Made by a program: the position numbers and the translations under genes
Shown: one piece after another, positions 1 to 64,000 of the stretch
Numbering within the stretch: the first letter of the stretch is position 1
Layout: each line of letters starts with the position of its first letter
Source of the DNA: Lentisphaerota bacterium
Lineage (GTDB): Bacteria > Verrucomicrobiota > Lentisphaeria > Victivallales > UBA1829
DNA: 64,000 nt
Assembly (NCBI GenBank): GCA_015061915.1
Contig: SUVR01000004.1
Span: 1 to 64,000 of the forward strand
Reading direction: 5' to 3'
The notes under the pieces: generated by a model
The model's input: the letters and a program-made list of their open reading frames with translations, nothing else
What the model was told of the DNA's origin: nothing
Database searches by the model: none

Positions 1-190
1 CGCCCTGAAACATGATTTTTCGTGACTTTTTCAAGAAAAAATCACAGCCGATGCGTCAAAATTGGTTTGACGCTGAAAAAATCAACTTTTTAACAAGATG
101 AGCCAAAACGTTTTGAAATTGGCTCAGGGTAATATACACCACATACAGGCGATTTCCAAAGGAAATTTGATGATTTTCCGGTAATTTTAC
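1..190. other. Hairpin-rich intergenic leader, no gene seen
   Basis: No convincing reading frame occurs before the first gene. The stretch holds four short inverted repeats in a row: 22-31 with 36-45 (one mismatch, 4-base loop), 53-60 with 66-73 (GCGTCAAA/TTTGACGC, 5-base loop), 99-106 with 119-126 (TGAGCCAA/TTGGCTCA) and 152-157 with 161-166. Some may be terminators of a gene to the left of the window, since T- or A-rich runs follow them. Their role is not known. Confidence 0.5.
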
Positions 191-219
191 TTGAAAGAAC
201 GGCTATTTTGCGCTATGTT
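191..219 (+). promoter_or_regulatory. Predicted sigma70-type promoter of the U32 gene
   Basis: TTGAAA (191-196), a 17-base spacer and TATGTT (214-219). The 16 bases 205-220 recur exactly at 30891-30906, where they also form the -10 region of a promoter. Transcription would start near 226, so an ATG at 228 would be nearly leaderless. Confidence 0.6.
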
Positions 220-248
220 TCCCCACTATGAAAAATGATGGAATGAAA

Positions 249-2465
249 ATGATGAAACAGAATGTGGAACTGCTGGCTCCCGCCGGCAATCTTGCGTGTG
301 CGCTGGCTGCATTTGATGCCGGTGCCGACGCTGTCTATGCGGGCTTGAAACGATTTAATGCCCGGGAACGGACTGAAAACTTTTCCCGCGAAGATATGAG
401 CAAACTGCTGGGCTACGCCGGCAGAAACGGGAAGAAGGTCTATATCACCTTCAATACGCTCATCAAGGAAAACGAACTTTGCGATGCCGCTGAAGAACTG
501 GCAGCACTGGAATTGCTGCGGCCCGATGCCGTGATCGTACAGGATACCGGTGCTTTGCGACTGATCCGGGACTACTTTCCCGGATTGACCATCCATGCCT
601 CCACCCAGATGGGACTGCATAACTCTGCCGGGATCGCTTTCGCACGGGATCTGGGTGTCAAACGGGTGATTCTGGAACGCCAGACGACCCTGAAAGAAAT
701 CCAGCAGATGCTCGCCGCCGCACCCGGAATGGAACTGGAAATGTTTATCCACGGGGCGCTGTGCTGTTGTATCTCCGGCTCCTGCCTGCTCTCCAGTTGG
801 CTGGGCGGTTGGAGCGGAAACCGGGGAAAGTGCAAGCAGCCCTGCCGGAGACGTTATCACTCGGATGAGGGGAACGGCTTTTTCCTTTCTTCTCAAGACC
901 TCTGCACCCTGGAACTGATCCCGCAAATTATGACGAGCGGCGTGCGCTCCCTGAAGATCGAAGGGCGTTTGCGCCGGGCGGATTACGTGGAAAATGTTGT
1001 CTCCGCCTACCGGCTTGCCATGGATTCCGCACAGGATCCGGCACAGTTCAAAGACGCACTTCCGAAAGCAAAGGAACTGCTTGCAAAAACCTGCGGCAGA
1101 AAGTGGTCTCTCGGATTCTACACGGAACAATCCCGGAAGGATCTGATCAAATTCGATGCACTGGGTGCCTCCGGTCAGCTCTGCGGAAAAGTCATCAGCG
1201 CAGGGAACGGAGGTTTCACCGTCCTGCCGTCCCGCCGTCTCCATGTGGGCGATGTAATCCGTGTTCAGCCCCGGTCCGGCGATGAAGGTCCGGCGGTAAC
1301 GATCACCAAAATGAGTATCCACGGAAAACCGGTGAACCGCGCGCTGAAAGATGAGGCGGTCTTCATCCATTCCGATAAAGTTGTCACAAAGGATTCATTG
1401 GTCTACAAAACCGGGGAATCCGTAAGCGATTACACAAAGCGGATCGCAGCACTTGCCCCGCGGAAACTGCCGCTGGATCTGCAAATCACATTGAACCGGA
1501 AGGAATTGAACATCCGGCTGCCCAACGGGATCAACTGGCAGAAATCTCTCGATCTGGCAGAAGCCGGTACACACCCGCTGACTCCGGAGACCCTCGCCCG
1601 GGAATTTGCCTCCGCCGGAACAGAAACGATCGGCAACGGCACGGTCAATGCCGCCGTTTCGGACAACCCGTTTCTGCCCGCCAGCGTGTTGAAGTCCCTG
1701 CGCAAAGAATTCAATTCCTTTCTGTCCGGAAATCTGACAGAAGAAATGATCCGCACCGATAACGCCGCTCGTTTGGAACGGTTTTATGCCGACTACCACG
1801 CAATGCAGCCGGCAAAAGCCCCTGCCGCAATCACGGCTGCCGTTCCGCGCGGGAAACGCCTTGATCTGCCCAACGGCGCAGTGATCGCCCGGGAGATCAA
1901 GGACACCCCCTCCCCCCACGAGGAACTGATCCTGCCGTTCTTCATCCGGGAAAAAGATCTGGCAGATGTCAAAAAATCTCTGGTGGATTTTGTCAAACAC
2001 GGCGGAAAATGTGTCCGGATCACTTCGCTGCACCATTTTGAACTGTTGAAACCTTATCCGGAACTGAAGATCAAAACCTGTATGCCGCTGCCGGTCTGCA
2101 ACTCCTTCGCAGCAGCAGAGGTGGCAGCACACGGCGCACAACTGCTTCAGGCATGGCTGGAACTGGGCAGAACAGAATTACAGGAACTGGCGGCAAAATC
2201 CCCGGTCCCCCTGGAACAATACCGTTTCGGGCGTCCGGTCCTGCTTGCGACCCACGCCACGATCCCGGCAAAAGGGCTGCTCACCGATGCCAGGGGCAAC
2301 GCTTTCCGGCTGCATCAGGAAAACGATCTGACCCTGTTGACAGCGGAGAAAACGATGAGTGTTCCTGCTGTCAAAAATATGGCTGCGACATTTTATGATT
2401 ACCGTTTTGCAGAAAGATCCGGAAAAGATCCGGGACTTTTCAATTTTGAATGTGGACTTTCCTAA
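249..2465 (+). CDS. U32 family peptidase / RNA hydroxylation-type protein with DUF3656-like C-terminus
   Basis: Resembles collagenase-like U32 proteins such as RlhA and TrhP, which in characterised members act in oxygen-independent hydroxylation of 23S rRNA or tRNA. The N-terminal part carries the family hallmark ELLAPAG, then a YAGL segment, then near residues 165-205 the cysteine-rich signature FIHGALCCC...SGSCLLSS...NRGKCKQPCR, probably binding an iron-sulfur cluster. The length (about 738 residues) fits the long U32 form with a C-terminal accessory domain. Starts at 228, 243, 249 and 252 share the frame. I prefer 249 or 252 because GGA at 240-242 gives a Shine-Dalgarno-like site and the protein then begins close to ELLAPAG. 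Which RNA is modified cannot be told from the sequence. Confidence 0.88.
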   Translation: MMKQNVELLAPAGNLACALAAFDAGADAVYAGLKRFNARERTENFSREDMSKLLGYAGRNGKKVYITFNTLIKENELCDAAEELAALELLRPDAVIVQDTGALRLIRDYFPGLTIHASTQMGLHNSAGIAFARDLGVKRVILERQTTLKEIQQMLAAAPGMELEMFIHGALCCCISGSCLLSSWLGGWSGNRGKCKQPCRRRYHSDEGNGFFLSSQDLCTLELIPQIMTSGVRSLKIEGRLRRADYVENVVSAYRLAMDSAQDPAQFKDALPKAKELLAKTCGRKWSLGFYTEQSRKDLIKFDALGASGQLCGKVISAGNGGFTVLPSRRLHVGDVIRVQPRSGDEGPAVTITKMSIHGKPVNRALKDEAVFIHSDKVVTKDSLVYKTGESVSDYTKRIAALAPRKLPLDLQITLNRKELNIRLPNGINWQKSLDLAEAGTHPLTPETLAREFASAGTETIGNGTVNAAVSDNPFLPASVLKSLRKEFNSFLSGNLTEEMIRTDNAARLERFYADYHAMQPAKAPAAITAAVPRGKRLDLPNGAVIAREIKDTPSPHEELILPFFIREKDLADVKKSLVDFVKHGGKCVRITSLHHFELLKPYPELKIKTCMPLPVCNSFAAAEVAAHGAQLLQAWLELGRTELQELAAKSPVPLEQYRFGRPVLLATHATIPAKGLLTDARGNAFRLHQENDLTLLTAEKTMSVPAVKNMAATFYDYRFAERSGKDPGLFNFECGLS

Positions 2466-2486
2466 ACAAGAATGGAGGTTGAGAAT

Positions 2487-3155
2487 ATGCGAATCCTGAT
2501 TATTGAAGACGACAAAAAAACAGCGGACGCCATCTGCAAAGGAGTGGCAGCCGCAGGGTTTGAAACAGTGTGTGCGCACGATGGCGAAGCCGGTTTGGCG
2601 GAAGCGGAAAACAGCCCAGTAGATCTGGCGGTGATCGACATTATGCTGCCGAAACTGGATGGTTTTGAAGTGATCCGCCGTCTGCGCGAACAGAAGATCA
2701 TGTTCCCCGTGATCGTTCTTTCCGCAAAATCAGAAGAGGAAAGCAAGATCCGCGGTCTGGAAGCAGGTGCGGACGATTACCTTGCAAAACCCTTCTCTCT
2801 GGCGGAACTCATCGCACGGATCAATGCTCAACTCCGGCGCGCCGGCAATGCCGCAGAACCGACCGAACTGGTATATGAAGACCTGCGTGTGAATGTGATC
2901 AGCCGGAAAGTCTACCGCAACAACGAACGGATCTTCCTGCAGCCGCTGGAATATCAACTGCTGGAATACCTCATCCGGAACAAAGGGCAAGTCGTTTCCA
3001 AACACACGATCATGGAACACGTCTGGGAATATCACTTCGATCCCCAGACCAATATCGTGGAATCCCGTATGAGCAGACTGCGGGACAAGATCGATAAACC
3101 TTACGAACGGAAACTGATCCATACTGTCCGGGGTTTCGGCTATGTCCTGGAATAA
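2487..3155 (+). CDS. OmpR/PhoB-family response regulator
   Basis: DNA-binding response regulator of 222 residues. The receiver domain has the acidic pair in IIEDD, the phospho-acceptor aspartate D51 in VIDIMLPKLDG, the conserved Ser of LSAKS and the lysine of AKPF. A winged-helix output domain follows (about residues 125-222), ending in the usual IHTVRGFGYVLE. An upstream in-frame ATG at 2472 overlaps the Shine-Dalgarno itself. GGAGGT at 2474-2479 sits 7 bases before the ATG at 2487, so 2487 is chosen. It overlaps the start of the histidine kinase by 14 bases and surely works with it. The inducing signal is unknown. Confidence 0.95.
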   Translation: MRILIIEDDKKTADAICKGVAAAGFETVCAHDGEAGLAEAENSPVDLAVIDIMLPKLDGFEVIRRLREQKIMFPVIVLSAKSEEESKIRGLEAGADDYLAKPFSLAELIARINAQLRRAGNAAEPTELVYEDLRVNVISRKVYRNNERIFLQPLEYQLLEYLIRNKGQVVSKHTIMEHVWEYHFDPQTNIVESRMSRLRDKIDKPYERKLIHTVRGFGYVLE

Positions 3156-4815
3156 AAAATCCATCTTCCAGAATACCCGTTACAGCGCTTTTTTCCGGGA
3201 CCGGCAAAGCCCCGATGCTCTCCGCTGGAAAGTGGCTCTGACTTATGCAATAGCGTTCTTTCTGACAACCCTGATCTGCTTTGTTCTGATCTATATTACC
3301 CAGCATCATGTTCATTACCGGACTATGGAAAAACGGCTCGCAGACTCCGCCGATGTGCTGGAAGTGGAGTATATGCGCGGGTCTCTGCTGACAAGCGATG
3401 AAAAATGCGAACCGTGGCACAATGTCGCTGATGCTTTTCAGCAAAAACTTTCCGAACGATATCCGGACTTCACGCCACGGCTGGTGATCGAAAGAAAAAA
3501 TGCCGGCACGCAGATCCTCGGCACCCTCAACGGAAAACCGGCAATGATCCCCATATTGAAAAAAAGCAAGAAACCCGGAAAAGCGATTGTTCTTCCGGAT
3601 ACCGGAAACAAGCAACTGCTCCGGACAGAATTTGAGGAAGAGATCTCGGAAGAACGTTCGTACCCTTTTATCTTTCTGCATATCTCCGCAGATAACACGC
3701 TTCTTTCCAGTACCCCGCTGCCGCCGAAGTGGATCCGCCGCCTGCTGAAGGAGGAAGAAGAAAATCCCACCGGAAACAGAAAACACGTTTATGCCAGTAT
3801 CGAACGGAAAAAATATGAGGTCCTCCTGCACAAACGCAGACTGCACGACGGGACCCTCCTGATCGCCGGACATGACACCACCGATGCCGAACGGTCCCTG
3901 CGGCACCTGCTGGTCCTGTTTTCCATCACCATTGTTGTGGTTCCGTTCATCGGCGGAAGTGTCGGCTGGTATGTGGGTAACAAGATTTCCCGCGGGATCC
4001 GCCGCATCACAAAATCAGCAAGAAAGATCCGGAACAGCGGCAACTATACCAGCCGTCTCCAGCACGGTTCGGAAGGCTTGGAAATCAATGAACTGATCGA
4101 TGCATTCAATGCAATGGTGGAACGGACGGAAACGATCCTGGCTGAGCTCAAGACGATGTCCGAAAATGTGATCCACGACCTGCGTACCCCCATCACACGG
4201 CTGCGTACCCGGGCGGAACTTGCAATACAGGAGGATCCTCATTGCAGGGAACTCGCCTCCGATATTGCGGAGGAATGTTCCAATATGCTGGATATCATCA
4301 ATACCACGCTGGAAATTTCACAGGCGGAGTCCGGTGCATCTGCAAAAATGATGGAACAGGTCGATCTCTGCTCCATCGTGGAAAATATTGCAGATCTTTA
4401 TTCCGTGGCTGCAGAAGATGCGGAAATCTCTGTTGAAATCGACAGACCGGATCAGCCGCTGATCGTGCCGGGAGATAAAACCCGCCTTCAGCGCCTCGTG
4501 GCAAATCTGCTCGATAATGCGATCAAATACACCGGAAACGGCGGCAAAGTAACTCTCGCCGTCTCAAGGACAGATGACTCCATCCGCTTGCAGGTCAAAG
4601 ATACCGGATGCGGCATCAGCCACGAAGACCAGAAACATATTTTCGACCGCTTTTACCGGGCAGACGCCAGCCGGACAAAACCCGGAAACGGACTGGGACT
4701 GTGTCTGGTCAAAGCAATTACGGAATATCATAACGGCACAATCTCGGTGATCAGCGAAGTCGGACGCGGCACATCGATCGCCATCTTCCTGCCGGAAAAT
4801 TTGGCAGAAAAATAA
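3142..4815 (+). CDS. Membrane sensor histidine kinase with HAMP domain
   Basis: Partner of the preceding response regulator. Two transmembrane helices (about residues 31-53 and 255-277) enclose a periplasmic sensor of about 200 residues that I do not recognise. A HAMP linker follows, then the H-box NVIHDLRTPITR with H345, an N-box (LLDNAIKY, near 455), DTGCGIS, the F-box IFDRFYRAD and the glycine-rich lid GNGLGLCLVKAI. All catalytic elements are intact. The arrangement is that of EnvZ/CusS-type kinases, but there is no metal transporter beside it, so the ligand should not be assumed. Translation is probably coupled, because the start lies inside the end of the regulator gene. Confidence 0.94.
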   Translation: MSWNKKSIFQNTRYSAFFRDRQSPDALRWKVALTYAIAFFLTTLICFVLIYITQHHVHYRTMEKRLADSADVLEVEYMRGSLLTSDEKCEPWHNVADAFQQKLSERYPDFTPRLVIERKNAGTQILGTLNGKPAMIPILKKSKKPGKAIVLPDTGNKQLLRTEFEEEISEERSYPFIFLHISADNTLLSSTPLPPKWIRRLLKEEEENPTGNRKHVYASIERKKYEVLLHKRRLHDGTLLIAGHDTTDAERSLRHLLVLFSITIVVVPFIGGSVGWYVGNKISRGIRRITKSARKIRNSGNYTSRLQHGSEGLEINELIDAFNAMVERTETILAELKTMSENVIHDLRTPITRLRTRAELAIQEDPHCRELASDIAEECSNMLDIINTTLEISQAESGASAKMMEQVDLCSIVENIADLYSVAAEDAEISVEIDRPDQPLIVPGDKTRLQRLVANLLDNAIKYTGNGGKVTLAVSRTDDSIRLQVKDTGCGISHEDQKHIFDRFYRADASRTKPGNGLGLCLVKAITEYHNGTISVISEVGRGTSIAIFLPENLAEK

Positions 4816-4834
4816 GACTTTTTTCAGATCACAC

Positions 4835-4862
4835 TTGATTTTTTTAAAAATCAGGTTATTGT
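4835..4862 (+). promoter_or_regulatory. Predicted promoter of tRNA-Leu
   Basis: TTGATT (4835-4840), a 16-base spacer and TATTGT (4857-4862), 21 bases before the tRNA. The promoter overlaps an AT-only inverted repeat, TGATTTTT/AAAAATCA (4836-4853), which could instead be a weak end signal for the kinase gene. Confidence 0.45.
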
Positions 4863-4883
4863 ATAGGCAATATGACACTCCAT

Positions 4884-4969
4884 GCCGGAGTGGCGAAATG
4901 GCAGACGCACTAGACTCAAAATCTGGCGCTGGTAACAGCGTGTGGGTTCGACTCCCACCTCCGGCACCA
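4884..4969 (+). tRNA. tRNA-Leu (anticodon CAA)
   Basis: An 86-base cloverleaf with a long variable arm. The acceptor stem GCCGGAG (4884-4890) pairs with CTCCGGC (4959-4965). The anticodon stem CTAGA/TCTGG encloses the loop CTCAAAA, which gives anticodon CAA (reads UUG). The T-arm is GTGGG-TTCGACT-CCCAC (4942-4958). The discriminator is A4966 and the terminal CCA (4967-4969) is encoded. The long variable arm and the D-loop fit a class II leucine tRNA. Confidence 0.97.
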
Positions 4970-5116
4970 CTTCTTTTTCCTTTTTGAACTCAATTTGTTT
5001 GATGAAACCGGATGATTCGTTTTCATTAAAAAGTCATCATTGCCTGCAACAGGAAAAAAGATAAAATAAGATCGGTGATAACTTTTACTCTGATTGAAAA
5101 CCAGACCCCCGGGGTC

Positions 5117-5180
5117 AAGCCTCATCGGGAGGTATCACCGATCAGGAAAGCAATCTACCATCACCTCTCGGAAATGCAAG
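5117..5180. repeat. Diverged repeat module, copy A
   Basis: Begins with the small hairpin-forming block AAGCCTC...GGAGGTA (5117-5134) and ends with a 30-base block starting CAATCTACCATCA (5151-5180). The second copy lies at 5241-5344. The 30-base blocks match at 25 of 30 positions by eye and the 18-base blocks at 14 of 18. Confidence 0.6.
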
Positions 5181-5240
5181 CGAAAATGAAAAAATCTTTA
5201 AGATTTTCCATTTTCCGGAAAAATGGCAAATTCCCCGCCG

Positions 5241-5344
5241 AAGCCTCTCACGGAGGTAGTTGAAGCGGCAGCTAATCGTCACCAAGAGGCAGGCTACTTA
5301 CCGTCAACCGGTGACAATCTACCATCATCTTCAGAAAATGCAAG
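5241..5344. repeat. Diverged repeat module, copy B
   Basis: Same two blocks as copy A (5241-5258 and 5315-5344), but separated by about 40 more bases, which carry the GTCACC/GGTGAC inverted repeat. In both copies the second block is closely preceded by a GGTGA/TCACC stem, so the structure is conserved more than the spacing. Confidence 0.6.
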
Positions 5345-5541
5345 TGGGGAATTTGAAAAATCCTTCCAGAAATTCTATCTTCGGAGCAGGAGGTATCCGG
5401 CGGATGGAGAATGCCGTTCAGCTGCTGGAGAATCTTTCCACAGCAAAACAGATGACTGCGGGTGGCAAGGACGCCAAAGCAATCAAACAGCCCCGATTTA
5501 TTTCCCGGAATACAATCGGTTGACGGTAGTCCGGCGCAGAA

Positions 5542-6537
5542 TCAATGATTCCCGTTACTGCCGCCGTTCTGGTTGTTTTTCGGCGGATGTTTGCCGTTCC
5601 CGCCGTGATTATTATGATTGTTGCGGTCACGGTTATTATTGTTGCCATTGCCGCCTTCATTTTTGTCCTTTTTCTGGATCTTGTACTTTTCCGGATAGAT
5701 CACAGTGACTTCCTCCTTGGGGCAAGTCACCGTACGGTTGGTATCGTCCAGCTGAACCACGACTTTCTGGGTAAGCAGGTTACGGTCAATGATTCTGCCG
5801 CGTCCTTCTTTGCACTCGCAGCAATCGCCGCGCCGGGGCATACCGGCTTCCAATTCCAGATAACCCTCGTGTTCATACTTGAGACAGCATTTCAGCCGTC
5901 CGCAGATCCCGGAGATGGTACTGGGTGTCAGGGAGAGGTCCTGTTCTTTCGCCATTTTTACATTGATCGAAGCAAAATCCTTGAGGAACGCTGCACAGCA
6001 GAGAGGTCTTCCACACATAGCGATCCCGCCGATGATGGCAGTTTCATCCCGCACGCCGATCTGCCGCAACTCGATCCGGGTATTGAATTCCTGCGAAAGC
6101 TGCTTCACCAGTTCCCGGAAATCCACACGCCCTTCTGCGCTGAACTGAATGGTGATCAATTTCCCGTCAAAAGCATAATGACAGTTGATCAGTTTCATCG
6201 GCAGGTTCAGCCGTTCCACAAACTGCTGGGTCGTCCGCAGAGCGGATTTTGCCCGCATACTGTTTTCGTTGGTTTTTCCCTGATCCACCACGGTGGCTTT
6301 ACGCTGAACATGGGGTGTTTCCTGACTTTTGGAAACGTATGTTTCGCCCATACTGCTTTCGCTGTTCTGCTGGTTCTGGGGATCCGGTTTTTCCACCTGC
6401 TTGACCACTTGTCCGTAGTCGGTATAAAAATCTTTTTTGATCACACAGTAATCGCCCGGATTCAAATTCAGGCTGTCTTCGGCGGCGGCAACATATTTCG
6501 AGCCATTGTCCAGGAGTATTTCAAAATACAATTCCAC
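5542..6537 (-). CDS. PSP1 / RicT (YaaT)-like protein with Asn-rich tail
   Basis: Belongs to the PSP1 C-terminal domain family, whose Bacillus member RicT (YaaT) joins an iron-sulfur Ric complex acting on RNase Y and phosphorelays. The conserved core has the cysteine pattern CGRPLCC, CGRLKCCLKYE and DCCECKEG. The C-terminal 45 or so residues are an extremely Asn/Gly/His-rich low-complexity tail, an unusual addition. A TTG at 6552 could start it, but GTG at 6537 lies 9 bases after GGAG and gives the N-terminus (M)ELYFEILLDNG, so I choose 6537 (331 residues). It is the last gene of the minus-strand run from hisD and also has its own candidate promoter in the 73-base gap upstream. Confidence 0.85.
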   Translation of the reverse strand: MELYFEILLDNGSKYVAAAEDSLNLNPGDYCVIKKDFYTDYGQVVKQVEKPDPQNQQNSESSMGETYVSKSQETPHVQRKATVVDQGKTNENSMRAKSALRTTQQFVERLNLPMKLINCHYAFDGKLITIQFSAEGRVDFRELVKQLSQEFNTRIELRQIGVRDETAIIGGIAMCGRPLCCAAFLKDFASINVKMAKEQDLSLTPSTISGICGRLKCCLKYEHEGYLELEAGMPRRGDCCECKEGRGRIIDRNLLTQKVVVQLDDTNRTVTCPKEEVTVIYPEKYKIQKKDKNEGGNGNNNNRDRNNHNNHGGNGKHPPKNNQNGGSNGNH

Positions 6538-6577
6538 GGTTCTTTTCTCCAATATCTGTTATTCTTTCTTTCACCAT

Positions 6578-6605
6578 AAAATACAACAGGAAACTGTTTT
6601 TTCAA
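6578..6605 (-). promoter_or_regulatory. Predicted internal promoter of the PSP1-like gene
   Basis: On the minus strand, TTGAAA (6605-6600), a 16-base spacer containing the palindrome ACAGGAAACTGT-like sequence, and TATTTT (6583-6578). Confidence 0.45.
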
Positions 6606-6625
6606 ATCCGTTTCAAAAAAAATTT

Positions 6626-8215
6626 TCAGCTTCCATATTCCAACATTTTTTCTGCCAGTTTGATCCCGTCAACTGCGGCAGAAGTGATCCCGCCAGCCAT
6701 TCCGGCGCCCTCGCCCGCCAGATAAAGATTCGGCACCCCCGGCACAGAAAGCCGTTCCGGATCCCGTTCAAAACGGACCGGGCTGGAGACACGGGTTTCA
6801 ACGCCGGTAAAAACCCCTTCCCGCACGAATCCGGGCATCAACCGGTCAAAACGCCCAAGCGCCTTGCGCAATGTTGCGGTCACGGGACGGGGCAGGATCA
6901 GGTCCAATCTTGCGGGTATGCGTCCCAGACGATAGGATGTCCCGCCCGGCAGGTGCCCCTGTTCGCCATCCATAAAACATGCCGCCGACTGCGCCGGAGC
7001 GGTATAGTCCAGACCGCCCGCCTCAAAAGCTGCCCGTTCGATCCGTTCGATCATTCCAAAGGCATCTGCCGCCGACTTGAAATCCCGCCCGTTTACCGTC
7101 GTGATGACCGCAGAGTTTGCGAAGTCGCCGGATCGGGCATAAAGGCTCATTCCATTTGTACAGAGCAAACCTTTTGTGCTGGTACAGGGAATGATCTCGC
7201 CGCCGGGACACATACAGAACGTTGCACAGCCGGTGGAGGAATCGCCGTTTTGCGGCGAAAGCGACAGGCTGTATTCCGCCGCTCCGAGAGCAGGATAAGA
7301 TTTTTCCACGCCGTACTGCATCCGGTTGATGAAGCGCTGCCGGTGTTCGATCCGCATCCCGATCTGAAATCCTTTCAGTTTATGAGGCAGCCCGGCGGCT
7401 GTCATCTGCCGGATCAGGTCTCTTGCACTGTGCCCGCAAGCGCCGAGAACTGCCGGAGCGGAAAGAAATTCGCCATCCGCAAGCAGTACGCCCTTGCAAA
7501 CACCGTTTTTCACCACGATTTCCTTCACATTTGTTCCCCAGCGGAACACACCGCCCAGAGCAATGATCTTCTCCCGCAATGCAGAAACAATCCCCGGCAG
7601 ACGGTCACTCCCCAGATGCGGATGGCTGAAATACAAAATGTTTTCCGGCGCGGAACATTCCACAAATGTATGCAGAACAAACGCCATCCGTTCATCCTTG
7701 ATCCGGGTGAAAAGTTTACCGTCGGACCACGTTCCGGCTCCACCTTCACCGTAGAGAAAATTACTCTCCCCGTTCAGCGTGCGTGTGGCAAAAAAAGACT
7801 CAAGATCCGCTTTGCGCTGCACCACATCAAAGCCCCGCTCAAGCACAACCGGTTTCGCTCCGGCAAGCGCCAGAACATATGCCGCAAACAATCCAGCCGG
7901 TCCGGCTCCAATCACAAGAGGATTTTCCAGTTTATGCGGATTGCGAAACTCCGGCGGCACCCAACGGGTCCGGGATTCCGGATGACATTCCCCGTTCTTC
8001 GGACAGGCAGTTTCTTTCAGTTCCGCTTCCACCCGGTAAAGGATCTTCACATCCGGTTTTTTCCGGGCATCGAGGCTGCGTTTCAGGATCCGGTAGGAAA
8101 GGACATCACTCTCCCGGACTCCACAGGCAGCGGCGATATATGTTTCAAGTTCCGTATCAACAGTTGCAGGGACCCGTGCGGCAGAAAGGGTGATCTGATC
8201 CAGTGTTACAAACAT
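6626..8215 (-). CDS. NAD(P)/FAD-dependent dehydrogenase (COG2509-like)
   Basis: A flavoprotein of 529 residues. After an N-terminal domain of about 95 residues comes the Rossmann motif NPLVIGAGPAGLFAAYV with a downstream acidic end (VLERG), then GEGGAGTWSDGKL and, near the C-terminus, the second FAD-contact segment NLYLAGEGAGMAGGITSAAVDGI. This is the architecture of the widespread 'uncharacterised FAD-dependent dehydrogenase' family, whose substrate is generally unknown. It starts 5 bases after the stop of the small gene upstream and so is co-transcribed with it. Nothing in the neighbourhood fixes a pathway. Confidence 0.87.
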   Translation of the reverse strand: MFVTLDQITLSAARVPATVDTELETYIAAACGVRESDVLSYRILKRSLDARKKPDVKILYRVEAELKETACPKNGECHPESRTRWVPPEFRNPHKLENPLVIGAGPAGLFAAYVLALAGAKPVVLERGFDVVQRKADLESFFATRTLNGESNFLYGEGGAGTWSDGKLFTRIKDERMAFVLHTFVECSAPENILYFSHPHLGSDRLPGIVSALREKIIALGGVFRWGTNVKEIVVKNGVCKGVLLADGEFLSAPAVLGACGHSARDLIRQMTAAGLPHKLKGFQIGMRIEHRQRFINRMQYGVEKSYPALGAAEYSLSLSPQNGDSSTGCATFCMCPGGEIIPCTSTKGLLCTNGMSLYARSGDFANSAVITTVNGRDFKSAADAFGMIERIERAAFEAGGLDYTAPAQSAACFMDGEQGHLPGGTSYRLGRIPARLDLILPRPVTATLRKALGRFDRLMPGFVREGVFTGVETRVSSPVRFERDPERLSVPGVPNLYLAGEGAGMAGGITSAAVDGIKLAEKMLEYGS

Positions 8216-8220
8216 TTCCG

Positions 8221-8583
8221 TTATTCCAGACCGTTGATTTTTATCAGACTGCCCGCATCGCTGAATTGCAGTTCGGCAGAAGTCGGAACTCCAAGCCGTT
8301 CCGTCTGCAGATGCTTTGCTTCTTTGCTGTCTTCGTTGAACCAGAGGACCTGCCAGCGGGTCTCCGTGCTTTCCGTAATCTGAAACGGATGTTTTTTCAG
8401 TTGCGCACGGACTTCGTCCTTTGTCATTCCGGTCTTCAGTTCATTTTGCAGGATTGCAAAGCGTTCTTCGTGAAAATTCCGGATCTCCCGATGGGTCTTC
8501 CAGTTTATCAGCATGGAAAGTGCCAGAATGAGAAATGCCACGATTCCGAGAATTTGAATGATTTTTGTTCCGGTCTGACTCAT
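8221..8583 (-). CDS. Small membrane-anchored protein with BamE/SmpA-like motif
   Basis: A protein of 120 residues: one N-terminal transmembrane helix (about residues 9-26) and a soluble C-terminal part. The segment LKTGMTKDEVRAQLKKHPF resembles the 'GMTkeeV...LG.P' repeat of the BamE/SmpA/OmlA and related periplasmic folds, but the rest is not clearly alignable by eye. The start overlaps the stop of the lipase-like lipoprotein gene by 4 bases (ATGA), so the two are translationally coupled and may act together at the envelope. Confidence 0.65.
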   Translation of the reverse strand: MSQTGTKIIQILGIVAFLILALSMLINWKTHREIRNFHEERFAILQNELKTGMTKDEVRAQLKKHPFQITESTETRWQVLWFNEDSKEAKHLQTERLGVPTSAELQFSDAGSLIKINGLE

Positions 8584-10547
8584 TTTTCTTCAACCTTTTC
8601 TGTTTTTTTCTCCGGTTGCGTTATAAAGGGCGTGAAACGCAGAGGTGCGCCTTCCTTCCGGGCGGTAATCAGATGCTGACGCAGGATCCGTGCCAATTCC
8701 CGGATCGCTTCCGGCGATTTCTGCACGCTGTGCCCGGAATCCACGATCAGTTCACTTGCAACACCATCAATGTGAGAACTGGAATACGGCACGATCCCAT
8801 CTGTTCCGCCGGGGGCTCCGCATCCATCTATATCTCCGATCACCGAATGGACCGGAACACCGGCAGCAAACGGGGAACCGGAAAGTACCCTGATAAAACG
8901 GTTATCCGGATCCAGATTATCGATTCCCGTGTAAACCATCTCTTTCACAACTTCATTTTCTTTGTTCGTCACCCGGATGATCGTTCCGAGAAACTTGAGA
9001 GACCGGCTCACGACTTTGGAAGGGATCCGGATCAGATTACTGCCGAAACGGGCGATCGACCATTTTGCCATGGCGGATCCCCGGTGCGGAACTGCCATCA
9101 GAACAACCCTGCGGACAAAGCCCGGTTTATGAAACTGGACAGTCTGCAGCTCCCGGCGTTCGTCTGCTGTCAGTTTTGCAGACAGCTCCTTCCAGCTTTC
9201 TCCACTGAACTGTTCCAGCAGATAATTCGGATTGTCCTGCATCAAAGTCCGTGTGATCAAGCCGCCCATACTGTGTCCCACAATGACCATCTGGGAAAAC
9301 GTCTTTTTCGCCTCCGGCGTTACCGCAAATTCCTTTTCTGCCGCATAAAGCTGATCCCGCAGAACGGCAGCAGATATAATTACCGGATTCCCGCTGGAAT
9401 AACGGTAAAACCAGAACTGATAATTCCGACGGATCGCCGGATAATTCCGTAACGCATTCATCATCAGATTCCAGGTATCCGGCGAAGACATCAGCCCATG
9501 CACAAAAACAACCGGGATCTTGCCCGGATCATACGGTTCCAGCAGATAAAGCCCGGTTTTCTGTTCCATATTCTCCGGGCGGAGCATCGCCATAATCAGG
9601 TTATCTTCCGCCAGATCTTCCGGCAGAAATTCCGAAAATGCCGCAATCGGCGTGGAATAATCCAATGCCAGCGGAATCTCTGATTTGCCGATTTTCATGG
9701 TTTCTTCCACAAATGTATCGTAAATCTCAAAAGAGGCGCGACATTCCTGTTTCGCTGCAAGATCAAGATTCAGCACAACCGTCGCCGGCATCGGCAGACG
9801 CCCCGGCATACGCAGCGAGCGATACTGTTCATCCGGCTTCGCCACCGCAACCAGCGGAACTCCGATCCCGAACCGGCGGTTGATCAGTGTCATATTCTGG
9901 ATCTTGAATGCAGAACACGCTATGAAGTTGTCATAAGATCCGACCGGAAACGGAAGATGGGATTTCATTTTACCAAAGCGGATCCGTCTGCCGGAAACAT
10001 CCTTCAATTCATAGGAATCGTTCAGGAGCAGTTTCCGGTTGCGGATGTATTCAAAAATCCGGGCGACGGCTGCATTGTAACAGACCAGCTGCTGACAGCT
10101 GGACGGATCAAAACACCCCAGCCGGTCTTCGTATGAAAATTCCGGAGAAAACAGGCGCTGATACGAATAGATCGCCGCAGAAAGATAGTATGCAACAGCT
10201 TCATCTTCGTCGGATGTTCGGTTCCCTTCGTTAAAACAGATGTCCGCAAGAATCTCAAGCATCACCGGAGATTGCTCTGTACGGTACATCCCCTCCAGCA
10301 TCGCAACCAGTTTCGCCGGATCCTCGTTCAGTAATTTATGAAACAGATTCGACCGCAGAAAATTCTGGGTCCGGAAAGAAAATCCGCCGCTTTGCAGCAT
10401 CGCTTCCCGATAATAAGACTCCCGTTCGTACTTCATGGCAAAACGAACCGAAGGATTCGGCGGCGAAATCAGACTGCAGCCGCAAAAAAACAGAACACAA
10501 AGCGAAATGACGCCGGAAAAATACCGTATCGCATTTCTTCCCTTCAT
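8580..10547 (-). CDS. Lipoprotein with alpha/beta-hydrolase (lipase-like) domain
   Basis: A 655-residue exported protein. The N-terminus is a lipoprotein signal with lipobox-like FFCGC, cleaved before C24. The C-terminal half is an alpha/beta hydrolase: oxyanion-region HGLMSS, nucleophile elbow VGHSMGGLITR, a probable acid in GGTDGIVPYSS and a catalytic histidine in DSGHSVQ. The N-terminal 300 residues form an unrecognised domain. The family resembles membrane-anchored lipases or esterases; the substrate is unknown. It overlaps both neighbours by 4 bases (ATGA junctions). The start is supported by GGAGAGCAGAA immediately upstream. Confidence 0.85.
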   Translation of the reverse strand: MKGRNAIRYFSGVISLCVLFFCGCSLISPPNPSVRFAMKYERESYYREAMLQSGGFSFRTQNFLRSNLFHKLLNEDPAKLVAMLEGMYRTEQSPVMLEILADICFNEGNRTSDEDEAVAYYLSAAIYSYQRLFSPEFSYEDRLGCFDPSSCQQLVCYNAAVARIFEYIRNRKLLLNDSYELKDVSGRRIRFGKMKSHLPFPVGSYDNFIACSAFKIQNMTLINRRFGIGVPLVAVAKPDEQYRSLRMPGRLPMPATVVLNLDLAAKQECRASFEIYDTFVEETMKIGKSEIPLALDYSTPIAAFSEFLPEDLAEDNLIMAMLRPENMEQKTGLYLLEPYDPGKIPVVFVHGLMSSPDTWNLMMNALRNYPAIRRNYQFWFYRYSSGNPVIISAAVLRDQLYAAEKEFAVTPEAKKTFSQMVIVGHSMGGLITRTLMQDNPNYLLEQFSGESWKELSAKLTADERRELQTVQFHKPGFVRRVVLMAVPHRGSAMAKWSIARFGSNLIRIPSKVVSRSLKFLGTIIRVTNKENEVVKEMVYTGIDNLDPDNRFIRVLSGSPFAAGVPVHSVIGDIDGCGAPGGTDGIVPYSSSHIDGVASELIVDSGHSVQKSPEAIRELARILRQHLITARKEGAPLRFTPFITQPEKKTEKVEEK

Positions 10548-11314
10548 TTCTGCTCTCCCTTGCGGATCGGGCGCGTATACATGGAAACACGGACATCCTC
10601 TCCGCCGTTATGCGAAACAAGTCCCAGGATCATCAGTTGTGTTCCGTTGTCTTTCAAAAACACTTCGCCTGTCCCTTCAAAAACATGATCCGCCTCCCGG
10701 GAAACTTTTTCCCACCCCATGGAGACCAGCTGATCCGTCACTTCCCCCAGGACCTGCGGCATCATTTTTCCTTTCATATTATATGCACCGTAAACGGCTT
10801 CCCGGGCAGGAAATTTCATACAGGTCAAATCGTCCGCGCCGTGAAGAAGAGGCAGTTCAGAAGGCCAATCTTCCGCTGTAAAATGCCCCTTCCCCGGCGG
10901 CAGAACCATCTCAAAAAGAAGAACAGGATGGATGCCGGAAAGTTCCAGAAAATACTGGCGTTTCAGGGAGCCGTCTTTCTGTACCTCCTGCAGCAGGATC
11001 GAATTGGAATTGCCTCCCATAAAAACATCTTTTCTGCCCTGAAACAGCCTGGCATATTTCTTCCGGATCTCTGCCAGCGGTTCTTCCACAAGAGAGATCT
11101 CCAGCTGCAGTTCCTTGCCGTTGGCAAAAATCTTCTCCTGCCAGAACCGGGATGTTTTCTGCGTGGAACGGGCGGCACTCAACGAAATATTGTCCGTTCC
11201 CGAAAAGGGCCACAGGGAGTAAATATCCGCATCCTGCGCAGAAAGGGAAACGATACTGAACAGAAATACCAGAACCGGCACGAGCTTCCATATTTTGTAT
11301 TTCAGGGCAGACAT
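10544..11314 (-). CDS. Exported protein of unknown function
   Basis: About 256 residues with a cleavable-type signal sequence (hydrophobic LVPVLVFLFSIVSLSAQ, likely cut after SAQ). I recognise no domain. The mature protein is mixed alpha/beta in composition and has no cysteine cluster. An ATG at 11320 touches the GGAG directly, while the ATG at 11314 lies 6 bases after it, so 11314 is the better start. The gene starts 13 bases after hisC and its stop overlaps the lipase-like gene, so it is co-expressed with that lipoprotein and is a plausible partner in the periplasm. Confidence 0.75.
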   Translation of the reverse strand: MSALKYKIWKLVPVLVFLFSIVSLSAQDADIYSLWPFSGTDNISLSAARSTQKTSRFWQEKIFANGKELQLEISLVEEPLAEIRKKYARLFQGRKDVFMGGNSNSILLQEVQKDGSLKRQYFLELSGIHPVLLFEMVLPPGKGHFTAEDWPSELPLLHGADDLTCMKFPAREAVYGAYNMKGKMMPQVLGEVTDQLVSMGWEKVSREADHVFEGTGEVFLKDNGTQLMILGLVSHNGGEDVRVSMYTRPIRKGEQK

Positions 11315-11327
11315 CGGCATCTCCGGG

Positions 11328-12401
11328 TCAGCTGTAGATCTGGCGCGTCAGCAGGAACAGGCGGGAAACCTGCTGTTCCGTACCGATGGAGATCCGCACA
11401 TACTTGCCGGTGACCGGACCGGGGAAGTAACGCACGATCACATTTTTCTCACGCAACTTTTTGAAGTAGGTGGCTGCATCTCCATCCGGCGGCGATGCAA
11501 AAAGGAAGTTGGTTTCCGATTCCACCACCTTGAACCCGATATCCAGCAGACCGAGCAAAAGCATTTCCCGGGCAACTTTGATCTTGGCAACGCAATCCGT
11601 AAAGTACGCACGATCCCACAGGGATGCCAGAGCAAGACGCTGCGTCAACATGGATACATTGTAGGAATCTTTCATCTTCATCAGACCGTCGATCATCGTC
11701 TTGTGCGCAATGGCATACCCGAAACGCAGCCCGGCAAGGCTGCGGCTCTTGGAGAACGTACGCGCCACGATCACATTCGGGTACTTCTTCACAAAATCCG
11801 CACAGTTGTCCGAGGCAAAATCAGCATACGCCTCATCAATCAGCACCACGCCGTTGAAGTTTTCGCAGATCTTCGCCATGGTGGACTTGGGGAAGGAATT
11901 GCCCGTGGGGGCGTTGGGCCGTGTAATGATCAGCAGGTTTGCCGGTTCCGCCAGTTCCAACAGATTTTCCGGCATCGTAAAATCGGTGCTGTCAAGCGGG
12001 ATCCGGATGCACTTCGCCCCCTGCAGCCCCGCCAGTGTGGGATAGAGGGAGTAACTGGGATCCAGAAATGCCACCGGCCGTTCCGCATCGCAGAAGCAGC
12101 GGATCGCAATATTGAGAATGTCATCCGACCCGTTTCCGGCAATCACATTTTCATACGTCAAGCCGAACAGCGCTGCGATCTCGGACCGCACTTCCGTTGC
12201 CATAGGATCCGGATAAAGCCGCAGCCGTTCGTAATCAAAGTCTGCCAGCATCTTCCGGACACCGGGAGCGGGCGGATAAGGGCTTTCATTGGTATTCAGC
12301 TTCAGAACATCGGTTCCCTTCGGCTGCTCACCGGGCGTATATCCCAGCATAGCATCGATTGCAGGGCGGAAATAGGAGACATACGGTTTTTCGTTGCTCA
12401 T
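11328..12401 (-). CDS. hisC: Histidinol-phosphate aminotransferase
   Basis: Class I/II PLP-dependent aminotransferase for the imidazole-acetol-phosphate step of histidine synthesis. The 357 residues match the family. Visible motifs are the substrate-side NTNESPYPP, ITRPNAPTGN, the aspartate-tyrosine pair in LIDEAYADF and the PLP lysine in ARTFSKSRSLAGLRFG. It overlaps the hisD stop by 4 bases, so the two histidine genes are translationally coupled. No other his genes lie in the window. Confidence 0.95.
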   Translation of the reverse strand: MSNEKPYVSYFRPAIDAMLGYTPGEQPKGTDVLKLNTNESPYPPAPGVRKMLADFDYERLRLYPDPMATEVRSEIAALFGLTYENVIAGNGSDDILNIAIRCFCDAERPVAFLDPSYSLYPTLAGLQGAKCIRIPLDSTDFTMPENLLELAEPANLLIITRPNAPTGNSFPKSTMAKICENFNGVVLIDEAYADFASDNCADFVKKYPNVIVARTFSKSRSLAGLRFGYAIAHKTMIDGLMKMKDSYNVSMLTQRLALASLWDRAYFTDCVAKIKVAREMLLLGLLDIGFKVVESETNFLFASPPDGDAATYFKKLREKNVIVRYFPGPVTGKYVRISIGTEQQVSRLFLLTRQIYS

Positions 12402-13699
12402 TTGATCACACGGTCCCTTCTCACAGAAGCACTGCGTCCGTGGGCATCCAGACCTTCCATCTCGGCAAAGCGTAAAATATCATCCACTTCCGCCAAAAGT
12501 GCTTCTTCTGTATATTTGATGATACTGCTGCGGCGCATAAAGTCTGCACCGGAAATCCCATGGAAAAATTTAGCAGTCCCCGCAGTCGGCAGCACGTGGC
12601 TGGGCCCTGCAGTGAAGTCGCCCGCCGGTTCCGGCGTCCAGGCACCCAGGAAGATGGCTCCCGCTGCTTTCACGTCAGCTGCGACTTTTTCCGGATCGGC
12701 AGTCTGGATCTCAAGATGTTCCGGAGCATATTCACCGGCGATCTCCGCTGCTTCCGCCATATCTGCCGCTTCGATCAGGAAGATCCCCTTCTCGGTCACT
12801 TTATCAATCGGTCCCTGACGGGTCAGCGATTCTTTCTGGCGCAGATATTCCGCCTCAACTGCAGCAAGCATTTCCCGGCTGTCCGAAACGCAGACCGCCT
12901 GCTCCAGACCGGAGCCGTGTTCCGCTTGAGAAAGCATATCTGCCGCCACAAAAACCGGATTGGCATCTTTATCCGCAATGACCATGATTTCGGAAGGACC
13001 GGCAACCATATCGATCGCCACGGAGCCATAGGCTTTCTTCTTCGCTGCCGCAACATAGGCATTGCCGGGACCGACCAGTTTTTCAACTTTCCGGATCGTT
13101 GCCGTTCCGTATCCAAGTGCGGCAACCGCATAAGCACCACCCAGCTTATAGATCTCCGTGGCTCCTGCCGCTTTCAAAGCGTAAAGCGTCGCCGGATTGA
13201 CTTTTCCATTCTTCATGGGGGGTGTCGCCGCCACGATCTCTTTCACGCCTGCCGCCGCCGCAATACCGACCGTATGGATCGACGTGGAGACCAGCGGAGC
13301 CGTACCGCCGGGAACATAGCATCCCACCCGATCCATAGGCAGGAACCGTTCTCCCTGCACCACACCGGCACGGGGCGAGAAACTCCAGTCGGAAGGCAGC
13401 GTCTTCAAGGTGAACGCCCGGATATGTTCCAGTGCATTGCTGATCGCCCGCTTCATCGCAGGATCGACTGATTGCTCGGCTTCGGCGATCTCGGCTTCAG
13501 AAACAAGAAATTCCGGCGGAGTCAGTATCACGCCGTCAAATTTTTCCAGATAGCGGCAGATCGCTTCATCTCCGTTCTTCTGAACGTCATCCATGATCTC
13601 CGCAACGGCTTTTTCCACAGTGGCAGGAGCTGCAGGACGCCGGTAAAGTCCGGACAGCAGTTCTGCGCGCTGCGGGTCATCACAAAAAATTGTCTGCAT
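12398..13699 (-). CDS. hisD: Histidinol dehydrogenase
   Basis: Zinc-dependent NAD enzyme that oxidises L-histidinol to L-histidine, the last two steps of the pathway. 433 residues, the usual length. Hallmarks are VGCYVPGGTAPL, GPGNAYVAAAKK, DMVAGPSE and the catalytic acid/base segment EYAPEHLEIQ. AAGGAAG stands about 7 bases before the start. It leads the seven-gene minus-strand run that ends with the PSP1-like gene. Confidence 0.96.
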   Translation of the reverse strand: MQTIFCDDPQRAELLSGLYRRPAAPATVEKAVAEIMDDVQKNGDEAICRYLEKFDGVILTPPEFLVSEAEIAEAEQSVDPAMKRAISNALEHIRAFTLKTLPSDWSFSPRAGVVQGERFLPMDRVGCYVPGGTAPLVSTSIHTVGIAAAAGVKEIVAATPPMKNGKVNPATLYALKAAGATEIYKLGGAYAVAALGYGTATIRKVEKLVGPGNAYVAAAKKKAYGSVAIDMVAGPSEIMVIADKDANPVFVAADMLSQAEHGSGLEQAVCVSDSREMLAAVEAEYLRQKESLTRQGPIDKVTEKGIFLIEAADMAEAAEIAGEYAPEHLEIQTADPEKVAADVKAAGAIFLGAWTPEPAGDFTAGPSHVLPTAGTAKFFHGISGADFMRRSSIIKYTEEALLAEVDDILRFAEMEGLDAHGRSASVRRDRVIK

Positions 13700-13739
13700 A
13701 TTTTACTTCCTTGAAATTTAGAAAAAATAGATACTCCAT

Positions 13740-13768
13740 AGTATAACACCTCTCCCGCACTTTTTCCA
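13740..13768 (-). promoter_or_regulatory. Predicted hisD promoter
   Basis: On the minus strand, TGGAAA (13768-13763), a 17-base spacer and TATACT (13745-13740), about 40 bases before the hisD start. It diverges from the carB promoter. Confidence 0.5.
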
Positions 13769-13849
13769 GTAAATTATCACAAAAAAGAGAAAAAAAGTAT
13801 AAGTAAGAAGAAAAGTGTATTTTTCATGCGGGTATTTTAAACTCGGCAC

Positions 13850-13879
13850 TTGAAAATTTCAGAATCTGTGGCATATTAC
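13850..13879 (+). promoter_or_regulatory. Predicted carB promoter
   Basis: TTGAAA (13850-13855), an 18-base spacer and TATTAC (13874-13879), leaving a leader of about 45 bases. No attenuator or pyrimidine-type leader hairpin was seen. Confidence 0.5.
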
Positions 13880-13931
13880 TGCTCCGGTGATAACAAAAGC
13901 TCAAACAACTTTTTATTACAGGAGACATTTT

Positions 13932-16900
13932 ATGGCGAAGCGCACCGACATCAAAAAAATCCTGATCATCGGCTCCGGACCGATCATCATTGGACAGGCA
14001 TGTGAGTTTGACTATTCCGGCACACAGGCTTGCAAAGCGCTGCGTCAGGCGGGTTACGAAGTGGTCCTCGTGAACTCCAACCCCGCAACGATCATGACAG
14101 ACCCCGGCACGGCGGATCATACCTATATCGAACCGCTGACCCCGGAATGTATCGAAAAAGTCATCGCCCGGGAACGCCCGGATGCCCTGCTCCCCAACCT
14201 GGGCGGGCAGACGGCTCTGAACATGGCATCCAGCCTGGACGAAGCCGGCATCCTCAAGAAGTACAATATACAGGTGATCGGGGTCGATCTGGAAGCGATC
14301 AAACGCGGCGAAGACCGTATTGAATTCAAGAAGACTATGGCATCCATCGGCGTTCCCGTTCCCGCTTCTGAACCGGCGGAATCCGTGGAAGAAGGCGAAA
14401 AGATCGCAGCCCAGCTGGGTTACCCGGTGGTTCTCCGCCCCGCATACACCATGGGCGGTACCGGCTCCGGGATCGTCTATAATGTGGAAGAACTGCGGGA
14501 AGTGATGGCGCGCGGACTCTCCGCTTCTCTCATCGGTCAGGTGCTGGTGGAACAGTGCATCCTCGGCTGGGAAGAACTGGAACTGGAAGTTGTGCGCGAT
14601 CAGAAAAGCCAGAAAATCACCGTCTGTTATATCGAAAACGTGGACCCCGTGGGCGTGCATACCGGCGACAGCTTCTGCGTTGCCCCGATGCTCACTGTTC
14701 CGGAAGCCACACAGAAACGCCTGCAGGAATATTCCTACCGCATCCTGGATGCAACCGGCGTTACCGGCGGCTGTAACTGTCAGTTCGCTTTCAACCGCAA
14801 GACGGATGAGATCGTGGTGATTGAGATCAACCCCCGTACCAGCCGTTCCTCCGCTCTCGCTTCCAAGGCGACCGGTTTCCCCATCGCTCACGTTTCCACC
14901 CAGCTCGCCACCGGCATTACACTGGATGAGATCCCCTACTGGCGCGATGGTTCTCTGGAAAAATATACACCCTCCGGAGATTATGTGGTGGTCAAGTTCG
15001 CCCGTTGGGCATTTGAAAAGTTCCCGAAATCCAAAGATAAACTGGGCACCCAGATGCGCGCGGTGGGCGAAGTGATGTCCATCGGCAAAAACTTCAAGGA
15101 AGCCTATCAGAAAGCGATCCGCTCTCTGGAAATCGGCAGATCCGGTCCGGGTCAGGACAAGAAAACCAGTGCAGTCAGCGATGATGTCCTGCGGGAAAAG
15201 ATCCTCAATCCCAACAGCCAGCGTTTCTTTATGATCTATGAAGCACTGATGCGCGGTTACTCCGTGGACCAGATCTGCGAAATGACCAAGATCACCCGCT
15301 ACTTCATTCAGGAAATGAAGGAAATTGCCGACTTTGAAAAAGAACTGCTCGGCAAAAACTTCATCTCCATCTCTGATGAAACCCTCAAAGAAGCCAAACG
15401 CATGGGCTTCTCTGATAAATATCTTGCAAAGATCTTCAATGTGCCGGAACGCATGGTCCGGGAACGCCGCGTTCAGCTGGGTATGATCGCAACCTACCGG
15501 AAAGTGCCTGTCAGCGGCGTGGATAACGGCGCGTGCTACTACTTCTCCACTTACGACGGCTCTCCGGACGAAATGCCCGCAGATGCCCCCACCGACAAAA
15601 AGATCATGATCCTCGGCGGTGGTCCCAACCGTATCGGTCAGGGGATCGAATTCGACTATACCTGCGTCCATGCGGCGTTCGCACTGCGGGAACAGGGTTA
15701 CAAGTCCATTATGATCAACTGCAACCCGGAAACCGTTTCCACGGACTACGATACCAGCGACAAGCTCTACTTTGAACCGCTGACACTGGAAGATGTCCTC
15801 ACGATTTACGCCAAGGAAAAACCCGAAGGCGTGATCGTTCAGTTCGGCGGTCAGACTCCGCTGAATATCGCTCAGGAACTGAAGGACAACGGCGTCACCA
15901 TCCTCGGCACCCAGCCGGAAGGGATCCGTCTCGCCGAAGACCGGGAATATTTCCGCCGCCGGATGCTGGCGCTGAACATTCCCCAGCCTGAAAGTGCAAC
16001 CAGCCGTTCGCTGGAAGAAGCAGTCGCCATCGCAGCCCGGATCGGTTATCCGGTCATGGTACGCCCCTCCTTCGTGCTGGGCGGACGCGGTATGGAAGTG
16101 ATTTACGATGAAGCAACTCTCAAGCGTTACGCGGTGGAATCTCTCCAGGTCAGCCCGGAATATCCCATGCTGATCGACCGCTTCCTGGACAACGCCACCG
16201 AGTGCGAAGTGGACGCTGTATCCGACGGTGAAGAAACGTTCGTTGCCTCCATTATGGAACACATCGAACTGGCGGGTATCCATTCCGGTGACTCCGCCTG
16301 CTCCATTCCGCCGGTCACCATTCCCGAAAAGCACAAACAGACCATTCAGCGTTACACTGAAGCCATCGCCAAGGACTTCCAGGTGGACGGCATCATGAAC
16401 GTTCAGTATGCGATCTGCAACGATGAAGTTTACATCATCGAAGCCAATCCCCGCGCCTCCCGTACGGTCCCCGTGGTCTCCAAAGTTGCCGGTATCCCGC
16501 TGGCACGGATCGCCACAGAACTTATGCTGGGCAAAAAGCTGAAAGATCTGGTCGACAAGATCAATAAGAAGCCCCAGTTCGTCGGTGTCAAGGAAGCGGT
16601 CCTGCCCTTCAATATGTTCCCGGAAGTGGACCCGATCCTCGGTCCGGAAATGCGCGCAACCGGCGAAGTGATGGGTGTGGCGGACAACTTCGGCACAGCC
16701 TTCTACAAAGCAGAAGAAGCTGCCGGCTGCAAACTGCCCACCTCCGGCACGGTCCTTATGACGATCAGCGAACCGAACCGGAAATATCTGCTGCCCATTG
16801 CGGAACGGATGAAGAAGATCGGCTTCAAGATCATGGCAACCGACGGCACCAGCCGCTTCCTCACGGAAAACGGCATTGAAAACACCAAGGTCCTCAAGAT

Positions 16901-17150
16901 CAAGGAAGGTCGCCCGAACATCAGCGATATGATCAAGAACCATGAAATCCAGATGATTTTCAACACGCCGATCGGCAGACTCAGCATGGAAGATGACAGT
17001 TTCATCCGTATGATGGCGATCCAGTACCACATTCCGTACATGACCACCATCGCCGGTGCAAACGCTTCTGCAATCGGGATCGAAGCAATCCTGAACCATC
17101 CGGAACAGCAGCCGGAATCCCTGCAGGAATATCACAACCGGAAGGCATAA
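13932..17150 (+). CDS. carB: Carbamoyl phosphate synthase large subunit
   Basis: Makes carbamoyl phosphate for pyrimidine and arginine synthesis, normally with the glutaminase subunit CarA. 1072 residues, the full family length. It has two homologous halves, each starting with a biotin-carboxylase-like fold and an ATP-grasp: ILIIGSGPIIIGQACEFDYSG at the front, then IMILGGGPNRIGQGIEFDY at about residue 556, each half with an EINPRTSR- or EANPRASR-type metal site. The last 130 residues form the MGS-like allosteric domain. AGGAG at 13920-13924 marks ATG 13932 rather than an upstream in-frame ATG at 13887. carA is not adjacent, so the subunits are encoded apart. Confidence 0.97.
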   Translation: MAKRTDIKKILIIGSGPIIIGQACEFDYSGTQACKALRQAGYEVVLVNSNPATIMTDPGTADHTYIEPLTPECIEKVIARERPDALLPNLGGQTALNMASSLDEAGILKKYNIQVIGVDLEAIKRGEDRIEFKKTMASIGVPVPASEPAESVEEGEKIAAQLGYPVVLRPAYTMGGTGSGIVYNVEELREVMARGLSASLIGQVLVEQCILGWEELELEVVRDQKSQKITVCYIENVDPVGVHTGDSFCVAPMLTVPEATQKRLQEYSYRILDATGVTGGCNCQFAFNRKTDEIVVIEINPRTSRSSALASKATGFPIAHVSTQLATGITLDEIPYWRDGSLEKYTPSGDYVVVKFARWAFEKFPKSKDKLGTQMRAVGEVMSIGKNFKEAYQKAIRSLEIGRSGPGQDKKTSAVSDDVLREKILNPNSQRFFMIYEALMRGYSVDQICEMTKITRYFIQEMKEIADFEKELLGKNFISISDETLKEAKRMGFSDKYLAKIFNVPERMVRERRVQLGMIATYRKVPVSGVDNGACYYFSTYDGSPDEMPADAPTDKKIMILGGGPNRIGQGIEFDYTCVHAAFALREQGYKSIMINCNPETVSTDYDTSDKLYFEPLTLEDVLTIYAKEKPEGVIVQFGGQTPLNIAQELKDNGVTILGTQPEGIRLAEDREYFRRRMLALNIPQPESATSRSLEEAVAIAARIGYPVMVRPSFVLGGRGMEVIYDEATLKRYAVESLQVSPEYPMLIDRFLDNATECEVDAVSDGEETFVASIMEHIELAGIHSGDSACSIPPVTIPEKHKQTIQRYTEAIAKDFQVDGIMNVQYAICNDEVYIIEANPRASRTVPVVSKVAGIPLARIATELMLGKKLKDLVDKINKKPQFVGVKEAVLPFNMFPEVDPILGPEMRATGEVMGVADNFGTAFYKAEEAAGCKLPTSGTVLMTISEPNRKYLLPIAERMKKIGFKIMATDGTSRFLTENGIENTKVLKIKEGRPNISDMIKNHEIQMIFNTPIGRLSMEDDSFIRMMAIQYHIPYMTTIAGANASAIGIEAILNHPEQQPESLQEYHNRKA

Positions 17151-17174
17151 GATTCTGTTTTGAGACAAACCGGA

Positions 17175-17211
17175 GACCGCAGGACCAAAATGGTTTCTGC
17201 GGTCTTTTTTT
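17175..17211 (+). terminator. Intrinsic terminator after carB
   Basis: GACCGCAG (17175-17182) pairs perfectly with CTGCGGTC (17197-17204), followed by seven T. It lies 25 bases after the carB stop. Confidence 0.9.
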
Positions 17212-17295
17212 GTATCTTTTCTGCATATTTCTGCAAATCTTACACCAATCAGACAAAAAAATCAAAAAAATCTTAAAAAAAATCTGCTTTTAAAT

Positions 17296-17323
17296 TTGCG
17301 TTATAAAGATTTTGTGTTATATA
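17296..17323 (+). promoter_or_regulatory. Predicted promoter of the pseudopilin cassette
   Basis: TTGCGT (17296-17301), a 16-base spacer and TATATA (17318-17323), giving a leader of about 45 bases before the first pseudopilin-like gene. Confidence 0.5.
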
Positions 17324-17374
17324 TAGAGAGAATATTATTTTAAACAGAACCATACAACCCAACGGGGAGATGGA

Positions 17375-18193
17375 ATGATGAAAATGAAATGTAAATTGAG
17401 ACGATTTTTCAATATGATCGAAGTCTCTCTTGCTCTGGGCGTCACAGCGGTTGGCGTACTCGGGGCAGTTACGATCCTGCCGATCGCACTGAAAACAACA
17501 AACTCCACCACATACGGCGCTTATCTCTCGGACGCTGCCAATATGGTCTTTATGGGTCTTGACGACTTTCTGAACGAAGAATGTTATGCAATCGGTTATG
17601 CCACGGAACACGAAAACGGTGTCTCGGCAGAAAGATTGCAGGACATCTACAAAGACCGCCGGGAAGCCTTTTCCGATATTTTCAAGACGAATAAGGATGG
17701 CGCCCTCAACCTGAATGAAGGACTTGAGATTTCCGCTGCTACCAGTTCCGGGGTCTTTATCGGACACACAAAAAAGGACAACCACGGACTGATCGCATTT
17801 TATCCCGAGTCCCCGACAAAATCGGTTAATCTGCCGGACAAATACACCGATGCACTGCCCGCTGACATCGGGCGTCCCCTCTTTGCCGCAAGATACCGGA
17901 TCGTGGTGACAGAACTGGAAAATGACAGCGAATTCAAGATGGATGGTCTCCGCCAGCTGGTAGAAGCACAGACGGAACAGACAACGATCGATCTTCTTGA
18001 CCGGAACGGTGCTGTGAAAGATACCATAACCATCCCCGGCGCCCGCGTTGCCGGCACGAAACGCTATGAACCGACCAATACAGAAAAGAAATTGATGAAA
18101 CGTATTTATGTTGAATTCTCCTGGCCGTACAACGCTGCGTACAAGTCCAGAAACAAAAAGACATTCATCAAAGAATATTATATGGTGGACTGA
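17375..18193 (+). CDS. Pseudopilin-like protein, GspI type (Verru_Chthon cassette B-like)
   Basis: 272 residues with a class III (prepilin) N-terminus: a basic stretch, then FNMIEVSLALGVTAVGVLGA, with Glu at +5 and a hydrophobic helix. The residue before the cleavage site is Phe, not the usual Gly. The helix pattern resembles GspI minor pseudopilins, but the globular part is larger and unfamiliar. GGGGAG at 17364-17369 precedes ATG 17375. It is first of five adjacent exported genes, and the set looks like the Verru_Chthon cassette known from Verrucomicrobia. The family's function is unknown; assembly into a pilus-like tip is an inference. Confidence 0.72.
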   Translation: MMKMKCKLRRFFNMIEVSLALGVTAVGVLGAVTILPIALKTTNSTTYGAYLSDAANMVFMGLDDFLNEECYAIGYATEHENGVSAERLQDIYKDRREAFSDIFKTNKDGALNLNEGLEISAATSSGVFIGHTKKDNHGLIAFYPESPTKSVNLPDKYTDALPADIGRPLFAARYRIVVTELENDSEFKMDGLRQLVEAQTEQTTIDLLDRNGAVKDTITIPGARVAGTKRYEPTNTEKKLMKRIYVEFSWPYNAAYKSRNKKTFIKEYYMVD

Positions 18194-18208
18194 GGAAAGG
18201 CGGTACAA

Positions 18209-18931
18209 ATGACGATGAAAAAAATGAAAATATGCCGTTTTACCATTCTGGAAATGCTGGTCGCAATGGGGCTGCTTTCCGTGATTATGTTCGCCCTGCT
18301 CTCCATGCTGGACCAGTCCCAGAAAGCTATGACCAAAGGTGTCAGCCAGATGGACGTGGTGGAAGAAGCAAGAGCAGTGCTGGACCAGATCGAAAATGAT
18401 GTCACTTGCGTCGACTATAAAAATGCCGTTGAAAAAGACAGACGCAGCAACGATCCGCTGCAGTTTGCCCTGAACAACGTTCTGGTCACAAAAGATGGCT
18501 CTCTGGAACTTTACACCACACGGGCGGGCCGTCTCCCCCGGTTCTGCAAAGTCCTCTACCGGAAGTCCGGCCATAACCTGATTATGGAAACAAAAACCTA
18601 TGATGAAAAATATCACTCCTGGGTTGAGGAAACGGACCGCACCCTTCTGACCAATGTGCTTGCGTTCAATGTGGATGTGGAACGTTATTCCAATCTCGGC
18701 GAGTACAAATACCCCAAAAAGGTCACCATTGAGCTGCAGTTGCTGGATGACGAAACCCGTAAACTCGGCTATAAAAACATTCAGGATGCAGAAAAGAAAA
18801 AGATCAACGAGGAAGAGATCAAGCGCAAGATCGGTACCGACGCCTACAAAGCCCGCGCCGCCCGTTTCTCCCGCGTCGTTTCTCTTGAGCCGCCCGAATC
18901 CATTTCTGACTCCGATACCACGAAAGACTGA
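18209..18931 (+). CDS. Pseudopilin-like protein, GspJ type (Verru_Chthon cassette C-like)
   Basis: 240 residues with the prepilin motif RFTILEMLVAMGLLSVIMFALL. Phe at +1 and Glu at +5 are kept, but Arg stands at -1. The wording 'LEMLVAMGLLSV' is typical of GspJ/PilW-type minor pilins. The C-terminal third is highly charged. GAGGAAAGGCGG precedes the start, 15 bases after the previous stop. It probably pairs with the GspI- and GspK-like products on either side. Confidence 0.74.
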   Translation: MTMKKMKICRFTILEMLVAMGLLSVIMFALLSMLDQSQKAMTKGVSQMDVVEEARAVLDQIENDVTCVDYKNAVEKDRRSNDPLQFALNNVLVTKDGSLELYTTRAGRLPRFCKVLYRKSGHNLIMETKTYDEKYHSWVEETDRTLLTNVLAFNVDVERYSNLGEYKYPKKVTIELQLLDDETRKLGYKNIQDAEKKKINEEEIKRKIGTDAYKARAARFSRVVSLEPPESISDSDTTKD

Positions 18932-18940
18932 GGTACTCCT

Positions 18941-21900
18941 ATGATGAATAGAAAACAAAAATCCAAGTTCAATATCCTCCGCAGAAACCGGGGCTTTGCG
19001 ATTCTCTGCGCACTCGGCGTCCTCTCGGTGGTTCTGATCGTTGTTATGCTCTTTGCATCCCGTGCAAAAGTCGCTTCCAATATTTCTGCCATCCACCTGG
19101 AGAATCAGGCGGCACGCACACTGGCAAAGTCTCTCGTCCCGCGGATCATGCTCACGATCAACAAATCACCGGAAGTGCAGGACCAGATCCTGTACTCCTC
19201 CATCTACGACCACGGGAATACAGAACTGAACAAGAATTACAGCAGCGATAATCTCTATTCCTATGACTGGCTCTGGAAACTGGAACACCCTGCTCATATC
19301 AAGTTCACCCCCACCGAACGGGAAAGCGATGGTACTGTCAAGGAGATGGGGACGTTTGTGTTTTACAGCAACGAAGACAAAACACACGGTCCGAAATTTG
19401 ATGAAACAAAACCCTATGTCCCCACCTGGCAGTACATTCTGGATGCCCCGCACCCCGATGACGAAGAAAAAGTGGATAGCACCCTGCAGGGAGAGCGGAA
19501 CGCGATCGCACGCTTTGCATTCATTATCATCCCCCGGATCGCACACCTTGATCCCAATGCGATCGCAAACCATACCCTCTGCCAGAAACTTTCCCTCGGC
19601 TCTGCAAATGTGGCTGGGATCTCGCACGATACTTGCAGAAAGTGCGCAAGAAAACTGGGTAACTCCCCCGCTGAACTGATGTTCGGCCCGCCGCCCGACG
19701 CCCCTGCAGAACTGAAAAATTACGGGGAAGGATACTTTATCGAAAGCCCGCTCGCTAATGCGTTCGTCGAAAATCAGAAAATCAAATGGGCGACCATTCA
19801 GGAATTCTGCGTTGACTTCGGTATCACTCCGCCCGGTCTGGATGCAGGCGATCAGGAAGTCGATCAGTATATCAACGACAAAAATACCGTCACACGCTTT
19901 ATGGAAATCGATAACGCCGGTGACCGTGAAGCGTACTGGAGCGATGACGGCGACCCCGATGAAGAAGATCCGGATGATTCCAGTAAGCAGCTCGGCGAAA
20001 ATGACGGTGTCCGGGATCCCAGAGAATTCTATCACCGCTTCAATATGAGAAGAACAGACTGGGAAAACCTGACCGTTTCCGACATCAAAAAGGATCCTGT
20101 TGAATGGAGCGATCTCGGTCAGAAAGAACCCTCCATCACCGGCAGCGGCGACCGGAACAACCACAACACCGGCGGGATCCCCTGGCTTGCAAACTGGAAA
20201 GATAAAGGCGATTGGGGGAATGCGGACGATACCAGAGATCAGGTCATTGCAAACCTGCTCAACTTCTGCTCGCCGCCTACCAGAAAAGTCGTCTCCGATG
20301 TGGATCCCGAAAACTGGAAGTCCAACGAACCCAAATACACCGGTCTCAAGCGGACCCTCTACATCAACGAATATTTCTATGATATCAATTTCACCGCAAC
20401 CGCTGAAGTCAACTACGATTCCAACGAAGACAAGACCTACGTGGATGCCACCTACAATTTCAACAGCGAATTCATGGTCGAACTGGTGGATATGTATCTC
20501 AACACCCTCGGAGATAACAAAAACAACCCGGTCGAATTCAAATCTACGATGAAAGCTTCGGATTTCTCCAAGTATAAACCCGAAGTCTACGGTACGCTCT
20601 CCTTCGAGTATATGAATCCGGATTCCGGCGCATGGGAATCGAAGTCCTACACCATTGACGGCGATCTCGGCGGCCTTGACTTCAAACGCTTCGAGGATAC
20701 CGAAAAAACGAAAATCGAGACGATCGCCGAACGGGATAAAAAATACGGCTATTACGGTTATTTTACCGATAAATCCGAAGAATTCAATTTCGGTTACGAG
20801 AAACCGGGCAATGTTTCTAAAGATGATGTTTTCAACAACATGAAGGTTCGGAAAGTCAAGATGAACGTTGACAAGATCATCCTTTACCGGACACCCACGG
20901 ATGATGAAATGAACTACATCAACGGCTCCAGCGATGATCCGAAATACAAAACATTCCCCAAAGGTCTGACCGGAAACAAGGAATATGTGGACTGCTCTTA
21001 TCCTGCTCACACATACAACTCCATGATCGCCACATTCAAGGTCGGCTCGTCCGATGGTACGACGATGTTCGCAGTCCTGGGGAATGGTGAAGCGACCGAC
21101 CCCCGTCAGAATCTGCGCAAGAAAGACTGGGAAGGAAACCTGACGGTCAAAACCGCAAAAACGGTAACAGAACACACTCAGACAAAAAATACGCTTTCCA
21201 CAATGCCGGTCGTAGACTATTCCGCCGGCGGGATACCGATTTATACGCACGGAAAAAATGACTCCCTTTCAAAATCAAATCCCAGAGTCAAGAAAAGCAA
21301 TAACAACACCCATGACTGCGAAGCCACGGATGATCCCAGCTGGAAACTTTCCAGTGGGGTCAAGGTCGAACCGACCTCCTTCGACTCCCACATCTCCACC
21401 GCCTTCATCCGTCATGCGGTCCTGAGAAGAGTCGATAACAAGAAGGATAGCGACTCACAGTATCCCCTCGTGGAACACCCCATGGAATCTCTCTGGGAAC
21501 TGGGAGCCATTCACCGCGGCTCAAAATGGCAGACTCTGAACCTCAGTAAGTCTCCGGAATACACTTCCGCCAAAGACTTCATCAAGAAAGGTGCAGGCGA
21601 TTATGAAGACGGCGATGGTCCGATCCTTGATCAGGTCAAAATGACGAATGACTGCCTCACCTTCGGCAAAGTCAACCTGCTCCGTCATGTTGACTCCGAA
21701 ATCCGTAATACGGTGATCGGTGCTCTTTTCCGGGATATGCCGGTTCATCGCTACGGCTTCTACACCAGCCAGGGCTTGAACAATTCCGGGATCGAAGATA
21801 ACACCCTCTTCCCCAATAAATCCTACCGTGATGCCCAGGTCCGTATTCACGATAAAAACGACCCGGCATCCGGCAAGAGTGAAACCAGCGTTGATGCAGA

Positions 21901-22549
21901 TACCATCGGCAAGTGGCGGCATTTGTCTTATGTTGCCGCGCTTTACGACGTTCTCTACGGCGATGCCGGCAATGAAAACTACTTGAGCAAGGAGAAAAAA
22001 CTCTGGCGCAGAACCGACTTCCTGGCAGCTCCGAAATCGAAGGGCGGCGCACAGGACGATGAGGTGACTTCCGACATCCTCTATCCCATCCGTCAGCAGG
22101 CAGATGGATATATCACGGACGCCATGGAAGAACAGATCATCGGCAGAACGGTCAACCTGATGAAGATCGACTCCGCTGTCAAAGGCGCAACTGCGATCCT
22201 GGTCGTCCAGACTCTGAAAGACTCCGGAAACAATGTCACGGTCTTCCGCGACTGGAACAGCGACGGCAAAATCTCTGCTGCCAACAAGGCGAGCGATGCC
22301 GAAAAAGAAAGTATGATCGGACAGCTTCAATCCGGGTATCGCCGGTTCACTGATCTGGACGATGATGATAAGCCTTTCTATCAGCCACCGGATCATAACA
22401 CCGAAAGAGTGATGACAGGTCCCCGCGGTAAGGGTACTTATCAGAACGGCGCGGATACCATCACCGGCGAAACAAAGGTGATTGTTACCCTCGACTTCGA
22501 CACAGCAACTCAAAAATGGAAAATGGTCAAGTATGAATATGCGGAATAA
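18941..22549 (+). CDS. Giant GspK-like protein (Verru_Chthon cassette A-like)
   Basis: 1202 residues, against roughly 300-350 for GspK. The N-terminus is pilin-like: RNRGFAILCALGVLSVV, with Gly-Phe at the cleavage point and Cys instead of Glu at +5. Lack of Glu5 is a feature of GspK/PilX-type tip pseudopilins. The remainder is a large Asp/Lys/Tyr-rich extracellular region without recognised domains. It contains acidic runs (near residues 330-350 DDGDPDEEDPDD) that could bind calcium. GAGGT precedes the start, 9 bases after the previous gene. In Verru_Chthon cassettes protein A is the very large member, which fits. Confidence 0.75.
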   Translation: MMNRKQKSKFNILRRNRGFAILCALGVLSVVLIVVMLFASRAKVASNISAIHLENQAARTLAKSLVPRIMLTINKSPEVQDQILYSSIYDHGNTELNKNYSSDNLYSYDWLWKLEHPAHIKFTPTERESDGTVKEMGTFVFYSNEDKTHGPKFDETKPYVPTWQYILDAPHPDDEEKVDSTLQGERNAIARFAFIIIPRIAHLDPNAIANHTLCQKLSLGSANVAGISHDTCRKCARKLGNSPAELMFGPPPDAPAELKNYGEGYFIESPLANAFVENQKIKWATIQEFCVDFGITPPGLDAGDQEVDQYINDKNTVTRFMEIDNAGDREAYWSDDGDPDEEDPDDSSKQLGENDGVRDPREFYHRFNMRRTDWENLTVSDIKKDPVEWSDLGQKEPSITGSGDRNNHNTGGIPWLANWKDKGDWGNADDTRDQVIANLLNFCSPPTRKVVSDVDPENWKSNEPKYTGLKRTLYINEYFYDINFTATAEVNYDSNEDKTYVDATYNFNSEFMVELVDMYLNTLGDNKNNPVEFKSTMKASDFSKYKPEVYGTLSFEYMNPDSGAWESKSYTIDGDLGGLDFKRFEDTEKTKIETIAERDKKYGYYGYFTDKSEEFNFGYEKPGNVSKDDVFNNMKVRKVKMNVDKIILYRTPTDDEMNYINGSSDDPKYKTFPKGLTGNKEYVDCSYPAHTYNSMIATFKVGSSDGTTMFAVLGNGEATDPRQNLRKKDWEGNLTVKTAKTVTEHTQTKNTLSTMPVVDYSAGGIPIYTHGKNDSLSKSNPRVKKSNNNTHDCEATDDPSWKLSSGVKVEPTSFDSHISTAFIRHAVLRRVDNKKDSDSQYPLVEHPMESLWELGAIHRGSKWQTLNLSKSPEYTSAKDFIKKGAGDYEDGDGPILDQVKMTNDCLTFGKVNLLRHVDSEIRNTVIGALFRDMPVHRYGFYTSQGLNNSGIEDNTLFPNKSYRDAQVRIHDKNDPASGKSETSVDADTIGKWRHLSYVAALYDVLYGDAGNENYLSKEKKLWRRTDFLAAPKSKGGAQDDEVTSDILYPIRQQADGYITDAMEEQIIGRTVNLMKIDSAVKGATAILVVQTLKDSGNNVTVFRDWNSDGKISAANKASDAEKESMIGQLQSGYRRFTDLDDDDKPFYQPPDHNTERVMTGPRGKGTYQNGADTITGETKVIVTLDFDTATQKWKMVKYEYAE

Positions 22550-23393
22550 GAAATTTTCACTCCGGCGTTCCGGGATCATCCTGTTGGCTGCCGTGACTTT
22601 GTTTGCCATCGTTCTTCCGCTGGATGCCCAACAGCGCAACCGGAGAACACGGAAGAAAGAAATCAAAGTTCCGGAAACGGCTTTGGAATGTCCTTACACG
22701 AAGGAAGCGATTGAAAAGAAGCTCAACCACTTCAACACCTGGATCAATGCCTGGGCGGAAGCGTGCGAGAAAAAAGATTTCAACCAGCTGCGCAGTTCCT
22801 GGGAGAAATTACTGAAAAATCCCCAAAAGTATATGCTCAGCGATATGAAACCTGCGGTTTTTGTCAAACGGGAGCAGCCGGATGAAAAGAAAAAGAAGCA
22901 GGAAAGAAAACGGAAGAAGCAGGAAGAAGTGGAAGCCCCGGCAGACTCCTCCGTGGAACAGCTGAAGGCGGAAGGAACCTTCTACTATCTGACAGTACAC
23001 GATTTTCAATCCTATTACGGTCCCTTCGGAATCTTTCTGAAGTTCCCTGCACTGACGGACGATCTTCAGGAAGCAACGCGATTCGATAAAGAGGCTTTTC
23101 TGCGTTACGACAGCGTGATCCGGAACCTGAAAAAGGTTTTGGAAAAAATGGATGACCTCCGGCAGCGGAATGCCAGTATGGCAGATTTCAAAAAGGTCTT
23201 TGAAACGGAATTTAAACCGGCTCTGAGAGCCGCCGTCCGTGCGTATGAGCTGCTGCAGCAGACAAAGCGGATGACATCAGAAAAACGCATTGCGCTCGAA
23301 GAAAAGAACAGAGAGCGCAGAAGAAAGGCTTTTATTGCAAAAGCAAAACGCGAATCGGAGCAGAAAAAAGATCAATCAAAACAGGAGCAGTGA
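22533..23393 (+). CDS. Basic exported coiled-coil protein of the pseudopilin cassette
   Basis: About 286 residues with a Sec-type signal (IILLAAVTLFAIVLPLDAQ, cut after DAQ) and a mature part very rich in Lys, Arg and Glu, with KKKKQERKRKKQEEVE-like runs and a probable coiled coil at the C-terminus. No pilin motif and no recognised domain. Starts at 22533 and 22539 lie inside the end of the GspK-like gene; a longer frame from 22482 would bury the signal peptide and is less likely. Its position between the GspK- and GspH-like genes suggests a dedicated structural or chaperone role, which is inference only. Confidence 0.7.
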   Translation: MNMRNKKFSLRRSGIILLAAVTLFAIVLPLDAQQRNRRTRKKEIKVPETALECPYTKEAIEKKLNHFNTWINAWAEACEKKDFNQLRSSWEKLLKNPQKYMLSDMKPAVFVKREQPDEKKKKQERKRKKQEEVEAPADSSVEQLKAEGTFYYLTVHDFQSYYGPFGIFLKFPALTDDLQEATRFDKEAFLRYDSVIRNLKKVLEKMDDLRQRNASMADFKKVFETEFKPALRAAVRAYELLQQTKRMTSEKRIALEEKNRERRRKAFIAKAKRESEQKKDQSKQEQ

Positions 23394-23396
23394 TAT

Positions 23397-24191
23397 ATGG
23401 CAAGTAAGAGAACATACTGTTTTTTGCGTAAACGGAATTTTACGCTCGTGGAACTGATCGTGGTTATGATCATTATGACCATGATGCTCGTTGTGGCACT
23501 GCCCGCTTTCACCCATTTGGGAAAAGGATATAAACTCACAGAAGCCGCACAGGAAGTCAACGGACAGATTTCCATCGCAAAATCATACGCCATTGCAAAT
23601 CATTGTTATATGGCAGTGGTCTTCCCCCAGAAAAGTGAACTGGACAGCCTTGCCGGATCGGAGACAGCAAAAAAAGATTCCCCGCTCACCGGATTTTATA
23701 ATGCTTCCTGCCGCATTGCTCTCGTGACAAAACGCAGCAGCGGGGAATACGAATTTGTGATGTGGAAACCGGACAGCAACTGGGTCATCCTGCCGGAAAA
23801 TACGATCATCGGAGTCGACAGCGGCGACTTCGGAACGATGAACAAAAAACTGAAAAATGTCCGGCTCGGCGATTTGATCAAACTTTACAAAGCATCCCCC
23901 TCTGATTCGGAAATCCAGCAGGTCCTCGATATTGAGCGCTACATCGTCGTTACTCCGGATGGACAGCTCGCCATGGATGGCAACACCACGTCCCCGAAGA
24001 TCTCGGACAGTGACGATGTTGCGGCAGATACCAATAAGGTCATCCGGATCCGCATGACGGAAGGCGCTTATAACAGAAGCAAGGGAGATATCCTGTATTT
24101 TGAACGTACCAAAGGACAGCAGGTGTTCCAGTATGTGGAATTTGACCCGCTGACCGCACGCGCAAACTACCGGGAATATATCAATGAATAA
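23397..24191 (+). CDS. Pseudopilin-like protein, GspH/FimT type (Verru_Chthon cassette D-like)
   Basis: 264 residues with the prepilin motif RNFTLVELIVVMIIMTMMLVVALPAF (Phe+1, Glu+5, Asn at -1). A GspH-like helix follows, with the phrase AAQEVNGQISIAKSYAIAN that is typical of GspH/FimT ('L...l..aRseAi.r'). It completes an H-I-J-K-like minor-pseudopilin set with the three genes before it. AGGAG lies upstream of the start, 3 bases after the previous stop. No peptidase, assembly ATPase or secretin gene is in the window, so those would have to be supplied from elsewhere. Confidence 0.78.
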   Translation: MASKRTYCFLRKRNFTLVELIVVMIIMTMMLVVALPAFTHLGKGYKLTEAAQEVNGQISIAKSYAIANHCYMAVVFPQKSELDSLAGSETAKKDSPLTGFYNASCRIALVTKRSSGEYEFVMWKPDSNWVILPENTIIGVDSGDFGTMNKKLKNVRLGDLIKLYKASPSDSEIQQVLDIERYIVVTPDGQLAMDGNTTSPKISDSDDVAADTNKVIRIRMTEGAYNRSKGDILYFERTKGQQVFQYVEFDPLTARANYREYINE

Positions 24192-24226
24192 TATGAATCA
24201 TGTGAAATAATAAAGGTTGTGAGATT

Positions 24227-26467
24227 ATGCGTTTTCAATGTCCTCTCTGCTCCGGAATCGTTGCAGTTGACAACTCCGCACTCGGAATTAAAGTGCAGTG
24301 CGGTCACTGTTCCGGCGTGATTGATGTTCCCCAGTCAAGGGTCGCTCCCGGTGCGATCGTTGCTGACTTTATTGTCCAGAAAGAACTGGGCAGAGGCGGT
24401 ATGGGTATCGTTTATCTTGCACATCAGATTTCCCTGGATAGACCGGCTGCGCTGAAAGTCCTTTCTGAAAATTATGCAAACGACGCACAATTTGTCGGTA
24501 ACTTCATCAAAGAAGCGCGCGCGGCTGCAAAATTGAATCACCCCCATATCGTACAGGCATACGCCGTCGGCGAAGATGAAGGGATCTTCTATTTTGCAAT
24601 GGAAGATATCGACGGCAAGACGATGAAAGAGGTTCTCAAGGAGCAGCAGTTGATCCCCTCCGATCAGGCATTGCTGATCGTGCAGCAGATCGCCGAAGCG
24701 CTGGATTATGCGTGGCGGGAACAGAAACTGATCCACCGGGACATCAAACCGGACAACATCATGCTCACCAACAGCGGCAGAGCAAAACTTTCCGACCTGG
24801 GGTTGGCAAGTGTCGCCGGTGAAGTCGATGAAAGCAATGCAGATGAAGTTATGGGAACCCCCCAGTACATCAGCCCTGAACACCTGACCGGCTCCCCGAT
24901 GGATGTCCGGAGCGATATTTACAGTCTCGGCGCAACCTTCTACCATTTTGTTACAGGCACCTTCCCCTACCAGGGATCTACTGCGATGGAGATCGCTCAG
25001 CAGCATCTTACCGGTACGCTGATCCCACCCGATGCCGTCAATCCGGACATCCCGGAAGATGTTTCTGCGATTATTATGAAGATGATGGCACGGACTCCCT
25101 CGGAACGTTATCAGAGTACAGAACAGCTGATCGATGATATCCGGACAGCCCGTCACGCCGTTGACGGCGTTACGGCAACGATCCAGCTTCCCGCACCCGG
25201 AACGGCACCGAAGCCGGCAAAAAAGACCGGCGGTCTGCGACTTGCGACCAATCACACCTCCGGCAAGCAGTTGACCTTGAAGAAAAGCGGCACGGCAACC
25301 GCCACCAATATGAAATTGACCGGTGTCGCTCCCGGAAAAAAAGCCGGCAAAAAAGGAAAATCCAACAAAAAACTCGTGATCGGTCTCTGCGCAGGGATCG
25401 GCGGGGTGCTGCTCCTTGCCGGTGCGGCTGCTGCAGCGATCCTGTTGATGCCGGGAGATCAGGCAGAAGAAGTGGTGCAGGAAACCGCAAACATTCCGCC
25501 TCCGCCGCCGGAACCCTCCGAACTGGAAAAAGCGCTGAAAGAATTTAATGCAAAAGCCCTGACCGCAACGAATAAAACCGAGTTGCTCGGCGAATGTGAA
25601 AATCTCATTCTGCAAAAAACGGACAACATGAATGAAGCCGAACTTCAGGCATACGAAAAAATGCTGGCGTTCTATCATGATGCGGAAGAAGTCCTTTTGA
25701 AGGCTGCCCGTGAAAATGCGGCGGCTGCACACAAGGGGAAACTGCAGGCGGAAGCCAAACGCATTGCGGATGAAATCGCAGCAAAAATGCGCAAGGAAAA
25801 AGAGGAACGGGAACGCAAAGCGGCGGAAGCCCGGAAAGAACAGGAACGCAAAGCGGCAGCTGCGGCATTGAAAGCAAAACGGGATCAGGCAACAAAAGAT
25901 CTGGCAGAACTGAAGAAGACATCTGCAGCGGCGATCGTTGAGGCCTGCAGCGGTGATGACCCGGCAGCGAATGCCGCCGCCGTGGAAAAAATCCTGACTG
26001 CAGCCATTGAAAATAAATACAAAGAGGAAATAGACGAAACGATCCAGCCTCAGGTGGAAGAACTGAAAACCTGGGCGGAAGGATTGCAGCAGAGTTTCCG
26101 GAACGGGGCAAAAATTGCGGATCTGATGCGGGGCAAGGATAAAGAACTGGATGACCTGGTGGTTCCGGCTCCCAGTAAAAAGAAACAGAAGATCAAGATG
26201 AACTATCAGAATGCCAAAGTCGGGATCACGGTCGGCGGGATTCCGTTGGATAAATTCCTGAAAATCAAAAACAACCGGGTCTATATTCCTTTTGTCATTA
26301 CGGCAGTTGCAGAAAAGATTGAGGCGACCGGAGATCTCTGGGCATACAAAATGCTCTCGAACGAAAAACGGATGCCGAAAGATCTGGATACTTCCAAGAT
26401 CACTGAACTGAAAAATATCGCCGGGATCGCTGCAGAAGAAGAATCCGGCGATGACGGGGACGAATGA
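24227..26467 (+). CDS. Transmembrane Ser/Thr protein kinase with N-terminal zinc ribbon
   Basis: 746 residues. A zinc ribbon comes first (CPLC at 5-8, CGHC at 25-28), then a PknB-type kinase domain (about 45-310): GRGGMGIVYLA, ALKVL lysine, HRDIKPDNIML and GTPQYISPEHL. The metal-binding DFG is DLG, a common variant in bacterial kinases, so the enzyme should be active. One membrane helix (about 383-407) separates it from a 340-residue extracytoplasmic part rich in Ala, Lys and Glu, probably a long coiled coil. It follows the pseudopilin genes by 35 bases, which suggests that it senses or regulates that structure. Confidence 0.9.
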   Translation: MRFQCPLCSGIVAVDNSALGIKVQCGHCSGVIDVPQSRVAPGAIVADFIVQKELGRGGMGIVYLAHQISLDRPAALKVLSENYANDAQFVGNFIKEARAAAKLNHPHIVQAYAVGEDEGIFYFAMEDIDGKTMKEVLKEQQLIPSDQALLIVQQIAEALDYAWREQKLIHRDIKPDNIMLTNSGRAKLSDLGLASVAGEVDESNADEVMGTPQYISPEHLTGSPMDVRSDIYSLGATFYHFVTGTFPYQGSTAMEIAQQHLTGTLIPPDAVNPDIPEDVSAIIMKMMARTPSERYQSTEQLIDDIRTARHAVDGVTATIQLPAPGTAPKPAKKTGGLRLATNHTSGKQLTLKKSGTATATNMKLTGVAPGKKAGKKGKSNKKLVIGLCAGIGGVLLLAGAAAAAILLMPGDQAEEVVQETANIPPPPPEPSELEKALKEFNAKALTATNKTELLGECENLILQKTDNMNEAELQAYEKMLAFYHDAEEVLLKAARENAAAAHKGKLQAEAKRIADEIAAKMRKEKEERERKAAEARKEQERKAAAAALKAKRDQATKDLAELKKTSAAAIVEACSGDDPAANAAAVEKILTAAIENKYKEEIDETIQPQVEELKTWAEGLQQSFRNGAKIADLMRGKDKELDDLVVPAPSKKKQKIKMNYQNAKVGITVGGIPLDKFLKIKNNRVYIPFVITAVAEKIEATGDLWAYKMLSNEKRMPKDLDTSKITELKNIAGIAAEEESGDDGDE

Positions 26468-28302
26468 TCGCGGCACAACCGGAAGACAGGCGGGATAAGC
26501 TCCATTTTGTCCCGCCACTGATCTTTCTCGGAGCATTATTCCTGATCTATCCGAACAGGACACTCCTTTTTGCGCCGGACTGGATCATTTTTGCGTTCTC
26601 CACAGCAAGTCTCTCCCTGTTCTGTGCGGGGGCTTGCCTCTTTGTCCCGGACCGGTTGCGGACAATGTTCCGCGCCCTGCCCCGCTGGTTCAAGTATGCG
26701 TTTCTTTTTTTTGCGTTGATCGCGGCACTTCATACAGCAAAAAATTTTGCCGCATATTCGCTGGCTGATATTGCACGCTCGTTTGCATATCTGACAATCC
26801 CGACCTTCGCCTGTCTTTACCGGGATGAACTGAAAAAACTGCTGCCGGGTGCAATGACATTGCTGTGGCTCGTAACGCTGGCGCAGTCGTTTGTGGAACA
26901 TATTATGCTTCAAACGGATATACTTGGCGGCATACCGCTGAACCGGAACTGGAATGCGGCACTGATCCTGATCTCCGCTCCCTTTGCAGGGTTACTGGTA
27001 TTCCGTCGTGCAGACTCCATTCTCAAGCGTTTTCTCGCCCTGCTGGTGATCGTGCTGCCCTCTCTTTATGTGATTCTGGTCTGCAATTCGCTGGCGGTAT
27101 ATCTGGCATTTCCTCTGGCGCTTCTGCTCCTTTTCCTGATGAACGGCAGATTCCGGAAGATCATTCCTGCGGTCTGCGGCGGATTTCTGATTCTGGCAAC
27201 TGCGGCGTTTTTCCTGTGTAAATCATACGTTCCCGCCTTCCGGGATTATCTGGAACAGGATGACCGGATCGCCATTTATGCGGCAACGGTCAACATGATC
27301 GCAGATGCGCCGGTCACCGGTTATGGGATCCCCTCCTTTGAACAGGAATTTCTCCCGTACATCCGGACGCCGGAATTCTTTTTACGGGAACACGCCACCG
27401 ACCGGGCAAATCATCCGCACAATCATCTGCTGTTCATGGCGGCAGGGATGGGGCTGACCGGTCTGGCTGTCTGGCTGACGCTCTGGTTGATCCCGGTACT
27501 GCTCCGGATGTTCCGGAAAGAACCGGATCCCGGAGAAAAGATGTTGGACCTATGGATCCTCTTTGCCTGGCTGGTCCTGACCATTCACGGGATGTTCGAT
27601 CTGGTTTTGTTTCAGGAACCGACCAATCTGCTGGGACTGGTGTTTACCGGCTGGATCTGGGCAGGCGTTTTCAAAACGACGGTGCAGGATGAAAATGAAG
27701 CTGCTGCGGTAAAATACGGTACAGCTCTCCGGCTGACCGGATATATCCTGACTGGTCTTGCGTTATTCATGGCGGCGTGCAATCTGTTCTCATCGATCCA
27801 TTTCCGGATGTCACACCGGCTCTGGTTGAGCGGCAGGCAAACAGACTCGCAACGGCATATCCGTCTGCTTCAGTTGACGGCACAATGGGACAACACGCAT
27901 TACTATCTTTACCAGTCTGCGCTCCGGCTCCCGCCGCAGGAGGCGTTGGCGATGCTGGATCAGCTCACAGAGACTGCAACACCGGATTTTGCCCACATCA
28001 ACCTGCACCGGGGGCGTCTTCTGATGCTCTTTGCCGGACGGCAGCAGGAGGCACAGGAGGCTTTATTCCGGGACGCGGGACTTTACCCGCTGCACATTGA
28101 GGCGCTTTATAATCTCTGGATGTATGCGCTGTTCACGCGCAATCCCGTGGCGGCACACTCGCTTGCAGGAGAGATCAACCGCCGTCTGAAACTGCGGGGA
28201 TTGGATGCAGCGATCCGTGATCCATTCCCTGCCCCGCAGGATGCAAAGTTGGAAGGAAACGATGTTGATCAGGCAATGACCTATAAAATCAAACGAAAAT
28301 AA
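26464..28302 (+). CDS. Polytopic O-antigen ligase / polymerase-like protein (WaaL/Wzy/PglL superfamily)
   Basis: 612 residues with about ten or more membrane helices and a soluble C-terminal tail that looks TPR-like (about 440-600). The large loop near residues 300-330 holds ANHPHNHLLFMAAGMGLTGL, which resembles the H-N...G..G signature of O-antigen ligases and pilin oligosaccharyltransferases (PglL/TfpO). Its ATG overlaps the kinase stop by 4 bases (ATGA). Coupling to pilin-like genes favours protein O-glycosylation over LPS ligation, but no glycan-synthesis genes are close, so the acceptor is not settled. Confidence 0.75.
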   Translation: MIAAQPEDRRDKLHFVPPLIFLGALFLIYPNRTLLFAPDWIIFAFSTASLSLFCAGACLFVPDRLRTMFRALPRWFKYAFLFFALIAALHTAKNFAAYSLADIARSFAYLTIPTFACLYRDELKKLLPGAMTLLWLVTLAQSFVEHIMLQTDILGGIPLNRNWNAALILISAPFAGLLVFRRADSILKRFLALLVIVLPSLYVILVCNSLAVYLAFPLALLLLFLMNGRFRKIIPAVCGGFLILATAAFFLCKSYVPAFRDYLEQDDRIAIYAATVNMIADAPVTGYGIPSFEQEFLPYIRTPEFFLREHATDRANHPHNHLLFMAAGMGLTGLAVWLTLWLIPVLLRMFRKEPDPGEKMLDLWILFAWLVLTIHGMFDLVLFQEPTNLLGLVFTGWIWAGVFKTTVQDENEAAAVKYGTALRLTGYILTGLALFMAACNLFSSIHFRMSHRLWLSGRQTDSQRHIRLLQLTAQWDNTHYYLYQSALRLPPQEALAMLDQLTETATPDFAHINLHRGRLLMLFAGRQQEAQEALFRDAGLYPLHIEALYNLWMYALFTRNPVAAHSLAGEINRRLKLRGLDAAIRDPFPAPQDAKLEGNDVDQAMTYKIKRK

Positions 28303-28314
28303 GGATCAAGCAAT

Positions 28315-29739
28315 ATGAAAAAAATGACTTTTTCCGGTTCCACCGGAGCGCTGCGCAACCCTGAACGCGGTTTCCGTTTTGAAATCGGTGTCGGCAAGAT
28401 CGAATCGGATCTGATCAAATTCGGACACGTTACCGATCACTGGCCTTTTGAACGGTTCCCCTATGTGACGATCGCCCAGGCATACTGCTATCTCACCCAG
28501 TATTGGAACAGTGAGATCGCACAGGAAAAACTGGATGCGCTGCAGGCGGATTTTGATCGCGCACGGGCTTGCGGTGCAAAGTTCCTGCTCCGGTTCGCTT
28601 ATGAATCAGATGGTATCCAAAACGGACCGGATCTGGACCGGATTCTTGCTCATATCAAGCAGCTCACCCCCATCGTCCGGAAAAATGCGGATGTGATCTA
28701 TGTTCTCCAGTGCGGCTGGGTCGGGCTCTGGGGAGAATTTCATACCTCCATCCACGGACACGAAAAAAATCCGGACGCTGTTGCAAAAATCATCTCCGCC
28801 ACGCTGGAGATGCTGCCGGAAAACCGTTTCACCATGATGCGGCGGATGCAGTACAAAATGGACCTGCTGGATACGCTTGGTGACAACCGGGAAATCACGG
28901 CGGAAACAGCCTTTTCGCAAGCTCCGCACGCCCGGATCGGGTTCTTCAACGACGGCACACTGGCAAACTATTGGGATGGCGGGACCTTCACGGAAGTCCC
29001 CTACGCCTGGCGGGGAAATTATGAGTACGACCGCATCAACCGGGAGGGTAAATATATGCCGGTGGACGGGGAACTTTTCTGGACCGGTCAGTTCAATGAT
29101 CCGAAGGACGCACCCGCGATCAAGGCGGCGGAACGGTTCACGTATCACCATTACAGCACCTTCAGCCATGTTCACGGGTTCTCCGGGTTGGATTGTAATC
29201 CGCAGCCGTGGACCATTGATTCCTGGATGGAACAGATCATCACGCCTGCCGCGCTGGAGCTTAACGGCGTCCGCTTCGATCCGGATTATTTTGCTGATGG
29301 CGAACGGACCGGCTTTGAATTTATCCGGGATCATCTGGGTTACCGGATCGCCATGCCCGCAGCAGAATATACGGAAACGGTCCCTGCAGACGGCGAACTG
29401 AAAGCAAATATCTCCCTGCAGAATTATGGTTTCTCCACGCCGGTCAACCGCAGAAAAGCAGAGTTCGCCCTGCTTGCCGCAGACAGCAGTGTGATCGAAC
29501 TGCCGACGGACTTTGACTGCCGTCAGCTCCAGCCGGATGAAGGTTGTAAAACGGTCTCCCTTTCCTGCAGTGCAAACGGGATCGCTGCCGGGGAATACAC
29601 GCTCTGCCTCTGTCTGCCGGATGAAGCAGAAAGCCTCCGTTACAAACCGGACTATGCGATCCGTCTTGCTTCAAACATGGAAACTGCCGAAACCGGTGGA
29701 AGACTGCTGCACAAAATCGGTATGGTCAGGATCGGGTGA
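28315..29739 (+). CDS. DUF4874/DUF4832 protein
   Basis: 474 residues. The opening NPERGFRFE and the YLTQYWNSEI region fit DUF4874, and the later part (LQCGWVGLWGEFH, GFFNDG, SGLDCNPQPWT) fits DUF4832; the two usually occur together, often in secreted or carbohydrate-related proteins. No signal peptide is visible, so this copy may be cytoplasmic. The fold is thought to be glycosidase-like (TIM barrel), but no activity is established. A GGATC-like site precedes the start, 12 bases after the O-antigen-ligase-like gene. Confidence 0.75.
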   Translation: MKKMTFSGSTGALRNPERGFRFEIGVGKIESDLIKFGHVTDHWPFERFPYVTIAQAYCYLTQYWNSEIAQEKLDALQADFDRARACGAKFLLRFAYESDGIQNGPDLDRILAHIKQLTPIVRKNADVIYVLQCGWVGLWGEFHTSIHGHEKNPDAVAKIISATLEMLPENRFTMMRRMQYKMDLLDTLGDNREITAETAFSQAPHARIGFFNDGTLANYWDGGTFTEVPYAWRGNYEYDRINREGKYMPVDGELFWTGQFNDPKDAPAIKAAERFTYHHYSTFSHVHGFSGLDCNPQPWTIDSWMEQIITPAALELNGVRFDPDYFADGERTGFEFIRDHLGYRIAMPAAEYTETVPADGELKANISLQNYGFSTPVNRRKAEFALLAADSSVIELPTDFDCRQLQPDEGCKTVSLSCSANGIAAGEYTLCLCLPDEAESLRYKPDYAIRLASNMETAETGGRLLHKIGMVRIG

Positions 29740-29742
29740 GCA

Positions 29743-29958
29743 ATGAGTATTGCAAATGTAGAACGGTTTTATGAACTGCTGGAAGTGGATCAGGAGCTTC
29801 GTGCGGAGGCATTGAAACTGCAGACGATCTACGAGGAACAGGAAGATGTGCTGGATGCCTTTCTGGAAATGGCGGAAAAGCAGGGGTTGCCCTTCACGGA
29901 ACAGGAATTTATGTCTGTGATGTATCAGCGGGCAATGAGTCAGCCGGATCCGGAATGA
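29743..29958 (+). CDS. Nif11-like small protein
   Basis: 71 residues. NVERFYELLEVDQELRAEAL at the N-terminus and FLEMAEKQGLPFTEQEFM later follow the Nif11 domain pattern ('v..Fl..l..d.eL...l......a..~G~.ft.eel'). Nif11 domains occur in nitrogen-fixation proteins and as leader regions of ribosomal peptides (nitrile hydratase-like leader peptide families). There is no GG cleavage site and no Cys/Ser/Thr-rich core here, so a peptide precursor is not supported. It starts 3 bases after the DUF4832 gene with GGTGAG as its ribosome site. Confidence 0.7.
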   Translation: MSIANVERFYELLEVDQELRAEALKLQTIYEEQEDVLDAFLEMAEKQGLPFTEQEFMSVMYQRAMSQPDPE

Positions 29959-29962
29959 TCGT

Positions 29963-30109
29963 TCAGAAAAACGCAAAGAAAAGCCCGATCGCCGTCAAAG
30001 TCCAGAAAAGCACCTGAAAAATGAGACGGGAACGCAAATAGGACTTATCGTCCGGTTCGGGGATCTGGTTCTCCGGATTTTTTCGCTCCCGGAATGATTG
30101 ATACGTCAT
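29963..30109 (-). CDS. 48-residue single-span membrane protein
   Basis: Small gene (ATG at 30109, TGA at 29963-29965). The first 28 residues are charged and hydrophilic (MTYQSFRERKNPENQIPEP...), and the last 20 form one membrane helix (FQVLFWTLTAIGLFFAFF). GGGAG stands about 9 bases before the ATG, and the gene follows the coiled-coil membrane protein by 16 bases on the same strand. It ends 4 bases from the stop of the convergent Nif11-like gene. I know no homologous family. Confidence 0.6.
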   Translation of the reverse strand: MTYQSFRERKNPENQIPEPDDKSYLRSRLIFQVLFWTLTAIGLFFAFF

Positions 30110-30125
30110 CTGCAGCGCTCCCGGA

Positions 30126-30767
30126 TCAGAAGATTCCCTTGAAGGATCCGATTACAGCAAAAGCCACAATGACCGAGGAGATCAGGATCGCGATCAGTAC
30201 CGGCAGATTCATTGCCCACGCCAGACGCAACACCTGACGGAAACCGAGAGAATCCAGAATGATCCCGGTTTCCGCTTTGCTTTTTCCTGCCGGACTGCTG
30301 TCAAGGCTGCGCAGTTTCTCTGTGGCGCCGTCCACGATCGGCAGCATCCGCATCATTTCGATCCGCTGTTTTTCGATTTTCAAGGTCACATCGGTCAATT
30401 CTCCCCGGTCGGCGAACGCATCTCTGCCGGGATCATCTGCGGGGACGGCATCCAGAAGCTGCCGGATCTCCCGGATGGTCGTCTGAACCGTTTTCAGTCT
30501 GCTGTCCAGATCTTTTTCTTCTGCAGCGAGACGGCTTTCCATGGAATGGAGACGGTCCAGGAGATCGCTGCGGGAGCGTTGAAAATCACCGTAACGCCGT
30601 TTCAGATGAGCGCTGACCGCATCGTCCAGTCTGCCGGGTTCCTTTTCCGGAACATCTGCGGCTTTCGGCGGCTCCTGCCTCTGTTCCAGTTCAACCGGAA
30701 CCTGCTGGTTCAACTTACTCCGTATCCCGTAAAGATCGGTCACGATGGAAGGAACTTTCTGTCCCAT
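30126..30767 (-). CDS. Coiled-coil protein with C-terminal membrane anchor
   Basis: 213 residues. The N-terminal 65 are hydrophilic and Pro/Glu-rich. The middle (about 65-150) has heptad-like repeats suggesting coiled coil (LLDRLHSMESRLAAEEKDLDSRL). The end is a hydrophobic helix of about 24 residues (LPVLIAILISSVIVAFAVIG), so the protein is probably tail-anchored with the bulk in the cytoplasm. GGAGAA precedes the start. I recognise no family. It forms a two-gene unit with the 48-residue membrane protein and is divergent from the SPFH operon. Confidence 0.7.
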   Translation of the reverse strand: MGQKVPSIVTDLYGIRSKLNQQVPVELEQRQEPPKAADVPEKEPGRLDDAVSAHLKRRYGDFQRSRSDLLDRLHSMESRLAAEEKDLDSRLKTVQTTIREIRQLLDAVPADDPGRDAFADRGELTDVTLKIEKQRIEMMRMLPIVDGATEKLRSLDSSPAGKSKAETGIILDSLGFRQVLRLAWAMNLPVLIAILISSVIVAFAVIGSFKGIF

Positions 30768-30806
30768 AAAATGTTCTCCTGCAGTTTAATTTCTGTTCTT
30801 GTTGTT

Positions 30807-30836
30807 AATATAACTGCATTTTTCCGCGGTTTCCAA
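30807..30836 (-). promoter_or_regulatory. Predicted promoter of the coiled-coil/48-residue gene pair
   Basis: On the minus strand, TTGGAA (30836-30831), an 18-base spacer and TATATT (30812-30807). Confidence 0.5.
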
Positions 30837-30877
30837 TCATCTTCTTGAGATTTTGTCATTTTTTTTCTTGTCTGTAC

Positions 30878-30905
30878 TTGCGTTTTCCGGATTTTGCGCT
30901 ATGTT
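30878..30905 (+). promoter_or_regulatory. Predicted promoter of the SPFH/P-type ATPase operon
   Basis: TTGCGT (30878-30883), a 16-base spacer and TATGTT (30900-30905). The 16 bases 30891-30906 are identical to 205-220 at the promoter of the U32 gene. Confidence 0.55.
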
Positions 30906-30941
30906 TTAGAGGTTTCATTTTAAATATATAGTGAGGTGATC

Positions 30942-32942
30942 ATGTCAAATGAATTTTCCGGGCTTTCCGGTACAATAGAACGCAGCCGTCTCTGCAAAAA
31001 GCTGTGTTATACTGCCTTCATCACGGCTGTCCTGCTGTGCCTGATCGTATTTCTGGCGGATGTTGTCTTCCAGTGGAGCGGTCTGCAAATCTTTTCCCTT
31101 GCCCTGTTCCCGCTGGTTTTTGCGGTGATTTTTTCCTTTGCAGCGATCCTGCGGACCACATTTTTCGCCCGGATGCTTCAGGAGGAAGAGGAAAAACGCC
31201 TGCTGGAACGCAGGAAAGAATCCGTCGGAAACATTCTGGATGTTTCCGAAGATGTCCGTTTTGCTGCGGCGAGAACGCTGAAAAATTTTGAAAAATATCT
31301 GCCGTCCGTTCTTGCGGTTCTTTCTTTTGTGCTGGGGGCGCTGATCCTCTATCTGCTGAACCGGACACCGGATTCTCTGGAAGGGGAAGCGACGGCGGAG
31401 TTGTTGCAGATCAATGTTCCGGCGAACCCGGTAAATCTGGCGTTTTTGAGTATTGTGTGCGGAGCCTTTGCTTTCTTCAGCGGGATTTTTCTTTCCGGAC
31501 AATCCGGTATCCGTGAGTTCCGCTGGCTCAAGCCGGTTGGCAATATGCTTGTCTTTGCGGGGCTGGTGCTGTTTCTGGCGGCATTGAGTGCGCTGCTCTA
31601 CATCTACGGAAAAACAGCATGGGAAAACGGGCTGACCAGGGCGGTTTTCCTGATCGAATGTGTACTGACGATCGAACTGCTGGCAAACTTTATCATGGAT
31701 TTTTACCGTCCCCGGAATCAGGAAGAACTGCGTCCCGTTTATGAAAGCCGGATCCTGGCTCTCTTTACCGAACCGGGTGGCGTTGTACGCAATCTGGCGG
31801 CATCGCTGGACTACCAGTTCGGCTTCAAGGTCTCCAAAACATCGGTCTACAAGTTTATCGGCAGAGTTTTCATTCCTGCGCTGTTGGTTTGGGCGTTCCT
31901 GCTCTGGGCCTTCTCTGCCGTCAGTGAAGTGGGTCCGGGAGAACTGGGGATCCGCGAACGGTTCGGGAAAGCGATCGGCAATGACCTGCAGCCCGGAGTT
32001 CACTTCAAACTGCCGTGGCCCTTTGAACGGATCATCCGGGTTCCGGTGGATCAGCCGCAGACCGTAACGGTCGGGATCACAAAAGAAAAAGAGAAAAACC
32101 GCAAGGAAGCGCTGGTCATTCTCTGGAACAAGGATCATTACATCACGGAAGATCCGTTCCTGGTGGCAACAAAACGGAATGTGATCCCGCAGAAAAAAGC
32201 TGCCGGCGATGAAGCGATCAGCCATTCCGTGGCGATCCTGGAGACGACTCTGCCCATTTATTACCGGGCGGATCGCAACCGGATCCGGGATTATGCGTAT
32301 AATTTCAACAACATTCCCGATACCCTGCTGGCGATCGGTAAAGCGGAAGCTACAGCATATTTTGCCAGTGCCGACTTCGATTCCGCCATCTCGGACGGAC
32401 GCGAAAATGCCTGCAATGACCTCAAAGCAAGGATCCAGAGCCAATGCGATGCTATGAATATGGGAATCGAGATCATCAGCGTGAATATGATGGATGCACA
32501 CCCGCCCATCGGAAAAGAAGGCGATCCAAAGAAAGACATCCCCGCCACCAATGTGGCGGAAGCGTATCAGGACTATGTTATCGCCAAGGAAGAAGTCAAA
32601 GCGATGAAGAGCGCCGCTTCCAGTGATGCCACAAAAATCGCTGCGGAAGGCTGGACTGCCGCTCTGAAGATCGATTCCAGCGCTCAAATCTACAAAGACC
32701 GGGTCATCCATCTGGCAAATGCGGAAAAGGACCTCTTTGCCGAACAGCTCAAAGCGTTCCGGGCGGCTCCGGAAATGTTCAAGCTCCGCCTCTACCTGGA
32801 CTTCATTGTGAACGATTGCAAAGACAAACGGAAATTCATCCTTTCAAAATCCCTTACTTCCCGCATTTACGAGCTGAACTTTGAAGAAAAAGCAAAGCTG
32901 AACCTGCTGGAAGAAGAGGACGGAACCGCAACGGAAAAGTAA
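30942..32942 (+). CDS. HflK-like SPFH/band 7 protein with N-terminal multi-span membrane domain
   Basis: About 666 residues. Residues 1-320 hold several membrane helices, unlike classical HflK with one. An SPFH domain follows (VGPGELGIRERFGKAIG...LQPGVHFKLPWPFERI) and a helical tail. HflK with HflC forms a membrane cage around the FtsH protease in Escherichia coli. Here the protein leads an operon with two more SPFH proteins and transporters, so a membrane-microdomain scaffold is equally possible. A GTG at 30936 is in frame, but it lies within the Shine-Dalgarno GAGGTGAT (30933-30940), which places the start at ATG 30942. Confidence 0.85.
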   Translation: MSNEFSGLSGTIERSRLCKKLCYTAFITAVLLCLIVFLADVVFQWSGLQIFSLALFPLVFAVIFSFAAILRTTFFARMLQEEEEKRLLERRKESVGNILDVSEDVRFAAARTLKNFEKYLPSVLAVLSFVLGALILYLLNRTPDSLEGEATAELLQINVPANPVNLAFLSIVCGAFAFFSGIFLSGQSGIREFRWLKPVGNMLVFAGLVLFLAALSALLYIYGKTAWENGLTRAVFLIECVLTIELLANFIMDFYRPRNQEELRPVYESRILALFTEPGGVVRNLAASLDYQFGFKVSKTSVYKFIGRVFIPALLVWAFLLWAFSAVSEVGPGELGIRERFGKAIGNDLQPGVHFKLPWPFERIIRVPVDQPQTVTVGITKEKEKNRKEALVILWNKDHYITEDPFLVATKRNVIPQKKAAGDEAISHSVAILETTLPIYYRADRNRIRDYAYNFNNIPDTLLAIGKAEATAYFASADFDSAISDGRENACNDLKARIQSQCDAMNMGIEIISVNMMDAHPPIGKEGDPKKDIPATNVAEAYQDYVIAKEEVKAMKSAASSDATKIAAEGWTAALKIDSSAQIYKDRVIHLANAEKDLFAEQLKAFRAAPEMFKLRLYLDFIVNDCKDKRKFILSKSLTSRIYELNFEEKAKLNLLEEEDGTATEK

Positions 32943-32975
32943 GAAAAAAATATTTACAGATACGGAGTATTCAAC

Positions 32976-33923
32976 ATGAGCGAACACAAAAAAACAAAAT
33001 ATTATCTGCCGACTATCCTGCTGGGTGTGATCGTGGGGGCGATCTTCCTCCTGGCTATCTTTTCTTATCAGGTGGAGGAATCCGAACAGGCTCTGGTCCT
33101 CACGTTCGGTAAACCGACCGCCGTTTCCGGTCCCGGACTCCATTTCCGCTGGCCTCTGCCGGTGCAGGATATTGTAAAATATGACATCCGCAAACGCTAT
33201 TTCCCCGGAAAGACCGGAAAGCTGGAGGAAACCACCACAAAAGACAAACAGCAGGTGGTCGTGGGGATCGGTGTTTTCTATCAGATCAAGGATGTTATGA
33301 TCTTCCGTCAGGCGGCAAAGAGCATTGAGGATATGGAAGACTTCCTCTCTGCAGAAATGAGCAACGCCAAGAAAAGCGTGGTTGGAAGATATGATTACGA
33401 TCAGCTGATCAATGCCGACTCCGGAAAAATGCACCTGCAGAACGTACAGCAGGAGATCCTGAACATCCTGAAACCCAAAATGATGGAAATGTACGGTGTA
33501 GATGTGTTCCAGGTGGATCTCGTTTCGCTCGGCGTCCCGGAAAAGACCGCTGAAGCCATCGCCGCAACCATGCGCCAGCAGCGTGAAACCATGGCAAAAG
33601 ATGCCCGGGCAAAAGGATTCGCAGAAGCCGAAAAGATCCGGATCGATGCCGAACAGAAGAAAGAGATCGCCCTGACTCAGGCAGAAGCAAAAGCAAAACA
33701 GCTCCGGGCAGAAGGCGATGCCATCGCTGCCGAATCGTACAAGATCTTTACCGCAGATCCTGCTCTGGCTGCTTTCCTGCAGAAACTGGATGCCCTGAAA
33801 AAGACACTCGGCAGCCAGACGACCCTGATCCTGAATACCGGAAATGCGCCTTTTGACATTTTTGAATCCCAGATGATCACGCCGGACACCAAAGCAGAAA
33901 AAAAATCTGCCGCCGGAAAATAA
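32976..33923 (+). CDS. hflC: HflC-like SPFH protein
   Basis: 315 residues. One N-terminal membrane helix, then an SPFH domain: QALVLTFGKPTAVSGPGLHFRWPLPVQDIVKYDIR. It ends in the Ala/Glu-rich helix AKGFAEAEKIRIDAEQKKEIALTQAEAKAKQLRAEGDAIAA that is typical of HflC. The length matches HflC (about 330). CGGAG precedes the start, 33 bases after the HflK-like gene. It most probably forms mixed rings with the neighbouring SPFH proteins. Confidence 0.88.
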   Translation: MSEHKKTKYYLPTILLGVIVGAIFLLAIFSYQVEESEQALVLTFGKPTAVSGPGLHFRWPLPVQDIVKYDIRKRYFPGKTGKLEETTTKDKQQVVVGIGVFYQIKDVMIFRQAAKSIEDMEDFLSAEMSNAKKSVVGRYDYDQLINADSGKMHLQNVQQEILNILKPKMMEMYGVDVFQVDLVSLGVPEKTAEAIAATMRQQRETMAKDARAKGFAEAEKIRIDAEQKKEIALTQAEAKAKQLRAEGDAIAAESYKIFTADPALAAFLQKLDALKKTLGSQTTLILNTGNAPFDIFESQMITPDTKAEKKSAAGK

Positions 33924-33935
33924 GGAGCTGTGTGT

Positions 33936-35126
33936 TTGGCTATGAGTATTGATGAGAAAAAAACAGATAACCCGGTACTGCCGCCTGAGCAGCAGAATCC
34001 CCTCTCCGGAGGGATCGAACTGCTGACAAAAGTGCTGAAGTCCGTGTTCGTGATCCTTGCCGTTGTGATCATTGCGCTGCTGATCTGGTTCCTGACCTGC
34101 GGCGGATCATTTATTGTCGATTCCACAACCGAATCGGTGATCGTACTGAAATTCGGTAAATTCCACGGCGAATATAAAGAAGGCTGGCACTGGTTCCCGC
34201 CCTATCCCATCACAAAGATCATCCGGATCCCCACCCGGAAAGAAACGGTGGTCAGCACCGCATTCCTGCCCTCCAACGCAGCAAAAATCCGGGATTCAAA
34301 GGCAAAGACCCTGATGGGGAACGATGCCGGTTCCACTCTCACTCCCGGTGTCGATGGATACGCCCTGCTGAAGGATAATACGATCATTCACAGCGAATGG
34401 TCCCTCACTTACCGGATCGCCTCCCCCGAAGATTTCTACCAAAACTGCATCAGCCGTGAAGCCAACGCCTTCAGCGATGCCGCAAGCGAAGATTTCGTTT
34501 CCGATGGCGAACTGAAAATGGTGAAACTGGATGCCGTTTCTGCTATGCTCCGCGCTCTGTTGGACGCTGCCGTGATCGAAGCCGGAAGAACACTGGATAT
34601 TGAACAGACCTACTACGATCCCAACAACTATCTGCAGACGGTCCGGAACATCCTCAACCGGAAAATCGCTGCGCTGGGGATCGGGATCGAGATGGATAAC
34701 CTGACGATGACTCTGATCTCGCCCCCGTTGAAAACCCGTGACGCTTTTCAGGAATTTCTGCTGGCAAAAACCACTGCCCAGCGGGAAGTGGAAGAAGCAA
34801 AAACCTTCAAGGCTGAACTGGAACAGAAGACTTCCGCAGAAACAGAAAAGATCGTTGCTGACGGCAGATTGAAAAAACAGCAGATCATTGAAGAAACGGA
34901 AGCGGATGCAAAGTCTTTCAAAGAGATTTTGGAAAAATACAAAGATGCACCCGATGCAACGATCATCTCCTTTACAAAACAGCTGGCTGAATCTCTGGAA
35001 CAGGTCCGGGAAAAATATGTGATCAGCACCGATAATGCTTCCGGATCGGAAGTCCGCCTCAAGATCAACCGCGAGCCGGCAAAAAAGAAAGCAACACCCG
35101 ATGACGGTAAGGAGGCTGCGAAATGA
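33936..35126 (+). CDS. Third SPFH/band 7 protein, HflK-like
   Basis: About 396 residues. One membrane helix near the N-terminus (about residues 30-52), then SPFH (SVIVLKFGKFHGEYKEGWHWFPP) and a long charged coiled coil, REVEEAKTFKAELEQKTSAETEKI. In-frame starts are GTG 33930, TTG 33936 and ATG 33942. GGAG at 33924-33927 fits TTG 33936 best (8 bases), though ATG 33942 cannot be excluded. Three SPFH proteins in tandem are uncommon; two would suffice for an HflK-HflC pair. It overlaps the P-type ATPase gene by 4 bases (ATGA). Confidence 0.85.
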   Translation: MAMSIDEKKTDNPVLPPEQQNPLSGGIELLTKVLKSVFVILAVVIIALLIWFLTCGGSFIVDSTTESVIVLKFGKFHGEYKEGWHWFPPYPITKIIRIPTRKETVVSTAFLPSNAAKIRDSKAKTLMGNDAGSTLTPGVDGYALLKDNTIIHSEWSLTYRIASPEDFYQNCISREANAFSDAASEDFVSDGELKMVKLDAVSAMLRALLDAAVIEAGRTLDIEQTYYDPNNYLQTVRNILNRKIAALGIGIEMDNLTMTLISPPLKTRDAFQEFLLAKTTAQREVEEAKTFKAELEQKTSAETEKIVADGRLKKQQIIEETEADAKSFKEILEKYKDAPDATIISFTKQLAESLEQVREKYVISTDNASGSEVRLKINREPAKKKATPDDGKEAAK

Positions 35127-37192
35127 AGATCAATCAAGAACAGGAACATAACTGCTGCTGCGGACACGATCACCATCATGATCATCACCACGATCATGCC
35201 TGCGGCTGCGGACACGATCATCATCACGATCATCACGAAGCGGACCCGGACGAACCGACACGCTGCATTTCCTGCGGCGCACCCATCGGCGGTGCCGGAC
35301 ACTCCCGCTCTATGGGCAGACCCCTCTTTGCATTTTTCGGCGGTTTGCTGATCCTCAACAGCTATCTGCTCCCGCTCCTCTTTGAAAATGCAGAGTTTGC
35401 GGCAAATCTTTCCGCATTCCTCGGCGCACTCTGTCTGGCTCTTCCCATTGTGGCAACTGCGATCAAAGACCTGCTGGAAGGCAGGGTTTATATGAACGAA
35501 CTGGTGGCTTTGGCGATCCTGGCGGCATTTGCCGGAGGTGACTTCCGCGCTGCCGGATTGATCGCATTCTTCCTGCTGGTCACGATCATTATTGAAACGC
35601 ATACCGCCAGCGGCGCTCAGCGATCCATTGAAGCGTTGATCCGCCTCACTCCCCATACCGCCCGCAAACTGGATGGCGATACGGAAAAAGAAGTGGATGT
35701 GCTGGATCTGGCTCTCGATGACCTCATTATGGTGCGACCCGGCGAAAACTTCCCCGTTGACGGCGTGATCGTCAGCGGTAAAAGTGCGGTCAATCAGGCA
35801 TCCATTACCGGGGAATCCCTGCCGGTGGATAAGGCTGCAGGCGATGAGATCTATGCCGGTACGATGAATATTTCCGGCGCCCTGACGGTCCGGGTGACAA
35901 AGCTCGGCTCCGATACCACACTCGGAAAAGTAAAGGATATGATCCTTTCTGCGGAACGCAATAAAACACCGATCGTCCGGATCATCGACCGCTATGCCGG
36001 TTACTATACCCCCACGATCGTGATGCTCGCCACCATTACCTGGTGGCTGACAGACGGCAATCTGAACCGGGTCATTGCTCTGCTGGTCATTGCCTGTCCC
36101 TGCGCTGTGGTTCTGGCAACCCCCACCACGATCGTTGCGGCAGTGGCAGCTGCGGCACGCCTCGGTGTCCTGATCAAAAATATTTCCCATCTGGAACTCA
36201 CAGCAAAGATCCGGGCGGTTGTTTTCGATAAAACCGGCACTCTGACGGAAGGGGAACTTTCCGTGGCGCGTCTTTCTCCGGCGGATCAGATCCAGCCTGC
36301 CGTACTGGTCCAGACTGCGGTCTCACTGGAAGCACAAAGCAACCACCCCACGGCATTGGCGATCCAGCGTCTGGCGGCCGATGCCGGGATCAAGCCCCTG
36401 CCTGCCGATGACCTGGCGGAAGAACACGGGAAAGGGGTCAGCGCTCTTGTCAACGGCAAACGGATTTACGTAGGCAGAGCGGCATGGCTGAAATCCTTTG
36501 GTGTGACCGTGCCGGAATCCATTGACGAATCGGAAGGCATGAGCGTTGTTTATGTTTCCTCCGAAACGGAGTTTCTCGGCTGGATCGGATTCAAGGATAA
36601 GATCCGCCCGGAAGCAGCCGAAGCGATCCGCGACTTGAAATCGCTGGGGATCACCCATTGCGCAATGGTCACCGGTGACCGTGCCGCCGTGGCGACCGTG
36701 ATCGCCTCTCAACTGGATATTGATGATGTCCGCAGCGACTGCCTGCCCCAGACGAAAGTGGAATATGTGGAAAAAGTCAAAGAAAACAGCGTGGTTGCCG
36801 TGGTGGGCGATGGTGTGAATGACGCCCCTGCCCTTGCCGCCGGTGATCTCGGGATCGCTATGGGTGCCATCGGCAGCGACATCGCCATCAACTCTGCGTC
36901 GGTCGCTCTGATGACCAACGACCTGCGCCGGATCCCCATGCTGGTGAGACTTTCCAGAAAAACCAACTCCATTATGAATCAGAACCTGGCATTCGGCTTG
37001 CTCTTTGTCCTTTGCGGGATCATCCTTTCCGTCTTCGGCGGTATGGATCCGATCATGGCGGCTGTCCTTCACACGGTCAGTACGCTCATCGTGATCTTCA
37101 ACAGCGCCCGGCTTGTCCGTACCGGCGAGGAACTGGCACCTGCCGGGCTGCCGGCTCCGGATGAGAAAAAAAATGAATCGGGAGCAGCATAA
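35123..37192 (+). CDS. P1B-type heavy-metal ATPase with His/Cys-rich N-terminus
   Basis: 689 residues. The first 40 are a metal-binding tail with alternating Cys, Gly, His and Asp (CCCGHDHHHDH, then ACGCGHDHHHDHH), followed by CISCG. Family motifs: the TGES actuator loop (ITGESLPV), CPC at 325-327 in the sixth helix, phosphorylated D369 in DKTGTLTEG, the SNHP motif of P1B pumps and GDGVNDAPAL. All catalytic residues are present. CPC pumps usually move Zn, Cd, Pb or Cu out of the cytoplasm. The last helix reads VLHTVSTLIVIFNSARL, which does not clearly assign the metal. It is embedded among SPFH and ABC genes without a metal regulator. Confidence 0.92.
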   Translation: MKINQEQEHNCCCGHDHHHDHHHDHACGCGHDHHHDHHEADPDEPTRCISCGAPIGGAGHSRSMGRPLFAFFGGLLILNSYLLPLLFENAEFAANLSAFLGALCLALPIVATAIKDLLEGRVYMNELVALAILAAFAGGDFRAAGLIAFFLLVTIIIETHTASGAQRSIEALIRLTPHTARKLDGDTEKEVDVLDLALDDLIMVRPGENFPVDGVIVSGKSAVNQASITGESLPVDKAAGDEIYAGTMNISGALTVRVTKLGSDTTLGKVKDMILSAERNKTPIVRIIDRYAGYYTPTIVMLATITWWLTDGNLNRVIALLVIACPCAVVLATPTTIVAAVAAAARLGVLIKNISHLELTAKIRAVVFDKTGTLTEGELSVARLSPADQIQPAVLVQTAVSLEAQSNHPTALAIQRLAADAGIKPLPADDLAEEHGKGVSALVNGKRIYVGRAAWLKSFGVTVPESIDESEGMSVVYVSSETEFLGWIGFKDKIRPEAAEAIRDLKSLGITHCAMVTGDRAAVATVIASQLDIDDVRSDCLPQTKVEYVEKVKENSVVAVVGDGVNDAPALAAGDLGIAMGAIGSDIAINSASVALMTNDLRRIPMLVRLSRKTNSIMNQNLAFGLLFVLCGIILSVFGGMDPIMAAVLHTVSTLIVIFNSARLVRTGEELAPAGLPAPDEKKNESGAA

Positions 37193-38334
37193 TGGAACAG
37201 GAACTTGTGATCAGCGCCACCGGATTGACAAAGGTCTTCCGTGATTTCTGGAACCGCTCCAAAGCGGCGGCGGTCAATGACATCGACTTTGAAGTCCGGC
37301 GCGGCGAAGTTTTCGGGCTGCTCGGTCCCAACGGGTCCGGCAAATCCACTACGGTCAAGATGCTGCTGGGACTGCTGTATCCCACTTCCGGTATTTTGCG
37401 TGTGATGGGGCAGTCACCCCGATCTGTCAAAGCAAAATGTGCCATCGGGTATCTGCCGGAAGAAACCTATCTCTACAAATATCTGACCGCCTATGAAACA
37501 TTGGATTTCTTCGGCTCTCTTTTCGGACTTTCCGCAGCCGAGCGCAAAAGTCGCGCCCTGCAGTTGCTGGATATGGTAGGGCTTTCTCACGCAGCCAACC
37601 GGAAAGTCGGCGAATTTTCCAAAGGGATGGCGCGCCGGATCGGGCTTGCACAGGCAATGATCAACGATCCGGACCTGCTGATCCTGGACGAACCCACATC
37701 CGGTCTTGACCCTATCGGCTGCCGGGAAGTGAAAGATCTGATCAAGACCTTGAAAGCCCGTGGCAAAACGGTGGTCATCACCAGTCATCTGCTCAGTGAT
37801 GTGGAAAGCATCTGCGACCGGGTCGTGATCCTCTACGGCGGCAGGATCCGGGCGGAAGGCGCCCTCTCGGATCTGCTGGCAATCTCTGAAAAAGATACGA
37901 TCACGCTCCCACATCTGCAGGAACAGGATCTGAATGAAGTCATGGCAGCCTGCAGAAAGTTTGCAGACGCAGATCAGATCGATCTGGAACACCCCCGCAT
38001 GACGCTGGAAGATTTCTTCCTGGATGTGGTGGCAAAAGCCAAACAGGAAGCTGCCGGTACTGCCGGAGCGCAATCCGGAAACGGCGTGGCAGCATACCTC
38101 TCCGCCGAACCGGAAAAATCCGGTCTGCTGGAACAGCTTTCTGCCGCAGTACCGCCCCCCGCCAAACCGGTGGAACCGGAAGTTCCTGCTGAATCTGCCG
38201 ATACGGCAATACTGGACCGGCTGAAAGAGGAAAAAGCGGCAGTCACCCCGGCGGCAGATCCCGCCCCGCAGGAAGATCTTTCCGAAGCCAACAGCAAACT
38301 CAGCGCACTGCTGAACGACAAACGGGACATCTGA
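37192..38334 (+). CDS. ABC transporter ATP-binding protein
   Basis: 380 residues. Walker A GPNGSGKST, signature FSKGMARRIGLAQ (a variant of LSGGQ), Walker B LLILDEPTSGLDP and the switch histidine in VITSHLLSDVE. The family resembles CcmA/GldA-type exporters. Beyond the usual 240-300 residues it carries an extra Pro/Ala/Glu-rich tail (about 285-380), probably disordered. The start overlaps the previous stop by one base (TAATG). Its permease follows 4 bases downstream. Confidence 0.92.
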   Translation: MEQELVISATGLTKVFRDFWNRSKAAAVNDIDFEVRRGEVFGLLGPNGSGKSTTVKMLLGLLYPTSGILRVMGQSPRSVKAKCAIGYLPEETYLYKYLTAYETLDFFGSLFGLSAAERKSRALQLLDMVGLSHAANRKVGEFSKGMARRIGLAQAMINDPDLLILDEPTSGLDPIGCREVKDLIKTLKARGKTVVITSHLLSDVESICDRVVILYGGRIRAEGALSDLLAISEKDTITLPHLQEQDLNEVMAACRKFADADQIDLEHPRMTLEDFFLDVVAKAKQEAAGTAGAQSGNGVAAYLSAEPEKSGLLEQLSAAVPPPAKPVEPEVPAESADTAILDRLKEEKAAVTPAADPAPQEDLSEANSKLSALLNDKRDI

Positions 38335-38337
38335 AAA

Positions 38338-39882
38338 ATGACCGCCTTTCTTGCAATCGTCCGGCTAACCTGCAGATCAGCGTTCCGTTCAAACTTTTTC
38401 CGGGGTACGATCCTCTTTTTTATCGGTGTGACGCTGCTTATGCCATTGATCGTCAAGTCCGACGGCACGGCAGTCAGTATGATCAAGATCACGCTGGAGT
38501 ACAGTCTAACGCTGGCTGCCGCCCTGCTTTCCATTTCTGCGGTCTGGCTGGGTGCTTCGGAAATCACAGCTGACGTAGAAGATAAACGGCTGCAAATGGT
38601 TGCGGTCAAACCGGTTGCCCGTCCGCTCATCTATCTTGCGAAATTTACCGGCATCCTGGCGCTCCATGCCTTACTGCTGTTGATCGCTGCGGTCATTATT
38701 TATGCACTGACTTTCTACCGGGTCGCCTCCATGGATTTTGCTCCCGGCGAGAAAGAGCAGCTTTATGCGGAGATCCTTACCGCCCGGCGGATCTACCAAC
38801 CGGATCCTGCTCAAAAAAATATTGATCAGGCAGTGGAGGAAGAGATCCGGAAACACCTGGAAGTCGCCCGGATGCAGGGAAAAGATATGCCGGATGACTG
38901 GAAAACCGTCCGGACCAAAACCGGCGAGTTTGACGAACAGGAGATCCGGCGCCGTCTGCGGGACCGTATGCGGCTGGCGGAATCTGCCATTGCTCCCGGA
39001 GCGTACAAGGACTGGACCTACTCCAACCTGCCGGAAAATCTGGATGGACCGGTCCGGATCCGTTATAAAACATTCTTTGAACTCTCCGGAAACAATCAGG
39101 ATAAGACACACGGGGTCTGGGGCTGGAAATACCATTTTGCCATTCCGGACAGCGGAAAAACGGTGGAATTGCCGGTTTACTTTGTGCCGGATAATATGGC
39201 ATTGGAACTGCTCACCATGCAGACAACAGAGTTTGAGATCGCCCCCAGAGGCACTCCGGAACGGGCACAATATACCTGCGCACGGGGATTCGGAAAAGCG
39301 GGGCAGAACCTGATCACTTATGCGGCACCTTATCCGCAACAGGACACCCTGATGGTCAAGGACGGCAAAGGGCAGCTGCGTTTTCTTTCTCTCGATAAAA
39401 AGGGAAAGACTCTTTATTTTGCGGGGAACGGACCTGAACTGCTGGTCCCGGTTACCGGATTTTTCAATAATTACTGCAGAACAGTTCTGGTCCTTCTGTT
39501 CCTGATCATGGCGTTTGCTGCGATGGGAATGGCATTTTCCGCCTGTTTCTCTCTGGCATCGGGTATCTTTCTCACGCTGGCATATCTGATCTGGGGGATC
39601 AGCACCCGATTCGTGCTGGATCTCTTTACCAACACTGCCGTTGCGCCCCATAACATTCTGGAAAAATTCAACTACTATGCGGGAAAATACATCGATATGC
39701 TTCTGTTTGATCCGTCCAGTTTTGCGGCTCAGGAAAAACTATCTTCCGGTGAGTTGGTGGAATTTTCCTATATCAGTGCCGTTTTTGTGTTGCAGATCGT
39801 GATCAAGATCCTGCCGGTCTTTCTGGTTGGACTCTGGGTCTACTCAAAGCGGGAGCTTGCTCTCGCCGGAAAGGACCGGTGA
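38338..39882 (+). CDS. ABC transporter permease
   Basis: 514 residues. Membrane helices are visible near the N-terminus (about 20-45, 55-75, 97-120) and in the C-terminal third (about 380-510). Between them lies a hydrophilic domain of about 250 residues, probably outside the cytoplasm, with no recognised fold. The topology fits ABC-2/NatB/GldF-like permeases with an inserted soluble domain. It is the evident partner of the ATPase just upstream. The cargo is unknown; lipids, drugs or signals for membrane remodelling are possible. Confidence 0.85.
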   Translation: MTAFLAIVRLTCRSAFRSNFFRGTILFFIGVTLLMPLIVKSDGTAVSMIKITLEYSLTLAAALLSISAVWLGASEITADVEDKRLQMVAVKPVARPLIYLAKFTGILALHALLLLIAAVIIYALTFYRVASMDFAPGEKEQLYAEILTARRIYQPDPAQKNIDQAVEEEIRKHLEVARMQGKDMPDDWKTVRTKTGEFDEQEIRRRLRDRMRLAESAIAPGAYKDWTYSNLPENLDGPVRIRYKTFFELSGNNQDKTHGVWGWKYHFAIPDSGKTVELPVYFVPDNMALELLTMQTTEFEIAPRGTPERAQYTCARGFGKAGQNLITYAAPYPQQDTLMVKDGKGQLRFLSLDKKGKTLYFAGNGPELLVPVTGFFNNYCRTVLVLLFLIMAFAAMGMAFSACFSLASGIFLTLAYLIWGISTRFVLDLFTNTAVAPHNILEKFNYYAGKYIDMLLFDPSSFAAQEKLSSGELVEFSYISAVFVLQIVIKILPVFLVGLWVYSKRELALAGKDR

Positions 39883-39888
39883 GCCGAT

Positions 39889-41445
39889 ATGCCGAAATAT
39901 ATTCTGATTCTGCTGGCTGTCGTAATGACCTGTATTTCTCTGGGGATCGTATGGAAGATCCAGGATTATCAGGATCAGGTCATCATTGAAAAAAAACTGC
40001 TCCCGGAAGATTTTGCAAAACAGCATGGCGCACCTCCCGGAGTTGCCCTCTCCAATGTCTTTCTTGGCCCCTTCCGGAATCTGATGGTCAGCGCGCTCTG
40101 GCTCCGGATGGACCGTCTTCAGAAACAGGGCAAATTCTTTGAAATGGTCCAGCTGGCGGACTGGCTTTTGCGGGTGCAGCCGGAAAACGCCACTGCCGCC
40201 CAATATCTTGCCTGGAATATGGCGTATAATATTACCGTCACGCAGCAAAATTATGATGTTCGCAGGCGTTGGATCAAAAAAGCACTGGAAACGCTGCAGA
40301 CAGCAATGAAATACAATCCGAACGATCCCATTCTCTACCGGGAAATGGCTTGGATCTATCAACACAAACTGGGTGATGAACTGGATAATGCCGGACCGTA
40401 CTACCGGGCAAAAATGGCAGAAGAAAACCTGCGGATCTTCGGCGGAACTCACAGTCCGGACTGGAAACAACTGGCGGCGGAACCGGAAAGCTGGGAGGCT
40501 TTTTACGAAAAAAATCCTACATTGAGACGGTTTTGCTCCGGAAGGGAGGAGGAACTGGAAAAGATGTTCCTTGCAACCGGCGCCCCGCCCGAAAAAATCG
40601 TTCTGAACGAATCGGAAAAAGAGAAACTGACCCTGTTCCTCCGGAATATGGTGATCCGGAACGATTTGATGATCGATCCTGCACACGCGGCGTGGGTCGA
40701 AGCGGAATACGGAAAGCTGAACTGGCTCCTGCCGGATGCGTTCGCCATTTACTGGGGAAGTATGGGGCTGAAAAAAATCCCGGATGAACGGACCCTGCAC
40801 TGTCAGCGGATCGTAGCGCAAGGTCTGAAAATGATGATGCTCAGCGGGAGGATCATTTATGCGGATGGCGAACCCGGTCAGAATTATATCCGTCTGCCCG
40901 ATTTCAATCTGGTGGATGTGGCGTGCCGGGAAATCAAAAAGATGGCGGACCTGATGCAGGGCGGACTTGAATACAGCGGCTATCATTATTTTCTGATGGA
41001 CGTGGTGGAGATGCTCTACCTCTACGGCTATAAAGAAAAAGCTGCGGAATATTACAAGATCCTTACGGAGGAAGTTCCTACGGAAACAAAAGATAAAACG
41101 GTTCAGGAATTTGTGATGGCGCGGGTCCGCGATAAGATCAAGACGATGCGGAATGACCAGTTGCAGGGAACCGTCTCCAGCTTCATCCTCCAGAGTATCT
41201 TCGCCTTTGCAAACGGTGCCGATGACGATGCGCAGGAAATGCTGCAGGGAGCGGAAGTTCTTTACAATACATACCGGAAAGCACACAACAGCGATGAAGA
41301 ACGGGAGCGTTTGCGCCTTCCGCCCTTCAAAGAATTCAAACGGAATGTGACAGATCTGGTCCTGAAACGTTTTCCGGATCTCTCTCCCACCGTTAAAGCA
41401 AAACTCGATTTGCAGGAAAACAAAGTCCCGACAGTTGAAAAATAA
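39889..41445 (+). CDS. Membrane-anchored TPR-like protein
   Basis: 518 residues: one N-terminal helix (YILILLAVVMTCISLGIVW), then a helical protein whose spacing suggests degenerate TPR repeats (LADWLLRVQPENATAAQYLAWNMAY; LQTAMKYNPNDPILYREMAWIY). No catalytic motif seen. It starts 6 bases after the permease and ends the SPFH-ABC operon, so it is probably a periplasmic scaffold for the machinery encoded upstream. The leuB promoter overlaps its last codons. Confidence 0.72.
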   Translation: MPKYILILLAVVMTCISLGIVWKIQDYQDQVIIEKKLLPEDFAKQHGAPPGVALSNVFLGPFRNLMVSALWLRMDRLQKQGKFFEMVQLADWLLRVQPENATAAQYLAWNMAYNITVTQQNYDVRRRWIKKALETLQTAMKYNPNDPILYREMAWIYQHKLGDELDNAGPYYRAKMAEENLRIFGGTHSPDWKQLAAEPESWEAFYEKNPTLRRFCSGREEELEKMFLATGAPPEKIVLNESEKEKLTLFLRNMVIRNDLMIDPAHAAWVEAEYGKLNWLLPDAFAIYWGSMGLKKIPDERTLHCQRIVAQGLKMMMLSGRIIYADGEPGQNYIRLPDFNLVDVACREIKKMADLMQGGLEYSGYHYFLMDVVEMLYLYGYKEKAAEYYKILTEEVPTETKDKTVQEFVMARVRDKIKTMRNDQLQGTVSSFILQSIFAFANGADDDAQEMLQGAEVLYNTYRKAHNSDEERERLRLPPFKEFKRNVTDLVLKRFPDLSPTVKAKLDLQENKVPTVEK

Positions 41446-41463
41446 CCGACCGGGCTGTATATT
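41435..41463 (+). promoter_or_regulatory. Predicted leuB promoter
   Basis: TTGAAA (41435-41440), a 17-base spacer and TATATT (41458-41463). The -35 lies inside the 3' end of the TPR-like gene. Confidence 0.65.
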
Positions 41464-41501
41464 ATAGAATCATCAACAAATCACTATACAGGAGAACAAA
41501 T

Positions 41502-42614
41502 ATGGCACAGAGATCATATCGGATCGCAGCACTGCCGGGCGACGGCACCGGTCCGGAAGTCGTGGCGGAAGGCATCAAAGTCATCAACGCCGCCGCAAAG
41601 AAATTCGGTTTTGAAATTTCCTTCGACACCTATAACTGGGGTGGCGATCATTATCTTGCGACCGGCGAACTTCTCCCCGATGATGCGGAAGAAACGCTGA
41701 AAAAGTATGATGCCGTCTTCCTGGGTGCAATCGGCTCCCCGAAAGTCAAACCCGGTATTCTGGAAAAAGGTATCCTGCTCCGTCTCCGTTTTGCACTGGA
41801 TCAGTACATCAACCTGCGTCCGGTCAAACTGTTCCCCGGCGTGGAATGTCCTCTCGTCGGCAAGGGTCCGGAAGATATTGACTACGTGGTGGTCCGTGAA
41901 AATACCGGCGACGTCTATACCGGTATGGGCGGAGCCTCTCAGGTCGGTACCCCGGATGAAGTCGCAGTTCAGGAAATGGTCTACACCCGTAAACAGGTCG
42001 ACCGCTGCCTGAAGTACGCTTTTGAACTTGCCCGCAAACGCCACAGCAAGGAAAATCCGTGGAAAGGTCTGAGCGCAGAAGATAAAGCTGCCGGATACAC
42101 CGCACAGCTCACCCTCTGCGGCAAAACCAACGTGCTGACTTATGTGTTCGGTATGTGGGAACGGGCATTCCATGAAATGGGCAAACAGTACCCCGATGTG
42201 AAACTGAACTACTGCCATATCGATGCCACCTGTATGTGGATGGTCAAAAACCCGGAATGGTTCGACGTGATCGTGACCGCCAATATGTTCGGCGACATCA
42301 TCACCGACCTCGCAGCGATGACCAGCGGCGGTATGGGCATCTCCGCCGGCGGTAACCTGAACCCCGAAGGCGTCAGTATGTTTGAACCCATCGGCGGCTC
42401 CGCTCCGAAATATACCGGCTTGGGCGTCATCAACCCCTGCGCCGCCATCCTCGCCGGCGCAATGATGTTGGACTATCTGGGCGAAACCGAAGCTGCAAAG
42501 GCAATCGAAAACTCCGTGGCGTTCTGCACCGAAAAGAAACTGAAATCCCTCTCCGCCGGTAAAATGGGTTACTCCACCAGCGGCGTGGGCGATCTCGTGG
42601 CAGAAAATCTCTGA
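41502..42614 (+). CDS. leuB: 3-isopropylmalate dehydrogenase
   Basis: 370 residues; beta-decarboxylating NAD dehydrogenase for the third step of leucine synthesis. Visible features are the start LPGDGTGPEVV, the substrate helix LEKGILLRLRFALDQYINLRP, VVRENTGDVYTG, GKTNVLTY with the catalytic lysine, the metal site DVIVTANMFGDIITD and the NAD-binding GSAPKYTG. The wording of the substrate helix is of the actinobacterial LeuB type rather than the enterobacterial one; tartrate or homoisocitrate dehydrogenase is a less likely alternative. AGGAG precedes the start. No other leu gene is close. Confidence 0.9.
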   Translation: MAQRSYRIAALPGDGTGPEVVAEGIKVINAAAKKFGFEISFDTYNWGGDHYLATGELLPDDAEETLKKYDAVFLGAIGSPKVKPGILEKGILLRLRFALDQYINLRPVKLFPGVECPLVGKGPEDIDYVVVRENTGDVYTGMGGASQVGTPDEVAVQEMVYTRKQVDRCLKYAFELARKRHSKENPWKGLSAEDKAAGYTAQLTLCGKTNVLTYVFGMWERAFHEMGKQYPDVKLNYCHIDATCMWMVKNPEWFDVIVTANMFGDIITDLAAMTSGGMGISAGGNLNPEGVSMFEPIGGSAPKYTGLGVINPCAAILAGAMMLDYLGETEAAKAIENSVAFCTEKKLKSLSAGKMGYSTSGVGDLVAENL

Positions 42615-42667
42615 GATCAAACTGCTGGATAGACACGCCCGCTGAAAAAACAACGCGGCACGGCAGC

Positions 42668-42710
42668 AGCGGCATGAGCAAAAAAATGCTCATGCCGCTT
42701 CGCTTTTTTT
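42668..42710 (+). terminator. Probable intrinsic terminator of leuB (arm 1)
   Basis: Arm 1 of the cloverleaf, 13 base pairs with an A6 loop, is followed after 4 bases by seven T (42704-42710) in the leuB direction. Confidence 0.65.
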
Positions 42711-42737
42711 CTGCGCACCACGCTTTTGCGTGCGCAG

Positions 42738-42772
42738 AAAAAAGCGGCGCCCGGTCCGTTGGGACCGGGCGC
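42738..42772 (-). terminator. Probable intrinsic terminator of the sigma factor gene (arm 3)
   Basis: Read on the minus strand, arm 3 (11 base pairs) is followed after 3 bases by six T. It lies 54 bases after the sigma-factor stop. Confidence 0.6.
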
Positions 42773-42826
42773 GCTGCCGTGCCGCGTGTTTTTTCATTGC
42801 GGGCGGAGACGGTGATCAAAGACAGC

Positions 42827-43426
42827 TTAAAGTTCTTCTTTCAACCGTTCGATTTCTTCGGTCAAACGCTGTTTGACGCGTTGTTTGTAGACATAAATAC
42901 TGCTTTCTGCCAGTCCCAGTTTTACGGCGATCTCCGGTACGGGGATCCCCTGTCGGCACATAGCGAACACCTGCAGAGTTTTCCGGTCGAAATTACCGGA
43001 GATATTCTTCAGTGCCAGTTCCGGCAGATACCGTTCCCATTCCTGTTCGGCGAGTGCCTCCACTTCCGGACGGATCGTCATTTCTTCTGAATCATCATTG
43101 CCCCAGTCGAGGGTGGAAAGGGATATATGGGAAGGACCGTTGGCGCGGATAAAATTTTTCGCGGCATTTCCGGCGATACAGCAGATCCAGGAACGGAAGC
43201 GGCCTTTTTCCGGCTTGTATTGAAACTCCGGCATTGCATTCCAGATTTTCACAAGCGTGATCTGTACAACTTCATCGGCATCATGGTGATTCAGTCCGAT
43301 ACGCCGTACAAGATTGTAGATATATTTCCGGTAATAAGCAGTAAACTCCGCCCACGCCCGGTCATCATTCTGATCTTTTGCCTTGCCGATCAACGTTACA
43401 CGTGTCAGCATACTGTCTTCACTCAT
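42827..43426 (-). CDS. ECF-type RNA polymerase sigma factor
   Basis: 199 residues. Region 2 is clear (YIYNLVRRIGLNHHDADEVVQITLVKIW...FRSWICCIAGNAAKNFIR), as is a region 4 helix-turn-helix (GIPVPEIAVKLGLAESSIYVYKQRVKQRL). There is no region 1 or 3, as expected for ECF factors. A longer frame from 43477 would start upstream of the predicted transcript start; ATG 43426, preceded by GAGAAGGTGAAAG, is chosen. No anti-sigma gene is adjacent, so control is probably transcriptional or through a protein elsewhere. Confidence 0.9.
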   Translation of the reverse strand: MSEDSMLTRVTLIGKAKDQNDDRAWAEFTAYYRKYIYNLVRRIGLNHHDADEVVQITLVKIWNAMPEFQYKPEKGRFRSWICCIAGNAAKNFIRANGPSHISLSTLDWGNDDSEEMTIRPEVEALAEQEWERYLPELALKNISGNFDRKTLQVFAMCRQGIPVPEIAVKLGLAESSIYVYKQRVKQRLTEEIERLKEEL

Positions 43427-43475
43427 GAACTTTCTTTCACCTTCTCCGGTCTGTCCAACGAACCGGTTTCGTATC

Positions 43476-43503
43476 ATTATAATGCTTTTTTTTCACTTTT
43501 CCA
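43476..43503 (-). promoter_or_regulatory. Predicted sigma-factor gene promoter
   Basis: On the minus strand, TGGAAA (43503-43498), a 16-base spacer and TATAAT (43481-43476). Confidence 0.5.
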
Positions 43504-43566
43504 GTTTTTTTATAAAAAAATATCAACTTTTTTGCATTACTTGTCATTTTTTCTTCGCCTTGGGTA

Positions 43567-43594
43567 TTGCATTTCACGGGAAAGAGGCTATATT
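43567..43594 (+). promoter_or_regulatory. Predicted glyS promoter
   Basis: TTGCAT (43567-43572), a 16-base spacer and TATATT (43589-43594). No T-box-like leader is present in the 50 bases before the gene. Confidence 0.5.
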
Positions 43595-43644
43595 GTTATA
43601 ATATAAAATAACAGTCACAAAAATTGCAAGAAAGGATTTTTACA

Positions 43645-44985
43645 ATGGACGTTCAGGAAACTTCCGATATGAACCTGATGGAAAAGGTGGTCAGCCTTTG
43701 CAAACGCCGCGGCTTCGTTTTTCAGAGCTCTGAAATTTACGGCGGATTCAACGGATTCTGGGATTACGGTCCCTACGGCTCCATGCTCAAAAAAGCAGTG
43801 GAACAGCTCTGGTGGAACGAAATGGTCGAAACCAGAAACAACGTCGTCGGTCTGGATTCCACCATCATCTGCCATCCCCGTACCTGGAAAGCATCCGGTC
43901 ACGTGGACCGTTTCGGCGATATTATGTGCGACTGCAAAAAGTGCAAGACCCGTTTCCGTGTCGACCAGATGGAAGACCCCACCACCTGCAGCAACTGCGG
44001 TTCCAAAGATCTGACTCCCCCCCGGGAATTCAACCTGATGATGAAAACCTACGTCGGACCTGTCTTCGATGAAGAACACATTGCATACCTCCGTGCGGAA
44101 AGCTGCCAGCCCATCTTTTTGGACTTCAACCTGATCCGCATTGCGACCCGTCAGCAGCTGCCCTTCGGTATTGCTCAGGTCGGCAAGGCGTTCCGTAATG
44201 AAATCACGCCCAGAATGTTCACTTTCCGCTCCCGCGAATTCACCCAGATGGAAATGGAATTCTTCTGCGAAGATGAAGGCTCCCTCGACTGGTTTGAATA
44301 CTGGAAGGAACAGCGCTGGAAATATTACACCGAAAAACTGGGCTTCACTGAAGATGAGATCCAGTGGGCTCCCCACGACAAACTGGCGCATTACGCCAAA
44401 GCTGCGGTCGATATCGAATTCAAGTTTCCCTTCGGCTGGGGCGAACTGGAAGGCATCCACCACCGCGGAACCTGGGACCTGCAGCAGCATCAGGAATTCT
44501 CCGGTCAGAATATGGAATATCTGGATCCGGTCACCGGCAAACGCTTCCTCCCCACCGTGGTCGAAACCAGCGTGGGCTGCGACCGTACCATCCTCGCCAT
44601 CCTCTGCCACGCTTACGCAGAAGACAAGGCGCCCACTCAGAAGGAAGGCATGGAAGATGACATCCGTATCGTCCTCCGTTTCCCGCCGCGCATCGCTCCG
44701 ATCCAGGTCGGCGTGCTGCCCCTCTCCAAGAAACTGAACGACAAAGCGGCGGAAGTCCAGAAGAAGATCCAGCAGTTCTACCGCACGGAACTGGACGTCA
44801 CCGGCAACATCGGCAAGCGCTACCGCCGTCAGGACGAAATCGGAACGCCCTTCTGCGTTACGGTGGACTTCGATACGGAAAACGATGGTGCTGTCACGAT
44901 CCGCGACCGCGATACCATGGCGCAGGAACGGGTTGCCATTGATCAGCTCAAGCAGTATCTGGACAACAAGATCTACGGCTGGTAA
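43645..44985 (+). CDS. glyS: Glycyl-tRNA synthetase, dimeric (alpha2) type
   Basis: 446 residues from the chosen start. Class II synthetase of the single-chain kind: SEIYGGFNGFWDYGPYG, HPRTWKASGHVDRF, a zinc-ribbon-like insertion (CDCKKCKTRF...CSNCGS), motif 2 (FRNEITPRMFTFRSREFTQMEMEFF) and motif 3 (VETSVGCDRTILAIL). A C-terminal anticodon-binding domain follows. An alternative TTG at 43624 lies before AGAAAGGA, which is the ribosome site for ATG 43645. It is the archaeal/eukaryal-like form also found in many bacteria, not the alpha2beta2 form. Confidence 0.95.
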   Translation: MDVQETSDMNLMEKVVSLCKRRGFVFQSSEIYGGFNGFWDYGPYGSMLKKAVEQLWWNEMVETRNNVVGLDSTIICHPRTWKASGHVDRFGDIMCDCKKCKTRFRVDQMEDPTTCSNCGSKDLTPPREFNLMMKTYVGPVFDEEHIAYLRAESCQPIFLDFNLIRIATRQQLPFGIAQVGKAFRNEITPRMFTFRSREFTQMEMEFFCEDEGSLDWFEYWKEQRWKYYTEKLGFTEDEIQWAPHDKLAHYAKAAVDIEFKFPFGWGELEGIHHRGTWDLQQHQEFSGQNMEYLDPVTGKRFLPTVVETSVGCDRTILAILCHAYAEDKAPTQKEGMEDDIRIVLRFPPRIAPIQVGVLPLSKKLNDKAAEVQKKIQQFYRTELDVTGNIGKRYRRQDEIGTPFCVTVDFDTENDGAVTIRDRDTMAQERVAIDQLKQYLDNKIYGW

Positions 44986-45012
44986 GCCATCGGGAAAGGC
45001 AGCACATCTTCT

Positions 45013-45705
45013 ATGAAAAAAACTGTCCTTTACAGTTTGCTGACGATCGCTCTTGCGGCACTTCTCTCCGCCTGTATGTCGCAGGCGGAAAGGAAATTCC
45101 GCTCCATGAGTGCGGTCAGCCAGATGGAAGATGTGAAAAATATTCTCTTTGTGACAGAGGTCGCAGAAGCAAAAAAAGAACAGTGGGATGATTTCGTTAC
45201 TTTCAGCGGGAAACCGAAACCGACTGCATTTTTCTATGTGACCGACGGAAAAACCCCGAAGTGCGGTTTTTACGCTCTGGATTTCATGGATTACCCCCTG
45301 TTCAACATTCTGTCTCCGCTCATCTACCTGCCCGGTCTGGAAGGATGGAATTTTGAGAAGGTCAGCGAAAAAGAAAATACCTTCCGCCTGACCCGCCGGA
45401 AAGAAAATGAGCGCCTTGATACGATCGTTGAAATTGCGTTCGATCCCGCCGGCAGATTGCTCTCCTGTCAGATTTCCGAACAGGGCTCATCTGGTCCGCT
45501 TGTGACCCTCAAGGTCACGGAGTGGATAAAAATCAACGGCAAAGAATTTCCGGCAGCGTCCGAGAATTCTTACGACTGGCGCAAAGTCAGGTTCAAGTAC
45601 ATCGGTTGGCAGTTTAATCTCCCCGCAGATAAAGTTCAAAAACTCATTGAAGATAAGCAAAAACAATTAAATAACAAACCCGTAAAAGAACGGAGCAACA
45701 CATGA
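45013..45705 (+). CDS. Lipoprotein of unknown function
   Basis: 230 residues with a lipoprotein signal: MKKTVLYSLLTIALAALLSAC, lipobox LSAC with Cys21. The mature part is a mixed alpha/beta domain without a known family. The start follows glyS by 27 bases, and the stop overlaps the next lipoprotein by 4 bases, so the two lipoproteins are a coupled pair. Confidence 0.75.
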   Translation: MKKTVLYSLLTIALAALLSACMSQAERKFRSMSAVSQMEDVKNILFVTEVAEAKKEQWDDFVTFSGKPKPTAFFYVTDGKTPKCGFYALDFMDYPLFNILSPLIYLPGLEGWNFEKVSEKENTFRLTRRKENERLDTIVEIAFDPAGRLLSCQISEQGSSGPLVTLKVTEWIKINGKEFPAASENSYDWRKVRFKYIGWQFNLPADKVQKLIEDKQKQLNNKPVKERSNT

Positions 45706-46574
45706 AACAGTTTGTTCACGCAATTCTTTCCGCAGCGGCACTGGCAACCCTCGCCGGATGCGCCTCAAATCAGGAAGAAACTCTCTTCGCCATCGACGAT
45801 CCTGTGCGCGATGCAATCCGGGAGGATATTGCCTCCCGTATCGAACTTTACAGCACGACCGCCTCTGCCAACAAGGAATGTGTCTACAGTTCCCCGCTGG
45901 CAAAGAGCCTTTTCACCAACATTCCCGCCGTTGCCCAGCAGAAAAAATTTATGACTCTGGCTTACGATATGGAATCCCTCGACGGCAAAATGAAAGTCAG
46001 CTATCTCTTCGCTCCGGGCAGACGCATGAAGTTTGTGGTGCGTGACAACTCCGGTGCGGTCCGCTATGCCCAGATCCTCAATGGGGACAAAGCCTATTCC
46101 TCCACCGACGGGATCGAATACGCTCCCATCACGCTTGCGGAACACATCAACGAACTGCGTCTGAACTATGATATGACGATGGAATTTGCACGGAAAGCCG
46201 GTAAAGTCACCCTCGCCGACTATGAAATCAAAGCCGGTGCAAACAGCTTCCGCGAACCTGTCGAATTCAATGTGGACGATCAGCGCTGCTGGAAGTTCGA
46301 TGTGGAACTCGGCGACAAGGATTACAGCGCCCTGGTAACGGTTTTCATCTCCGCTGATGCGAAAAAACATCAGATTTCCAACAAGGTCACGCCCATTTCC
46401 GGTCTCGCAAAAAATCCGATCACGGTCAAATGCTCCCGCTTTGTGGAAGGCGATTTCGTTTTCCCCGGTTTCATCACTACGGACAGCAAGGATGCCCCCC
46501 AGATGACGCTCAAGCAGTATGCCGTGAACAAGAGCATCTCCGATCTGGAATTTGAGCCGGATATGGTCAAATAA
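45702..46574 (+). CDS. Lipoprotein of unknown function, possibly LolA/LolB-like fold
   Basis: 290 residues. Signal with lipobox LAGCA (Cys20). The mature protein has the strand-rich wording of outer-membrane lipoprotein-sorting proteins (KVSYLFAPGRRMKFVVRDNSGAVRYAQILNGDKAYS), but I cannot assign it with certainty. It is coupled to the previous lipoprotein by an ATGA overlap and followed by a strong terminator, so it ends the glyS transcript. Confidence 0.7.
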   Translation: MKQFVHAILSAAALATLAGCASNQEETLFAIDDPVRDAIREDIASRIELYSTTASANKECVYSSPLAKSLFTNIPAVAQQKKFMTLAYDMESLDGKMKVSYLFAPGRRMKFVVRDNSGAVRYAQILNGDKAYSSTDGIEYAPITLAEHINELRLNYDMTMEFARKAGKVTLADYEIKAGANSFREPVEFNVDDQRCWKFDVELGDKDYSALVTVFISADAKKHQISNKVTPISGLAKNPITVKCSRFVEGDFVFPGFITTDSKDAPQMTLKQYAVNKSISDLEFEPDMVK

Positions 46575-46598
46575 AACTGTTTCTCATCCGTCTTTACG

Positions 46599-46639
46599 CA
46601 ACACCGGTACATCAAGCGTGTCCCGGTGTTGTTTTTTTT
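46599..46639 (+). terminator. Intrinsic terminator after the lipoprotein pair
   Basis: CAACACCGG (46599-46607) pairs with CCGGTGTTG (46623-46631), followed by eight T. Confidence 0.9.
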
Positions 46640-46660
46640 CTCTGAATTCGATTTTTTCAT

Positions 46661-46689
46661 TTGCCAAATCTCAGATCCGGTATTATATT
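46661..46689 (+). promoter_or_regulatory. Predicted promoter of the UAP1-type gene
   Basis: TTGCCA (46661-46666), a 17-base spacer and TATATT (46684-46689). Confidence 0.65.
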
Positions 46690-46731
46690 TATAGTATATA
46701 AAGTCAATAATAAACAGAAAGGATTTTTTAT

Positions 46732-48147
46732 ATGGCAATCTCTGACACCCTGAAACAGTATGGTCAGCTCTCTCTCATCGCCGCCCTTGAAAAAGCGGCT
46801 CCTGCCGATAAAGCTGCAATCGAAAAACAGTTGGATGCGATCAACTGGGCGGAACTTGACCGCCTCATCAAAGAATATGTTTTCCAGAAGCCCGAAACGG
46901 CGATCCCCGATGATCTTACTCCGGCTCCCTTCTTCCCCTTCCCCGCAAACACGGACGAATTGAAAGCCCGCTATGCGGAAGCGGAAAAAGTCGGGAACGA
47001 ACTGCTGGCACAGGGAAAAGTCGCCGCACTCATCGTTGCCGGCGGACAGGGTACCCGTCTCGGTTTTGACGGTCCGAAAGGAACCTATCCCATCACTCCG
47101 GTCCTCAAAAAGACTCTTTTCCAGTATTTTGCGGAAAGTCTTGCCCGTGCCGGAGAAAAAGCCGGAAAGCCCATCAACTGGTACATCATGACCAGCGAAC
47201 TCAATGACAAGCCCACCCGCGACTTTTTCGCCGCTAACAACTACTTCGGTCTGAATCCCGAAAATATTATGTTCTTCACGCAGGGTATGATGCCGGCAAT
47301 CGCATATAACGGACAGCTCCTTCTCGGCGGTAAGGACACCCTTGCACTCGCCCCCAACGGACACGGCGGCACCCTGCTGGCACTCCGCAAGTCCGGCGCT
47401 CTTGATCAGATGAAAGCGAACGGTGTGGAATACATCTCCTACTTCCAGGTGGATAACCCCCTCGTTCCGGTGGTCGATCCGCTTTTCATCGGGCTTCATC
47501 ATCTGGAAGGATCGGAAATCAGCGCGCGTATGCTGCCCAAGACCAATCCCTACGAAAAACTCGGCAACTTCTGCATCACCGGCGGCAGACTTCAGATCAT
47601 CGAATACAGCGATATGCCTGCGGAACTGGCGGAACGCAGAAAAGCCGACGGCACGCTGGACTTCCTCGCAGGCAGCCCGGCGATCCACGTCATCAGCCGC
47701 GAATTCATCGAACGCCTGACCTGCGACGGTCAGCTGCATATGCCCTGGCACCGCGCCGACAAAAAAGTCGCATACATCAATGAAAACGGCGATCTTGTCA
47801 AGCCGGATGAAACCAATGCCGTCAAGCTGGAATCCTTCATCTTTGACGCCCTTCCCCTGGCGGAAAAAACAATGGTTCTGGAAGGCTGCCGCGAAGAACT
47901 TTTCGCTCCCACAAAAAATGCTACCGGCGTGGACTCTGCTGAATCCTGCCGGGCAATGCTCGTGGCACGGGATGCAAGAAGAATGGAACTCGCCGGAATC
48001 AAGATCCCCCGCAAAGCAGACGGCTCCCCGGACTGCATTGTGGAGCTTTCTCCCCGGTCCGTTTTTGACGATGCCGATGCCATCGAATTCTTCAAGAACA
48101 ACTCCGTGACCATCGCTCCCGGCGAAGTGAAAGCGTTTGGAAAATGA
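46732..48147 (+). CDS. UDP-N-acetylhexosamine pyrophosphorylase, eukaryotic (UAP1) type
   Basis: 471 residues. Makes UDP-GlcNAc or UDP-GalNAc from UTP and the sugar 1-phosphate. The UTP loop reads LIVAGGQGTRLGFDGPKGTYPI, followed by WYIMTSELNDKPTRDFF, GKDTLALAPNGHGG, YFQVDNPLVPVVDP and EYSDMP. This is the UDPGP/UAP1 family of eukaryotes and some bacteria, not the left-handed-helix GlmU that most bacteria use. UDP-glucose pyrophosphorylase is less likely given the length and motifs. AGAAAGGA precedes the start; the next gene overlaps by 4 bases. Confidence 0.9.
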   Translation: MAISDTLKQYGQLSLIAALEKAAPADKAAIEKQLDAINWAELDRLIKEYVFQKPETAIPDDLTPAPFFPFPANTDELKARYAEAEKVGNELLAQGKVAALIVAGGQGTRLGFDGPKGTYPITPVLKKTLFQYFAESLARAGEKAGKPINWYIMTSELNDKPTRDFFAANNYFGLNPENIMFFTQGMMPAIAYNGQLLLGGKDTLALAPNGHGGTLLALRKSGALDQMKANGVEYISYFQVDNPLVPVVDPLFIGLHHLEGSEISARMLPKTNPYEKLGNFCITGGRLQIIEYSDMPAELAERRKADGTLDFLAGSPAIHVISREFIERLTCDGQLHMPWHRADKKVAYINENGDLVKPDETNAVKLESFIFDALPLAEKTMVLEGCREELFAPTKNATGVDSAESCRAMLVARDARRMELAGIKIPRKADGSPDCIVELSPRSVFDDADAIEFFKNNSVTIAPGEVKAFGK

Positions 48148-48470
48148 TACGCGCCATCTCCATTGAAAAGGATGACATCCTGAACGATCCGGAAGATGCA
48201 GCAAAGATCCTTTCCCGTGCATTAAAGCGGAAGATCCCCATGCGTTTTATGGGGATCCACGCTCCCGCTGAAGCGCCGGCGCTGCTGATCCTGCTGGAAA
48301 AATGTGAAGAGAGTTCCCCCTGCGAATTCGTTTTCTCTCCCCTTGAGGCAGACTCCGGAGAGGAGATCATTGCGGCGGCGACACACCGGCATCAGGCTGG
48401 ATATTGCACGCTCGCTACATTCCGGATCGAGGATTCGACCTGGGGACTTTTCGCAAGAAAATGCGGGTGA
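48144..48470 (+). CDS. Small hypothetical protein
   Basis: 108 residues, soluble, no signal or membrane helix. Composition is mixed alpha/beta with two cysteines in the second half. I recognise no domain. It overlaps the UAP1-type gene by 4 bases (ATGA), which shows translational coupling, and the YraN-type gene starts 2 bases after its stop. A link to nucleotide-sugar metabolism is only suggested by position. Confidence 0.6.
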   Translation: MIRAISIEKDDILNDPEDAAKILSRALKRKIPMRFMGIHAPAEAPALLILLEKCEESSPCEFVFSPLEADSGEEIIAAATHRHQAGYCTLATFRIEDSTWGLFARKCG

Positions 48471-48472
48471 AT

Positions 48473-48916
48473 ATGGATTTCCGCCGTCTCAGAAGCTGGA
48501 CTAAAAAACTGGGAAGACGCGGAGAAAATGCCGCTGTCGCCCTTCTGAAGACAGAAGGTTTTTCCATCCTCTCAAGAAACTGCCGGATCGGGAATGCAGG
48601 AGAACTGGACATCGTTGCCAGGGATGGAACGACCATCGTTTTTGTGGAAGTCAAAACACGCTATCAGAAAAATCCGGATTACACCCCGGCGCCGGTCGAT
48701 AACCTGAAGCTGCATCAGATCAAACGTATCCGCAGAGGAGCAACAGCGTATATGCGTGCCCTGGAAGATCCTCCGTTCCAGATCCGTTTCGATCTGATCG
48801 AAGTCCTGGCGGGCAGATTTTTCATTCACTCTCTGAACCACCGCAAAGCATTTATCCCCTCAAGGGATCTGCGCAGAAACAAAAGGGAATTCCCATGCCC
48901 GCCAAAGTTCTTCTAA
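48473..48916 (+). CDS. YraN / UPF0102 family nuclease-like protein
   Basis: 147 residues. The core GRRGENAAVALLKTEGFSILSRN...GELDIVARDG...IVFVEVKTR matches UPF0102, which has a Holliday-junction-resolvase-like (restriction endonuclease) fold: the acidic residues of GELDIV and the E-V-K of FVEVKTR form the expected active site. Activity is not proven for the family. Upstream starts at 48404 and 48461 overlap the previous gene; ATG 48473 after GGGTGA gives the compact product. Its last 22 bases overlap the kinase gene. Confidence 0.85.
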   Translation: MDFRRLRSWTKKLGRRGENAAVALLKTEGFSILSRNCRIGNAGELDIVARDGTTIVFVEVKTRYQKNPDYTPAPVDNLKLHQIKRIRRGATAYMRALEDPPFQIRFDLIEVLAGRFFIHSLNHRKAFIPSRDLRRNKREFPCPPKFF

Positions 48917-50406
48917 CTGCATTGAAAGGTCCTCTCGAAGGAACAAAATACCGGTTCGACGAACCGATGCTCTGTATGGTCGGAAGATCCGAAAGCTGTA
49001 TGCTGCGCCTCATTGACGAAGCAGGTGACGGCGTTTCGCGCCACCATTGTCTGCTGGACATCAAGCCGCCAAAGGCGTCGATCTGTGATCTGGGCAGCCG
49101 GAACGGTACGTTTCTCAATCGGGAAAAACTCCCCCAGTCCCAGACAAGGGAACTGGCTACAGGCAACATTATCCGCATCGGATACAATGCATTTGAAATC
49201 ACGTTGATTCCCGCACGGAAATGCCGGATCTGCGGCGGGGAAATGCCGGATTTGCCGCCCGGATCCGGATCCCGCACCAGCAGACTGGTCTGTGACAACT
49301 GTATCCGGGGCGGAAAAGAAAACTATGCGGCGCCCGCTGCAAAAACAGTCCTCTTTCAAACCTGCTCTGTTTGCGGGCAGAGAATTGCCAGCAGTAAGGA
49401 AAGCGGTCAAGTCTGGCATGAAGACTGCAATTCTTTCATCTGTGCAGACTGTCTCAACAATCATGATGATATGAACAAAACCTTCCGTATGCCGGAAATG
49501 GAAATCCGCCGGGGGCAGAACGTTTTGCAGATCAAGAATTACCGGGTGATCAAACTGATCGGACGCGGCGGACTCGGCGCAGTCTACCTCGCCGAAAACA
49601 TCAATACACTGGAACGGGTCGCCCTCAAAATCCTGCTGCCGGAGATCGCCGTGCAGGATCAATGCCGGGATGATTTTATGCGGGAAGCCGAAAACCTCCG
49701 CGGTCTCAAGCACCCGAATATTGTGGAACTCAAGGACTGCGATTACACCGGCGGTGCCCTGTTCCTGGCGCTGGATTACTGTCCCGAAGGTTCCCTCCGC
49801 GAATATATGATCCGGACCGGCATGACCTTGAAACTCAACACCGCACTTGACCTGACCTGTCAGATCCTGGACGGGCTGGAATATGCGCACAATGTCCAGA
49901 TGGAACAGATGTCCCTGCTGGATGCACAGATGTATATGGTCAACGGTCTCGTCCATCGGGACATCAAGCCCGCCAACATCTTCCTGACCCGGCAGGCAGA
50001 CGGCAGCCTCGCCGCAAAAATCTCGGATTTCGGCTTGGCAAAGGCATTTGATATGGCGGGGATCAGCGGCTGTACCCGCACCGGCGATTTCTCCGGGACA
50101 CTCGGTTTCATCCCAAAACAGCAGTACCTCAATTATAAATATGTCAAGCCGGAAGTGGATGTGTGGGCTACTGCGGCGACCCTTTACTATATGCTCACCG
50201 GAAAAACACCACGGAATTTTTCCAACCCCACCGACATCAACCGGATCTTTGAAAATCCACCCTCTCCGCTTTGGGATTACAATCCTTATGTGCCGAAAGT
50301 GATCGCAAGCGTGATCGATGCCGCACTGGATGACCGGCAGACGTTCCGCTTCAAATCTGCGGATCAGCTGAAATTTGCACTGCAGGAAGCAAGAAATAAA
50401 ATCTGA
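48895..50406 (+). CDS. FHA - zinc ribbon - Ser/Thr kinase fusion protein
   Basis: 503 residues, no membrane helix. An FHA domain comes first (about 25-100: CMVGRSESC, DGVSRHHCLLD, DLGSRNGTF). Two CxxC zinc-binding sets follow (about 108-195: CRICGG...CDNC; CSVCGQ...CADC). The kinase domain is at about 212-475, with GRGGLGAVYLAE, VALKIL, HRDIKPANIF and DFGLAKAF. The usual APE is replaced by PKQQ, but all catalytic residues are present. FHA binds phosphothreonine, so the protein may read as well as write the signal. The start lies within YraN. Confidence 0.9.
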   Translation: MPAKVLLTALKGPLEGTKYRFDEPMLCMVGRSESCMLRLIDEAGDGVSRHHCLLDIKPPKASICDLGSRNGTFLNREKLPQSQTRELATGNIIRIGYNAFEITLIPARKCRICGGEMPDLPPGSGSRTSRLVCDNCIRGGKENYAAPAAKTVLFQTCSVCGQRIASSKESGQVWHEDCNSFICADCLNNHDDMNKTFRMPEMEIRRGQNVLQIKNYRVIKLIGRGGLGAVYLAENINTLERVALKILLPEIAVQDQCRDDFMREAENLRGLKHPNIVELKDCDYTGGALFLALDYCPEGSLREYMIRTGMTLKLNTALDLTCQILDGLEYAHNVQMEQMSLLDAQMYMVNGLVHRDIKPANIFLTRQADGSLAAKISDFGLAKAFDMAGISGCTRTGDFSGTLGFIPKQQYLNYKYVKPEVDVWATAATLYYMLTGKTPRNFSNPTDINRIFENPPSPLWDYNPYVPKVIASVIDAALDDRQTFRFKSADQLKFALQEARNKI

Positions 50407-50407
50407 T

Positions 50408-51487
50408 TTATTTCAGAACAAGAAATTGATGCAGATAATTCAGGGCATCCGCTTCTGACAGCGTCGCCACTGTCCTGCCCTGTTCAAAAATCATAACCCT
50501 GCCGTCTCCGGTTCCCGCAAGACCGATATCCGCATCTTTCGCTTCGCCGGGTCCGTTTACAACGCACCCCATCACAGCGATTTTCCGGACTTCACGCAGG
50601 CTCCCGCTGCTTTTCAGTTCCGCAACCAGACGCTCCACTTTCTCTGTCATGCCAAAAAGGTCATAAGCCGTTCGGGCGCAGGTGGGACAGGACACGATCT
50701 CCGGCTTGGCATCCCGCAGCCCGATCGCCTCCAGAAGGGCGATTCCCGCCCGGACTTCTTCACAGGGATCTGCTGTCAGGCTGACCCGGATCGTATCGCC
50801 GACTCCACTCAGCAGCAGCGTACCAATCCCGGCAGCAGACTTGATGATCCCGCGGTACGGCGTCCCTGCCTCCGTCACACCAACGTGCAGCGGATAATCA
50901 CTCTGACCGGAGAACAGCATATACGCCGCCACCGTCACGGGAACACTGCTGGCTTTCAGCGAGACCGCTATATCATGAAATCCGCACGCCTCCAGACGGG
51001 CAACTTCCCCCTTCGCCGCTTCGCAAAGGGAAAATGCCAGCGCCCGTTCCGGATCGCCGAATTCTGCAAGAGAGCGTTCGTATAACCCCGCAGGAAGACT
51101 GCCCGCATTGACTCCGACACGGATCGGGATCCCCGCATTGCCAGCCGCCTCCGCCACCTCCTGCACTTTCCGGTCACTGCCGATATTTCCGGGATTGATC
51201 CGCACCGCATGGATCCCTGCCGCAATGGAACGCAGCGCAAGATCGTGGTTGAAATGAATATCCGCAACCAGCGGGACCGGGCTCGCCGGAACGATCTCTT
51301 TCAACGCCTCGGCAGAAGCCACATCCGGCACGGCAAGGCGTACGATATCGCAACCGCAGGTGGCAAGGGCACGGATCTGCGCCAAAGTCTGCGCCGCATC
51401 TTTCGTGGGTGTATTGGTCATGGACTGCACGGAAACGGGCGCACCATCTCCGATCGCCACCTGCCCTACCTGGATCCGGCGACTCAT
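50408..51487 (-). CDS. ispG: 4-hydroxy-3-methylbut-2-en-1-yl diphosphate synthase
   Basis: 359 residues; penultimate step of the MEP isoprenoid pathway, a [4Fe-4S] enzyme. VGDGAPVSVQSMTNT-like N-terminus (here IGDGAPVSVQSMTNTPT), VADIHFNHDLA, RINPGNIG, and the cluster cysteines in SCPTCARTAYD and GCVVNGPGEA. It lacks the large insert domain of chlamydial and plant IspG. It overlaps rseP by 4 bases and ends one base from the convergent kinase gene, with no room for a separate terminator. Confidence 0.95.
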   Translation of the reverse strand: MSRRIQVGQVAIGDGAPVSVQSMTNTPTKDAAQTLAQIRALATCGCDIVRLAVPDVASAEALKEIVPASPVPLVADIHFNHDLALRSIAAGIHAVRINPGNIGSDRKVQEVAEAAGNAGIPIRVGVNAGSLPAGLYERSLAEFGDPERALAFSLCEAAKGEVARLEACGFHDIAVSLKASSVPVTVAAYMLFSGQSDYPLHVGVTEAGTPYRGIIKSAAGIGTLLLSGVGDTIRVSLTADPCEEVRAGIALLEAIGLRDAKPEIVSCPTCARTAYDLFGMTEKVERLVAELKSSGSLREVRKIAVMGCVVNGPGEAKDADIGLAGTGDGRVMIFEQGRTVATLSEADALNYLHQFLVLK

Positions 51488-53199
51488 TTTACTGTTTCCT
51501 TCCCCGGATCCGGCATCGCACGCATCTGCGGAATCTCTTTCTTTTCAACAGGTTTTGCTTTTTCTTCCTGCTCCATATTCTGTTCATCAATGATCTTGCC
51601 CGGCTGTTCCGCTTCAACCGGAAGAAGCCGTTTGATGTCGAAAATCGTTACAAAGATCATAAATCCGATCAGGATCACCACAAAGACGATCGTCAAGGGC
51701 TGCAGCACTTTGGCAGAGATCGGTCTGCGGAAAATCATCTCCAGACAGGCAAGCATAATGTGACCGCCATCCAGTACCGGCAGGGGCAGCAGGTTGAACA
51801 ACGCCAGACTGAAGGAGATCAGAACCACCAGATTCAGTCCCACGATCAGAGATCCTTTATAAACCGAAAGATACAGGGTCTGCCCGATCCCCACCGGTCC
51901 GCTGAAATGCTGGGGTCCGAGGGTGGTGTAGCCGCTGTCAAGACCGAGTTTTCTGCCGATCCCGGCACCGACGCTCCGCAGGGAACGCCAGGTGAGGTCC
52001 AGCACATTTGCAAGCTGTTCAAAAGGAGTAGGATAGGAAAGGAACCGGAACTGAACGCCGATCTGGTTCCGCGGCACAGATACCAGCGGCACAGTCAGCG
52101 TTTCTCCGCCGCGCTGCAGCGTCACCGTAAACGGCTTTTCACCCAACGCCTGAACACCATTGATAAACGCAGCCGTAGTCGTCAATTCTTCTCCATTCAG
52201 CGCAAGAATACGGTCGCCCGGTTTCACGACTTTTTCCGCCGGAAGGCCGGGAATCAGTTTCGATACAAGCAGTTCGCCGTTCGCTGAAAAAGTTATCCCG
52301 CAAAGATGACCTTCTCCTTTTTCCGGATGGACCGTCACCTGACCGGTGGTCCCGTCTTCCCGTCGATAATCCATAAGAAGCGGTCTACCATTGGCTGCCA
52401 TGACCTGCAGAACGAACTCATCCAACCCGACTTCCTGACCATTCAGTTTCAAGATCCGGTCGCCCGCTTTCAACCCGGCTTTCTCAGCAGCTGAACCTTC
52501 CTGCGGAACGATCGTGACCGGGATCACCACTTCAAAGAAAGGATACGGCGCATTGACGTTCGGCGCCTTCTGACGGTTCACTTCCGGCTGATAAGAGATC
52601 TTCTTCACCGATCCATCCGGCTTGCGAACGGTCAACACCACATCGCCGACTGTCAGCATAATATCTTTGGCGAAATCACTCCAGGTGCCATTGATCTTTT
52701 TCCCGTTCAGCTCATAGATCACATCACCGGGACGGAGTCCGGCATTGTATTCCGGCTTATCCACCTGCACGGTCTTCACCTTGAATTCCTGTACCTTCGG
52801 TGTGCTTTGAGGCAGACCGAAAATCCAGATCACGCACCCCAGTAGAAGTGCAAAAAGAACATTGAAAAACGGTCCGGAAAAGGCGGTCACGATCCGTTTC
52901 CACGGAGCGGCTTTCGGCAGTTTGTTGCCGTTTTCATCCTCCGCTTCGCCGGTGGCATCGATCTGCGGCAGGTCCACATAACCGCCCACCGGAATACAGC
53001 CGATCCGATATTCCACGCCATTGATTTTCTTTGACCAGACCTTCTTGAATCCGATTGAGAATGCGATCACGTGCAAACCGCACATCCGCGCTGCAAGGAA
53101 ATGCCCCAATTCATGCACAAAAACGCAAAGACCGAAAAAGATGATCATAAACAACGCGGATCCGATCACGGTCAAAATCTGCCCGACAACTTCCAACAT
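51484..53199 (-). CDS. rseP: RseP-type site-2 intramembrane protease
   Basis: 571 residues. Zinc motif HELGH at 29-33 in the first helix, the NPDG-like LLPLPVLDGGHIML near the C-terminus, and two PDZ domains in the middle loop (GLRPGDVIYELNG; GLKAGDRILKLNG), with a third partial repeat (VKPGDRILALNGEEL). RseP cuts transmembrane anti-sigma factors and signal peptides. It is longer than the E. coli enzyme (450), by an extra PDZ-like unit and a Lys/Glu-rich tail. Its neighbours dxr and ispG form a common bacterial cluster. Confidence 0.94.
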   Translation of the reverse strand: MLEVVGQILTVIGSALFMIIFFGLCVFVHELGHFLAARMCGLHVIAFSIGFKKVWSKKINGVEYRIGCIPVGGYVDLPQIDATGEAEDENGNKLPKAAPWKRIVTAFSGPFFNVLFALLLGCVIWIFGLPQSTPKVQEFKVKTVQVDKPEYNAGLRPGDVIYELNGKKINGTWSDFAKDIMLTVGDVVLTVRKPDGSVKKISYQPEVNRQKAPNVNAPYPFFEVVIPVTIVPQEGSAAEKAGLKAGDRILKLNGQEVGLDEFVLQVMAANGRPLLMDYRREDGTTGQVTVHPEKGEGHLCGITFSANGELLVSKLIPGLPAEKVVKPGDRILALNGEELTTTAAFINGVQALGEKPFTVTLQRGGETLTVPLVSVPRNQIGVQFRFLSYPTPFEQLANVLDLTWRSLRSVGAGIGRKLGLDSGYTTLGPQHFSGPVGIGQTLYLSVYKGSLIVGLNLVVLISFSLALFNLLPLPVLDGGHIMLACLEMIFRRPISAKVLQPLTIVFVVILIGFMIFVTIFDIKRLLPVEAEQPGKIIDEQNMEQEEKAKPVEKKEIPQMRAMPDPGKETVK

Positions 53200-53212
53200 T
53201 TTTCAATTCTCC

Positions 53213-54379
53213 TTATTTCACTTGCAGGGACGCAGCATAAGCGCGCGCCCATTCATCCGCCGCAAAAATTTCTTCCAGCGTCGGGTCTTTTTTGTTCTGA
53301 TGGTCAGACATCGTTTTTTCGATAACTGTCCAGATCCCCGGCAGGGCGATTTCACCGTCCCGGAAACGCACGCCCGCCACATCGTTGGCAGCGTTCATCA
53401 CTGCCGCCAGCGTTCCCTGTTCCCGCATTGCAGTCCGGGCAAAGGAAAGCGAGGGGAACACACGCTCATCCACCCGTTCAAATGTCAAACTTCCGGTCTG
53501 CGCCAGATCCAGCCGTTTCAATCCGGTATTGATCCGGTCCGGCAGAGTCAGCGCATATTGGATCGGGAAACACATATCCGGCACGCTCAACAGCGCTGTC
53601 TGGTTTCCATCTCGCCACTCCACAATGGAATGAATGATCGATTGGGGATGCACCAGCACATCGATCCGGTCTCCACTCATCTGAAAAAGATGATGCGCTT
53701 CCACCATCTCCAATGCCTTGTTCATCAGCGTCGCCGAGTCCAACGTCACTTTCGGACCCATAGACCAGGTGGGATGCTTCATGGCGTCCGCCCAGGTCAC
53801 TCCGGCAAGATCTGCAAAACTTTTACCGCGGAACGGTCCACCGCTTGCCGTCAGGATCAGCTTTTCCACATTCTCCGGGGAATGTCCTTCAAGACACTGA
53901 AACAACGCACTGTGTTCGCTGTCAACCGGAAGAATACGCACTTTTTTTTCTGCCGCCAGCTTCATCACGGGGTATCCTGCCGCGACCAGCACTTCCTTGC
54001 TCGCCAGCGCAATGTCACGCCCCGCTCCGATCGCAGCAACCACCGGCAGGATCGCTGCATTTCCAACGATCGCCGATACAACCAGATCCAGTTCCAGAGT
54101 CGAAAGCAGATCGCACAACGCCTTTTCACCGGCGTAAGCTGTCGTTCCGGCGGGGACCTGCGAACGCAGTTGCGGGAGACAGGTCTCTGCCGCAGTGACA
54201 GTATGCGGCACCTTGAACTCCGCCGCAATTTCCGCCAGTTTCGGGATGTTCCCCCCACCCGCAGAGATCAGCACCAGTTCAAACGCCTCCGGCATGGCAC
54301 GCAGCACACGCAGCGTACTGGTCCCGATGGACCCTGTTGCGCCCAGCAGTGCGATCCGTTTTTTCTTCCCGTTCATCAA
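53213..54379 (-). CDS. dxr: 1-deoxy-D-xylulose 5-phosphate reductoisomerase
   Basis: 388 residues, NADPH enzyme that commits to the MEP pathway. NADPH motif [21 protein letters not shown], the metal/substrate segment [13 protein letters not shown], and TASGGPFRG. It starts 4 bases inside dtd (ATGA) and is followed after 13 bases by rseP, consistent with dxr-rseP-ispG co-expression. Confidence 0.96.
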
Positions 54380-54825
54380 TCTGCCTTGCTTTCGACCATA
54401 AATGTCACCGGTCCGTCATTTTCGATGGAGACCAGCATATCGGCACCGAATTCACCGGTGGGGACATCTTTCCCCAGTTTTTCTTTCATCAGTGCCACAA
54501 ATTTTTCATACAGCGGGATCGCCTGAGCCGGCAATGCCGCTTCGCTGAATCCGGGACGGCGCCCTTTCCGGCAATCGCCGTACAGGGTAAACTGGGAAAC
54601 GACCAACGCCTCTCCGCCGCAATCCAGCAAAGATTTGTTCATCTTTCCTTCGTCATCACAGAAGATCCGTAAATTTACCAGCTTATCTGCCAGATAGACA
54701 GCATCTGCTTCCGTGTCGCTGTGCGTTACGCCGAAAAGGATCATCAAGCCCGGTCCGATCGCACCGACCGTCTTACCATCGATAGAGACGGACGCCCGTT
54801 TCACCCGCTGGATCAAAGCACGCAT
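54376..54825 (-). CDS. dtd: D-aminoacyl-tRNA deacylase
   Basis: 149 residues, the typical length. [13 protein letters not shown] at the start, the SQFTLYGD catalytic segment, [10 protein letters not shown] and the Gly-cis-Pro-like motif [11 protein letters not shown] at the C-terminus. Removes D-amino acids (and glycine from tRNA-Ala) wrongly attached to tRNA. Lies 4 bases after folE. Confidence 0.95.
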
Positions 54826-54829
54826 GATC

Positions 54830-55384
54830 TTATCCCTTGATCAGTTTCAAAAATTCCGCACGGGTTTCCGCTTCACGGCGGAAACTGCCCAGCATGGAGG
54901 AGGTTTCCATCACGGAATTCTGTTTCTGCACGCCGCGCATCAACATACAGAGATGTTGAGCCTCCATCACCACGCCTACACCCTGCGGAGCAAGAACTTC
55001 CTGGATCGCATCGGCGATCTGGCGGCAGAGCCGTTCCTGCACCTGCAAACGCCGTGCAAACATATCCACGATCCGCGCCAGCTTACTCACGCCCACGATC
55101 TTCCCGTTGGGGATGTAACCGATATGACACTTGCCGAAGAACGGCAGCAGATGATGTTCACACATACTGTAAAATTCAATATCGCGCACGATCACCATAT
55201 CGTCCACATCTTCTTCAAAGATCGCACCGTGGACCACTTCATCCAGGTTCTGACGATAGCCTCTGGTCAGAAAATCCCAGCTCCGGTGGACCCGCTCCGG
55301 GGTCTTGATCAGCCCTTCACGCTCCGGGTCTTCCCCGATCTTCTGCAGAAGCGAGCGGACTTCGTTCTGAATATCGTCCATCAC
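54830..55384 (-). CDS. folE: GTP cyclohydrolase I
   Basis: 184 residues; first step of folate or tetrahydrobiopterin/queuosine synthesis. Zinc and active-site motifs: [13 protein letters not shown] with Cys and two His, [22 protein letters not shown], and the second zinc cysteine in QHLCMLMRG. Overlaps metY by 4 bases. No other folate gene is near. Confidence 0.95.
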
Positions 55385-56655
55385 ACCTGCTCCATTGCCT
55401 GATCAAAGTCAGCAATAATGTCATCAATATTTTCAATACCGACAGACACACGGACCATTTCCGGCAGCACGCCCGCCGCAACCAGTTCTTCATCAGTCAA
55501 CTGACGGTGTGTCATACTTGCCGGATGCAACACGCCGGTACGGACATCTGCCACATGGACAACGATCGCCGCCAGTTTCAGGCTGTTCATCACCTTTTCG
55601 CTTGCCGCCTTGCCACCCTTCATGCCGAAGCACAGCACGCCGCTGCCGCCCTTGAGATATTTTTTCGCCATTTCGTACTGATCGTCCCCCTTGAGGAACG
55701 GATATTTCACCCAGGCGACCTTGGGATGATTCTGCAGGTGTTCTGCCAGTTTCAGAGCATTTTCGCTGTGGCGTTCCATACGCAGATGCAGCGTTTCCAG
55801 CCCCACATGGCTCAGGAACGCATTGAACGGCATCATGGGGAAGCCCAGGTCACGCACCCACTGGACGCGCAGCTTGACACTGAAGGGACACGCCGCAAAG
55901 TCGCGGGTATAGATCAGACCGTGGTAGCTCTTATCCGGTTCCGTGAATTCGGGGAACTTGCCGTTTGCCCAGTTGAACGTACCTTTTTCGATCACGATCC
56001 CGCCAACAGAAAGGGCGTGACCATCCGTGTACTTCGTGGTGGAATGGGTCACAATATCTGCACCGAAATCGAAGGGCTTGCAAAGGAAGGGAGTCGGGAA
56101 TGTATTATCCACGATGAACGGCACACCCAGTTCTTTGGCAGCCTTGCTGAATTCTTCAAAGTTGAGAACCGTCAGCGCCGGATTGGCAATGGTCTCGGCA
56201 AAGACAGCACGGGTTTCCGGACGGGCGGCAGCGATGATCTCTTCCGCCGTGGCATCGCTGGAAACAAGAGTCACTTCCACGCCCATTTTCTTGAGGGTGT
56301 TGGTGAACAGGGAAACGGTCCCGCCGTAAAGTGCCGCACTTGCAATCACGTGCTGACCGCAGGTACAGCAGTTCATGATCGCCATAGTATTGGCGGTCTG
56401 TCCGGCGGAAAGCGCCACCGCAGCCACGCCGCCTTCGAGGGCAGCCATCTTCTTTTCAAAGCAGTCGACTGTGGGGTTGGCGAGGCGGGTGTAGAAAAAT
56501 CCCGGCGCCTTCAGGTCAAACAGATCTGCCACTTCCTGACTGGTATTGTATTTGTAAGTAGTACTCTGAACAATGGGCACCACACGTGCTTCGCCGTTCT
56601 GAGGTTCATACCCCGCCTGAACAGCAAGGGTTTCGATCTTCCAATTCTTATCCAT
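55381..56655 (-). CDS. metY: O-acetylhomoserine sulfhydrylase (Cys/Met PLP enzyme)
   Basis: 424 residues. PLP lysine in [16 protein letters not shown], the YTRLANPT and [16 protein letters not shown] segments, and the C-terminal GVENIDDII-like ending (here GIENIDDII). The length and the phrase [17 protein letters not shown] fit O-acetylhomoserine/O-acetylserine sulfhydrylases, which make homocysteine from sulfide. A cystathionine synthase role is less likely. No SAM riboswitch or other leader fits in the 27-base gap upstream. Confidence 0.92.
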
Positions 56656-56682
56656 AATTCAATCTCCGGAATTCAAAAAGAC

Positions 56683-57918
56683 TTATTCGCAAACTTCGTC
56701 CAGACACCACTTGTTGCGGAACAGCGGTTCTCGGTCGATCCACTTGCCGTTGGTGAAGTCGGGGAACGCCACCGGAGCGGAACCGAGAGCAATGGACTGC
56801 TCGGAAAGAGCGGTGACTGCCATCCATGCGGCGCAGTCGTACACGTCGATCGGGGTCACAGTGCGGTTGCGGACCGCATCGAAGAAGGCGCGGAGAGCGA
56901 GTGCATCCATACCGCCGTGTCCGCCCACCTGATTGTTGCGGAATTCTTTCCAGATCGGGTGGTCGTATTCTTCGTAATACTTATCCTGGGGATCCCATTC
57001 GTGAGTGGTGTAGGGATTGCCGGCAACGTCCAGCTTTTCATATTTCGGGCTCATACCTTCCACATAGATGCCTTTGGCGTTTTCCAGCCAGATCCCCTTG
57101 GTCCCCTGCACGCGACAGTCGCGGGAGTAAGGACGGGGCAGAGAAATGCCGTGGGTCAGCGTGATGCACTCGCCGTTGGCACACTTGATTACGGTCGTGA
57201 CAATATCCCCGATATTGAAGTGGCGGGGCGCGCCGCTGGCTTCTGCCGCCAGATCAAAACCTCTGCCCTTGGTGGCGGTGGAGGTCAGACTCAGGAAGCG
57301 GTTGCCACGGTTGATGCGCAGGATCTTGGAGATGGGGCCCAGACCGTGGGTCGGATAGAGGTCCGCATTACGGAACTGATTGTGCAGAGCCCGTTCGGAG
57401 CGGGAACCGTTCCACGCCATTTCGGAAAGATCGTGTTCGTAACCGCATTCGCAGTAGATCAGTTCGCCGAACATACCTTTGCGAACCATGTTCAGCACCA
57501 TAAGTTCTTCACGGCCGTAGCAGCAGTTTTCCAGCATCATACAGGAAACGCCGGTGGATTCTGCGGCATGGACCAGATGCCAGAGTTCGTCAATGCTGGA
57601 AGCACCGCCCACTTCGATCCCGGCGTACTTGCCGGCATTCATAGCGGCTTCGGCGATCTGGAGATGGGAGTTCCAGGAGGTGGGAACGAGAACCGCATCC
57701 ACATTGGGATCCTGGATCAGCTGACGGTAATCCGTATAGGCAGCCGGTTTGGGGCAGTCGTGGGCGGCAATGATGTTCAGGATCTTTTCGATCCGTGCCT
57801 GATTGAAGTCACAGACCGCCGTAACGATCACTTCGCCTTTGAGTGCAAACATAGTGGCAAGGAGCGTTTCTGTTCTTGCGCCAAGCCCGATAATACCGAT
57901 TTTCACTGCATTGCTCAT
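56683..57918 (-). CDS. Gfo/Idh/MocA-fold protein, GH109-like
   Basis: 411 residues. NAD-binding GLGARTET in the N-terminal Rossmann fold, then TSWNSHLQIAEAAM, EVGGA and the stretch MMLENCCYGREELMVLNMV followed by MFGELIYCECGYEHDL. These phrases closely recall glycoside hydrolase family 109 (alpha-N-acetylgalactosaminidase, which uses NAD in a redox-assisted hydrolysis). No Tat or Sec signal is visible, unlike many GH109 members, so this copy is probably cytoplasmic. It sits between prfB and metY in an otherwise housekeeping run. Confidence 0.8.
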   Translation of the reverse strand: MSNAVKIGIIGLGARTETLLATMFALKGEVIVTAVCDFNQARIEKILNIIAAHDCPKPAAYTDYRQLIQDPNVDAVLVPTSWNSHLQIAEAAMNAGKYAGIEVGGASSIDELWHLVHAAESTGVSCMMLENCCYGREELMVLNMVRKGMFGELIYCECGYEHDLSEMAWNGSRSERALHNQFRNADLYPTHGLGPISKILRINRGNRFLSLTSTATKGRGFDLAAEASGAPRHFNIGDIVTTVIKCANGECITLTHGISLPRPYSRDCRVQGTKGIWLENAKGIYVEGMSPKYEKLDVAGNPYTTHEWDPQDKYYEEYDHPIWKEFRNNQVGGHGGMDALALRAFFDAVRNRTVTPIDVYDCAAWMAVTALSEQSIALGSAPVAFPDFTNGKWIDREPLFRNKWCLDEVCE

Positions 57919-57966
57919 TGTATTCGATTCCTTTCGTATGGAAATTTATTTTTCTGTCTCAATTTT

Positions 57967-59067
57967 TCATCTGCCGCCGGACTGCTTCAGCCAGGCTTCC
58001 ACAAACATATCCAGATCCCCGTCCAGAACGGCAGCGGTGTTACCCGTTTCCACATCGGTACGCAGGTCCTTCACCATCTGATACGGCTGCAGCACATAGG
58101 AACGGATCTGGCTGCCCCAGCCGATCTCGGCTTTGTCGCCGGAGATCTGGGCGGCTTCCCGTTTCCGCTTTTCTTCCTCCAGTTCGTACAAGCGGGCTTT
58201 CAACATTTTCATTGCCATTTCCCGGTTCTTGTGCTGGGAACGCTCCACCTGACACGCTACCACCACGCCCGTCGGCAGGTGAGTGATACGCACTGCACTG
58301 TCCGTACGGTTGACGTACTGACCGCCCGCACCGGATGCCCGGTAGGTGTCGATCCGCAGATCTTTTTCTTCCACGGCGATGTCAATATCTTCTTCCAGTT
58401 CAGGGAAAGCATCGGCAGAGGCAAAGGAAGTATGCCGCCGTGCATTGCTGTCGAAGGGGGAAATACGGACAAGGCGGTGGATCCCCCGTTCCGCTTTCAG
58501 GTAACCGTAGGAAAATTCGCCGGTGACTTTAAGAACGGCGCTCTTGATGCCCGCTTCATCGCCCGGCTGCATATCAATGATCTCATCCTTCCAGCCGCGA
58601 CGCTCGAACCAACGGCGGTACATACGCAGCAGAATACTCGCCCAGTCGCAGGATTCTGTGCCGCCTGCGCCGGAGTGGATGTAAAAATAACAGTTGTTCC
58701 GGTCAAACTTACCGGAGAGAAAGCTCACCAGTTCGATCTTGTCCAGATCTTTTTCCAGAGTTGCCCAGGCGCCGTCTGCTTCTTCCAGAAACATCTCATC
58801 TTCGGCGGCAAGTTCCGCAATCGCCAGAAAGTCATCCGCTTTCCGCTTGACAGCGGCGTAGGGTTCGATCACATTCTTGCAGGCGGAAAGGCTTTGCACG
58901 GTCGCCTGCGCCGATTCCTTATCATCCCAGAAATCCGGCTTCGCCATAATGCCTTCGATCTCTTTGATCCTGGCTTTCGTTTCATCGATCTTCAGAAAGG
59001 TGGAAAGTTCCTCCAGACGCTGTACCACCGCCTGCCCTTTCTGTCTAACTTCTTCAATCGTCATCAT
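57967..59067 (-). CDS. prfB: Peptide chain release factor 2
   Basis: 366 residues, full length in a single frame. The stop-codon-reading motif SPF is in VRISPFDSNARRHTSF and the catalytic GGQ in ASGAGGQYVNRTDSAVR. Many bacteria need a programmed +1 frameshift at about codon 25; here the matching region (LSTFLKIDETKARI) runs through without an internal stop, so that autoregulation is absent. It leads the minus-strand run to ispG, with a good promoter just upstream. Confidence 0.96.
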   Translation of the reverse strand: MMTIEEVRQKGQAVVQRLEELSTFLKIDETKARIKEIEGIMAKPDFWDDKESAQATVQSLSACKNVIEPYAAVKRKADDFLAIAELAAEDEMFLEEADGAWATLEKDLDKIELVSFLSGKFDRNNCYFYIHSGAGGTESCDWASILLRMYRRWFERRGWKDEIIDMQPGDEAGIKSAVLKVTGEFSYGYLKAERGIHRLVRISPFDSNARRHTSFASADAFPELEEDIDIAVEEKDLRIDTYRASGAGGQYVNRTDSAVRITHLPTGVVVACQVERSQHKNREMAMKMLKARLYELEEEKRKREAAQISGDKAEIGWGSQIRSYVLQPYQMVKDLRTDVETGNTAAVLDGDLDMFVEAWLKQSGGR

Positions 59068-59102
59068 AGTTCAAAAATCCTTCGGTTAAATTTCAACCTC
59101 AT

Positions 59103-59130
59103 AACATAATCGAAAATGACGAATTTTCAA
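59103..59130 (-). promoter_or_regulatory. Predicted promoter of prfB and its operon
   Basis: On the minus strand, TTGAAA (59130-59125), a 16-base spacer and TATGTT (59108-59103). Confidence 0.6.
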
Positions 59131-59160
59131 GTATATTTTATATAAAGACGGGAAAGAATC

Positions 59161-59338
59161 GGCAAAAAAATTCATTTGAAGATCCGGAAAGCACTTTGCA
59201 GCAACGAATCGCCCTGTTTTTGACGACTCCCCCCTACCCCCGCACAAAGTCCGGTCGTCCGTCAAAAACAGACCCGTTTGGATCACCGGGGAACGTTTCC
59301 CCGGCGACATAATGGTTTTGAGCGTCAAACAAAAGCAC
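59161..59338. other. Intergenic structured region between prfB and phosphatase gene
   Basis: No gene seen. CTGTTTTTGACG (59214-59225) pairs exactly with CGTCAAAAACAG (59260-59271) around a 34-base loop, with GACGAC/GTCGTC as a competing inner pairing. A second hairpin, CCGGGGAA/TTCCCCGG (59286-59293 with 59297-59304), has a 3-base loop. A GTTTG/CAAAC pair (59276-59280 with 59326-59330) encloses that hairpin. Together they could form a structured transcript or a double-stranded end signal; I know no matching family. Confidence 0.5.
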
Positions 59339-59373
59339 AAAAAAACGGAGTACAGCGTGCTGCCGTACCCCGT
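59339..59373 (-). terminator. Intrinsic terminator of the alkaline phosphatase gene
   Basis: On the minus strand, a nine-pair stem (59373-59365 with 59353-59345, one G-U) is followed by seven T. Confidence 0.8.
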
Positions 59374-59396
59374 TCCGTATCGACTGAAAAAAGCGA

Positions 59397-60821
59397 TTAC
59401 TTGATGATCTGTTCGATCTTGCTGCGGAGCGTGGAATTCTTCAGTTCCGGATCTTTGAAGAGTTCCGCACCGGGACCGAAGGCATTGGTAATGACCTTGG
59501 CGTTGGAGTGACCGCCGGTGGTGTACTTGATCCCCACATATTCATCACGCCATGCTGCGGCTTTGTTTGCGATTTCGCCACCGCCGATCCGGCGGATCTT
59601 CGCGTTTTTCGGCGCATAGTTTGTTTCGATCATTCCCTTGATCTGGGCAAGCTGTTCTGCCGTGAACTTGTCAAAACCCATCAGGTCTTTGAGCTTTGCA
59701 ATGATCTTATTCGCAGACATCTGCTTTTTGATCATGGCGTGCAGTTCCTGACCGAGCTTATCCTTGCGCATCTTCTGCTTCCAGAGCAGCTGGACATTCT
59801 TTTTCAGTTTTTCGGGATCCACGATCTGCAGACCGCCGGTTTCGTGGTCGGCTGTCACAATGACCAGTGTTTCTTCCGGATGTGCCGCCTGAAATTCCAG
59901 AGCAGCTGCCACCGCACGGTCAAAAGCACGGACTTCCCGGATCATCCATGCGGAGTCGTTGTTGTGTCCGGAGTGGTCGATCCAACCACATTCCAGCATG
60001 ATGAAAAAGCCGTTCTTGTTGGTGAGTGCGAAACTTTCAGCAGCGAAGGTCAGGTAGTCGCCAATGGAGATCCACTTGTCAGCGCCGGGCTTCTGGTTCC
60101 AGGCCACATAGGGCTGGCAGCCGGCATAGATCTTATTCATGGGAACGGAGGGATTGTTCTTGATGATCTCATATTCTGCATCCAGAGCCGCCTTGACCGG
60201 CTTGCCGGAATAGATGGTATACCCGGCAGCTTCCAGCGTTTTGCGGTAAGTCTTTTCCTGGGGCGGAAGAGCGGGATCATCGAGAATGTAGTTGGTGTTG
60301 CAATGGAGCAGGAGGCTGCCGCCGACAAAATCCACATTGGACTTCGCCAGGTCTGCAATGATCTGATTGCGCATGGAGCGTTTTTCCTGATGAGCGTACT
60401 GGGCAGCCGGAGTGGCGTCAGAAAGTCCGCAGGAGGAAATGATCCCGACAGCGAAGCCTCTTTCCCGCTTCAGAGCGGCAGAGAGACTTTCCACCGGCTT
60501 TTTGTTTTCGTCCACGCCAATCGCGCCGTTGTAGGTCTTGATCCCGCAGGCAATAGCGGTACCGCTGGCAGCGGAGTCCGTGGTCCAACCGTGGATTTCA
60601 TTGGTGTCCGTGGGCGTGAAGACATCGCCGGAATTCATCACAAGCTGTTTGCCCACTGCCGCTTCTGCAACAGCACGCTGGTTCGGACCGAAACCGTCGC
60701 CAATAAGAACGAATACATACTTGACCTTGCTCTTGGCATCATCTTTGGCACAGACCGAAGAACAGGCTGTGGAGATGCAGAGAGCGCCGATCATCACGAG
60801 AGTGAAAAGGTGTTTCAACAT
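59397..60821 (-). CDS. Alkaline phosphatase, PhoA family
   Basis: 474 residues, exported: signal MLKHLFTLVMIGALCISTACSS, possibly a lipoprotein (STAC), otherwise cut after VCA. Zinc/magnesium-site motifs of alkaline phosphatases: LIGDGFGPNQ, nucleophile serine in TTDSAASGTAIACG, ECGWIDHSGHNND, TADHETGG and TTGGHSNA. It hydrolyses phosphomonoesters outside the cytoplasm. A Pho box was not recognised in the promoter region. It diverges from the large secreted-protein gene and has its own terminator. Confidence 0.93.
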   Translation of the reverse strand: MLKHLFTLVMIGALCISTACSSVCAKDDAKSKVKYVFVLIGDGFGPNQRAVAEAAVGKQLVMNSGDVFTPTDTNEIHGWTTDSAASGTAIACGIKTYNGAIGVDENKKPVESLSAALKRERGFAVGIISSCGLSDATPAAQYAHQEKRSMRNQIIADLAKSNVDFVGGSLLLHCNTNYILDDPALPPQEKTYRKTLEAAGYTIYSGKPVKAALDAEYEIIKNNPSVPMNKIYAGCQPYVAWNQKPGADKWISIGDYLTFAAESFALTNKNGFFIMLECGWIDHSGHNNDSAWMIREVRAFDRAVAAALEFQAAHPEETLVIVTADHETGGLQIVDPEKLKKNVQLLWKQKMRKDKLGQELHAMIKKQMSANKIIAKLKDLMGFDKFTAEQLAQIKGMIETNYAPKNAKIRRIGGGEIANKAAAWRDEYVGIKYTTGGHSNAKVITNAFGPGAELFKDPELKNSTLRSKIEQIIK

Positions 60822-60875
60822 ACTTTTTCCTTTTGTTGATTTGTAAGTTTGTAATAGAGATGTAATTCTGTCGCG

Positions 60876-60904
60876 AATATAACATCTTTTTCAATAAAAA
60901 TCAA
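60876..60904 (-). promoter_or_regulatory. Predicted alkaline phosphatase promoter
   Basis: On the minus strand, TTGATT (60904-60899), a 17-base spacer and TATATT (60881-60876). Confidence 0.6.
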
Positions 60905-60972
60905 GCGTTCTTCAAAAAAAATACATCGCAGAAAATTCCGTTTTTTTTACAATATATTCCATAACAACACGG

Positions 60973-61001
60973 TTGACAAAACAGTTGAGATGTGCTATTT
61001 T
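60973..61001 (+). promoter_or_regulatory. Predicted promoter of the large secreted-protein gene
   Basis: TTGACA (60973-60978), a 17-base spacer and TATTTT (60996-61001); the -35 is a perfect consensus. The leader is about 45 bases. Confidence 0.65.
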
Positions 61002-61053
61002 GCAGAAGAAATGAAGATGTGTCCCCACACCACAACCAGAAGGAATCAGCCAA

Positions 61054-64000
61054 ATGAAGATGAAGTTCCTCCTCCCCGCTTTACTCCTCCTTTCAGCCCC
61101 GCTCCAAGCGGCAGTCTCCCTTTCTCCCGGCGGCTTGCTTCCTGCTGCGGAAGACCCGAAAAAGCCCGCCGTCTTCCCGGCTGAACCGATTCTTTTGAAA
61201 GCGGATCAGCAGCCGAAAGAATACACGCTGACCTATCGGGCAAAATTCACCGGAAAGAAGCAGGACCATACCCTGCGGCTGCATTATCAGGAGCTGAACA
61301 AAGACGGCGCAAAACTGAAGTCTCCCCTCACGGTCACGGGGGTTGTTTTTGATCCCAACGGACACTCCACGGTCAATGGCAGGGGGATCTGCCGGCTCGC
61401 GTACAACGGGATCCTCCCCGTGCATCAGCGGTATCTGGCGGAACCGTTGTTTCAGACCGGTGAGTGGTACGACTTCAAACTGACCGCCCGGAATATGGAG
61501 GAATACATCGCCCTGACGCTCTTCGTGAAGAAGGGCGACCAATGGCGGCGACTGCTCGCCGGCAATGTGATGACCAACCGTCAGCTCGCCGGGGTGAGTT
61601 TCGCTTCCGGTTCCGGTTTGGAACTGGCGGATATCGCCCTTGATCCGGTCGGTCCCGCACCGGAAAAACTGCTGCCCGGCGCTTCGGCAAAAAGCAAAGT
61701 CATAACGGTTCCCTTTGCCGGTGAGAAAACCGGCGTAAAACTGCGTCTGACGCCCGGATCCTATCCGGTCCAGATCATGATCCAGCTGCTGAACAGCAAG
61801 CAGGAAAAACCGGTGGTCTATACCTACCGCCTCAATCCCGTTGCCCAGAATTTTTCCTGGAAAGAAGAGTTCACCGTTGAGAAAGAGGTGGATGGCGTAA
61901 AGAAAAAAGTCAAGGAAACGATCTCCAAAAGTCATACATTCGAGGATACGGGGATCGATGTACTGGCGAACAACTGGCGCCTCTACACAGTTTACACCCG
62001 TGCCCGCGTTGCCGGCCGCTATCATAACAATCAGATGGCGGAGATCGCAGCAAATCCGGAGAAGTACGGCAAAACTGCGTCCGCGAGCGAGTTTGTCCTT
62101 GAGTTCCGCAGTACACCGGCCGGACGCGAGTTGTGGCTCAACGGCAGTTTTTTCCAGAAGATCCCCGAGTCAGTCACGTTTGATCAGATCAAGGTCTCCC
62201 TGCCAGCTGGCGCAGTCTGCCCCGAACCGGAAATACGCAATGGTCCCGTGACTGTCGTCGCCCCGTGTTATCAGCCGGTCCCTGTAACGCCCGATGATGA
62301 CATGATCCCCATTCCCGGGATGAAGCATTTTATGATCCCCCGGTGCGGGGAAGAAGACGCTTTTGCAACGGCACTCTGCAAGGTCAACCGGGGCTCCTAT
62401 CTGCTGGAGTGCGACGGCTATCTCTCCCGGTCCGCCTTCGATGCCATGCCGGACAGTTTCATCCGCCGCGTTCCCGTCGCCCAGTACAACCGGGCGTATG
62501 TCCTCTGCGCTCTTTCGCCCGATCCCGAAAAGAAGATGACAACCGATGTCACCGCACGCCTGACCAGTTTTTACAGTCCCAACAACGCCGGCTGCTCGCC
62601 GGAGATGATCGCATATCAGACCGTCACGCTGCCCCGGAGTGAATCTGCTCCCCTGCCGCCGAATGTAAAACGCGTGGGTAACGGTATGTTCCTTGTCGCC
62701 TTTGATCTGGATGTCGGTAAGATCCAGGACGTGATCTTTATGAAGAAAAACGCCTTCCTGGACTTTGAAGTGATGGGCGGTCTGTTCGAGGGGGATGACT
62801 ACTATATCTACTGCGGCGGCAAGCCAGCCAAAACGCCTTCTGCGGTCAAAGTCTATGGGGCAGTTCTGGAACGGACTCCGGTCAGTATGATGGTGGAATC
62901 CGGGCAGATCGGAAATATCTATTATCCCAACGAAACGCCCGCCATGACTGCTCACCTTTCGGGTGCGGCGGATCAGAACGTTACGGTCGACTGGATCGTG
63001 AAAGATCTGGATGGAAAGACGGTCTTTTCCAAACAGGATGTCTGGACGGTGAAACCTGCGGAAAAGACAGCGCTCCGCACCGAATTTCCGGTCAAAGCCA
63101 TCGGACACTATACGGTGAATGTTCAGCTGAAAGACCCCGCCGGAAAGGTGCTGGTCAACTATGCCGGCTCTTTCGTGCGAATCCCTGCCGATACCCGTAA
63201 AGCGTTCTATGATTCCCCGTACTTCCTCTGGAATTTCGGCGGCGCCCACGGCACTCCGGGCGATCTGGAAACGGTCAGTTATCTTTACAACCGCATCGGT
63301 GCCCGCAAGGCGCAGCTCTGGAATTACAAATATTCCGAAGAGGAAGTCCGATCCCACAAGATGATGCACGGTCCGTTCCCCTATCTGCGCTCCAAGGCGG
63401 CGACTCCGGAAGAACGGGCGAAAGATCTGGATGCCCAGATCCAGCGCCTGATCAAACGTTATCCCCACACGGACAGCGCGCTGATCTTCCATGAAAGCGG
63501 CGGCGGACCGGATCCGCTGGAACTCTGCGGCGGCGTCACGGAGATCACGCCGGAACAGAAGGCGGAAGATGAACGCAAAAGTCAGCGGGCGATCGAACTG
63601 GCGCAGGCATGGCGCAGAAACGCTCCGCATATCCGCCTGACCGTCGGCAACAGCGGCGGTACGATCGGGCTGATCGCCCGTCTGTTCCGGGCGGGCTATC
63701 CCCGGGATCTGATCGACCGGATCGGGGAGGAATCGGTGGGGCAGACCATGCCGCCGGAACGCTCTACTGCCGGATCCTTCTGGAAACTTTACGAACTGGG
63801 CAGGATCTACGGTTACAAAGATCTTGGTGTGGAAGCCTGCTATGAATGGAAATCCCGTCTGCCCCGCTGCTTTACGCCCCGGAAACACGCGTCGCTCTGC
63901 GCCCGGGACCTGCTGATCGCCCACGCTTGGAAGTCGCCCACCATTCCGGTCCCCGGCGGCTTTGAAAAGGCGAACAGTTATTATAATACGGTCTGGGGCG
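61054..64000 (+). CDS. Large secreted protein, glycoside hydrolase-like, cut by window end
   Basis: Open from ATG 61054 to the last base: 982 codons visible, no stop. Signal peptide MKMKFLLPALLLLSAPLQA. The first part (about residues 50-200) looks like a concanavalin-type beta-sandwich. The middle is strand-rich, with an Ig-like module (about 630-710). From about 720 a TIM-barrel-like region begins (PYFLWNFGGAHGTPGDLETV, then FHESGGGPDP, GEESVGQ and CYEWKSR), with glutamates placed as in clan A glycosidases. A polysaccharide-active role is inferred; no exact family is assigned. AGAAGGAA precedes the start. Confidence 0.7.
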   Translation, partial: MKMKFLLPALLLLSAPLQAAVSLSPGGLLPAAEDPKKPAVFPAEPILLKADQQPKEYTLTYRAKFTGKKQDHTLRLHYQELNKDGAKLKSPLTVTGVVFDPNGHSTVNGRGICRLAYNGILPVHQRYLAEPLFQTGEWYDFKLTARNMEEYIALTLFVKKGDQWRRLLAGNVMTNRQLAGVSFASGSGLELADIALDPVGPAPEKLLPGASAKSKVITVPFAGEKTGVKLRLTPGSYPVQIMIQLLNSKQEKPVVYTYRLNPVAQNFSWKEEFTVEKEVDGVKKKVKETISKSHTFEDTGIDVLANNWRLYTVYTRARVAGRYHNNQMAEIAANPEKYGKTASASEFVLEFRSTPAGRELWLNGSFFQKIPESVTFDQIKVSLPAGAVCPEPEIRNGPVTVVAPCYQPVPVTPDDDMIPIPGMKHFMIPRCGEEDAFATALCKVNRGSYLLECDGYLSRSAFDAMPDSFIRRVPVAQYNRAYVLCALSPDPEKKMTTDVTARLTSFYSPNNAGCSPEMIAYQTVTLPRSESAPLPPNVKRVGNGMFLVAFDLDVGKIQDVIFMKKNAFLDFEVMGGLFEGDDYYIYCGGKPAKTPSAVKVYGAVLERTPVSMMVESGQIGNIYYPNETPAMTAHLSGAADQNVTVDWIVKDLDGKTVFSKQDVWTVKPAEKTALRTEFPVKAIGHYTVNVQLKDPAGKVLVNYAGSFVRIPADTRKAFYDSPYFLWNFGGAHGTPGDLETVSYLYNRIGARKAQLWNYKYSEEEVRSHKMMHGPFPYLRSKAATPEERAKDLDAQIQRLIKRYPHTDSALIFHESGGGPDPLELCGGVTEITPEQKAEDERKSQRAIELAQAWRRNAPHIRLTVGNSGGTIGLIARLFRAGYPRDLIDRIGEESVGQTMPPERSTAGSFWKLYELGRIYGYKDLGVEACYEWKSRLPRCFTPRKHASLCARDLLIAHAWKSPTIPVPGGFEKANSYYNTVWG

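Follow-up and report, generated by a model that had tools for sequence, protein, structure and literature searches.

Why should two converging genes be separated by a three-armed junction in one genus, when a single hairpin is enough elsewhere? The question is raised by a gap of 212 nt that separates the stop codon of a leuB-type gene from that of a sigma factor gene in the window, i.e., the whole 64-kb stretch of DNA analyzed from the draft genome of a gut bacterium (G000). Using thermodynamic folding of this gap, we observe that it is filled by an inverted-repeat structure with the geometry that an earlier note had proposed from the same letters: a perfect outer stem of 14 pairs around three hairpins, including perfect arms of 13 and 11 pairs, with one free base at the junction, and with the neighboring genes which that note had named (Table 1).

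A three-armed cloverleaf and its copies by shape

The outer stem of the window element runs on, with small bulges, through an A6/T6 tract to its outermost bases. The region from 42610 to 42830 folds with a minimum free energy of -96.4 kcal/mol as DNA and -145.9 kcal/mol as RNA (z = -14.5 and -15.1, respectively), and 0 of 200 dinucleotide shuffles were as stable, which bears out the claim that chance cannot explain the structure. A terminator scan called arm 1 on the plus strand and arm 3 on the minus strand, confirming that the T tracts of these arms are oriented correctly for both genes: arm 1 with the T7 behind it matches an intrinsic terminator for the leuB-type gene, and arm 3, read on the minus strand with its CGC and T6, matches one for the sigma factor gene. 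The element therefore presents a GC-rich hairpin and a T tract on both strands, as is required of a bidirectional terminator, and its outer stem has an A6/T6 of its own besides these tracts.

Table 1. Coordinates of the cloverleaf between the two converging genes, and of a separate dispersed repeat
Feature	Position	Strand	Description
leuB-type isopropylmalate/isocitrate dehydrogenase gene (Iso_dh)	41502-42614	+	convergent, on the left; 21 nt between stop codon and element
Cloverleaf, whole	42636-42805		outer stem around three hairpins
Outer stem, 5′ strand	42636-42667		inner 14 nt perfectly paired; A6 at 42645-42650
Outer stem, inner perfect part	42654-42667 / 42773-42786		14 pairs, from the fold
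Arm 1	42668-42699	+	13 perfect pairs, loop of A
Free junction base	42700		sole free base
Arm 2	42701-42746		19 pairs, small asymmetry; base formed by T7 (42704-42710) paired with A6 (42738-42743)
Arm 3	42747-42772	-	11 perfect pairs; CGC and T6 come next on the minus strand
Outer stem, 3′ strand	42773-42805		inner 14 nt at 42773-42786; T6 at 42789-42794
ECF-like sigma factor gene (sigma-70 region 2 protein)	42827-43477	-	convergent, on the right; 21 nt between stop codon and element
Dispersed inverted repeat CTGTTTTTGACG...CGTCAAAAACAG	window 59214-59271; L136:9078-9134; L121:5539-5596; L128:6911-6971; L130:3664-3721; L152:3695-3753; G001 L191, L234		copies

A BLAST search with the window element against its own genome, 60 relatives and phages found only its own locus and the ortholog in a congener (G001), which sits between the same two genes, and thus no second copy in its own genome. 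The relatives of its leuB indicate that the bacterium is of the Lentisphaeria/Victivallales type, and no cloverleaf was present behind leuB at the leuB loci of other Lentisphaerae-related genomes. Our systematic search by shape gave a different picture. In a folding scan with sliding windows over 782 kb of G000 (31% of the genome, made up of the 64-kb window plus 36 further stretches), we identified 26 elements of the same architecture, i.e., an outer stem and exactly three arms, with 25 obtained by parsing the folds and one more located at L147:2751-2866. This is about one three-armed cloverleaf per 30,000 bases, and extrapolates to roughly 80 in the whole genome. The outer stems have 14 to 39 pairs, the junction has 0 to 6 free bases in 25 of the 26 elements and 10 in the element at L138:13837, and G-T pairs make up only about 2% of all stem pairs. 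Cloverleaves form a distinct outlier class in the scan: the automatic search found 21 three-armed structures with at least 45 pairs, and the three two-armed structures and one four-armed structure above this threshold were each either part of one cloverleaf or of far weaker folding energy. Five of the 26 elements fell below the thresholds of the automatic scan, and were recognized by fold parsing alone. The convergent gap at L147:2689-2922 contains an AT-richer cloverleaf, the one added to the parsed set, with further long hairpins on both sides.

In the single congener that we compared, at least eight cloverleaves are present in the sample analyzed; both genomes are draft assemblies, G000 of 31 contigs and G001 of 350. 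Run on 574 kb from other genera of the family and on 679 kb from the same order and diverse bacteria, this detector gave no three-armed element of a comparable kind.

These elements are alike in shape, and unlike in sequence and in the lengths of their parts. The majority of the 325 possible pairs of elements have no alignable sequence; nine pairs are similar at E ≤ 1e-3 (mean of 0.5 in resampled controls), with the best pair, L124 and L140:4491, 77% identical over 88 nt. These nine weak sequence matches hint at some shared ancestry or exchange among elements, and short words such as CCGGAGC recur. Since the elements share almost no sequence, it is their shape that is preserved. No element examined against Rfam (the window element and those at seven sampled loci) had a match at gathering score; the only Rfam matches seen were a tRNA in the window and, elsewhere, a TPP riboswitch, located on the minus strand at L145:10037-10139.

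The genome also contains repeats of other kinds. A dispersed inverted repeat of about 58-61 nt, found in both congeners (Table 1), has a conserved sequence, unlike the cloverleaves, and its copies in the window and at L136 are followed by a GGGGAA..TTCCCC hairpin. Arrays at L121:5600-5960 and L135:6245-6481, with a unit containing CACCCCAGAGGGGTG and a GTGCCGC..GCGGCAC palindrome, differ from the cloverleaves in style. A common repeat of about 125 bp with two inverted repeats inside it opens three contigs (window 1-126, L124:1-124 on C1, and L125:1-126 on C2), and is probably the point where the assembly broke.

Position at gene ends and T tracts

Detailed examination of the gene context showed that 16 of the 26 elements lie between convergent genes, nine between tandem genes on the 3′ side of the upstream member, one is ambiguous and none lies between divergent genes. 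With genes called by a simple codon-score method and corrected by hand, the background in the sample is 70 convergent, 378 tandem and 72 divergent pairs (70 of 520 convergent, 13%), and the enrichment in convergent gaps has a binomial P of about 1.6e-8. All but one of the 26 follow a gene, and most start no more than 35 nt from a stop codon; this is the placing, in convergent gaps or just 3′ of a gene, that bidirectional terminators have. In the ten elements for which we checked the flanking genes, these genes have no function in common. Other convergent gaps in G000 have simple hairpins only, and at L150 a simple hairpin terminator is already present upstream of the cloverleaf.

T tracts are placed behind hairpins on both strands in about 20 of the 26 elements. 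In ten of these, T tracts of at least five are present 0-4 nt behind both arm 1 and the complement of arm 3, and together the two tracts make up the base of arm 2. About ten others have an arm with the order A tract, hairpin, T tract, which is the layout of a two-way terminator. A T tract of at least five is missing in the elements at L119:1309, L129:14510, L142:17271, L153:12780 and L153:18069, and the element at L144:1167 has a T4 only. In the tandem element at L140:10841, only the strand of the gene ending at that point has a T tract behind a hairpin. None of the elements consists of one hairpin stem common to both strands; all 26 have three arms and an enclosing stem. Both congeners have Rho, and with it a means of termination besides intrinsic terminators; loss of Rho was therefore rejected as a reason for such elaborate structures.

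Conservation of shape in a congener

G001 is about 88% identical to G000 in DNA sequence, and at all eight alignable loci the element is present with its tracts and three arms retained, i.e., none of the eight is an empty site. Comparison of the stems showed changes on both sides with pairing kept. For example, the outer stem at L151:12662 reads GGCGCAGTCCC in G000 and GGCGCGGTCCC in G001, with the partner strand changed too. In the window element, the tip of arm 1 and the 27-nt tip of arm 2 are each present in G001 as the exact reverse complement, and arm 3 has changed on both sides of its stem.

To this we added a simulation in which 100 copies of each G000 element were randomly mutated with the same number of substitutions as found in its G001 copy. 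The substitutions cost these copies much stability: the real copy beat 100 of 100 mutated copies in six of seven comparisons, and 99 of 100 in the seventh; these seven pairs leave out L151, where the alignment overextended to 296 nt. We take this simulation as the main evidence, because structure-aligned counts of stem changes (28 double and 8 single) lean toward pairing by construction; counting pairs from sequence alone is confounded by indels and inversions. The earlier note had looked to many copies with compensatory changes as its telling observation, and this is what 26 elements and both-sided stem changes in the congener provide; the opposite case that it had considered, a single copy without covariation, does not describe this element. 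Template switching between inverted repeats has been documented to homogenize arms and invert loops (PMC8604942, PMC8794818), and some of the covariation may accordingly come from mutation and not from selection.

A proposed compound terminator, its alternatives and known systems

On balance, and with limited confidence, we favor the explanation that the cloverleaf is a compound bidirectional terminator at gene ends, chiefly in convergent gaps, with its palindromes kept by selection and probably by template-switch correction. The transcript from each side would first fold its own terminal hairpin (arm 1 in that of the leuB-type gene, arm 3 in complementary form in that of the sigma factor gene), and behind each hairpin would come a U tract; these tracts are complementary to each other and form the base of arm 2. 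A transcript that read through would run into further hairpins and, in the window element, into the outer stem with its own A6/T6. Transcription is thus inferred to stop at the cloverleaf. Upkeep of the palindromes we likewise infer to involve template switching between inverted arms at replication, which would copy one arm onto the other and could invert a tip; the inverted tips of arms 1 and 2 match the loop inversions described for this process (PMC8794818, PMC8604942), and the both-sided stem changes are consistent with selection for pairing together with template switching. A compound terminator explains where the elements lie, their tracts and their persistence. It leaves unexplained the outer stem, the strict number of three arms and the copies without T tracts: since the transcript would stop at the U tract of arm 2, the outer stem would never form in RNA, yet it also changes on both sides.

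These same features favor the main rival, in which the structure acts as DNA: between convergent genes, each strand would extrude as a three-armed cruciform or a four-way junction, which would buffer supercoiling, block colliding polymerases or bind a junction protein. The outer stem and arm 2 are needless for termination and are nevertheless kept, exactly three arms meet at 0 to 10 free bases in all 26 elements, the scarcity of G-T pairs is expected if pairing counts on both strands, and the tip inversions show arms behaving as DNA hairpins, at least over evolutionary time. We consider this role doubtful all the same, since no dedicated protein was found, most elements have well-placed T tracts, and the genome encodes SbcD, part of a hairpin nuclease, whose presence also led us to reject loss of SbcCD as the reason why the palindromes survive. 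In addition, convergent regions tend to positive supercoiling, which is unfavorable to extrusion. A tentative broader proposal combines the two: a shape-defined class of element, strictly three-armed and closed at its junction, at dozens of convergent gene ends in one genus, with sequence free to change as inverted arms copy onto each other, and serving as a putative DNA-level insulator or topological buffer between converging polymerases besides terminating transcription.

The remaining explanations fit less of the evidence. Relics of an old dispersed mobile or composite hairpin element that, in the ancestor of this genus, came to rest at the ends of genes would be consistent with the nine similar pairs, the recurring words and the confinement to one genus among the samples searched; we regard such an origin as unlikely, given that most pairs share nothing, that BLAST found no second copy and that no site is empty in G001. 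Taken in its usual sense, the MITE- or REP-like mobile element suggested earlier is likewise not supported: with all eight sites occupied in the congener there is no sign of an active MITE or insertion element, copies with conserved sequence as in REP/REPIN families with RAYT are lacking by BLAST and by the pairwise comparison, and mobilization by a RAYT/Y1 transposase was rejected, as we found one Y1_Tnp fragment only (a 94-aa open frame). It is quite unlikely that the whole cloverleaf is a functionless by-product of template switching that goes on perfecting palindromes where gene ends are weakly constrained. The concerted change of arms and the exact inversion of tips are described effects of this process (PMC8794818, PMC8604942), but a by-product would leave unexplained why there are always three arms, why convergent gaps are preferred (P about 2e-8), why the tracts are kept and why related genera lack the element. 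Least probable, and in our judgment very unlikely, is a structured noncoding RNA or an mRNA 3′-end protector acting post-transcriptionally. The RNA fold is very stable and the elements adjoin stop codons; however, conserved loops or sequence are lacking, the complementary strand should fold about equally well because the palindromes are near-perfect, and the lack of an Rfam match gives no support to the earlier suggestion of a structured RNA, at least as a known family.

We found no description of this three-armed architecture in the open-licence literature. Sequence is the usual route to repeat and RNA families, whereas BLAST and Rfam are nearly blind to this one and folding alone revealed it, which suggests that bacteria can hold a genome-wide element purely by shape; the family also offers a natural test bed for selection versus template-switch correction as the source of compensatory change. 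Inverted repeats at gene ends have been described in E. coli (PMC6060812). Like bidirectional intrinsic terminators, e.g., those of Bacillus cereus (PMC5381666), the cloverleaves lie between convergent stop codons with a hairpin and T tract on both strands and compensatory stem changes, but those terminators are single hairpins, and not an outer stem around three tiled arms closed into a four-way junction. Hairpin-cluster terminators (PMC8355165) also place several adjacent hairpins near a stop codon; their number varies freely, with two the commonest and an exponential fall thereafter, and their stems are short, and that text does not mention branched or convergent/bidirectional arrangements, whereas the cloverleaf always has three arms, all of them inside a closing stem. 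REP, BIME and REPIN sequences with their RAYT transposases (PMC2817692, PMC3116915) are similar in having tens of palindromic extragenic copies per genome, but they are recognized by conserved sequence, and cloverleaves by shape only and in a genome where a RAYT-like gene is essentially absent. Finally, the concerted change of both arms and the exact inversion of tips resemble template-switch arm homogenization and spacer inversion (PMC8604942, PMC8794818), which is a mutational process in existing hairpins, whereas the cloverleaves are a class of genomic element.
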